From contig JAFTWW010000031.1 in the NCBI GenBank assembly GCA_017465085.1, positions 1 through 38,455 of the forward strand: a stretch of DNA of 38,455 bases, given 5' to 3'. This stretch comes from Clostridia bacterium. GTDB taxonomy: Bacteria > Bacillota > Clostridia > Oscillospirales > Acutalibacteraceae. Position 1 is the first letter of the stretch. Every line of letters begins with the position of its first letter. A model generated the notes under the pieces. It was not told the origin of the DNA, did not search any database, and worked only from the letters and a program-made list of their open reading frames with translations. A program made the position numbers and the translations under genes. Shown here in pieces: positions 1 through 38,455 of this stretch.

Positions 1-789
1 CTTTCCGAGATAAACAAAAACGTTAAGGTAGATATCGGTATTATCGTCGATATAGTTTCCTCCTTTAAGCGAATTTTGGAGCGTGTTGATAATAAGAGCA
101 ACCCTGAGTGGAATGAAAAGGTAACCGCTCTTAAAGCAGAGGGCGAGGCTATAAGCGAAAAAGCCGAGCGGATAGCAGGGGATAGGCTCTCTCCCAAAAA
201 GGCATTCGATATTATCAACGCCGTTAAGGATGAAAACACCGTAATCGCTACCGATGTCGGTCAGCACCAGATGTGGACCGCGCAATATGTTGATTTTGCA
301 AAAACCCGCCGCTTTGCTTCAAGCGGAGGCCTTGGCACTATGGGATATGGTTTAGGCGCCGCAATCGGCGCTCAGATAGGCAGCGGCGACCGCACCGTTC
401 TTATTACGGGTGACGGAAGCTTCGGTATGAATCTTAATGAACTTGCCACCGCGGTTACCTATAATACCCCCGTTGTTACTGTTATTATGAATAACGGCGT
501 TTTGGGAATGGTACGCCAATGGCAGACTCTGTTCTTCGGAAAGCGCTATTCAAACACCTCCCTTGGCAGAAAAACCGATTTTGTAAAGCTTGCCGATGCC
601 TTTGGTCTTCCTGGCGAAAGGGTAACAACCGTAGAGGAGTTTGAGGCGGCTTTCAAGAGAGCTATGAGCCATAACGGTCCATACCTTATCGATGCCATAA
701 TCGATATGGATGAATTTGTTCTTCCTATGTTGCCACCCGGTGGCTCCATTGATGATATGATAACTTCTGTTGAGGAGGCGAGCAAATGA
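1..789 (+). CDS. ilvB: Acetolactate synthase large subunit, C-terminal part (5' end outside window)
   Basis: The reading frame is open from base 1, so this is the 3' part of a gene; the TTG at 76 is only an internal codon. About 262 residues are visible. They cover the end of the central domain and the ThDP-binding PP domain: the GDGSFGMN motif starts at visible residue 137 and is followed about 25 residues later by NN, the classic GDG-x-NN thiamine diphosphate/Mg site. VLGMVRQWQ and RYSNTS follow, as in acetohydroxyacid synthases rather than pyruvate oxidases. The enzyme condenses pyruvate with pyruvate or 2-ketobutyrate, the first common step of Val/Leu and Ile synthesis. The stop TGA overlaps the ATG of ilvN (ATGA), the usual coupling of catalytic and regulatory subunits. 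Identity is near certain; only the N-terminal half is unseen. Confidence 0.96.
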   Translation, partial: LSEINKNVKVDIGIIVDIVSSFKRILERVDNKSNPEWNEKVTALKAEGEAISEKAERIAGDRLSPKKAFDIINAVKDENTVIATDVGQHQMWTAQYVDFAKTRRFASSGGLGTMGYGLGAAIGAQIGSGDRTVLITGDGSFGMNLNELATAVTYNTPVVTVIMNNGVLGMVRQWQTLFFGKRYSNTSLGRKTDFVKLADAFGLPGERVTTVEEFEAAFKRAMSHNGPYLIDAIIDMDEFVLPMLPPGGSIDDMITSVEEASK

Positions 790-1277
790 AAAGATTTGTA
801 ATAGCGGCCTTGGTTGAAAATAAGTACGGCGTACTTACAAGGGTTTCGGGTCTGTTTATGCGAAGAGGGTTTAATATTGACTCCCTTACCGTTGGCGAAA
901 CCGATGACCCCGCCTTCTCCCGAATTACCGTAACCCTTTCGGGTGATGATTATTTAAGAGAACAGCTTATCAACCAATTAAAGAAGTTGCACAACGTTAA
1001 AAATGTTGAGCTTCTTGATGATAATCAGAGCGTTGAAAGGGAGCTTATGCTTGTAAAGGTAAAGAACTCTCCCGAAAATCGCAGTGAGGTTATGGCGGCA
1101 TCCGAAATTTACCGAGCTAAGATTATCGATTACAATCCCAAAACCCTTTGCGTTGAGGTTACGGGTGAGCCCTCCAAGATAAACGCTTTTATCGATGTTG
1201 TAAAGCCTCTTGGAATTATTGAGCTTTGTAGAACAGGTGTTGTGGCCCTTGAAAGAAACCGCAGCATCACAGAATAA
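786..1277 (+). CDS. ilvN: Acetolactate synthase small (regulatory) subunit
   Basis: This 163-residue protein has the length and layout of IlvN/IlvH. An N-terminal ACT domain (about residues 3-75) starts with a run equivalent to the NxxGVLxRVxGLF signature (NKYGVLTRVSGLFMRRG, then FNIDSLTVG). A C-terminal domain (about 80-160) follows with a conserved RAKIIDYN-like stretch. The subunit binds the branched-chain end product, usually valine, and confers feedback inhibition and full activity on IlvB. It overlaps ilvB by 4 bases. A 33-base gap with an AAGGAG site separates it from ilvC. Valine sensitivity is family knowledge and is not shown by the sequence. Confidence 0.96.
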   Translation: MKRFVIAALVENKYGVLTRVSGLFMRRGFNIDSLTVGETDDPAFSRITVTLSGDDYLREQLINQLKKLHNVKNVELLDDNQSVERELMLVKVKNSPENRSEVMAASEIYRAKIIDYNPKTLCVEVTGEPSKINAFIDVVKPLGIIELCRTGVVALERNRSITE

Positions 1278-1298
1278 AAAATAAATTTACAAATTTAA

Positions 1299-2327
<1,029 letters not shown>

Positions 2328-2340
2328 TAGGTGAGGCTGT

Positions 2341-4011
2341 ATGATTAAAGAAAAAATCGTAGATGGTTTTCAGAATGCTCCCCACAGAAGCCTTTATCAC
2401 GCCTTAGGTCTTACTAAGGAAGAGCAGTCAAGACCTCTTATTGGTATTGTCAGCTCATATAACGAGATAGTTCCGGGACATATGAATATCGATAAAATCG
2501 TAGATGCGGTAAAATTGGGCGTTGCTATGGCAGGGGGAACACCCATTGTTTTTCCCGCAATAGCCGTTTGTGACGGTATCGCCATGGGCCACACGGGAAT
2601 GAAATATTCCCTTATAACCCGCGATATTATCGCCGATTCCACCGAGGCTATGGTTTTAGCCCACGGATTTGACGGTCTTGTTATGGTGCCTAACTGCGAT
2701 AAGAACGTACCGGGTCTTTTAATGGCGGCCGCCAGAGTTAATATCCCCACCGTTTTTGTAAGCGGCGGACCTATGCTTGCAGGCAGGGTAGATGGTAAGA
2801 AAACAAGTCTTTCAAGTATGTTTGAAGCGGTTGGCGCATATAAGGCAGGTAAGATTGATGAAAAACAGCTTTGCGTATGCGAAGAGAACACCTGCCCCAC
2901 CTGCGGCTCCTGCTCGGGTATGTATACCGCAAATTCTATGAATTGCCTTACCGAAGTTTTAGGTATGGGCCTTAGGGGTAACGGAACTATTCCTGCGGTT
3001 TATTCCGCAAGAATCGAGCTTGCCAAGCATGCAGGTATGCAGATTATGGAGCTTGTTAAAAAGGATATCCGTCCCCGCGATATTATGACTCCTGCCGCAA
3101 TCAGAAACGCCCTTACTGCCGATATGGCTTTGGGCTGTTCTACCAATAGTATGCTCCATCTCCCCGCAATCGCCAATGAGTGCGGAGTAGAGTTTAATCT
3201 TGATATGGCAAACGAGGTTAGTGAGAAAACCCCCAATCTTTGCCATTTAGCCCCCGCAGGTCATACCTATATGGAGGATCTTAACGAGGCAGGCGGCGTT
3301 TATGCCGTTCTTAAAGAGCTTACTAAATTAAATCTCCTTGATACCTCGGTTTTAACCTGCACGGGTAAAACGCTTGGTGAGAATATTGAGGAGAGCGTAA
3401 ACCGCGATACCGAAACAATCCGTCCCGTAGAAAACCCCTATTCAAAAACAGGTGGAATTGCGGTGCTCAGAGGCAACCTTGCTCCCGATGGCTGTGTTGT
3501 TAAGCGTAGCGCAGTAGCGCCCGAGATGCTTGTTCACTCGGGTCCCGCTAAGGTATTTGATAGCGAAGAAGATGCTATTGAGGCCATTTATGCAGGTAAA
3601 ATCGTAAAGGGTGACGTAGTAGTTATCCGTTATGAAGGTCCTGCAGGCGGCCCCGGTATGAGAGAGATGCTCAACCCCACCTCCGCTATTGCGGGTATGG
3701 GACTTGATAAGGATGTTGCCCTTATCACCGACGGTAGATTCTCAGGAGCAACCAGAGGAGCCTCCATAGGCCATGTTTCTCCCGAAGCAGTAAGGGGCGG
3801 TATGATAGCCTATGTTAAGGATGGAGATATAATCTCAATAAATATCCCCGAATATTCAATAGAGCTTAAGGTTTCCGATGAGGAAATAGCCGCTCGTAAG
3901 GCTACAACCGAAATTAAGAAAAAGAGCGGCATCAAGGGCGCTTTGGCCCGATATGCAGCGCAGGTAAGCTCAGCTGATAAGGGCGCTGTTATAAATAAAT
4001 TTGAAGGATAG
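2341..4011 (+). CDS. ilvD: Dihydroxy-acid dehydratase
   Basis: This 556-residue protein dehydrates 2,3-dihydroxy-isovalerate and -methylvalerate to the 2-keto acids, using an Fe-S cluster. The candidate cluster cysteines are visible: C119 in NCDKNVPG and C185/C188/C191 in [18 protein letters not shown]. The 72-residue spacing between C119 and C191 is typical of the IlvD/Edd family. The first family ligand region reads VPGHMN, as in E. coli IlvD, rather than the PCN of [2Fe-2S] types, so cluster type is left open. VSGGPMLAG and the C-terminal [10 protein letters not shown]-like block ([16 protein letters not shown]) are family hallmarks that separate it from general dehydratases. It starts 13 bases after ilvC, with GGTGAGG upstream. 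Confidence 0.96.
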
Positions 4012-4017
4012 ATAATT

Positions 4018-5199
4018 ATGACCGAGCAAGATAGGAGAAGATTGGCGCTAGAGCTTTCATCCCTTTCGGTATTCCGCGGAATACTTAAGAGCGATACGTT
4101 AGAAGCCCTGCTTCAATTCTTAAATGAAAATTCAGTAGAGAACAAAACCCGTCTGTTCGGTCAGTTTGTCTTTTCTCTGGCAGATGATAATTACTGCTTT
4201 TCTGATTTTTTGCGAAGAAAAGTTTATTCCGATGAGAATAAATATATAACCCTCACAGCCCAAAAAGCGCCCATACCAAAGTTATTGGAAGAAAACGCTT
4301 TGTTTGAGCTTAGGGTATTTTCAAAGCTCACAGGCCTTACCGCTGATGAATTGTGGGAAGGTATCGAGTATGATGGCTATAAGCCGAAATTTCAGAACGA
4401 AGCTATTGATTTTACTTTGGAATATAAAGAGCGACTTCGGAATATCGACCGCTATGGCTACGGAATTTTTGCCACCTCTAAGATGTTTAAGGTGGAGGAG
4501 GGGGAGATTATCCCCGTAAGCTCTGCCGATAGCGTTTCGATTGATGATTTTGTAGGCTACGAGGCCGCTCGTCAGCAGGTATTCGATAATACCGAGGCTT
4601 TAATTGAGGGTAAGCCTGCCGCCAACGTGCTTCTTTTCGGCGATGCGGGAACGGGCAAATCCTCAACCGTTAAGGCCTGCGCCAATTTCTTTTATGATAA
4701 GGGCGTAAGGCTCATTGAAATAAGAAAGGATCAGCTTTTCTCCCTTTCCTACATAATGGGCAGAATTGCCGATAACCCACTTAAATTTATTATCTTTATA
4801 GATGATCTTTCCTTTAATAAAAATGATGATTGCTTCAGTATGCTGAAAGCCGCTCTTGAAGGCTCGGCTTCGGCAAAGGCAAGCAATGCGGTTATCTATG
4901 CCACAAGCAATCGCCGCCATATCGTTAAGGAGAATTTCTCCGATAGAGCGGCAGATAACGATATTCACCATAGCGATACGGTGCAGGAGCTGTTATCCTT
5001 ATCCGATCGCTTCGGTCTTACGGTTTATTTTGAAAGACCGAATAAATCCTTATATCTTGATATTGTTCACACCTTGGCTCAAAGAAGCGGCGTAACGATG
5101 GAGCAATCGGAGCTTGATATTAAGGCTGAAGCCTTTGCTCTGCAAAAGGGAAGCCGCTCGCCGAGGGCCGCCGAACAGTTTATAAACAGTCTTATATAG
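4018..5199 (+). CDS. DUF815-family AAA+ ATPase, unknown role
   Basis: This 393-residue protein has an uncharacterised N-terminal half and a C-terminal AAA+ module. Walker A is GDAGTGKSS (about residues 207-215), Walker B is FIIFIDDLSF (about 258-267), and a sensor-1-like stretch is YATSNRRHIVKENFSDR. This arrangement matches the DUF815 family of predicted P-loop ATPases, whose substrate is unknown. It sits between ilvD (6 bases upstream) and ilvA (12 bases downstream) in the same direction, so it is almost certainly co-transcribed with branched-chain biosynthesis. No signal peptide or membrane segment is seen, so it is probably cytosolic. Family assignment is fairly secure; a link to Fe-S or PLP enzyme maintenance in this operon is speculation. 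Confidence 0.85.
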   Translation: MTEQDRRRLALELSSLSVFRGILKSDTLEALLQFLNENSVENKTRLFGQFVFSLADDNYCFSDFLRRKVYSDENKYITLTAQKAPIPKLLEENALFELRVFSKLTGLTADELWEGIEYDGYKPKFQNEAIDFTLEYKERLRNIDRYGYGIFATSKMFKVEEGEIIPVSSADSVSIDDFVGYEAARQQVFDNTEALIEGKPAANVLLFGDAGTGKSSTVKACANFFYDKGVRLIEIRKDQLFSLSYIMGRIADNPLKFIIFIDDLSFNKNDDCFSMLKAALEGSASAKASNAVIYATSNRRHIVKENFSDRAADNDIHHSDTVQELLSLSDRFGLTVYFERPNKSLYLDIVHTLAQRSGVTMEQSELDIKAEAFALQKGSRSPRAAEQFINSLI

Positions 5200-5211
5200 A
5201 AGGGTAAGAAT

Positions 5212-6414
5212 ATGAAGGAATTAACACTTGATAACGTATATAAAGCAAGATACGCCTTAAAGGATGTTGCGATAAAAACCGATGTTCTCTATGCTCCCAA
5301 GCTTAAAAAGGGCGTGGAGTTATATCTTAAGACTGAAAATCTTCAGATAACGGGCTCCTTTAAGGTAAGAGGCGCTTATTATAAAATGTCCACCCTTACA
5401 GATGAGGAGAAGGCAAGGGGAGTGGTGGCCTGCTCTGCAGGAAATCACGCTCAGGGAGTTGCCCTTGCGGCGCAGAAAAACGGTATTAAATCGGTTATCT
5501 GCCTACCCGATGGCGCCCCCATCTCCAAGGTTGAGGCAACAAGAAGCTACGGCGCCGAAATCTGCCTTGTTGAAGGCGTTTATGATGATGCATATAATAA
5601 GGCGTTACAGCTTCGCGACAGCGAGGGCTATACCTTCATCCATCCTTTTGATGACCCCGATGTTATAGCAGGTCAGGGAACTATTGCCCTTGAGCTTGCA
5701 GAACAGCTTCCCGATATGGATGCGGTTATCGTTCCCATAGGCGGCGGAGGACTCATTTCGGGTGTTGCCTATACCCTTAAAATGCTAAATCCCGATGTTA
5801 AGGTTTACGGTGTTCAGGCCTCGGGCGCTCCCTCAATGCTTAACTCCATAAACGATTCCCATATTGAAAGGCTTGATTCGGTATTTACCATCGCCGATGG
5901 TATCGCCGTTAAAGAACCGGGCACTTTAACCTACGAGCTTTGCTCAAAGTATGTTGATGAAATTGTTACGGTTAATGATGATGAAATTGCCGCCGCAATT
6001 TTAGCCCTTATGGAGCAGCATAAGTTAGTAACAGAGGGCGCGGGCGCCGTTGCCGTAGCCGCCGCTATGTTCGGTAAGGTTGACCTTGAGGGCAAGAAAA
6101 CGGTTTGTCTGCTCTCGGGCGGTAATATTGATGTTACCATTCTTTCAAGGGTAATAACCCGCGGTCTTATGATGTCGGGCAGAAAGTGTCGGCTTCTTAT
6201 CGAGCTGGTTGATAAACCCGGTCAGCTATTGGCAGTTTCCCGTATTATTGCTGAGCAGGGCGGAAATGTTACCTCTGTTCACCACGAGCATGCAGGGGAG
6301 GGCTCAGATGTTAACGGCTGTTACTTAAGAGTAACCCTCGAAACCCGTAACTTTGAGCATATTGAAGCCATTAAAAACGCTCTTACGGATGCGGGAATTA
6401 AGATCATAGAATAA
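5212..6414 (+). CDS. ilvA: Threonine ammonia-lyase (threonine deaminase)
   Basis: This 400-residue PLP enzyme of fold type II converts threonine to 2-ketobutyrate and ammonia, the entry to isoleucine. The PLP lysine is K51 in GSFKVRGAYYKM. The cofactor phosphate loop is the tetraglycine PIGGGGLISG (about residues 173-182). A single ACT-type domain follows (about 327-400, starting RLLIELVDKPGQLL). This is the short, one-ACT architecture (about 400 residues) rather than the E. coli-type 514-residue IlvA with two regulatory lobes. Genes of this length include both TdcB-like and biosynthetic forms. Location between ilvD and leuA and next to ridA argues for biosynthesis. The start is preceded by GAAGGGTAAG. 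Confidence 0.94.
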   Translation: MKELTLDNVYKARYALKDVAIKTDVLYAPKLKKGVELYLKTENLQITGSFKVRGAYYKMSTLTDEEKARGVVACSAGNHAQGVALAAQKNGIKSVICLPDGAPISKVEATRSYGAEICLVEGVYDDAYNKALQLRDSEGYTFIHPFDDPDVIAGQGTIALELAEQLPDMDAVIVPIGGGGLISGVAYTLKMLNPDVKVYGVQASGAPSMLNSINDSHIERLDSVFTIADGIAVKEPGTLTYELCSKYVDEIVTVNDDEIAAAILALMEQHKLVTEGAGAVAVAAAMFGKVDLEGKKTVCLLSGGNIDVTILSRVITRGLMMSGRKCRLLIELVDKPGQLLAVSRIIAEQGGNVTSVHHEHAGEGSDVNGCYLRVTLETRNFEHIEAIKNALTDAGIKIIE

Positions 6415-6433
6415 TTCATTTAAGGAGATAAAT

Positions 6434-6808
6434 ATGTTAAATAAAGTAAGCACAGATAAGGCTCCCAAGGCAATAGGCCCCTATTCTCAGGCCATTGTTT
6501 ACGGAAACACCGTTTATACATCGGGCCAGATAGCCCTATCTCCCGAAACCGCCGCTTTGGTAGGAGAAAATATCACCGAGCAGACCGAGCAGGTAATGAA
6601 AAATCTTTCCGCCGTTTTAGAAAAGGCGGGAAGCAGTATGAAGAATATAATCAAAACCACCTGTTTTTTAAGTGATATTTCTGATTTTGCCGCCTTTAAC
6701 GAGGTTTACGGCAAATATATAACCGAGGCTCCCGCAAGAAGCTGCGTAGCCGTAAAGGATCTACCTAAAGGCGCTTTGGTTGAGGTAGAAGTAATCGCTT
6801 ATATATAG
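6434..6808 (+). CDS. ridA: RidA-family enamine/imine deaminase
   Basis: This 124-residue YjgF/YER057c/UK114 protein has the family pattern: KAIGPYSQA near the N terminus, TSGQIAL, then EAPARSCVAVKDLPKGALVEVE, which carries the arginine that grips the substrate carboxylate. RidA hydrolyses the reactive enamines (2-aminocrotonate, 2-aminoacrylate) released by PLP dehydratases such as IlvA. That protects PLP enzymes including the branched-chain transaminase. It directly follows ilvA (19-base gap holding TAAGGAG), so the enzyme that makes the toxic intermediate and the one that removes it are co-expressed. It is cytosolic and trimeric by family knowledge. Confidence 0.95.
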   Translation: MLNKVSTDKAPKAIGPYSQAIVYGNTVYTSGQIALSPETAALVGENITEQTEQVMKNLSAVLEKAGSSMKNIIKTTCFLSDISDFAAFNEVYGKYITEAPARSCVAVKDLPKGALVEVEVIAYI

Positions 6809-6827
6809 TGAAACGGAGGAAGTTCGT

Positions 6828-8489
6828 TTGATTAACACACAGAAATATACCCGCCAGTTTTTCCCCGTGAAAAATCCCACAAGGAAATGGGCGGATAAGA
6901 TTTATATAGAAAAGGCGCCTACCTGGTGCTCTGTTGATTTAAGGGATGGAAATCAATCCCTCATTATCCCTATGAGCCTCGAAGAAAAGCTTGATTTCTT
7001 CAAGCTCTTGGTTGAGGTTGGCTTTAAGGAGATAGAGGTTGGCTTTCCTGCCGCAAGCGAAACTGAATATACCTTTCTTCGCACCCTTATTGATAACAAC
7101 TTAATTCCCGATGATGTAACCGTTCAGGTTTTAACTCAAAGCCGCGAGCACATCATCCGCAAAACCTTTGATGCATTGAAGGGCTGTAAGAATGCGGTAG
7201 TGCATCTTTATAATTCCACCTCACTTGCTCAGCGCGAGCAGGTTTTCAGAAAATCCAAGGAAGAAATAAAGCAAATAGCCATTGATGGCGCTAAGCTTTT
7301 TAATAAAATCGCTAAGGAAACGGGCGCGGATTTCAGATATGAGTATTCACCCGAGTCCTTTACGGGCACCGAGCCCGAGTATGCCTTAGAGGTGTGCAAT
7401 GCCGTGCTCGATATATGGCAACCCACCCCCGATAAAAAGGCTATTATCAATCTTCCCGTAACTGTGGAGCTTTCTTCTCCCCACGTTTATGCCGATCAGG
7501 TTGAGTATATGTGCGATAATCTTAAATATAGGGATGCGGTTGAGGTTTCTCTCCATCCCCATAATGATAGAGGTTGCGCAGTTGCCGATTGTGAGCTTGG
7601 TATCCTTGCAGGAGCCGATAGAATTGAGGGCACGCTTTTCGGTAACGGTGAGAGAACGGGTAATGCCGATATCGTAACCCTTGCTCTTAATATGTATGCC
7701 CAGGGTGTTGACCCTGAGCTTGACCTTTCAAATATGCCTAAAATTGCCGAACTCTACGAAAGAGTTACGCGAATGCACGTTTATGACCGTCAGCCCTATG
7801 CAGGTAAGCTTGTTTTTGCCGCCTTCTCAGGCTCCCATCAGGATGCTATTGCCAAGGGTATGAAATGGCGCGAGGAAAAGGACTGCGATACCTGGACCGT
7901 TCCCTATCTACCCATCGACCCCAATGATGTTGGCAGAGAATATGAAACCGATGTTATCCGCATCAATTCTCAATCGGGCAAGGGCGGTATCGGTTATCTG
8001 CTTGAGCATAATTTCGGTTATGTTCTTCCCGCTAAAATGCGCGAGGATGTGGGCTATACCGTTAAGAGTGTTTCGGACCACGCCCACGCCGAGCTATCAC
8101 CCAAGCAGGTGCTTGATGTATTTACCGAAACTTATGTTAATATAAATACCCATATTAAGCTTATAGATTATCATTTCACCCGTACACCCGAAATAAATGT
8201 TGCCATTACAGTTGAGATTGATGGCAATAAAATGGATTTACACGCCACGGGTAACGGTCGCCTTGATGCAGTAAGTAATGCGGTTAAAAAGCATTTAGGC
8301 ATTGAATTTTCAGAGCTTTCCTATGAGGAGCACGCTCTTTCTTCGGGCTCATCCTCACAGGCGATTACCTATGTTAGCATAGTAAGAGAAAACGGAGAAA
8401 AGGTATGGGGCGCAGGTATCCACGATGATATTATCGCCTCCTCCATTAACGCCCTCTTCTCCGCAATAAACAGAAGTATAGGAGGATAA
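6828..8489 (+). CDS. leuA: 2-isopropylmalate synthase (yeast/actinobacterial-type, long form)
   Basis: This 553-residue enzyme condenses 2-ketoisovalerate with acetyl-CoA, the first committed step to leucine. The start is a TTG at 6828 with CGGAGGA seven bases upstream; no ATG fits better. The HMGL-type TIM barrel begins at [11 protein letters not shown] (metal Asp D40) and carries the HPHNDRG metal motif (about 243-249). The C-terminal leucine-binding LeuA dimer domain (about 430-553) contains [14 protein letters not shown] and [12 protein letters not shown]. The N-terminal region ([16 protein letters not shown]) and overall length match the type found in yeasts and Actinobacteria rather than the 510-520-residue E. 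coli/Bacillus type. It sits 19 bases after ridA and 5 bases before leuC. Confidence 0.95.
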
Positions 8490-8494
8490 CGGCT

Positions 8495-9748
8495 ATGGGT
8501 ATGACTATGACTCAAAAGATTTTAGCCGCCCACGCGGGACTTAAGAGTGTGGTGGCAGGTCAGCTTATAAGCGCTAAGCTTGATATAGTTTTAGGCAACG
8601 ATATCACCACCCCCGTTGCCGTTAACGAATTTAACAAGGGTGGCTTTACCGAGGTTTTCGATAAAGACCGCGTAGCAATCGTTCTTGACCACTTTGTTCC
8701 TAATAAGGATATTAAGGCGGCCGAGCAGTCTAAAACCTGCCGTGAGTTTGCCTGCGCGAATTGCATCAGCCATTTTTACGATGTTGGTAAAATGGGTATC
8801 GAACACGCCCTTTTACCCGAGCAGGGCGTTGTAACTGCGGGAGATTGCATAATCGGCGCCGATAGTCACACCTGCACCTACGGAGCCCTTGGCGCCTTTT
8901 CAACGGGCGTTGGCTCAACCGATATGGCGGCAGGTATGGCAACGGGTACCGCTTGGTTTAAGGTACCCTCCGCTATTAAGTTTAATCTTACGGGAAAGCT
9001 TAACAAAAACTGTAGCGGTAAGGATGTTATCCTTACCATTATCGGTATGATAGGCGTTGATGGCGCGCTTTATAAGAGTATGGAATTTGTAGGCGAGGGC
9101 GTTAAGGCTCTCTCTATGGATGACCGCCTTTGCATCTGCAATATGGCAATTGAGGCAGGCGCTAAAAACGGTATTTTCCCCGTTGATGATGTAACCCTTA
9201 ATTACCTTAAGGGCAGAAGCGAGCGTGAGCCCGTAATCTTTGAAGCAGATAGCGATGCCGAATACGAAAAGGTTATCGATATTGATCTTAGCAAAATCGT
9301 TCCCACGGTTGCCTGCCCCCACCTTCCCGAAAACACCCATCCTGCAAAGGAGCTTTCTCATATTAAGATCGATCAGGTTGTTATAGGAAGCTGTACCAAC
9401 GGCAGAATGGAGGATATGGAGGCGGCGTATGAGATCCTTAAGGGCAAAACCGTTGCCGATGGAGTTCGTTGCATCATAATCCCCGCCACAATGCAGATTT
9501 ACCGCGAATGTGTGGAAAAAGGCTATATTACCGCGTTTATCGATGCGGGAGCAGTAGTTTCCACCCCAACCTGCGGTCCCTGCCTTGGCGGTTATATGGG
9601 AATTCTTGCTAAGGGCGAGAGATGTATCGCCACCACCAACCGCAACTTTGTAGGTAGAATGGGCCATACCGAGAGCGAGGTTTATCTCGCTTCTCCCCAT
9701 ACCGCCGCCGCAAGCGCGATAACTGGCTTTATTAAGGAGGCAGAATAA
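8495..9748 (+). CDS. leuC: 3-isopropylmalate dehydratase large subunit
   Basis: This 417-residue protein belongs to the short LeuC2/HacA-like group found in Clostridia and archaea (E. coli LeuC is about 466). The three [4Fe-4S] ligands are C300 in [12 protein letters not shown] and C360/C363 in [31 protein letters not shown] is the usual aconitase-family substrate region. With LeuD it isomerises 2- to 3-isopropylmalate; homoaconitase or citramalate isomerase activity is possible for this group, but the leuA-leuB context points to leucine. The chosen ATG has GGAGG nine bases upstream. In-frame ATGs two and four codons later are alternatives. Its stop overlaps the leuD start by one base (TAATG). 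Confidence 0.94.
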
Positions 9749-10233
9749 TGAACACAAAAGGTAAGGTTTTCAAATATCCTGATAATGTGGATACCGATGT
9801 TATTATCCCTGCCCGTTATCTTAACACCCCCGATGCAAACGAACTTGCTCTTCACTGTATGGAGGATATTGATACCGAGTTCGTAAAAAAAGTAGAAGCA
9901 GGGGATATAATGGTTGCAGGCTGGAACTTCGGTTGCGGCTCCTCCCGTGAACACGCCCCTTTGGTTATCAAAACCTGCAAAACGGGTTGTGTTATTGCTA
10001 AAAGCTTTGCCCGTATCTTCTACCGCAATGCCATCAATATAGGCCTTCCTATCCTTGAATGTGAGGAAGCGGCAGAAGAGATAAACGCGAATGATAAGGT
10101 GGAGGTTGATTTTGATACAGGTATAATCACTAATATCACCACGGGCAAAACCTATAAGGCTCAGCCCTTCCCACCCTTTATTCAGAATATTATCGCCAAA
10201 GGCGGTTTACTTGCATCCTTAAAGGAGTCATAA
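9748..10233 (+). CDS. leuD: 3-isopropylmalate dehydratase small subunit
   Basis: This 161-residue protein is the swivel-domain partner of LeuC, in the short form that pairs with the 417-residue LeuC type. Visible family motifs are [15 protein letters not shown] near residue 14-28, the loop whose YLNT part helps set substrate choice. [15 protein letters not shown] and [18 protein letters not shown] follow. It shares one base with the leuC stop and has AAGGAGG upstream inside leuC, so translation is coupled. The enzyme acts in the cytosol as a LeuCD complex. Confidence 0.95.
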
Positions 10234-10236
10234 TTT

Positions 10237-11307
10237 ATGAACAAGAATATAGCAGTCTTAGCAGGTGACGGTATCGGTCCCGAAATCGTTGCCGAGGCAA
10301 TTAAGGTTTTAGAAAAAATAACCGATAAGTTCGGTCATAGCTTTAACTATACCGAGGTTGATATCGGCGGATGCTCTATCGATAAGCACGGCGTTCCCAT
10401 AACAAAAGAGGGTATGGAAATCTGCAAGGCATCGGATAGCGTGCTTTTAGGCGCCGTTGGCGGACCTAAGTGGGATAACGTTGACCCCTCTATAAGACCT
10501 GAAAAGGCGTTGCTTGCCGTTAGAAAAGAATTAAATCTATTTGCAAATCTTCGCCCCACCAAGCTGTTCCCGCAGCTTAAAAATGCATCTCCCTTAAAGC
10601 AGGAGATAGTTGGAAACGGCATTGATTTACTTATTGTAAGAGAGCTTACGGGCGGCGTTTATTTCGGTAGTCGCGAAACCAAAGAGGTTGATGGTCAGCT
10701 TGTTGCCACCGATTTAATGCCCTATAGCGAGGGCGAAATCGAGCGCATAGGCAGAGTGGCCTTTGAAACCGCTATGAAGAGGGGCAAGAAATTGGCCTCT
10801 GTTGATAAGGCTAACGTGCTTGATACTTCAAGACTCTGGAGAAAGACGATGCACCGCCTTTCCGAAGAGTACCCCCAGGTTGAGTATAGCGATATTCTTG
10901 TTGATAATACCGCTATGCAGCTTATTAAAAATCCCACTCAGTTTGATGTTTTGGTAACTGAAAATATGTTTGGCGATATATTATCCGATGAAGCCTCAAT
11001 GCTAACGGGCTCTATCGGAATGATGCCCTCTGCATCTCTCTCTTCGGGAACTCTTGGTATGTATGAGCCCATCCACGGCTCTGCTCCCGATATAGCAGGT
11101 ATGGATATAGCCAACCCCTTAGGCACCATCCTTTCTGCCGCTATGATGCTTCGTTATTCCTTTGATATGGCAAAGGAGGCCGATGCCATCGAGGAGGCCG
11201 TTAATAAGGTGCTCGATGAGGGCTACCGCACGGGTGATATCTTTGAACAGGGCTTTAAGAAGGTTACCTGCTCCGAGATGGGTAGCCTTGTGGCTGATAG
11301 AATTTAG
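10237..11307 (+). CDS. leuB: 3-isopropylmalate dehydrogenase
   Basis: At 356 residues the length is standard for LeuB. The sequence shows [10 protein letters not shown] at the N terminus, [12 protein letters not shown], the substrate-recognition helix region [27 protein letters not shown], and the Mg/NAD region DNTAMQLI...[14 protein letters not shown]. It ends with [12 protein letters not shown]. It oxidatively decarboxylates 3-isopropylmalate to 2-ketoisocaproate with NAD. GVYFG rather than the isocitrate dehydrogenase pattern supports isopropylmalate as substrate. It starts three bases after the leuD stop, with AAAGGAG overlapping the end of leuD. No terminator follows: the next promoter begins 5 bases beyond the stop, so leu transcripts must enter the T-box region. 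Confidence 0.97.
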
Positions 11308-11311
11308 ACTA

Positions 11312-11340
11312 TTGACAAGTTAAAAAAGCGGTAGTATAAT
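11312..11340 (+). promoter_or_regulatory. SigA-type promoter of the trpB T-box leader
   Basis: A perfect TTGACA (11312-11317) and a perfect TATAAT (11335-11340) are separated by 17 bases. Transcription is expected to start near 11347. The promoter lies immediately after the leuB stop codon and feeds the T-box leader. Confidence 0.9.
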
Positions 11341-11346
11341 ACCAAT

Positions 11347-11634
11347 ATAAAATAATAAACCGTTGAGGCGGGAATAAAGGCAATTATGACTTTGCAGAGA
11401 GTCTGTGTAAGCTGGGAGCAGATAAGAAACAGGTTGTCAAATGGGCCGCTGAGGGTGCAGTGAAATGTGAAAACAGAGTATTCTGCAACGTGAGGGCATA
11501 CGTAAGTTGTCGGGGATATGTCAGTATCCTTAAAGCGCATAGATTTTCTCTATGAATTCAAGGTGGCACCGCGGATAAATTGTTTTATTCGTCCTTGGCA
11601 GATAGAATATTTCTGTCAAGGGCGTTTTTATTTT
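11347..11634 (+). promoter_or_regulatory. T-box riboswitch, tRNA-Trp specific
   Basis: The T-box signature AAGGTGGCACCGCGG is at 11560-11574. The antiterminator can be drawn. CAAGG (11559-11563) pairs with CCTTG (11593-11597), GCGGATAAA (11571-11579) pairs with TTTATTCGT (11584-11592), and TGGCACC forms the bulge that reads the tRNA 3' end. The bulge base after UGG is C, which pairs with a G discriminator as in bacterial tRNA-Trp. In stem I, GCGG (11368-11371) pairs with CCGC (11446-11449) and GCAAT (11380-11384) with GTTGT (11433-11437). This leaves a specifier loop containing CAAATGGG, so the specifier codon is TGG (11442-11444). Uncharged tRNA-Trp should stabilise the antiterminator and switch on trpB. 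Both specificity determinants agree on Trp. Confidence 0.93.
11590..11634 (+). terminator. T-box intrinsic terminator
   Basis: CGTCCTTGGCAGA (11590-11602) pairs with TCTGTCAAGGGCG (11612-11624), allowing two G-U pairs. It is followed by TTTTTATTTT. The 5' arm contains the CCTTG that the antiterminator needs, so the two folds exclude each other. It may also be the only terminator of the upstream ilv-leu operon. Confidence 0.9.
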
Positions 11635-11651
11635 GAAATGGAGAAGATAAT

Positions 11652-11687
11652 ATGTTACTAACTAAACGATGGCGTAAATTAAAATAA
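11652..11687 (+). CDS. Possible 11-residue leader peptide with one Trp codon
   Basis: ATG at 11652 opens a frame of eleven codons ending in TAA, encoding MLLTKRWRKLK. GGAGA lies 7 bases upstream (11640-11644), a usable ribosome binding site. It lies between the T-box terminator and trpB. The single Trp codon and the following dyad (11672-11709) recall leader-peptide control, but one Trp in a short AT-rich frame can easily arise by chance. No homology is known to me. Confidence 0.25.
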   Translation: MLLTKRWRKLK

Positions 11688-11709
11688 CTTAAATTTTTTA
11701 TAATTTACG
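11672..11709 (+). promoter_or_regulatory. AT-rich inverted repeat abutting the trpB ribosome binding site
   Basis: CGTAAATTA (11672-11680) is repeated inverted as TAATTTACG (11701-11709), and inner A-rich and T-rich stretches can extend the pairing. The 3' arm ends directly at the GAGG of the trpB ribosome binding site (GGAGG, 11709-11713). A hairpin here could influence access to the site or stabilise the processed 5' end. Confidence 0.35.
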
Positions 11710-11721
11710 GAGGAAACCAAA

Positions 11722-12939
11722 ATGGAATTTAATAATATTAACTTTGATACCTATTTTAAAAACTATCCCGATAAGAACGGCTTTTTCGGTAAATACGGCG
11801 GTTGCTATATTGCCGATGAGCTCAAAAAGGCTATGGAGGAGATTACCGAAGCCTATTTCACCATCTGCAAATCGAGCAAGTTTATAAGTGAGCTTCGCAG
11901 AATCCGTAAGGATTTTCAGGGCCGCCCAACCCCCATTTCCCACCTTGAGAGGCTTTCGGGCACCCTTGGTAATGTTCAGCTTTACGCTAAGCGTGAGGAC
12001 TTAAATCATACGGGCGCTCACAAACTTAATCACTGTATGGGTGAGGCCTTACTTGCAAAATATATGGGCAAGAAAAAAATCATAGCCGAAACGGGCGCAG
12101 GTCAGCACGGCGTTGCCCTTGCTACCGCCGCCGCATATTTCGGCCTTGAGTGCGATATCTATATGGGCTCGGTTGATATAAAGAAACAGGCGCCCAATGT
12201 TGCAAGAATGAAGATTTTAGGCGCTAACGTGGTTGAGGTAACCGAAGGCCTACAAACCCTTAAGGAAGCCGTTGATGCCGCTTTCGCAGCCTATGCTAAC
12301 GAGTATAAGGATGCCATTTACTGCATCGGCTCTGTTTTAGGTCCCCATCCGTTTCCTATGATGGTGCGTGATTTCCAGAGCGTTGTGGGAATTGAGGCAA
12401 GAGAGCAGTTTATTGGGATGACAGGTGAGCTTCCCGATGCAGTAGTTGCCTGCGTAGGTGGCGGCTCTAACGCTATGGGTATGTTCTCGGGCTTCCTTAA
12501 CGATCCCGTTGATATTTACGGTGTTGAGCCCTTAGGAAGAGGAGAAAAGCTTGGCGACCACGCCGCAAGCCTTAAATTCGGCACCGAGGGCGTTATGCAC
12601 GGCTTTAACAGTATAATGTTAAAGGATGAAAACGGCGAGCCCGCCCCCGTATATTCGGTTGCGAGCGGTCTTGATTATCCCTCCTCGGGTCCCGAACATG
12701 CCTTCCTTCACGATTTAGGCCGTGTTAAATACGATGTGGTAACCGATGATGAAACCCTTGATGCCTTCTATAAATTATCCCGCCTTGAAGGTATCATCCC
12801 CGCTATTGAAAGCGCCCACGCCGTAGCCTATGCTATGAAGCTTGCAAAGGAAATGGGCAGAGGCTCAATCCTTATTAACCTCTCAGGCAGAGGCGATAAG
12901 GATATGGATTATATTATTGAGAAATACGGAATCAGATAA
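11722..12939 (+). CDS. trpB: Tryptophan synthase beta chain, stand-alone
   Basis: This 405-residue TrpB is of the canonical TrpB1 size class. The PLP lysine lies in HTGAHKLNH and the catalytic glutamate in [28 protein letters not shown], the phosphate-binding [10 protein letters not shown] and the C-terminal LSGRGDKD are also present. It joins indole (or indole from TrpA) with serine to give tryptophan. [13 protein letters not shown] replaces the more common KINNxxGQ pattern, so it belongs to a divergent sublineage. No trpA or other trp gene lies on either side. It is controlled by its own Trp T-box and has GGAGG upstream. Its stop codon TAA uses the first base of the downstream palindromic element. 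Indole salvage is an inference from its isolation. Confidence 0.93.
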
Positions 12940-12957
12940 AAAATAGGAACCTGAAAT
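12939..12957 (+). repeat. Left terminal inverted repeat of the palindromic element
   Basis: AAAAATAGGAACCTGAAAT matches the reverse complement of 13219-13237 without mismatch. Its first A is the last base of the trpB stop codon. Confidence 0.9.
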
Positions 12958-12986
12958 GGCGTGATGTCCTTAGCGGACATTACGCC
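12958..12986. repeat. Left hairpin, 12-bp stem
   Basis: GGCGTGATGTCC pairs with GGACATTACGCC with one G-U pair and a TTAGC loop. It lies directly inside the left terminal repeat. It has no T-run, so alone it is not a typical terminator. Confidence 0.85.
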
Positions 12987-12989
12987 AAC

Positions 12990-13167
12990 GAAATAAATCC
13001 CCTGCGGGATTTGTGAAATATCCTGCGGATGTGAAATATTGCTTCGCAATGTGAAATACGCTGCGGCGTATGGGGATTTATTTCATTTCACATTCGGGCG
13101 CAGTCCCGAATATTTCACAATTCTCGAAGAGAATTATTTCACATTTTGCGTCAGCAAAATATTTCAT
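12990..13167. repeat. Array of seven mini-hairpins with GTGAAATA / TATTTCAC linkers
   Basis: Forward modules: AAATCCC-CTGC-GGGATTT (12995-13012), ATCC-TGC-GGAT (13020-13030), ATTGC-TTC-GCAAT (13038-13050) and TACGC-TGCG-GCGTA (13057-13070). Each of the first three is followed by GTGAAATA or GTGAAA. Inverted modules: ATTCGGG-CGCAGT-CCCGAAT (13092-13111), AATTCTC-GAA-GAGAATT (13119-13135) and ATTTTGC-GTCA-GCAAAAT (13143-13160), each joined by ATTTCAC/ATTTCAT. Stem sequences all differ while pairing is kept. In addition, GAAATAAATCCCC (12990-13002) pairs with GGGGATTTATTTC (13072-13084) and encloses the four forward modules; it competes with the first module for bases. Confidence 0.88.
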
Positions 13168-13170
13168 TAA

Positions 13171-13216
13171 AAAGAAAGAGAAGGAACAACCGATAGGTTG
13201 AACCTTCTCTTTCTTT
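13171..13216. repeat. Right large hairpin, 14-bp plus 5-bp stem
   Basis: AAAGAAAGAGAAGG (13171-13184) pairs with CCTTCTCTTTCTTT (13203-13216). An AA/AA internal loop and a second stem CAACC-GATA-GGTTG (13187-13200) top it. The purine/pyrimidine strand bias is striking: one arm is all purine. Confidence 0.87.
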
Positions 13217-13218
13217 CT

Positions 13219-13237
13219 ATTTCAGGTTCCTATTTTT
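13219..13237 (-). repeat. Right terminal inverted repeat of the palindromic element
   Basis: ATTTCAGGTTCCTATTTTT is the exact reverse complement of 12939-12957. Its last two bases form part of the minus-strand stop codon of the nif3 homologue. Confidence 0.9.
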
Positions 13238-13985
13238 ATATGCTTTTTATTAAATCGGGTGAATAGGGGATAAATTCTATATCAGAAAATTCATTTTGCA
13301 ATAGCTTTGCAAGGGGCTTTACTATAATGTTTTCGGTAGCATAGTGGCCGCCATCAAAAACCGAAATATCGGAATTTACGGCATCGATAAACACATTATG
13401 CTTAACATCGGCGGTAACCAATGCATCAAAGCCGTTATCAATGGCATCTCTTAAGAATTCTCCGCCGCTTCCCGAACACAGCAAAACCTTATTTATATTT
13501 CGGCTACCCTTAACAAATCTCACCGAAAAGCTAAGCTTTTCTTTAATGAGAGCGGCAAAGTCTTCGGGCGTTAGATTATCCGCCGTGGCACTTCGAAGAG
13601 CAAAGCCATCGAGAGCTATAAAGGGCTTTATATTTTTAAGCCCTAAAGCCTCACAAAGCCTTACCGTAACCCCATCTGCCGCAATATCAAGGTTGGTGTG
13701 CATACTTATTACCGAAATATCTTCCTTAATAAGCTTATAAACCACGCTTTCCTCGGTTATGGATTTAAGTCCGCCGAAGATAACGGGATGATGGGTGATT
13801 ATAAGATTGCAGCCAAGCTCTTTTGCCTTATTCACCGCCGTAATATCGCAATCAAGGCACACAAGAGCCTTTTTTATTTTGCTTTCCCTATCGCCCACAA
13901 GAAACCCCGCGTTATCAAAATCGCAGGCGGTCTGGAGCGGGTATCTCTCACAGAGAAAATCAAAAATTTCTTTAACCCTTATCAT
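13236..13985 (-). CDS. Nif3-like dinuclear metal centre protein (DUF34)
   Basis: This 249-residue protein has the metal-binding pattern of the Nif3/YqfO/YbgI family. It carries FDNAGFLVG near residue 24, ITHHPVIFGG (H65, H66), MHTNLD ending at D100, and a C-terminal FDGGHYATE. The family forms toroidal hexamers with two metal ions per subunit. A GTP cyclohydrolase I activity has been proposed for some members, but the role is not settled. This is the short form without the YqfO middle insertion. It overlaps glnS by 4 bases (ATGA) and is the last gene of the nrdR-gltX-glnS operon. The stop codon is made partly from the adjoining palindromic element. Confidence 0.9.
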   Translation of the reverse strand: MIRVKEIFDFLCERYPLQTACDFDNAGFLVGDRESKIKKALVCLDCDITAVNKAKELGCNLIITHHPVIFGGLKSITEESVVYKLIKEDISVISMHTNLDIAADGVTVRLCEALGLKNIKPFIALDGFALRSATADNLTPEDFAALIKEKLSFSVRFVKGSRNINKVLLCSGSGGEFLRDAIDNGFDALVTADVKHNVFIDAVNSDISVFDGGHYATENIIVKPLAKLLQNEFSDIEFIPYSPDLIKSI

Positions 13986-15676
13986 AGCTTTTTACCAAAG
14001 GAATCCTTAAGGGCTACGGTGCGGTTGAATACTATTTTTTCATCAGTAGAATCGGTATCAACGCAGAAATAACCCTGACGCATAAATTGGAAGGTATCTC
14101 CCGGCTTAACACATTTAAGGGATGCATCTATCTTACAGCCCGAAAGAACTGTAAGGGAATCGGGGTTGAGATTATCTGCGAAGGAGGAAACGCCTTCTTC
14201 ATCACTTGGGTTTTCAACATTGAAAAGGCGGTCATAAAGTCTTACCTCGGCATCAATGCCCGTTTCGGCGCTTACCCAATGCAGAGTGCCCTTAACCTTT
14301 CGGCCATCGGGGGTTTCACCACCGCGGCTTTCGGGGTCATATGTGCAGTGAACCGCTGTGATGTTGCCTTCGTTATCCTCTTCAACCGAAGCATATTTCA
14401 CATAATATGCGCCCTTAAGGCGCACCTCTTTTTCGGGGCAGAGTCTGAAATATTTGCTCGGAGGATTTAACATAAAGTCATCCTGCTCAATGTAAATTTC
14501 TCTCGAGAAGGTAACTGCCCTCTTGCCAAGCTCGGGCTTATTGGGGTTGATTTCAACCTCAATTTCTTCGGTCTTACCCTCAGGATAGTTATCAATAATA
14601 ATCTTAAGGGGCTTAAGCACCGCCATAGCCCTATCTGCATTTTCGTTGAGATAATCACGCACACAGGATTCAAGCAGAGCGTAATCAATAACGCTGTAAG
14701 CCTTGGAAACGCCTATCTTATCAACAAAGGCTCTTACGGCCTCGGCGGGATATCCGCGCCTTCTCATACCGCAAAGAGTAGCCATTCTCGGATCGTTCCA
14801 GCCCGAAACCAGATTATCGTTAACAAGCTTTAAGCATTTACGCTTACTTGTTAGGGTATAGTTAACATTCATACGAGCAAACTCAATCTGCCTTGGGGGA
14901 TTTTTTATATCGGCAGCTTCAAGTACCCAGTTATAAAGAGGACGGTGGTTCTCAAACTCAAGGGAGCACAGGGAGTGTGTAACACCCTCCTTAGCATCGC
15001 TTAAAGGGTGAGCAAAGTCATACATAGGATAAACACACCATTTATCGCCTGTTCGGTGATGGTGAGCCTTCAGAATGCGGTAGATAATGGGATCACGCAT
15101 ATTGATATTGGAAGAAGCCATATCAATCTTAGCGCGAAGCACCATCTTGCCCTCGGGGAATTCACCCTCGGTCATACGCTTAAATAAGTCGCGGGTTTCT
15201 TCTATGGGGCGGTCGCGGTAGGGGCTGTTAATTCCTGCCTCGGTGAGAGTTCCTCTCATTTCCTTTATCTGTTCGGGGGTGGATTCATCAATATATGCGA
15301 GTCCCTTATCTATAAGCCTTAAAGCGCATTCATAGATAAAATCAAAGTAATCGGAGGCGTAGTAAAGGTTATCCCACTTAAAGCCTAACCACTCGATATC
15401 CTCCTTTATAGCGTCAACATACTCAACATCCTCTTTGGTGGGGTTGGTATCATCAAGGCGAAGATTGCACTTTCCGCCGTATTTTTCTGCGGCGCCGAAA
15501 TCAATGCAGATAGCCTTGGCGTGACCTATATGAAGATATCCGTTGGGCTCGGGGGGAAAACGGGTTTGCACTTTATTGTAAACGCCCTCCGCTAAATCTT
15601 CATCTATAAAATCGTGAATAAAATTGGAGTTTTTAACTACCTCGTTTTCTTCACTCAAAACCTTGTTTTCTTCCAT
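13982..15676 (-). CDS. glnS: Glutaminyl-tRNA synthetase
   Basis: This 564-residue class I synthetase has the HIGH motif in PPEPNGYLHIGHAKA (residues 41-55). The KMSKS equivalent is LTSKRKCLK near residue 273. GlnRS-type motifs such as LRLDDTNPTKE and a C-terminal two-barrel anticodon-binding region (about 340-555) are present. It charges tRNA-Gln directly. Many Firmicutes instead use GluRS plus GatCAB, so direct GlnRS is less common but known in Clostridia. It lies 13 bases after gltX with AGAGG upstream of its ATG. GlnRS rather than GluRS is supported by PPEPNGYLHIGHAK, which the neighbouring gltX product lacks. Confidence 0.95.
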   Translation of the reverse strand: MEENKVLSEENEVVKNSNFIHDFIDEDLAEGVYNKVQTRFPPEPNGYLHIGHAKAICIDFGAAEKYGGKCNLRLDDTNPTKEDVEYVDAIKEDIEWLGFKWDNLYYASDYFDFIYECALRLIDKGLAYIDESTPEQIKEMRGTLTEAGINSPYRDRPIEETRDLFKRMTEGEFPEGKMVLRAKIDMASSNINMRDPIIYRILKAHHHRTGDKWCVYPMYDFAHPLSDAKEGVTHSLCSLEFENHRPLYNWVLEAADIKNPPRQIEFARMNVNYTLTSKRKCLKLVNDNLVSGWNDPRMATLCGMRRRGYPAEAVRAFVDKIGVSKAYSVIDYALLESCVRDYLNENADRAMAVLKPLKIIIDNYPEGKTEEIEVEINPNKPELGKRAVTFSREIYIEQDDFMLNPPSKYFRLCPEKEVRLKGAYYVKYASVEEDNEGNITAVHCTYDPESRGGETPDGRKVKGTLHWVSAETGIDAEVRLYDRLFNVENPSDEEGVSSFADNLNPDSLTVLSGCKIDASLKCVKPGDTFQFMRQGYFCVDTDSTDEKIVFNRTVALKDSFGKKL

Positions 15677-15689
15677 TTTATAAAACCTC

Positions 15690-17345
15690 TTAAAGTGAAT
15701 TGATTATCTGATCTATACGGGCAAAGCAACGCTCACGACCTAAAACCTGCATAATACTGCAAAGGTCGGGGGTGTTTCTTCTGCCTGTAACCGCAATACG
15801 AAGAATTGTGCTTAAATCTCCTGCGCTACCCTTGTAGGCGGTGGGATTAGCCTTGTATTCCTTGGTATCTGCGCAGAAATTAAGTTTGGGGCAAAGCTCC
15901 TTTATTCTGTCAAACCAAGCCTGACGGTCATCCTGCTTGTTATAAACCTTCTTGTATTCCATAAGGAACGCCTTGGCATCCTCAGCCTTGATATTCTCGG
16001 GGAACTCGTAGCAGGGGGTATAAAGGCTATCGAAGAAGTAGGCGAAATAATCCTTTGCTTCGTTCCATTTGGCAATATCCTTACGGGGTTTGGCGGAGTT
16101 ATCTCTATCGATACTAAGCATAGCCTTTGAATATTCCTCATCGGCGGTAAGAAGGCTATAAAACTCCTCATCGAATTCCTTAGCCCAGGCGGTAAGCTTT
16201 TCGTAAACCGTTTCGCTCGACATGGCCGCTACCTTTATTTTGCTCACATCGTTAAGCTTGTTTTCATCAAAAAGGGCGCCTGAAACGCTCATCTTTTTAA
16301 GATTGAACTTAAAGGTGTTAAGGTCGGCATCGGGATTTGCTCTGCGCCAATCCTCAAAATCGGATGCGGCAATGGTCATGAGATATTCGATAACGCTCTT
16401 GGCATCATAGCCCTGCTCTGCAAAGAAATGAACGGCGGCCTCGGGGTCTTTTCTCTTGGAAATTTTACGCTTCGCGCCGTTATCCAGCTTCATTATGGGG
16501 GATACATGGCCAAACTTGGGCACCTTAAAGCCCAAAATCTTAAAGAGCTCTATGTGCTTGGGCACAGAGGAAATCCATTCATCACCCCTGAGCACGTGGG
16601 TGGTGTGCATAAGGTGGTCATCAATAGCATGGGCAAAATGATAGGTGGGTATGCCATCGGATTTAAGAAGCACAAAATCCTCATCGTTCTGTGGCATTTC
16701 GATTTTGCCCTTTATGGTATCCTCAAAGGTTATACGGTTTTCCTCGTTGCCACCCGAGCGAAGCCTTATAACAAAGGATTTACCCTCATCAATAAGAGCT
16801 TTTGCCTCTTCCAAGGTGATGTTTCTGTGCTTGGCGTATTCGCCGTGGTAGCCTGTGCGGATTTTATTTGCCTCTTGCTCACAGCGAACAGCATCAAGCT
16901 CTTCGGCAGTGCAGAAGCAGGGGTAGGCAAGACCTCTTTTAATAAGGTCCTTAACGTAGGTCTGATAAATTTCGGCTCTTTTGCTCTGCTGATAGGGGCC
17001 GTAAATTCCGCTTTCCTCGGTACCGCTTATAAAGCCTTCATCAATGGTTATACCAAAGCGGTTAAGACCATCGATAATATCCTCAATTCCACCCTTAACC
17101 TCACGCTTTTTATCCGTATCTTCAATACGGGTGAAAAATACGCCGCCCGTGCTCGTAGCGGTAATTCGGTTTACCATCGAGGTGAAAAGGGTGCCTAAAT
17201 GAAGATAACCTGTGGGGCTGGGGGCTACTCGCGTTACCCTTGCGCCCTCGGGTAAATTTCTCTCGGGATAAAGTTTCTCGTAATAATCGGGAGTTTTATC
17301 AATATGGGGCAGTAAAAGCTCTGCTAATTTATTGTAATCGGTCAT
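15690..17345 (-). CDS. gltX: Glutamyl-tRNA synthetase (long clostridial type)
   Basis: This 551-residue class I synthetase has the HIGH motif as SPTGYLHLGT (about residues 43-52) and a KISKRKD motif near residue 296. It also shows RIEDTDKKREV, FCTAEELDA and LRGDEWISSVPKH, all GluRS hallmarks. It is longer than the 480-residue Bacillus GltX and matches the extended form seen in Clostridia. It charges tRNA-Glu; with GlnRS encoded next door there may be little need for mischarging tRNA-Gln. The start ATG overlaps the nrdR stop by one base (TAATG). Expression from the nrdR promoter is expected. Confidence 0.94.
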   Translation of the reverse strand: MTDYNKLAELLLPHIDKTPDYYEKLYPERNLPEGARVTRVAPSPTGYLHLGTLFTSMVNRITATSTGGVFFTRIEDTDKKREVKGGIEDIIDGLNRFGITIDEGFISGTEESGIYGPYQQSKRAEIYQTYVKDLIKRGLAYPCFCTAEELDAVRCEQEANKIRTGYHGEYAKHRNITLEEAKALIDEGKSFVIRLRSGGNEENRITFEDTIKGKIEMPQNDEDFVLLKSDGIPTYHFAHAIDDHLMHTTHVLRGDEWISSVPKHIELFKILGFKVPKFGHVSPIMKLDNGAKRKISKRKDPEAAVHFFAEQGYDAKSVIEYLMTIAASDFEDWRRANPDADLNTFKFNLKKMSVSGALFDENKLNDVSKIKVAAMSSETVYEKLTAWAKEFDEEFYSLLTADEEYSKAMLSIDRDNSAKPRKDIAKWNEAKDYFAYFFDSLYTPCYEFPENIKAEDAKAFLMEYKKVYNKQDDRQAWFDRIKELCPKLNFCADTKEYKANPTAYKGSAGDLSTILRIAVTGRRNTPDLCSIMQVLGRERCFARIDQIINSL

Positions 17346-17806
17346 TATTTCTTCTCCTTGGAAAGAAGCTTGGAAAGCTCATCCATAAAGGTATCAATAT
17401 CTTGGAACTGGCGGTAAACCGAGGCAAAACGAACATAGGCTACCTCATCAATACCCTTAAGCTTTTCCATAACAAGCTCACCTATTCTCTCACTTGTAAC
17501 CTCGCGGTCAAGTGAGTTCTGAATAACAAGCTCAATATCATCAATGGCGTGTTCTACGGTTTCGATAGAAACGGGGCGCTTTTCACAAGCTCTCATCATA
17601 CCGTTAAGCAGCTTGTCGCGATTGAACTGCTGCCTTGATTTATCTTTTTTAACAACGATAATTGGCAGGCTCTCAATCATCTCATAGGTCGTGAAACGTT
17701 TTTCACATTTAAGACATTCACGCCTTCTTCTGATTTTCTCACCCTCATCGGTAGGGCGGGAGTCAATTACCTTACTTTCTTCATAACCGCAAAAAGGACA
17801 TTTCAT
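17345..17806 (-). CDS. nrdR: Transcriptional repressor NrdR
   Basis: This protein is 153 residues when started at the ATG at 17806; a GTG at 17818 would add four residues. The ATG is preferred because AGGTGG lies 8 bases upstream and the family begins MKCPFCG. Zinc ribbon cysteines C3, C6, C31 and C34 are present, with the RRRREC and RFTTYE segments. An ATP-cone domain follows (about residues 47-140). NrdR senses ATP/dATP and represses ribonucleotide reductase genes from NrdR boxes. No nrd gene lies in the window and no clear NrdR box was seen at its own promoter. It is the first gene of the operon. Confidence 0.95.
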
Positions 17807-17842
17807 AGCAATTACCACCTAAATATAGTATAATTATATAAT

Positions 17843-17871
17843 ATTATACCATATGCACCTACTAATTACAA
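17843..17871 (-). promoter_or_regulatory. Promoter of the nrdR-gltX-glnS-nif3 operon
   Basis: On the minus strand TTGTAA (17871-17866) is followed after 17 bases by TATAAT (17848-17843), with an extended -10 TGG directly before it. The start would fall about 30 bases upstream of the nrdR ATG. Confidence 0.75.
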
Positions 17872-17895
17872 GAAAAAAGTACATTAAATAAAGGG

Positions 17896-17925
17896 TTGTT
17901 ATTAAGGGGGTAAATGTGGTATAAT
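17896..17925 (+). promoter_or_regulatory. Promoter of the M16-lgt-folD operon
   Basis: TTGTTA (17896-17901), an 18-base spacer and TATAAT (17920-17925) with the extended -10 TGG. It is divergent from the nrdR promoter, 25 bases away. GGGAGG precedes the gene start at 17961. Confidence 0.75.
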
Positions 17926-17960
17926 AAGATGAATAAATATTTTTATTTTGGGAGGAACCG

Positions 17961-19241
17961 ATGTTACCCGAAACTGTAAATTTAGGTGAGGGCGTTTTAG
18001 GCCGTTTTATTAAGAATGACCGTTTTAACACTACCCTCATTTCCTTTAACTTTTATCTGCCCTTAAGGGAAGAAACAGTAGCGAATAATGCTCTGCTTCC
18101 CTTTGTGCTTACAACCTGTAGTGATAAATATCCCGATTTTTCAAAGCTTAATTATAAGCTTACAAGACTTTACGGAGCAAATCTTATTTCCTCCTGCGAA
18201 AAGATAGGCGATTATCAGCTGCTTAAGGTGGGTATTTCTGTTATAAACGATAAATATACCATTGATGAGGAGGATCTGACCGCGCAGGCCTGCGAGCTTC
18301 TCTGCGATCTTATCTTCAGACCTAAGGCAGAAAACGGCGAGTTTGCCCTTGAAGATACCGAGAGGGAAAAGCGCAAGGCCATAGAGCATATCAAGGGTGA
18401 ATTCAGCGAAAAGAGAATTTACGCTAAAAAAAGGCTCATCGAGGAGATGTTTAAGGGCTCTGCCTTCGGCATTTCAAAGTGCGGCACCGTAGAGCAGGTG
18501 GAGACTGTTACGGGCAAGAGCCTTTATGAAGCCTGGCAGAATATGTTAAAAAGCGGTTTTGTAAGGGTGAATGTTGTATCTTCTGAAATGCCCAAAGGCT
18601 TGTTTGAGGCCGTGAGCGAGGCCTTTAGCGGTATCGGCCGCGAAAATGTTACCGATTGCAAGGAAAATACCTGCCTTGCCCCCGCAGAGAACGTGAGAAC
18701 GGTAACCGAAAATATGGATATAACTCAGGGTAAGCTGGTGCTTGGATTTACAAGTAAGATGAGCGGCACCGATAGGGAAACCTTATCCCTTAGCCTTATG
18801 TGTGATATCTTTGGCGGCGGACCATATTCAAGGCTATTTAACAATGTCCGTGAGAAGCTTAGCCTTTGCTATTACTGCGCGGTGGGGCTTGTTAAAATCA
18901 AGGGCTTTTTAACCGTTGATTGCGGCATAGATCCTAAAAATGAGGAGAAGGCAATAAAGGCTATAACCGATCAGCTTTTCATAATGAAAAAGGGTATGTT
19001 TACCGATTTTGAGTTTGAGTCGGCAATAAAGAGCACAAAGGATTCTCTAAAAACCTATTATGATAGTCAGAGTATGCTTGATATGTGGTATTCTCTTAAG
19101 GTTTTCGAGGAAAATCCTCCCTCTCCCGAGGAGCTTTCGGAGCTTATTTCAAAGGTTACCCGTGAGGATGTATGCGAGGCCGCAAAGGGTATAGAGCTTC
19201 ATACGGTTTACAGTCTTAAACCCTGCGAGGTGGAAAAATGA
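17961..19241 (+). CDS. M16 peptidase-like protein, non-catalytic partner (YmfF-type)
   Basis: This 426-residue protein has the two-lobe M16B layout but lacks the HxxEH zinc motif. The aligned segment reads LLPFVLTTCSDKYPD where the neighbour has IAHFLEHKLFES. It does keep the C-terminal-lobe segment GGPYSRLFNNVREKLSLCYY, the Arg-Tyr pair that the inactive subunit supplies to its partner in M16B heterodimers. This fits YmfF, which pairs with catalytic YmfH; some annotations link the pair to the EF-P 5-aminopentanol modification locus of Bacillus, without proven function. The stop overlaps the next ATG by 4 bases (ATGA), consistent with a stoichiometric complex. No signal peptide is seen. Confidence 0.88.
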   Translation: MLPETVNLGEGVLGRFIKNDRFNTTLISFNFYLPLREETVANNALLPFVLTTCSDKYPDFSKLNYKLTRLYGANLISSCEKIGDYQLLKVGISVINDKYTIDEEDLTAQACELLCDLIFRPKAENGEFALEDTEREKRKAIEHIKGEFSEKRIYAKKRLIEEMFKGSAFGISKCGTVEQVETVTGKSLYEAWQNMLKSGFVRVNVVSSEMPKGLFEAVSEAFSGIGRENVTDCKENTCLAPAENVRTVTENMDITQGKLVLGFTSKMSGTDRETLSLSLMCDIFGGGPYSRLFNNVREKLSLCYYCAVGLVKIKGFLTVDCGIDPKNEEKAIKAITDQLFIMKKGMFTDFEFESAIKSTKDSLKTYYDSQSMLDMWYSLKVFEENPPSPEELSELISKVTREDVCEAAKGIELHTVYSLKPCEVEK

Positions 19242-20515
19242 TAAAAAAACAGTATTTTGAGGGTCCTTTCGGCGAGGGCTATGTTAAAGCCGTTCACCCT
19301 ACGGGACTTGAGATTTATATAATGGAGAAGCCGAATTTCGATTCGGCGCACGCCGTTTTCGGTACTAAATACGGCTCTATTGATACCGTCTTTTCAAAGG
19401 ATGGCGGCGAGGAGATAAGCGTTCCCGAGGGCATAGCCCATTTCTTAGAGCATAAGCTCTTTGAAAGTGAGGAGGGTGATGCCTTCACCCGCTTTGCAGC
19501 TACGGGGGCTTCGGCAAATGCCTATACCTCCTTTGACCGCACCTGCTATCTTTTTACCTGCGGCGATAATTTTTATGAGAACCTGAAAATTCTTCTTGAT
19601 TTCGTTCAGCATCCATATTTCACTCAGGAAACCGTGGAAAAGGAGCAGGGCATAATCGGGCAGGAAATCGGTATGTATGATGATAATGCGGGTTGGCGCG
19701 TTATGTTCAATATGCTTAAAAATATGTATAGCGAGCATCCTGTAAGAATAGATATTGCGGGCACCGTGGAATCTATCGCGCAGATTGATGCATCTCTTTT
19801 ATACCGTTGCTACGAAACCTTCTATAACCCTTCTAATATGTTCATCTGCATAGCTGGTAACGTTGATGCCGATAAGATTCTTAAGCAGATTGAGGAAGAG
19901 GTTATATACTATCCTCCCGTGGAGATTTCAAGAAAAGAGTTTATAGAAAACGAGAGCGTTGCAAACACTTATGTTGAGCAGGAGCTTTCGGTTGCAATAC
20001 CCGCCTTTTGCTATGGCTATAAGCAGAAGATAACCACACCCGAGCGGAGCCTTAAAACCAAGGTTTGCATGTCGCTTTTGCTTGAGCTTATCTGCGGCGA
20101 GGCTTCGCCGTTATATGCCCGTCTTGTAAGGGAGGGGCTTATAAATGATGAGTTTGGCAGTGAGTATTTCTGCGGCAGGGGCTATGCAACTATGCTCTTT
20201 GAGGGCGAATCCACCGATCCTAAAAGGGTTGCCGAGGAAATAGATGCGGAAATAAACAGAATAAGAGAAAACGGAATCGATAAAAAGCTGTTTTCTGCCG
20301 TTAAATGCGGTATGTACGGCGATGCTGTTCGCAGAATGGGCAGTGTAGTGGGAAGCGCTATGAGCCTTGTTGAATCGGCGGTGAGCGGTCAGGAGCTTTA
20401 CGAGGAAATTAAGCTGTTAAAATCGGTTACGGCAGAGAGCGTTGTTAAGCGCCTTGTTTCATTCAGCCGTGAAAATTCCGTTCTCTCGGTAATTGTTCCC
20501 AAGGAGGAAAAATAA
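19238..20515 (+). CDS. M16 zinc metallopeptidase, catalytic subunit (YmfH-type)
   Basis: This 425-residue M16B protein carries an intact inverted zinc motif HFLEH (residues 68-72) and the distal ligand E143 in GQEIGMYDD, 71 residues further on as expected. The ASANAYTSFDRTCYLF segment after the motif is typical of the family. With its upstream partner it should form a clamp-shaped peptidase acting on short unfolded peptides; the physiological substrate is unknown. No signal peptide is seen, so it is cytosolic. GAGGTGG lies just upstream of the ATG inside the preceding gene. It directly abuts lgt with no intergenic base. Confidence 0.9.
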   Translation: MIKKQYFEGPFGEGYVKAVHPTGLEIYIMEKPNFDSAHAVFGTKYGSIDTVFSKDGGEEISVPEGIAHFLEHKLFESEEGDAFTRFAATGASANAYTSFDRTCYLFTCGDNFYENLKILLDFVQHPYFTQETVEKEQGIIGQEIGMYDDNAGWRVMFNMLKNMYSEHPVRIDIAGTVESIAQIDASLLYRCYETFYNPSNMFICIAGNVDADKILKQIEEEVIYYPPVEISRKEFIENESVANTYVEQELSVAIPAFCYGYKQKITTPERSLKTKVCMSLLLELICGEASPLYARLVREGLINDEFGSEYFCGRGYATMLFEGESTDPKRVAEEIDAEINRIRENGIDKKLFSAVKCGMYGDAVRRMGSVVGSAMSLVESAVSGQELYEEIKLLKSVTAESVVKRLVSFSRENSVLSVIVPKEEK

Positions 20516-21418
20516 ATGAGCTACGAAGTAGAAATTTTCGGTTTTAACTTAACAATTAATCCCATAGCCTTCACCCTTCCCATAGGTAAAAACGGCTGGG
20601 ATGTTTATTGGTACGGCATTATTATTGCTCTCGGCTTTTTGCTTGCAGTAGTTTATGCCCTTATTTATAACGAAAAGCGTTTCGGCATAAATACCGACCG
20701 TATGCTCGATGTGGTCCTCGTTACCACCCCCGTTGCCATTCTTTGCGCCAGAGCCTACTATGTTATTTTTGACGGAGTAAAGCTAAATGGCATTAAGGAT
20801 TTCTTCGGCTTTGGCGATTCCTCAGGCTTTGCAGGTATCGCCATTTATGGCGGCGTTATAGGCGCTTTCGCTTGCGGCGCTTTAATGTGCTACATAAGAA
20901 AGGTAAACCTGCTTGATATGTTCGATTTGGCGGCCGTTGGCTTTATTATCGGTCAGGGCGTAGGCAGATGGGGCAACTTTATAAATCAGGAGGCTTACGG
21001 CACCTTTACGGGTAGCAGTTGGTGGGGTATGCAGAGCAACCGCACTATAATGGAGATGGGCGAGGGCCTCGTTCATCCCTGCTTCCTCTATGAATCTGTA
21101 TGGTGCATAATAGGCTTCTTTATCCTTAACCATTTTGCCAAGCGCCGCCGCTTCAAAGGTCAGATATTCTTATCCTATGTAACCTGGTATAGCTTCGGCA
21201 GATTCTTTATCGAAATGCTTCGCACCGATAGTCTTATGTTAGGCAAAATCAGGGTTTCCTGCCTTGTTTCCGCCGTTATTTTCCTGGCGGCAGCCATAAC
21301 ACTTGCAATACTTTTCAAGAAGAATAAGCAGGAGCTCGGTCAGGGCGAATATGAAAAGGTTTTTGCCGCAAATACGGATGAGGCGCAGCCCCAAGAGGAG
21401 ATAGCAGAAAATGAGTAA
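20516..21418 (+). CDS. lgt: Prolipoprotein diacylglyceryl transferase
   Basis: This 300-residue polytopic membrane protein has about seven hydrophobic segments. The Lgt signature GRWGNFINQEAYG is near residue 150, followed by YESVW and the C-terminal YSFGRFFIEMLRTDSLMLG, which contains conserved catalytic-site residues. It transfers diacylglycerol from phosphatidylglycerol to the lipobox cysteine of prelipoproteins. The C-terminal tail of about 25 residues after the last segment is acidic (AQPQEEIAENE). AAGGAGG lies 8 bases upstream of the ATG. The gene starts right after the M16 stop and overlaps folD by 8 bases. Confidence 0.95.
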   Translation: MSYEVEIFGFNLTINPIAFTLPIGKNGWDVYWYGIIIALGFLLAVVYALIYNEKRFGINTDRMLDVVLVTTPVAILCARAYYVIFDGVKLNGIKDFFGFGDSSGFAGIAIYGGVIGAFACGALMCYIRKVNLLDMFDLAAVGFIIGQGVGRWGNFINQEAYGTFTGSSWWGMQSNRTIMEMGEGLVHPCFLYESVWCIIGFFILNHFAKRRRFKGQIFLSYVTWYSFGRFFIEMLRTDSLMLGKIRVSCLVSAVIFLAAAITLAILFKKNKQELGQGEYEKVFAANTDEAQPQEEIAENE

Positions 21419-22262
21419 TATTATAGATGGTAAGGTGGTTTCCGCCTATATAAAGGATAATGTGGCTAAGGAGGTTTCCGCCCTTAAAGAAAAAGGAATT
21501 GAAACCTGCCTTGCAGTAATCCTTGTGGGTAGTGACCCCGCTTCGCAGATTTATGTTGCAAACAAGAAAAAGGCCTGCGAGGCTTTAGGCATCGTTTCTA
21601 AGGAATTTGTTCTTCCCGAAACCACCACCGAGGAGGAGCTTTTAAGCCTTATCGAAAAGCTGAATAACGATAAAAGCGTTAACGGTATCCTTTGTCAGCT
21701 GCCGTTACCACGCGGCCTTGATGAAAGGGTAGTTATAAACGCCATCTCACCCCTTAAGGATGTGGATGCCTTCCACCCCTCTAATGTGGGTAAGATTATG
21801 ATAGGGGACTATGATTTTGCCCCCTGCACCCCCGCAGGCATTATGGAGATGCTTGATTATTATAATATTTCGGTTGAGGGCAAAAACTGCGTAGTTATCG
21901 GCAGATCAAATATAGTAGGTAAGCCTATGTCCCTACTGCTTCTCCATAAGAACGGCACAGTTACCACCTGCCATTCGCGAACAAAGGAGCTTAAAGAGGT
22001 TTGCAGTAAAGCGGATATTTTGGTTGCCGCTGTTGGCAAGGCCAACTTTGTTACCGCCGATATGGTCAAAGAGGGCGCCGTGGTTATAGATGTTGGTATG
22101 AACAGAAGTGAGGGTAAGCTTTGCGGCGATGTGGATTTCCAAGCCGTAAAGGATAAGGCCTCCTTCATAACCCCCGTTCCTGGCGGAGTAGGTCCTATGA
22201 CTATTGCCGTTTTAATGAAAAACACCCTTACTGCCGCAAAAAAACAGAATCTGGGAATTTGA
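21411..22262 (+). CDS. folD: Methylenetetrahydrofolate dehydrogenase / methenyltetrahydrofolate cyclohydrolase
   Basis: This 283-residue bifunctional FolD interconverts 5,10-methylene-, 5,10-methenyl- and 10-formyl-THF with NADP. The substrate-site segment VGSDPASQIYVANKKKAC carries the Y and K residues around 48-54. CQLPLPRGLD, KDVDAFHPSNVG, the NADP-binding VIGRSNIVGKPMSLLL and the C-terminal TPVPGGVGPMTIAVL are all present. Length is standard. It overlaps the end of lgt by 8 bases in another frame, so translation is coupled. Confidence 0.97.
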   Translation: MSNIIDGKVVSAYIKDNVAKEVSALKEKGIETCLAVILVGSDPASQIYVANKKKACEALGIVSKEFVLPETTTEEELLSLIEKLNNDKSVNGILCQLPLPRGLDERVVINAISPLKDVDAFHPSNVGKIMIGDYDFAPCTPAGIMEMLDYYNISVEGKNCVVIGRSNIVGKPMSLLLLHKNGTVTTCHSRTKELKEVCSKADILVAAVGKANFVTADMVKEGAVVIDVGMNRSEGKLCGDVDFQAVKDKASFITPVPGGVGPMTIAVLMKNTLTAAKKQNLGI

Positions 22263-22263
22263 T

Positions 22264-22920
22264 ATGAAGATAAAATTTTTAATTTTAACCCTGTGCTTTA
22301 TGTTCTCCCTGAGCCTCCCCGTAGCCGCCGCAGGTAAGGGCTATGTGATAGAGCTTCCCGAGGAATATATCGTTTCCTACGGTGAGAGCAAGGAGGATAA
22401 GGTTGCCGAAATATTCGGTATGGAGGATGAAAAATATAAGAATTATTTTTCATCCAACGGTATGCTCTTTATTGCCGTTAAGGAGGATAACTCCGCCCAG
22501 CTTCGTTTCTCAAAATATACAAATGAGTTTTCGGCTCAGCTTGGCAACCTTTCCAATCTTAATGATGGTGAGTTTAAGGAGATTGCCGAAAAGCTTTCAA
22601 AAGGCAGGGAATATAAAACGCTTAAATCGGGTGAGCAAACCTTTATTGCCATAACCGAAACACTAAAGGATAGCGGCGGAGAATATACCTCAATCCAATA
22701 TATAACCGTTAAAAACGGTTACGTTTATCAGCTTTCCTGTTATAACGCAGGGGATAGCGTAAGCGAGGAGATTGAAAATATCTTTTCCACCCTTAAATTT
22801 TCGGAAAGCAATAACTTTAATTGGCTTTATGCTATGATAATCGTAGCCTGCGTAATTTTAGCGGGAGTTATCGTTATTATGATCAAAGGTATCGTAAGTG
22901 ATTTGAAAAAGCCCGAGTAA
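22264..22920 (+). CDS. Secreted/membrane-anchored hypothetical protein
   Basis: I do not recognise a named family for this 218-residue protein. A signal peptide is clear: KIKF charge, hydrophobic core to residue 20, then PVAAAG as a likely cleavage site. An extracytoplasmic domain follows (about 25-180), beginning YVIELPEEYIVSYGES and ending IENIFSTLKFSES. That start and end pattern resembles PsbP/Mog1-like folds, which is only an impression. A single transmembrane helix lies near 185-210 (WLYAMIIVACVILAGVIV), then a short basic tail ending SDLKKPE. It begins one base after the folD stop with no strong ribosome binding site, so it is probably translated by coupling. Confidence 0.75.
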   Translation: MKIKFLILTLCFMFSLSLPVAAAGKGYVIELPEEYIVSYGESKEDKVAEIFGMEDEKYKNYFSSNGMLFIAVKEDNSAQLRFSKYTNEFSAQLGNLSNLNDGEFKEIAEKLSKGREYKTLKSGEQTFIAITETLKDSGGEYTSIQYITVKNGYVYQLSCYNAGDSVSEEIENIFSTLKFSESNNFNWLYAMIIVACVILAGVIVIMIKGIVSDLKKPE

Positions 22921-22963
22921 TAAGAAAAATATCGTAAACAAGGCATTTTTTATAAAAAATATC

Positions 22964-22992
22964 TTGCAATTTTTAACTTGATGTGGTATTAT
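22964..22992 (+). promoter_or_regulatory. rpsT promoter
   Basis: TTGCAA (22964-22969), a 17-base spacer and TATTAT (22987-22992) with the extended -10 TGG. The start is expected near 22999, about 30 bases before the rpsT ATG, which has AGGAGGTGG upstream. Confidence 0.75.
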
Positions 22993-23028
22993 ATCAATTA
23001 CTGTGAGTAAATATGAGGAGGTGGCACC

Positions 23029-23286
23029 ATGCCCAATATCAAATCTGCAAAGAAGAGAGTTGCTGTAAGTCAGGCAAACTATGAGCGTAATAAGGCTTTC
23101 CGTTCTGCACTCAGAACCGCTGTTAAGAAGGCTGATAACGCTATCGAAGCAAAGGCTCCCGATGCAGCCGAAACCGTAAAGGTTGCTGTTTCCAAGCTCG
23201 ATCAGGCAGCAGGCAAAGGCTTAATTCATAAGAATAACGCCGCAAGAAAGAAATCTGCTCTCGTAAATAAGCTTAACAAAGCTTAA
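23029..23286 (+). CDS. rpsT: 30S ribosomal protein S20
   Basis: This 85-residue, strongly basic protein starts MPNIKSAKKRV, the S20 signature. The central helix pair carries ALRTAVKKAD and the C-terminal part GLIHKNNAARKKSAL. It binds the 5' domain of 16S rRNA during 30S assembly. It is a single-gene transcription unit with its own promoter and terminator. Codon use is visibly more biased than in neighbouring genes, as expected for a ribosomal protein. Confidence 0.97.
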   Translation: MPNIKSAKKRVAVSQANYERNKAFRSALRTAVKKADNAIEAKAPDAAETVKVAVSKLDQAAGKGLIHKNNAARKKSALVNKLNKA

Positions 23287-23324
23287 TCACAAATCGAATT
23301 ATTATTTTTTGCAAAGAATAATAT

Positions 23325-23354
23325 AACGCCGATGGTTTCCCATCGGCGTTTTTT
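23325..23354 (+). terminator. rpsT terminator
   Basis: ACGCCGATGG (23326-23335) pairs with CCATCGGCGT (23340-23349) around a TTTC loop, followed by six T (23349-23354). The A before and T after extend the stem. The convergent uvrC ends at the next base, but the minus-strand T-run is poor, so termination is mainly for rpsT. Confidence 0.92.
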
Positions 23355-25166
23355 CTATTCATTCCTAAAATGTTCATAAACCTTTAAGGCATAAGTCTCA
23401 CCGAAGCCCTTAACATTTTTAAGCTCATCTAAAGAGGCTTTTTTAATATTATCAACCGTCTTAAAGCTATCCATTAAAAGCTTTGCTTTTTTAGGTCCTA
23501 TGCCTTCAATCTGCAAAAGGGCGGAGCTTAGCATCTTTTTGGATCTGCTCAGCCTATGATATCCTATGGCGAAGCGGTGCACCTCATCCTGAATTTCGGT
23601 AACAAGGGTAAATGCCTTGCGATTGGATTTTATGGCGATATCTCCGCCCGAGGTGGCTATGGCACGGGTGCGGTGCTTGGAATCTTTAACCATACCGAAA
23701 AGGGCAATATTCACCCTGTGCTTTTTGAGAATGGGCTCCACGGCGGAAATTTGTCCGCTACCGCCATCCAAAAGTATAAGGTCGGGCAGGGTGGAGAAGC
23801 CCTCATCCTCGCCCTTTTCATATTCGTTTAAGCGGCGGTCCAAAACCTCAGCTAAGGAGCGGAAATCATCCTGACCTATAAAGCTTTTGATCTTGAATTT
23901 TTTGTAGGCAGGCTTATAGGGCTTACCATCGCGGTAAACAATCATACCCGCCACGTTTTCATCCCCCGCGGTGTTGGATATATCGTAGGCCTCAATATAT
24001 CTGGGCGCTCTTTCGAGCCCTAGAAGATTTGCAAGCTCGTTAAGGGCGGACATCTCCCTTCCGCTTTGCTCGGTTTTATGGGATAGGTTATCCGCCGCAT
24101 TGTTGCGGCACATATTAAGTATCTCTAAAGGCTCTGCCGCCTTGGGTACCGAAATGGTCACCTTTTTACCTAATCTTTCACCTAACCATTTTTCGAGAAG
24201 CTCGCGGTCTTGCGGCAAGGTATCTATCAAAATTCTCGGGGGAATATCCGTGATACCCTCATAAAATCGGGCTAAAAATTCGTTATAAAAAGCGCCCTTT
24301 TCACCTTCGCCCTCAAAGAAATAATGCTTTTTATCGCTTAATCTGTTGTTTCTGAAAATAAACACGCTCACACAGAAAATCTCACCTATGGAGGCAAGGG
24401 CAAAAACATCCTGCGAAGCATGGGAGCACATAAATACCTTTTGTTTTTCGCCAAGCTTTTTTATGGCGTTTATTCTATCCCGAAGCCTTGCGGCATATTC
24501 GAAATCAAGGCGTTCGGCGGCGGATTCCATCCTTCTCTCAAGTAGGGAAAGGGTATTTTCCGTATCGCCCTTTTTAATAAATTCCACCGCGGATTTCACC
24601 GTTTCCATATAATCGCCGTGAGATATTTTACATCTGCAAGGCGCATCGCAAAGACCTATATGGAAATTAAGGCAGGGCTTAGTAGGCTTATCGAAGCTTC
24701 GATTGCAATCGGGAAGCTTGAATATTTTTCTTACCTCTTCCACAGTATCCTTAACCACCATTGATGAGTAATAAGGCCCTATAAATTCACCCCTCCTGTC
24801 CACCTGATTGCAGGTGGTAATGCGGGGCCATTTTTCATCGGAAATCTTAATATAATGATAGCCCTTATCATCCTTAAGAAGAATGTTATATTTAGGCTGA
24901 TTTTGTTTAATAAGGGAGTTTTCGAGAATAAGCGCTTCAAACTCACTGTCACAGATAATATACTCAAAATCATCCACAAACGAAACCATCTGCCGCACCT
25001 TAGGCGTATGCTGATTGCCTGCGCCGAAATACTGCGTAACCCTGTTTTTAAGGGCTTTTGCCTTGCCAATATAGATGATTTTACCCGATTTATCCTTCAT
25101 AATATAAACGCCAGGGCTTTTTGGCAATCGGTTGGCTTTAGCCTTTAATTCAGTAAGCTTTTCCAC
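23355..25166 (-). CDS. uvrC: Excinuclease ABC subunit C
   Basis: This UvrC is 603 residues from the GTG at 25166; an upstream in-frame GTG at 25178 would add four. The later start is preferred because AGGTGAG lies seven bases before it. Domains in order: GIY-YIG nuclease (about 10-95, GVYIM...IIYIGKAKALKNRV), a cysteine region CLNFHIGLCDAPCRCKIS, UVR motif (LEFEYAARLRD-like, LDFEYAARLRDRI), RNase H-like endonuclease with EAYDISN and LDGG, and a C-terminal double helix-hairpin-helix (LLQIEGIGPKKAKLLM, LKNVKGFG). It makes both incisions in nucleotide excision repair with UvrB. It stands alone on the minus strand. Confidence 0.95.
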   Translation of the reverse strand: MEKLTELKAKANRLPKSPGVYIMKDKSGKIIYIGKAKALKNRVTQYFGAGNQHTPKVRQMVSFVDDFEYIICDSEFEALILENSLIKQNQPKYNILLKDDKGYHYIKISDEKWPRITTCNQVDRRGEFIGPYYSSMVVKDTVEEVRKIFKLPDCNRSFDKPTKPCLNFHIGLCDAPCRCKISHGDYMETVKSAVEFIKKGDTENTLSLLERRMESAAERLDFEYAARLRDRINAIKKLGEKQKVFMCSHASQDVFALASIGEIFCVSVFIFRNNRLSDKKHYFFEGEGEKGAFYNEFLARFYEGITDIPPRILIDTLPQDRELLEKWLGERLGKKVTISVPKAAEPLEILNMCRNNAADNLSHKTEQSGREMSALNELANLLGLERAPRYIEAYDISNTAGDENVAGMIVYRDGKPYKPAYKKFKIKSFIGQDDFRSLAEVLDRRLNEYEKGEDEGFSTLPDLILLDGGSGQISAVEPILKKHRVNIALFGMVKDSKHRTRAIATSGGDIAIKSNRKAFTLVTEIQDEVHRFAIGYHRLSRSKKMLSSALLQIEGIGPKKAKLLMDSFKTVDNIKKASLDELKNVKGFGETYALKVYEHFRNE

Positions 25167-25200
25167 CGCTTTTCTCACCTGCCTTGCTCTGTTTTGAATT

Positions 25201-25230
25201 ATTATAGCATAATTAGCGGGGCATTATCAA
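25201..25230 (-). promoter_or_regulatory. uvrC promoter
   Basis: On the minus strand TTGATA (25230-25225), an 18-base spacer, then TATAAT (25206-25201). It lies about 35 bases upstream of the preferred uvrC start. Confidence 0.7.
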
Positions 25231-25245
25231 CAAAACTATTGATAA
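25224..25245. promoter_or_regulatory. Dyad spanning both divergent -35 boxes
   Basis: TTATCAA (25224-25230) and TTGATAA (25239-25245) form a 7-bp inverted repeat with an 8-base centre. Each arm is the -35 region of one of the divergent promoters. It could be an operator or simply two similar -35 boxes placed back to back. Confidence 0.45.
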
Positions 25246-25267
25246 ATTTCGGAAATACTGTTAAAAT
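25239..25267 (+). promoter_or_regulatory. Promoter of the cyclophilin-rmlA-GT operon
   Basis: TTGATA (25239-25244), a 17-base spacer and TAAAAT (25262-25267) with TGT directly before the -10. AAGGAGG lies upstream of the gene start at 25304. Confidence 0.65.
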
Positions 25268-25303
25268 AAAGAAAAAGTTATTGATTTTAAGGAGGCAATA
25301 TTT

Positions 25304-25900
25304 ATGTCTTGTTTACAGTTAAGTGAAGTTAAGTGCGGTGATACCGTTGCAGTTATGCACACATCTATGGGTGATATCACCATAAAGCTTTTCCCCGAAC
25401 AAGCCCCCAAGACTGTGGAAAACTTTACAACCCACGCTAAGAACGGATACTATAACGGTCTTATCTTCCACCGTGTTATAAAGGATTTTATGATTCAGGG
25501 CGGCGACCCTACGGGCACAGGTATGGGCGGTGAATCTATCTGGGGCCATTCCTTTGAGGATGAATTCACTCCCGAGCTTCATAACCTTCGCGGCGCTCTT
25601 TCTATGGCTAATGCAGGTCCTAATACCAACGGGAGCCAGTTCTTCATTGTTCAGGCTAACACCGTTCCCGATGGTATGATTTCTCAGATGGAGGATTTGG
25701 GCGATGCCTTCCCCACAGAAATTATAGATGCTTACAGCAGTATGGGCGGCACTCCTTGGCTTGATTTCCGTCACACCGTTTTCGGTCAGGTAACCGAGGG
25801 CTTAGAGATAGTTGATGGTATAGCAAATGTTGAAACTGCAGGCGCAGATAAGCCCGTAACCGATGTTGTTATAAATTCCATAGATATTACTATAATCTAA
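25304..25900 (+). CDS. Cyclophilin-type peptidyl-prolyl cis-trans isomerase
   Basis: This 198-residue single-domain cyclophilin shows [22 protein letters not shown], the active-site [15 protein letters not shown] (catalytic Arg in FHR) and [19 protein letters not shown]. The usual tryptophan/histidine ligand region is replaced by an insertion around [19 protein letters not shown] before HTVFGQV. There is no signal peptide, so it acts in the cytosol on proline bonds during folding. It has its own promoter and AAGGAGG and is followed 19 bases later by a sugar-nucleotide gene. Confidence 0.93.
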
Positions 25901-25919
25901 AAATAAAGGAGCCTTCAGA

Positions 25920-26798
25920 ATGAAAGGTATTATTTTAGCAGGCGGCAGCGGAACACGTCTTTATCCGCTTACAATGGTAACCTCAAAACAGCTTTTACCA
26001 ATTTATGATAAGCCTATGGTTTATTATCCCCTTTCAACCCTTATGCTTGCGGGAATAAAGGATATTCTTATCATTTCCACCCCTACCGATCTTCCCAATT
26101 TTGAGCGCCTTTTAGGTGATGGCTCAAACTACGGAATAAACCTTTCCTATGCTGTTCAGCCTTCACCAGATGGTCTTGCGCAGGCCTTTATCATAGGTGA
26201 GGAGTTTATCGCAGGGGATAGCTGCGCAATGGTGCTGGGCGATAATATCTTCTACGGAAGCGGTCTTAAAAAGCACCTTAAGGATGCGGCTTCAAGGGAT
26301 AACGGCGCCACCGTTTTCGGTTACTATGTTGAGGATCCCGAGCGCTTTGGTATCGTTGAATTTGATGAGAACGGCAAGGCCATTTCCATTGAAGAGAAGC
26401 CTCAAAAGCCTAAATCCAACTACTGTGTAACAGGCCTTTATTTTTATGATAACAGGGTTGTTGAGCTTGCAAAAAAGGTTAAGCCCTCTAAACGCGGCGA
26501 GCTTGAGATTACCGATCTTAACCGTATGTATTTAGAGGAAGGCACCCTTAATGTTGTTACCTTAGGTCAGGGCTATGCTTGGCTTGATACGGGCACAATG
26601 GATGCTCTGGCAGATGCTACCGAATTTGTTAAGGTTGTGGAAAACCGTCAGGGTATTAAGATTTCCGCTATTGAGGAAATTGCATACCACAACGGTTGGA
26701 TAGATAAGGAAAGGCTTCTTGCATCTGCCGAGAAATACGGCAAATCCCCCTACGGAGAGTATCTTAAAAAGGTTGCTGAAGGAAAGCTACTGTTTTAA
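25920..26798 (+). CDS. rfbA: Glucose-1-phosphate thymidylyltransferase
   Basis: This 292-residue RmlA has the nucleotide-binding [11 protein letters not shown] motif (residues 8-18), the catalytic [20 protein letters not shown] with the metal Asp, and [11 protein letters not shown] with WLDTGT further on. It makes dTDP-glucose from glucose-1-phosphate and dTTP, the first step to dTDP-rhamnose and related sugars. The length and C-terminal helix region match the RmlA allosteric-site form rather than UTP-specific GalU. No rmlB, rmlC or rmlD is nearby. It follows the cyclophilin gene with AAAGGAG upstream and precedes two glycosyltransferases. Confidence 0.95.
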
Positions 26799-26800
26799 TT

Positions 26801-27790
26801 ATGAAAATCAGTGTTATTGTTCCCGTTTTTAACGGTGAGAAAACCTTAAAACAATCCATAAATTCCATGTTAGCTCAAGGTCTTGGTGACTTTGAGCTAA
26901 TACTCATTGATGATGGTTCCACCGATAAAAGCGGTGAGATATGCAGGTCCTTTGCTCAAAATGATAATAGGGTGCGCTATATAAAAAAAGAAAACGGCGG
27001 TCCCTCTTCGGTGCGCAATTTAGGTATAAAAGAGGCTAAGGGTGAGTATATAACCTTTGCCGATTGCGATGATTATATGGATAACGGCGCCTTTGCATTT
27101 ATGTATGAAAAGGCGTTGGAAACCAAGGCGGATATGGTTGTTTGCGGATGCTTTATAGAGCTTGGAGGCTCCAAAAGGGTAAACAACTGCGAGGAAATGA
27201 TTATAGAGGGAGAATATGGCGAAAAGATAATCCCCCTTAAATCAAAGGACCTTTTGGATGCCCCTTGGAATAAGCTTTATAAAACCGAGTTTTTGAGAAA
27301 AACAGGGGTTACTATGCCTGAGGGCGAGATTTTTGAGGATACCGCCTTCCACTTAGAGCTTTTACGCCATCAGCCTAAAATTGCGGTTTACAGCGAATGC
27401 TTTTATCACTACGTTCAGAATATGGGTAGCATTACTAAAAAGTATAATCCCGATAAGCTGACTCTCCTCAAAAAAAGAGCGAAGCAGTTAAAGGATGTTA
27501 CTGTGGGTATTGAGCCCTACTGCGATTTTTATTATATAAAATCCGTGTTTTCTGCCTTTATTGATATGTTCCTTTCTTGCAAAAAGGCTGAGATAAAACA
27601 GTTTATAAGCAAAGAAATCGGTGAACAGGATTTTATAAATGCGGCAAAGGGCGCCCGCTTTCAAGGCAGATATAATTCGGTTATAATAAGCGTTGCAAAA
27701 AGCGGAAATTGCAATAGGATTTACAATTTCTGTAAGCTTTGCTATATTCTTAAATATAAGGCAAGAAAACTCTTTATAAAGGTGAGATAA
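26801..27790 (+). CDS. GT2-family glycosyltransferase
   Basis: This 329-residue protein has an N-terminal GT-A domain: ISVIVPVFNGEKTL, ELILIDDGSTDKS, GGPSSVRNLGI and the DXD-type ADCDDYMD near residue 88. The pattern places it in family GT2, with inverting transfer of a sugar from a nucleotide donor to a surface polysaccharide or lipid-linked acceptor. The C-terminal part is mixed helical without clear multi-pass membrane segments. It starts two bases after rfbA and shares one base with the next glycosyltransferase. Donor and acceptor cannot be read from the sequence. Confidence 0.88.
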   Translation: MKISVIVPVFNGEKTLKQSINSMLAQGLGDFELILIDDGSTDKSGEICRSFAQNDNRVRYIKKENGGPSSVRNLGIKEAKGEYITFADCDDYMDNGAFAFMYEKALETKADMVVCGCFIELGGSKRVNNCEEMIIEGEYGEKIIPLKSKDLLDAPWNKLYKTEFLRKTGVTMPEGEIFEDTAFHLELLRHQPKIAVYSECFYHYVQNMGSITKKYNPDKLTLLKKRAKQLKDVTVGIEPYCDFYYIKSVFSAFIDMFLSCKKAEIKQFISKEIGEQDFINAAKGARFQGRYNSVIISVAKSGNCNRIYNFCKLCYILKYKARKLFIKVR

Positions 27791-28737
27791 TGATTTCTGT
27801 GGCTATTGCCGCCTATAACGGCGAAAGGTTTATAATAAAACAGCTTGAAAGCATATTAAATCAGTCCTTGCCCGTGGATGAAGTTGTTATCTGTGATGAT
27901 TGTTCCACCGATAACACCCTTGAGCTTTGCCGCCGCTTTATAGAAGAAAAAGGCCTTGATAATTGGCATATCTTCAAAAACGAAAGCAATGTGGGCTATT
28001 GTCTTAACTTTTACGGCGCCATAGAAAAATGCGTGGGCGATGTGATTTTCCTTGCCGATCAGGATGATGAATGGCTCCAAGGTAAAACCGAGAAAATGAT
28101 GAAATGCCTTAAGGAAAATCCCGATATTTCAGTGCTTTCTTCAAGATATAATGTTATTGATGAAAACTCAAAAATAATGGAAAATTCGGGCGTTACCTAT
28201 TTAGGCGGGAATTATGATGATTCGGTGGAATATGTATCGGCTGAAAGTCAGGTAGGCTGTTCTTATATCCGAGGCTTCAGCCTGTGCTTCAGAAAGGAAA
28301 TAAAGCCCCTTATAAAGCCTATTGACCTTAAATCTCTGCTTTCTCACGATTGGCTTATCTGTATGGTAGGCTCAATTGCGGGCAAAACCGCGATTCTTAA
28401 TACCGTTCTCACTAATTATCGCTTCCATTCGCAAAACGTTTCCCTCTTAACAGCGGATAAAAAAAGGGAAGAGAGAAGGCTTGATAAAAGAATTTTGGGA
28501 TTAGAGGAATCGGTAAACGGCCACTCCTATTTATTATCCTTAACCGAGGATAACGCCCTAAAGGCAAGCCTAAAAAAATTCATAGTTTTTGAGAAAAAGA
28601 GAATTGAGTTTTTGAAAACCAAAAATATTTTTAAGTATATGGCTCTTTTAGGGCATCTTAAAGAGTATAACCGCTATTATAAGGGCAACGGAATAAGGGT
28701 ATGGCTCGGCGATTTGTTTTACGCCTATAAAAAATAG
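27790..28737 (+). CDS. GT2-family glycosyltransferase, possibly rhamnosyltransferase
   Basis: This 315-residue GT-A protein shows ISVAIAAYNGERFI, EVVICDDCSTDNT, NVGYCLNFYGAIE and the DXD region FLADQDDEWLQGK. LADQDD-W is common in GT2 enzymes annotated as rhamnosyltransferases. That would agree with the dTDP-sugar enzyme two genes upstream, but it is weak evidence. The start overlaps the previous stop by one base (TAATG). A strong terminator follows, ending the cyclophilin-rfbA-GT-GT unit. Confidence 0.86.
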   Translation: MISVAIAAYNGERFIIKQLESILNQSLPVDEVVICDDCSTDNTLELCRRFIEEKGLDNWHIFKNESNVGYCLNFYGAIEKCVGDVIFLADQDDEWLQGKTEKMMKCLKENPDISVLSSRYNVIDENSKIMENSGVTYLGGNYDDSVEYVSAESQVGCSYIRGFSLCFRKEIKPLIKPIDLKSLLSHDWLICMVGSIAGKTAILNTVLTNYRFHSQNVSLLTADKKREERRLDKRILGLEESVNGHSYLLSLTEDNALKASLKKFIVFEKKRIEFLKTKNIFKYMALLGHLKEYNRYYKGNGIRVWLGDLFYAYKK

Positions 28738-28740
28738 ATT

Positions 28741-28766
28741 AAAGCGCTGCTTGGCAGCGCTTTTTT
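28741..28766 (+). terminator. Terminator of the glycosyltransferase operon
   Basis: AAAGCGCTGC (28741-28750) pairs perfectly with GCAGCGCTTT (28754-28763) around TTG, followed by a T-run to 28766. A second small dyad TCCCGA/TCGGGA lies at 28771-28789 and has no T-run. Confidence 0.93.
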
Positions 28767-28817
28767 AATGTCCCGAAAATGACTCGGGATAAAGTGTATT
28801 ATAAAGATAATGAATAC

Positions 28818-28850
28818 TTTATTTTTTATCTTTTTTATGTTAAAATAAAG
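28818..28850 (+). promoter_or_regulatory. Probable addB promoter
   Basis: TAAAAT (28841-28846) with an extended -10 TGT before it. The only -35 candidate at 17 bases is TTTATT (28818-28823), which is weak. The sequence TGTTAAAATAAAG is identical to that of the cyclophilin promoter. CGGAGG precedes the addB start. Confidence 0.5.
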
Positions 28851-28876
28851 TAGAATTTTGTAATCGGAGGATTAAG

Positions 28877-31800
28877 ATGCTTCAATTTATCGTTGGCAGA
28901 GCGAGCTCAGGTAAAAGCTATACCATAACGGAAAAAATCGCCGAATGTATCGAAAAGGGTGGGAGCCCTTATCTTTTGGTGCCTGAGCAATTTTCCTTCG
29001 AAAGCGAAAGAGCAATTCTTAGCCGCTTCGGTGAGCAGAAGGCTGATAAAGTAAAGGTTATCAGCTTTACAAGACTTTGCGATGAGGTGAACCGAATTTA
29101 CGGAGGCTCAGCGGGTAAGGAGCTTAGTGATGCGGATAAAATCATCCTTATGGGCAGAGCCCTCAAAATAGCCCGAAATGATTTAAGGCTGTGGGGAAAA
29201 TATACAGCTTCTGCAGGCTTTATAGAGAAGATGCTTAACACCGTATCCGAATTCAAAATCCACGGTATATCATATGATGAGCTTTTGCAGGTTGCCGAAA
29301 ATGTAGGCGAAGCTTCCCTTAAAGCAAAGCTTATGGATACCGCTACCGTTTATAAGAACTTTAATCTGTTACTGCAGGAAAAATTTATAGACCCCAACGA
29401 TAAGCTTAATAAACTCTATGAAATCCTTAATAATAACCGATTTTTTGAGGGCAAGGATGTATTTATTGATTCCTTTAAGGGCTTTACGGGGCAACAGTTT
29501 AAGATTCTCGGCAGAATAATATCCACCGCAAATTCGGTTACGGTAGGCCTTACGGCAGATACTAAAGCCGTTCGTAAGGGCGGTGTGTTTTCCAATACCC
29601 TTAACCTTAAGGAAAAAATTACCCTGCTAGCCAAAAACCGTAATGTTACCGTGCTACCCGATATAGAGCTTAGCGCCTCCCATTATGAAAACGGGGATCT
29701 TGCCACCCTTGAAAGATTTATGGCAGGGTATAGCGATTGCGGTAAATTAAGCTGTGGAGGGGTTACGGTTTGCAACGCTACGGATATTAGCGAAGAGGCA
29801 GAGTTTGTTGCTAAAACCATAAGAAAAACCGTAAGAGAAGAGGATGCAAAATTTGATGATTTTGCCGTTATAGTACGCGACACCTCCGCCTATGAGGAGG
29901 AGCTAAGTAACGCCTGCGGGCGCAACGGTGTTAATTGCTTTATTGATGGCAGAATGAATCTTGCCTCACTTCCCGTTTCGGTAGTAAGCCTTAATGCCGC
30001 CGCCCTTGCTAAAAAAATAAGTAGTGAAAGAATATTCCGTTTTTATAAATCGGGACTTGATTTTATAAGCCTTGATGAGCTATCACAGATTGAAAATTAC
30101 ACTTATCTTTGGAGCATTGATGGGGATGCCTGGGAAAAGGAATGGGATATGAATCCCGATGGCTTCAAGGAGGGTGACCCCGATAAAATAGCCGAAAAGC
30201 TTTCGCAGATAAATGCTTTAAGAGAGAAAATGATGGCCCCCATAATCGCCTTCAGAAAAGAGTTTTGCGGCAATGCCACAAAGATGTCAACCGCCCTTGT
30301 TAACCTGCTTTTTAGCGTTAAGGCGGATAAAAGCTCTAATAGGCTAAGCGCAAAGCAAACGGTGGAGAATAAAGCTTACGCAGAGGGCTTGCGGCAATCG
30401 TGGGATGCCTTTATGTCGGTCCTTGAGAGTATAAGCCTCTGCTTCGGCGAGGGTGAGATATCCCGTAAGGAATTTGAGGATGCCCTTAAAACTGCCCTTG
30501 CGCTTACCTCGGTGGGAATCACTCCTCAAACTCTTGATGAGGTAACCTTCGGCGCGGCGGATAGAATCAGACCCTACAGACCAAAATATGTGTTTATTAT
30601 GGGCGCCAATCAGGGCGTTTTCCCCAGCGTTTCCACCGCTACGGGTATATTCAGCAACCGAGAGCGTGAGATATTAAAGCTTAACGATATTGCTATTCCC
30701 GATAAGGCAATAGAGGGCGCCGTAGATGAAGAATATCTCGTTTATTCCAGCCTTTGTACCGCCTCTGAAAAGGTGTTTATAAGCTATTCCGAAAGCCTTG
30801 CCGATGGAAGCGCCGCGCAGCCCTCAGCCTTTGTTACGGATATCGAAGAAAACCTTAATCCCATTAAAATTTCTGCGCCATCCCCACTTGAAATCGGGCT
30901 GTTACCCGAAACCAAGGAGGCGGCATTCGGGGAGATGTGCAGGAGATTAGGAAGGGATGCAGGAGAGGCTTTAACCCTTAAAAATGCCCTTTCGGATGAA
31001 GATATGAGTCTTCGCGCGCAGAGTATTTTAGGTATGGCAAAGCCCCCCGAAAACAAGATAAGCGGTGAAACGGCTAAAAATCTGTTTGGCAGTAAAATGT
31101 ATATGTCACCCACAAGGTTTGAGACCTTTAATTCCTGCCGTTTTATGTATTTTTGTAAATATGGGTTAAAGGCAAACCGCCTTGAGCCCGTTGAGTTCAG
31201 CGTGCTCCAGAGGGGTACCTTAGTTCACTATGTCCTTGAAAGGCTTATAACCGAGTTCGGCAAGGGTGTAAGTAGGCTTACCGATGAAGAAATCGACCTT
31301 AATGTTGATAGATATGTAACTGAATATCTTGATGATATACCGGGCTACCGTTCCATTGAAAACGATAGGCTTAAATATCTTGTATCCACCATCTCCCGCT
31401 CGGTTAAATTCGTGGCGAAAAGACTTGCCGATGAATTTGCCCAATCGGATTTTGAGCCCTGCCATTGCGAGCTTAAGATCGGCGCCGATGGTGATATACC
31501 CGAGATTGAAATCCCCCTTGATGATGATGCTTCAATTTCTCTTAACGGCATAGTTGACCGCCTCGATAAATGGAACGGCTATATACGGATTGTGGATTAT
31601 AAAACGGGCTCTAAGGAGTTTAAGTTCCCCGATGTACTCTTCGGTCAGAATATGCAGATGCTTTTATATCTCTATGCGGTTGCCAAAAGCGAGGAGTTTG
31701 GCGGTGAGCCTGCAGGTATATTCTATATGACCGCAAAGCGAAGCAAGAACGAGAAATCAAAACGCCGTATGAACGGGCTAATGCAGGCGGATGAGGAGCT

Positions 31801-32122
31801 TGTAAGGGCGATGGATAAGGAGAATAAGGGTGAGTTTGTACCCGCCCTTTCCTCGCGAAACACAAGCAACTTCGTTTCAAAGGGCGATTTTGATAGAATT
31901 TTCGAGTTTATAACCCGTAAGCTTAAGGCTTCGGGCAATATGATGCTGAGCGGCGATGTAAATGCAGATCCAATAGATGGGGTAGATGGCGATGCCTGCA
32001 AATATTGCGATTTTTCTGCCATTTGCCGCAAAAAGTATGAGGAGCATCGAAAGGTGCCGAGAATGAGCAATATGGATGTTATGTCCGAGATAGAAAGGCA
32101 GGTGGCAGAGGATGGCATTTGA
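28877..32122 (+). CDS. addB: ATP-dependent helicase/deoxyribonuclease subunit B (AddB)
   Basis: This 1081-residue protein carries a Walker A motif GRASSGKS at residues 7-14 and an inactivated helicase body. The C-terminal RecB-type nuclease shows IVDYKTG and GQNMQMLLYLYA (about 895-935). The iron-sulfur staple is intact: C754 in NSCRFMY and C1041, C1044, C1050 in DACKYCDFSAIC, the same 3- and 6-residue spacing as in Bacillus AddB. With AddA it resects double-strand breaks and is attenuated by Chi. It overlaps addA by 11 bases. It is somewhat shorter than Bacillus AddB (about 1166). Confidence 0.94.
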   Translation: MLQFIVGRASSGKSYTITEKIAECIEKGGSPYLLVPEQFSFESERAILSRFGEQKADKVKVISFTRLCDEVNRIYGGSAGKELSDADKIILMGRALKIARNDLRLWGKYTASAGFIEKMLNTVSEFKIHGISYDELLQVAENVGEASLKAKLMDTATVYKNFNLLLQEKFIDPNDKLNKLYEILNNNRFFEGKDVFIDSFKGFTGQQFKILGRIISTANSVTVGLTADTKAVRKGGVFSNTLNLKEKITLLAKNRNVTVLPDIELSASHYENGDLATLERFMAGYSDCGKLSCGGVTVCNATDISEEAEFVAKTIRKTVREEDAKFDDFAVIVRDTSAYEEELSNACGRNGVNCFIDGRMNLASLPVSVVSLNAAALAKKISSERIFRFYKSGLDFISLDELSQIENYTYLWSIDGDAWEKEWDMNPDGFKEGDPDKIAEKLSQINALREKMMAPIIAFRKEFCGNATKMSTALVNLLFSVKADKSSNRLSAKQTVENKAYAEGLRQSWDAFMSVLESISLCFGEGEISRKEFEDALKTALALTSVGITPQTLDEVTFGAADRIRPYRPKYVFIMGANQGVFPSVSTATGIFSNREREILKLNDIAIPDKAIEGAVDEEYLVYSSLCTASEKVFISYSESLADGSAAQPSAFVTDIEENLNPIKISAPSPLEIGLLPETKEAAFGEMCRRLGRDAGEALTLKNALSDEDMSLRAQSILGMAKPPENKISGETAKNLFGSKMYMSPTRFETFNSCRFMYFCKYGLKANRLEPVEFSVLQRGTLVHYVLERLITEFGKGVSRLTDEEIDLNVDRYVTEYLDDIPGYRSIENDRLKYLVSTISRSVKFVAKRLADEFAQSDFEPCHCELKIGADGDIPEIEIPLDDDASISLNGIVDRLDKWNGYIRIVDYKTGSKEFKFPDVLFGQNMQMLLYLYAVAKSEEFGGEPAGIFYMTAKRSKNEKSKRRMNGLMQADEELVRAMDKENKGEFVPALSSRNTSNFVSKGDFDRIFEFITRKLKASGNMMLSGDVNADPIDGVDGDACKYCDFSAICRKKYEEHRKVPRMSNMDVMSEIERQVAEDGI

Positions 32123-35100
32123 TTTTACGCCAATGCAGGAAAGTGCCATAAATACCGAGGGCACGGTTTTGGTTTCTGCCGCCGCAGGCTCGGGTAAAAC
32201 TGCAGTTTTAGTAGAGAGGGTTATCCGCAAAATAACGCGGAAGGAAAACCCAATAAGTCTTGATAAAATGCTTATCGTTACCTTCACCAATGCCGCCGCC
32301 GCAGAAATGAAGCGGAAGATAGAAAAAAGGCTTTATGAGGTGTGCCGTGAAAATCCCGATGATGAGGGACTCCTGCGGCAAAAGCACCTTATTGCCTCGG
32401 CAGATATCTGCACCATTGATTCATTTTGTATAAACCTTGTTCGCAGTAACTTTGATAAATGCGGTGTGGAGCCCGATTTCACCGTGCAGGATGGCTCAGG
32501 CCTTGCCGCTGTAAACAATCGGGTTATGAGTGAGGTTATCGGCCGAAGAATAAGGGAAAACACCCCCGAATTTACTAAGCTTTTAGAGCTTACGGGCTGT
32601 GAATATGATGAAAAGCCCTTGGCGGAGGAGATTGAAAAAATTCATCTTTATTCCGAACAGCTGCCCTTCCCCGAGAAGTTTTTAAGAAGCCTTATAAATC
32701 CCTACGTTACGGATTTTGATAAGGAGCACATCTGGTATAAAACAGCGTTTGAATTTTCGGAAAATATCCTAAACGGCGCTCGTAAAACAATAGAAAAAAT
32801 GGCGGATGCCGCCGAGCTTTTAGGCTCCAAGCATAAGGCTTATGCCGAAACCTTATCCCTGCTTATAGATACGCTTATAAAAGAACTTTCTAAAGGTGAG
32901 TGGGATGGTTTTTATAAGGCGGTCGGTGAGGCAAACATCCCCCGTCAACCCTCGGTGCCCTCCGATTCCGATGATGGCGCCGTATTCAAAATCTGCAAAG
33001 AAAAAATCGCAAAAGCAATCGAAAAATTAAGAAAAATCTTCTATGCCGATACCGAATTTGTAAAGCGGGATATTTGGGAAAAACGTCCTGCCGTAGAGCT
33101 TTTTGCCGCTATGATAGGCGATTATAGCAAGGAGCTTTTCGAGGCTTATAAAAAGGAAAACACACTAACCTTTTATAATACCGAGCAGTTGGCTCTTTCT
33201 TTCCTTTGCACCCCCACGCCCCATGGCTATGAGGTAAATAGCGCGGCGCAGGAATATCTTAGCCGATATGATGAGGTTTTGGTGGATGAGTTTCAGGATG
33301 TAAACGATTTGCAGGATACCCTTTTCCACATCCTTTCGGGTAATGCAAAAAAGCTTTTTACCGTAGGTGATGTTAAGCAGAGTATCTATGGCTTCAGAGG
33401 CTCAAATCCCGAAAACTTTATGAAGAAGAAAAGGGCGTATACATCCATTGAAAACGCCAAAGATGAGGATGCTAAAAAGATTATCCTATCGGATAATTTC
33501 CGTAGCCGCAAGGGTATATGCGATTATGTGAACTTTGTGTTCAGCAGGCTCCTTGATGGGCATATCGGCTCTATCGTTTATAACGAGGAGGAGGAGCTTC
33601 ACGCCTCGGGCGAGTTTCCCGAAAGCAGTAGAAACTGCGTTGAGTTTATTCTGGCGGATAAAACGGGGGATGAGGATGAGCTTAAAAGGCTTGAATTTGA
33701 AGGAAGATGTATAGCTCATCGCATAAATGAGATTATGAACGAGGGTCAGGTCATAACCGATGGCAAAGCCTTGAGAAATGCGAAATTCTCCGATTTTGTG
33801 ATACTGCTTGATAGTGTAAAAAATAAAGCAAGTGTTATAGCCGAGATGCTTAAAGAGGCAGGAATCCCCGTTAATTACGGGGCAGAGATCTTTTTCGAAA
33901 CGGAGGAGGTCATCACCGTTTTAAGCCTCCTTAAAATCATCGATAACCCAAGAAACGATATCGAGCTCTTAACGGTTATGATGTCCCCCATATTCAATTT
34001 TTCCGCCGAGGAAATGGCAAAAATCAGAGCCGATTTCAAAAAGGGCGAGCTTTATGCCGCCGTTAATAACAGCGCTTCCCTCGGTAATAAAAAAGTGTTG
34101 GATTTTCTCGAAACTCTATCCCTTATGCGCCGTGAGGCCGCGGTTTTATCGGTGGATAAGCTTATTTCGAAGCTCTATGCCGTTACCGATTATCTTAACT
34201 TTGTAAGCGCCATGTCGGGCGGGGAGGCGAGAAGGGCAAATCTTATAACCCTTAGGAATGTAGCCGCCTGCTATTGCGAGGGCTCGGGCGGTGGAATAGG
34301 CGGATTTTTAACCCATATAAGAACTCTTCCCGAAAAGGCCGTGAAATCAGCGGCTAAGGAGGGGAGTGACTGTGTCAGAATTATGACAATGCACGCCTCC
34401 AAGGGTTTACAGTTCCCCGTTTGTATAATTTCCAATGTGGCGAGTGATATAAATAGGGTTGATTCCTCATCAAAAATCCTTTATGGCAGTAAATTAGGCC
34501 TTGGCTTTAAGTTTTATAACTATATTTCGGATTGTGATGAGGAAAATTTAGGTCATATTCTCTCTGCGCTTGGTGAAACCGAAAAAACCTCCGAGGAGAA
34601 AATGAGGCTTTTGTATGTTGCTATGACAAGGGCGGTTGACCGTCTTATCATAGTAAGCTCACCTAAAAATCCCGTTTCTGCCCTTAATAATGCGGCATCG
34701 AATATTTCCCGCGTAGGTCTTGAGCTTGATGCCGAATGGCTTAAAAGCTCAAGAAAAATGAACGATTGGCTGCTGGCCACAGCCCTTATCCATCCCGATG
34801 CTCAGATTTTGCGAAATCTCTGCGAGCTACCCACAAGGTCGGCAAAGCAGGGGGGAGAAGCCGCATTCCGCGTTATGAATAGCTATAACACGGCCTTTGC
34901 AAAGGCAGAGGTAAAGGAGTTTACCCCCATAGCAAATGATGATATCACGCAGCGTATCAAGAAGAATTTATCATATAAATATCCCCTTGAGGCGCTGGGC
35001 TCGGTAAGGTCTAAAATCTCGGTTTCCGACCTTGCCAACAAGGCGGAAAGCGACCGTTTCGCATTTACCCACAAGCCCTCCTTTATGCTTGAAAACGGGC

Positions 35101-35606
35101 TTTCTGCCGCAGGTAAGGGTACGGCAACACACAGCGTTATGCAGTTCATAGATATGAGCAAGAAGCCCGATGTTGATGCTGAGATTGATCGTCTTGCCGA
35201 ATGGCAGTATATCACCGAGGAACAAGCGGGAGCGGTGGATAGAAAGGCAATTTCCGAGTTCTTCGATAGCCCTCTTTATGAGAGAATATCAAAAAGCCTT
35301 GATATCAGAAGAGAGATGCGGTTTTTAAGCGAAATCCCCGCCTCTCGCATCGATGATGCTCTCCCCGAGAAAATTAAGGATACGCCTGTAATAATTCAGG
35401 GCGCCGTTGACCTATGCTTTGCCGAGGAGGACGGTATTGTTGTGCTTGACTTTAAGACCGATAGGGTGGATAATATAGATAAGCTTCGCGAAACCTACAG
35501 CGAGCAGTTAAATATCTATGCCGCCGCCTGTGAGAAGATTATGGGTAAGCCCATTAAAGAAAAGATAATTTATTCATTTAATTTATCGGATTACATTTCC
35601 TTTTAA
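32112..35606 (+). CDS. addA: ATP-dependent helicase/nuclease subunit A (AddA)
   Basis: This 1164-residue UvrD-type helicase has Walker A SAAAGSGKT (residues 22-30), then TFTNAAAAEMKRKI, VDEFQDVNDLQD (Walker B), FTVGDVKQSIYGFRG, IMTMHASKGLQFPV and RLLYVAMTRA-type motif VI. A C-terminal RecB-family nuclease holds VVLDFKTDRVD (about 1110-1120), followed by YSEQLNIYA. It provides the 3'-5' motor and one nuclease of the AddAB break-processing machine. The ATG lies inside the addB end and the ribosome binding site AGGTGG is inside addB. Confidence 0.95.
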   Translation: MAFDFTPMQESAINTEGTVLVSAAAGSGKTAVLVERVIRKITRKENPISLDKMLIVTFTNAAAAEMKRKIEKRLYEVCRENPDDEGLLRQKHLIASADICTIDSFCINLVRSNFDKCGVEPDFTVQDGSGLAAVNNRVMSEVIGRRIRENTPEFTKLLELTGCEYDEKPLAEEIEKIHLYSEQLPFPEKFLRSLINPYVTDFDKEHIWYKTAFEFSENILNGARKTIEKMADAAELLGSKHKAYAETLSLLIDTLIKELSKGEWDGFYKAVGEANIPRQPSVPSDSDDGAVFKICKEKIAKAIEKLRKIFYADTEFVKRDIWEKRPAVELFAAMIGDYSKELFEAYKKENTLTFYNTEQLALSFLCTPTPHGYEVNSAAQEYLSRYDEVLVDEFQDVNDLQDTLFHILSGNAKKLFTVGDVKQSIYGFRGSNPENFMKKKRAYTSIENAKDEDAKKIILSDNFRSRKGICDYVNFVFSRLLDGHIGSIVYNEEEELHASGEFPESSRNCVEFILADKTGDEDELKRLEFEGRCIAHRINEIMNEGQVITDGKALRNAKFSDFVILLDSVKNKASVIAEMLKEAGIPVNYGAEIFFETEEVITVLSLLKIIDNPRNDIELLTVMMSPIFNFSAEEMAKIRADFKKGELYAAVNNSASLGNKKVLDFLETLSLMRREAAVLSVDKLISKLYAVTDYLNFVSAMSGGEARRANLITLRNVAACYCEGSGGGIGGFLTHIRTLPEKAVKSAAKEGSDCVRIMTMHASKGLQFPVCIISNVASDINRVDSSSKILYGSKLGLGFKFYNYISDCDEENLGHILSALGETEKTSEEKMRLLYVAMTRAVDRLIIVSSPKNPVSALNNAASNISRVGLELDAEWLKSSRKMNDWLLATALIHPDAQILRNLCELPTRSAKQGGEAAFRVMNSYNTAFAKAEVKEFTPIANDDITQRIKKNLSYKYPLEALGSVRSKISVSDLANKAESDRFAFTHKPSFMLENGLSAAGKGTATHSVMQFIDMSKKPDVDAEIDRLAEWQYITEEQAGAVDRKAISEFFDSPLYERISKSLDIRREMRFLSEIPASRIDDALPEKIKDTPVIIQGAVDLCFAEEDGIVVLDFKTDRVDNIDKLRETYSEQLNIYAAACEKIMGKPIKEKIIYSFNLSDYISF

Positions 35607-35616
35607 GAGGTGAACT

Positions 35617-36408
35617 ATGCTTTACGAAAATCCCTTTGTGGAAGGCCCTTATATTACCTATTGGAACTATAAAAATACTTATCCTATGCATCTTCACGAA
35701 AAGGTAGAGGTGCTTTATTTCCTTGAGGGAACAGGTGTTGCTATTGTAGGAAATAAACGGTATGAGTACCAAAAAGGTGATTTGCTTCTTATATTGCCTT
35801 ATGAGCTTCACGCTTATGAGGATCCCTCGCCCGATCAGTTAAATATCGCTATGGGAATACCTATTTCAATGCTTTCGGGCTATGGGCTTAATCTCTTTGC
35901 CATAAGGCCTGAAAGCCATCTTATAAGGCTCCCCGAAAAGCAAAAGAGATTTGGGCATCTTGTAGATGTTTTGGAAACCTACCGTAATCATTATTGGGAA
36001 GAGGTTAACGCTATTCATATAAGCTGCGCATTTTTTGGAGAGGTCGTTAAAGAGGTCAACTTTGTTCCCCGCTTCAAAAACGATATGAAGGCGAGTGAAA
36101 AGCTTATAATCGCTTGTAACGAGAATTATTTAGACCCCACCTTTACCGTTTCCTCCCTTTCGGAGAAAACGGGGATAAGCGAACGCTCTATATCAAGATT
36201 CTTTTCCGAAAGCCTTGATACCTCTTTCCCTAAGTTCATATCAATGATGCGGGTAGCAAGAGCAATAGACCTTATAGAGCATGAGGGCTACAATATCACC
36301 AAAGCGGCGTTAGAGAGCGGCTTCGGTTCGGTAAGAAGCTTTAACCGCTCCTTTAAGGCAGAAAAGAATTTTACGCCCCGTCAGTATTTTGTGAAAAAAG
36401 AAAATTAA
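35617..36408 (+). CDS. AraC-family transcriptional regulator
   Basis: This 263-residue protein has an N-terminal cupin-like sensor (about 20-90: MHLHEKVEVLYFLEGTG, then KGDLLLILPYELHAYED). A C-terminal double helix-turn-helix (about 165-260) shows TVSSLSEKTGISERSISRFF, ITKAALESGFGSVRSFNRSF and the closing FTPRQYF. The cupin HxH pattern suggests a small-molecule, often sugar, sensor. It starts 10 bases after addA with AGAGGTG upstream, so it may be co-transcribed with addAB, an odd partner. The gene it controls could be the secreted glycoside hydrolase downstream, but this is inference. Confidence 0.92.
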   Translation: MLYENPFVEGPYITYWNYKNTYPMHLHEKVEVLYFLEGTGVAIVGNKRYEYQKGDLLLILPYELHAYEDPSPDQLNIAMGIPISMLSGYGLNLFAIRPESHLIRLPEKQKRFGHLVDVLETYRNHYWEEVNAIHISCAFFGEVVKEVNFVPRFKNDMKASEKLIIACNENYLDPTFTVSSLSEKTGISERSISRFFSESLDTSFPKFISMMRVARAIDLIEHEGYNITKAALESGFGSVRSFNRSFKAEKNFTPRQYFVKKEN

Positions 36409-36412
36409 AACG

Positions 36413-36452
36413 AAAACCGCCAAATCCTATTAGCAGGATTTGGCGGTTTTTT
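36413..36452 (+). terminator. Terminator after the AraC-family gene
   Basis: AAAACCGCCAAATCCT (36413-36428) and AGGATTTGGCGGTTTT (36435-36450) form a perfect 16-bp stem around ATTAGC, with the T-run continuing to 36452. It closes the addB-addA-araC unit. Confidence 0.95.
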
Positions 36453-36496
36453 CACTTGAAAATGGAAAACAGCTGTAAAAGATACGCTTTTTATGG

Positions 36497-36513
36497 AAAA
36501 TGGCGGATTTTGT
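36497..36513 (+). repeat. Direct repeat copy 1, AAAATGGCGGATTTTGT
   Basis: It matches copy 2 at 36719-36735 (AAAATGGCTGATTTTGT) in 16 of 17 bases. Copy 1 lies 23 bases upstream of the predicted -35 box and could be an activator site. Confidence 0.55.
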
Positions 36514-36535
36514 CTTATATATAGCATAAATTTAC

Positions 36536-36565
36536 TTGTAAAAAAGTATGAACTCATTGTAAAAT
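36536..36565 (+). promoter_or_regulatory. Candidate promoter of the glycoside hydrolase gene
   Basis: TTGTAA and TAAAAT are separated by 18 bases. The region is AT-rich, so chance matches are likely; this is the best spaced pair in the region. Confidence 0.45.
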
Positions 36566-36718
36566 GATAGCAGAGTCTTTGCCATTAAAATTCACAAGGT
36601 TTTTTCTGCTCATTAATTTTATATGTGTAAATAGCACATATTTGGTCGGAAGTGAAAGCCAAAAATGAGGCTTTAATTAAAATGGAGCAAAATTTACCGA
36701 AATGAATTTTTGTGGCAA

Positions 36719-36735
36719 AAAATGGCTGATTTTGT
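36719..36735 (+). repeat. Direct repeat copy 2, AAAATGGCTGATTTTGT
   Basis: Second copy of the 17-base repeat, ending 29 bases before the ATG at 36765 and therefore in the predicted leader, downstream of the predicted promoter. Confidence 0.55.
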
Positions 36736-36764
36736 TCGGCTAATAAAATTTAGGAGGTTGTTTG

Positions 36765-38455
36765 ATGAAAAACATTTTCACAAAAAGGCTAATAGCAGCA
36801 GTTCTGGCTCTTGTTGTATGCGTAAGCGTGGCAGGCGCTTCTATGGCTGTTGAGCCAAGCGCTCAGTCAACCCGTTTGATCACTGTGGATACCGATACGG
36901 TTCTAACAGAGGATTTCATTGGCATTGGTACTAACCATTGGTGTAGTAACTATGTTGGTGGAATGAATGATGCGTATCAAACTGTTAATGAAGAGCGTAA
37001 CGCCATTCAGGAGCTTAAGTATGTTCGTCTTTTGTTCCTTCCCCAGTGGCTTATGGATCAAACTCTCCCCGCAGATCAGATGAAGGAAGAGTATGAGAAC
37101 GGAATTTACCATTGGGAAAATCTTAATGTTGTAAATTTCTATGAAAAGATAAGGATGTATCACGATATCGGCGCTACCGTTGTTATAAATGTGGGCGGTC
37201 GCGCTACTGTTGAAACAGCCTGGTGGCAGGTTGAGGATGCAGGCGTTAGTGAAGCAGGTCTTCGCGCGGCCCCTGCCGATCTTCAGGAATTTGCCGAAAT
37301 GACCTATGCGCTGTTTGAACACGCTTGGGATTTAGGCTACGATAACGTTACCCACCTTTCCTTCTTTAACGAGGTAAACGGCGGTAACTATGAAGCCTTT
37401 GCCAATAAGAAAGAATATTGGGTGCAGATGCTTTCTCACGTTCATTACGAATTCAAAAAGCATACATATACAAATAACCCTGCAAGCCCCTATTATAATA
37501 AGAACGCCCGCGATGTTCTCAATATGCTTGGCACCGAGCTCTCAGGCTTTATTGATGAGCCTCAGATTCCTGAGTGGCTTGAGTATGTTAAGGAAAATCT
37601 GGTTGAAGAGGATGGAACCCCTATGTTCCAGATTCTCAATGCCCACCAGTATCCTCACTATAAAACCTGGGAACAGGCAACCGAGCTTTATAATAGAATG
37701 GGCGCCGCATATAATGGCATTTGGGCGAATGAGTTTGGCCCTCGCGCTCTTGCCCGTTCTGGTGTTTCCGTTGAAGAAAATTACAATGCTGATTATAAAT
37801 ATAGCGAAACCTCTCAGGTTATCGCTATGACCAATGCAGGCTATGGCGGTATAGCCCAATGGTCGGCTTCGGCAGAGTATATTGATTTTGGCTTCACCTT
37901 CGGCGTAGGCAGAATGGGAATGTGGGACTTTATAAATCAGGATATAGACGATATAAGAGTTATTTACGGTGAACGCGGTCTCTATACCCGTTATATTCCT
38001 AAGAACTGCAAAACCTATAAGAGCACAGTTGATGCTGATGATTTAATTTGCGCGGTTTACGGTAAGGATGGCGATTTCTCCGCTTTGCTTGAAGTAGAGG
38101 AAAGCAGTGATACAAGAGAATTAACTATTGATTTCGGCTCTGCCGCCGCAGGTAAAACCTTCCGCCGCCATGTTCATACCTATCCCGAGCCCAATGAGGC
38201 TGGCTTAGTTGATTCGGCTGAAAAATACGAGTACGGCGATTTAATCCCCGTATCAGATAAAGAAATCGTTGCCGACGCAAACGGCAAGATAACCGATGTT
38301 CTTCCCGTTGATGCTCATTGCTCCATAGTTTATACCACTATGGAGGAAGAGGTACAGATAGTAACAGATGAGAATTCAGTAGAGCTCTCCCCCACAGGTA
38401 CTAAGGATTTCAATGTAACCGCTATCTACGGTACCGATGATGATAGCAATCTTTC
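36765..38455 (+). CDS. Secreted glycoside hydrolase-like TIM-barrel protein, 3' end outside window
   Basis: The frame opens at the ATG at 36765 (AGGAGG 7 bases upstream) and stays open to the window end; 563 complete codons are visible. A signal peptide is clear: KNIFTKR, hydrophobic core, cleavage after ASMA near residue 28. The following domain looks like a clan GH-A barrel. FFNEVNGG places an Asn-Glu acid/base pair at E203, and WANEFGPRALA supplies a candidate nucleophile E323, 120 residues later. A beta-rich accessory part follows (about 390-530). The last visible 30 residues (TDENSVELSPTGTKDFNVTA) look like the start of a bacterial Ig-like domain. The exact GH family and substrate are not recognised; GH39/GH5/GH30-like are options. 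Export and carbohydrate degradation fit the AraC-type regulator upstream. Confidence 0.8.
   Translation, partial: MKNIFTKRLIAAVLALVVCVSVAGASMAVEPSAQSTRLITVDTDTVLTEDFIGIGTNHWCSNYVGGMNDAYQTVNEERNAIQELKYVRLLFLPQWLMDQTLPADQMKEEYENGIYHWENLNVVNFYEKIRMYHDIGATVVINVGGRATVETAWWQVEDAGVSEAGLRAAPADLQEFAEMTYALFEHAWDLGYDNVTHLSFFNEVNGGNYEAFANKKEYWVQMLSHVHYEFKKHTYTNNPASPYYNKNARDVLNMLGTELSGFIDEPQIPEWLEYVKENLVEEDGTPMFQILNAHQYPHYKTWEQATELYNRMGAAYNGIWANEFGPRALARSGVSVEENYNADYKYSETSQVIAMTNAGYGGIAQWSASAEYIDFGFTFGVGRMGMWDFINQDIDDIRVIYGERGLYTRYIPKNCKTYKSTVDADDLICAVYGKDGDFSALLEVEESSDTRELTIDFGSAAAGKTFRRHVHTYPEPNEAGLVDSAEKYEYGDLIPVSDKEIVADANGKITDVLPVDAHCSIVYTTMEEEVQIVTDENSVELSPTGTKDFNVTAIYGTDDDSNL

Follow-up and report, generated by a model that had tools for sequence, protein, structure and literature searches.

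REP and REPIN sequences are dispersed, non-autonomous palindromes in which the palindrome sequence is conserved; the gene of the RAYT protein carries the same repeats, and the RAYT clade predicts the repeat class. Another system is provided by the intervening sequences (IVS) of 23S rRNA, which lie within a helix of that rRNA and are cut out by RNase III, and whose S23p protein is presumably of the PF05635/TIGR02436 kind (Pfam name of PF05635, 23S rRNA-intervening sequence protein). To our knowledge, no nuclease is known in this S23/IVP family. In the part of PMC4990558 available to us, Xanthomonas S23p is reported to form a homopentameric ring built from four-helix bundles, and tandem heptamers precede S23p in one 23S rRNA IVS. 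Heptanucleotide repeats are reported, in the accessible sections of PMC4679880 and PMC4692102, to abound among the longer simple repeats found in many bacteria, polymerase slippage being the explanation offered. The repeats given there (TAACTGA in PMC4679880, GGGAATC/GGGGATT in PMC4692102) resemble those studied here in being dispersed, intergenic units of 7 nt, and the terms 'four helix' and 'S23' have 0 occurrences in the main text of either paper. Finally, Gut-1 RNA is represented in Rfam (RF01706) by a model of 77 nt.

The element considered here lies at positions 12939-13237 of a 38,455-nt stretch of DNA from a Clostridia bacterium (contig JAFTWW010000031.1), called the window below. Its 299 nt reach from one stop codon to the other of a convergent gene pair: the flanking ORFs (11722..12939 on the + strand and 13236..13985 on the − strand) both end within the outer ends of its 19-nt arms, which means that it occupies the entire intergenic gap. 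The neighbours are a trpB-like gene (PALP family, with a T-box leader ahead of it) and a NIF3-family gene, so that the window copy is not in a 23S rRNA helix. It differs from the 23S rRNA IVS by this position between protein genes, by having no ORF and by the hairpins that separate its heptamers, whereas the repeat family as a whole has in common with the S23p-encoding IVS, as described in the available part of PMC4990558, both heptamers and a PF05635-type protein. No ORF of at least 80 aa was found within the element. The arms (12939-12957 and 13219-13237) are 100% complementary over 19 nt and enclose 261 nt. The region 12930-13245 folds as DNA at −87 kcal/mol (z −13.5) and as RNA at −138.7 kcal/mol (z −14.2), and 0 of 100 shuffles folded as well in either case. 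The initial annotation, which had described perfect 19-base terminal inverted repeats (TIRs) around 261 self-complementary, non-coding bases, is confirmed on these points.

From left to right, the left outer arm (12939-12957, an A-tract and then a stem) is followed by an outer hairpin module, X (12958-12986), and by half A (12987-13087, + strand), in which four small hairpins and GTGAAAT linkers lie within a closing stem (12987-13002 with 13072-13087, 94% complementary). Half B (13085-13166, + strand) holds three small hairpins and ATTTCAC linkers. After it come a large purine/pyrimidine hairpin, Y (13169-13218; arms 13168-13191 and 13196-13219, 88% complementary), and the right outer arm (13219-13237), which has a T-tract at its end and pairs with the left arm. 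The seven small hairpins are at 12995-13012, 13020-13030, 13038-13050, 13057-13070, 13091-13112, 13119-13135 and 13144-13159. Between them runs a constant linker of 7 nt, GTGAAAT at 13013, 13031 and 13051, then its reverse complement ATTTCAC at 13085, 13112 and 13136: the heptamer is thus present three times in one half and three times, inverted, in the other. This constant linker is a new feature, beyond the hairpins and arms that had already been described.

Both halves score above the gathering score of 50 of the Gut-1 model, on opposite strands. The first match covers most of half A (12986-13062, + strand, 73.3 bits, E 5.5e-13), and the second covers half B, inverted (13080-13169, − strand, 52.1 bits). 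This means that the core consists of one array and its inverted copy. The 77-nt Rfam model corresponds to one half, whereas the window has two opposed halves in a 299-nt composite, of a kind present in many copies per genome. No described family was thought to have such a layout; the Gut-1 scores of the two halves correct this statement. Two parts of the system are thus of known kinds: the window copy matches Gut-1, and the protein family introduced below has been described from rRNA intervening sequences.

A Gut-1 search of the same genome returned 33 matches at E≤1, 10 of them above the gathering score, and the matches at E≤0.003 fall into 22 loci, window included. Copies at unrelated loci are 79-91% identical over 318-372 nt, and three pairs of loci are alike beyond the core (L028/L030, 90.5% over 349 nt; L020/L040, 86.8% over 318 nt; L019/L030, 79.3% over 372 nt). 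The earlier proposal of a non-coding element repeated at unrelated loci is borne out by these copies. Among the genomes searched, up to 37 matches per genome were found at E≤0.001, and a copy in genome G019 is 97.3% identical over 261 nt to one in G035, a genome of another family. A blastn search with the 299 nt against known plasmids and phages gave no match, nor did a pattern search inside the window.

The outer arms behave differently from the core. When 15 nt of the arm were searched in the own genome with up to 2 mismatches, the two arms themselves were found, plus four 2-mismatch matches, in line with a control pattern; both arms are unique in the genome, and the 19-nt TIR was rejected as a mobile boundary. 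The initial annotation had taken this TIR as the mark of the element and suggested looking for copies with conserved TIRs: copies at unrelated loci exist, but the 19-nt arms occur at the window locus only, and a TIR common to the copies, as in a MITE, was not found. Module X, on the other hand, recurs in other elements of the genome. It is near-identical at the same position in a GTGATAT-class element on contig C44 (97%, 35 nt), and a GTGAAGT-class element on C35 has a hairpin similar to it. With an arm restricted to one locus and a hairpin recurring in other linker classes, the window copy is a mosaic.

An element that extends from one convergent stop codon to the other, with A- and T-tracts on its outer arms, could be a local bidirectional terminator or 3′-end structure for the trpB-like and NIF3 genes. 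The trpB locus was compared in 29 relatives, of which 330 nt past the stop codon were read. The window element was found at trpB in 0 of the 29, as predicted if it were mobile, and its conservation at this locus was rejected. Immediately behind trpB, one relative (G009) carries an element that belongs to a different linker class; in G070 an element lies behind the next tRNA after trpB, and the detector presented below revealed a third one further out in G053. A NIF3 match near trpB occurred at the own locus only, among the relatives compared. Against mobility, neither a locus lacking the insert nor a transposition event came to light for the window copy itself. The 22 own-genome loci of the core also argue against a function tied to these two genes. 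A terminator scan did not list the outer arms, which fall outside the loops of 3-8 nt that it accepts. The arms do fit an A-tract/stem/T-tract terminator if the 261 nt are counted as an insert. Of 86 elements, 9 are enclosed by a perfect A-tract/T-tract inverted repeat of at least 11 nt, a feature shown by 14 of 3384 pairs of swapped flanks, in a test devised after the window, L019 and L028 had been seen, all three being among its 9 hits; the window has the longest such repeat, 19 nt. An earlier, looser score for inverted repeats in the flanks gave a mild enrichment (11/86 at a score of at least 12, against a null of 5.7%). Because of this enclosure of 9/86 against 14/3384, with the window longest, the 19-nt arms look like the two arms of a terminator split by an insertion, rather than a TIR. 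The element may act as a terminator in passing, but that it is in essence a terminator of its two neighbours seems to us quite unlikely.

Further elements were collected with a detector whose sole requirement is an array of one 6-mer and, after it, an array of the reverse complement. It yielded 77 distinct elements, rising to 117 once the loci of IVP genes (see below) were added; both lists used a threshold of 5 linkers. In a Markov control, for which the threshold was set at 6 linkers, none of 351 simulated loci gave a hit. The linker types include TGAAAT, TGATAT, GTGAAGT, CGATAT/TCGATA, GCTAAAT, TATCATCA and ATGATG. Linkers within one element change together, and the linker varies among detected elements yet matches half A to half B, a pairing that the detector requires. 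The hairpins between linkers are variable: 339 were parsed, corresponding to 294 distinct segments. Their loops differ between halves: in half A, 65 of 83 triloops are TNC and 25 of 37 tetraloops are TNNC, and in half B, 44 of 106 triloops are GNA and 61 of 76 tetraloops are GNNA. From this opposite polarity, half B is the same kind of unit reversed, and not any palindrome. A scan of 18 further loci with the Gut-1 model (17 were IVP loci, with many linker classes) reached the gathering score at L258 and L171 only, which means that the Rfam model covers one linker group of a wider family.

The elements are sited preferentially. A tRNA or tmRNA 3′ end lies within 250 nt and points at end A for 46 of the 117 elements, and at end B for 4 of 117 (Fisher 4e-12), the orientation being taken from the closing stem alone, which left 7 of the 117 without orientation; a same-strand tRNA is found within 700 nt upstream of 31 of 78 IVP genes, and these siting counts do not come from a random genome sample, as the loci were fetched for elements or IVP genes.

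These data bear on the possibility that Gut-1 is a functional structured RNA and not mobile DNA. It is listed as certainly RNA ('Y') and as a noncoding RNA candidate in the accessible part of PMC2864571, it has an Rfam entry, and its RNA fold is very stable. Dozens of matches in one genome, at unrelated loci, and the presence of two inverted halves count against such an RNA. Many copies lie behind a tRNA terminator, hence they would not be read from the promoter of that tRNA. GNA and GNNA loops are stable in DNA hairpins, and the 44 GNA triloops of half B, together with at least 22 non-GNRA GNNA loops, are no less in keeping with DNA hairpins than with RNA. A functional RNA is thus in our opinion an unlikely reading.

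One of the initial proposals was a repeat of the BIME/REP kind, moved by a RAYT-type Y1 transposase that acts in trans. The repeat is indeed palindromic and dispersed, and the own genome has one Y1_Tnp match (C37:5631-5888, 31.5 bits). However, in a set of 40 genomes the copy numbers of Gut-1 and Y1_Tnp were unrelated (rho 0.07, p 0.68), and on this basis a Y1 partner was rejected. At E≤0.001, no Y1 match was found in genomes G027 and G035, which have 34 and 29 Gut-1 matches respectively; conversely, Gut-1 matches are absent from G021 and G032, which have 7 and 5 Y1 matches. In addition, the hairpins vary (294 of 339 segments are distinct) and the linkers are constant, the reverse of the situation in REP. 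The Y1 route is nearly excluded. What stands of the earlier interpretation as a whole is a dispersed non-coding repeat that is not bound to trpB; the absence of a known family, the TIR as a mark and the Y1 transposase do not.

Beside several elements we found a homologous gene, whose product belongs to PF05635 (23S_rRNA_IVP; TIGR02436, four helix bundle protein), called IVP hereafter; when IVP relatives of known structure were sought by sequence, 2rld was the only one retrieved. In the 40 genomes, PF05635 gave 79 matches in 27 genomes, and its copy number was correlated with that of Gut-1 (rho 0.74, p 4e-8), in a set where 25 of the 40 genomes are from one genus, so that the rows are not independent. 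Gut-1 and IVP were both present in 22 genomes and both absent from 9; 5 genomes had IVP only and 4 had Gut-1 only. These last four (G003, G014, G015 and G038, without IVP at E≤0.001) count against an IVP partner. An ATGATG-class array, searched in 22 genomes, was found at 10 places in 6 genomes, and 6 of the 10 places (four in G035, two in G002) are on contigs without an IVP match. The association with a PF05635 gene holds for the family; the window copy itself has no IVP gene.

The position of the arrays was then compared around 78 IVP genes. With the strict detector, again at a threshold of 5 linkers, an array was found within 300 nt upstream in 34 of them, ending 6-140 nt before the IVP start, and downstream in 2. 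A simpler score, at least 3 copies of a 6-mer and at least 3 of its reverse complement in 300 nt, was reached upstream of 40 of 73 IVP genes, compared to 0 of 26 trpB and 0 of 11 Y1 genes (controls 0/37; Fisher 4.8e-10), the latter result being a further argument against the Y1 route. Downstream, it was reached in 2 of 73 IVP cases and in 1 of 29 trpB cases, namely the real element of G009. With at least 2 copies the controls were not empty (upstream, trpB 9/26, Y1 3/11 and IVP 66/73; downstream, trpB 18/29). A second set, made of the best 80 of at least 573 IVP relatives in named genomes (Clostridia, Oscillospiraceae and similar MAGs, many from ruminants or deer, overlapping the first set in part), had an array upstream in 50 of 79 cases and downstream in 0 of 80. 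Folding energy was a weak discriminator: the median z was −4.6 upstream of IVP and −3.2 in controls, which are structured too, and there was no clean separation. We conclude that the likely partner of the repeat is the 23S_rRNA_IVP/S23 protein (PF05635), and not a Y1 transposase.

Three array types were distinguished at IVP genes: hairpins between linkers (type I), inverted runs of 7-nt units (type II), and runs flanking the gene on both sides (type III). On a tree of 75 IVPs, built from few alignment columns and with the three types labelled by eye, the array type changes 4 times, compared to a mean of 21.8 after shuffling, and a number as low was obtained in 0 of 200 shuffles. Linker similarity also rises with IVP identity (rho 0.20 for 2309 pairs below 70% identity, a value reached in 0 of 2000 permutations). 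The logic is that of REP/REPIN and RAYT, dispersed non-autonomous palindromes plus a gene with the same repeats whose clade predicts the class, but here a four-helix-bundle protein takes the place of the Y1 transposase, and it is the linkers that stay constant while the hairpins vary.

In the own genome, the IVP gene at C23:7347-7637 and a Gut-1 match bearing the window linkers are 85 nt apart. The two highest-identity matches of at least 90 nt to the window element are both on C23 (86% and 83%), and one of them adjoins this IVP. For the 11 closest relatives of the C23 IVP among the matches listed, the top inverted 6-mer falls within GTGAAATA in 10. Against an IVP partner, the array at the C23 IVP is downstream of the gene, and its half A is reduced. 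GTGAAGT and ATGAAAT linkers are present at the IVPs of C24 and C52, and again at C35 and C52:89205 in elements without an adjoining IVP match. For GTGATAT, the commonest class, and for CGATAT, no IVP of the same class was identified in this draft genome, which likewise counts against an IVP partner.

An array placed shortly before the IVP start, with a linker class that follows the IVP clade, is also what would be expected if the arrays were regulatory or toxin-antitoxin-like RNA partners of the adjoining IVP, those without IVP being decoys or remnants; type III toxin-antitoxin systems are a model for such an array-regulated module. Nevertheless, array loci outnumber IVP genes (the own genome has 22 Gut-1 loci for 5 genes of this family), and heptamers are also found downstream of the gene, at type III loci and at the plasmid loci described next, where whole cassettes may moreover be present or absent. 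We therefore attach a low probability to this explanation.

A tblastn search with the own IVP retrieved 33 plasmid and 2 phage records, and a scan of viral contigs for IVP gave 6 loci. The plasmid loci were read in 14 of the 33 records, from Nostoc, Planktothrix, Gloeocapsa, Euhalothece, Pseudanabaena, Oscillatoria, Treponema saccharophilum, Bernardetia, Chlorohelix and Monoglobus. The lag-7 autocorrelation at these plasmid IVP genes was 0.50 upstream, 0.47 downstream and 0.27 inside the gene; it was 0.46 for type II, 0.51 and 0.48 for type III, 0.28 for trpB and 0.26 for type I, which has no 7-nt period. A lag-7 excess of at least 0.15 was observed for 11 of the 14 plasmid IVP loci, versus 1 of 64 other genes of two such plasmids (Fisher 5e-10). 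The period of the type II, type III and plasmid loci is the same as that of the published heptameric tandem repeats. Repeat words from upstream recur inverted downstream at 13 of the 14 plasmid loci; at 4 of the 14 (L344, L350, L354 and L356) direct recurrence exceeds inverted recurrence, which counts against the inverted arrangement. An inverted AATTCGT array is also present elsewhere on a Nostoc plasmid, in a stretch that, as read, has no IVP gene.

Filled and empty versions of three Nostoc loci could be compared. Between cas2 and cas1 (L366), the interval is about 586 bp when filled and 61 bp without the cassette; at L345, it is about 422-432 bp against 188-198 bp; at the third locus, a methyltransferase gene annotated whole in relatives, it is about 466 bp against 328 bp. 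The three IVP cassettes replaced about 60-330 bp of target, with no clean duplication. These pairs indicate that the cassettes come and go, replacing target DNA.

Our preferred reading, which we regard as reasonably probable, is that the window element belongs to a mobile repeat family partnered with S23/IVP, of which it would be a composite and non-autonomous copy made of a linker/hairpin array and the same array inverted. An IVP/S23 protein would recognise its cognate heptamer in both inverted arrays and pull the ends together, acting probably on extruded or single-stranded hairpin DNA; S23 rings might thus bind the heptamers of both arms on hairpin DNA. Having no IVP gene, the window copy would rely on an IVP acting in trans, for example that of C23:7347-7637 with its matching linkers, and the joints would be made by host replication or repair enzymes. 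Insertion would prefer terminators and the 3′ side of tRNA/tmRNA genes, and in the window the 19-nt arms would be a terminator split by the insert. The match of linker to clade and the inverted polarity support the recognition step; the later steps we infer.

More broadly, and here we judge the chances to be evenly balanced, PF05635 proteins and class-specific heptamer arrays may form an unrecognised superfamily of mobile repeats lacking a dedicated nuclease. It would include Gut-1, the 23S rRNA IVS and much of the unexplained heptameric repetition seen in bacteria, cyanobacteria among them, and would reach Bacillota, Cyanobacteriota, Bacteroidota, Chloroflexota and Spirochaetota. In the accessible portions of the open-licence PMC literature, neither Gut-1 nor heptamer arrays were tied to PF05635, with the exception of the heptamers in one 23S rRNA IVS (PMC4990558). 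If this is true, every IVP clade would be expected to recognise a heptamer of its own, and three puzzles would merge into one: the nature of Gut-1, the role of S23 together with the spread of the 23S rRNA IVS, and the abundance of heptanucleotide repeats.

A profile search of the window's own genome (E<=0.01) for Y1_Tnp, the domain of the RAYT-type Y1 transposases that the initial annotation had suggested as a possible mobiliser of the element, returned a single match, at C37:5631-5888 (locus L047), and the alignment to the profile begins only at position 40 of 121. A palindrome-rich stretch lies directly upstream of this match.

In the window, the trpB-like ORF (11722..12939) is preceded by a T-box leader (RF00230, 95 bits) at 11354-11599 on the + strand. 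A tmRNA gene is followed by an element in five genomes, namely the own genome, G035, G014, G027 and G039 (loci L005, L049, L073, L139 and L175, all 3′ of the gene). At another locus (L171, G022:C135), a tandem duplication spans both a Gut-1 element and the 3′ terminus of a tRNA-Ala gene.

Contig L338 of the viral collection IMG/VR (73.8 kb, either prophage or host DNA) encodes an IVP protein that shares 81% identity with the C23 IVP of the own genome, and GTGAAAT arrays are located upstream of its gene. At three plasmid loci, IVP cassettes are harboured by defence gene clusters, where they sit in the cas2-cas1 gap (L357), between drmD and an MmeI-type enzyme (L351), and in the HsdS-HsdR gap (L355).
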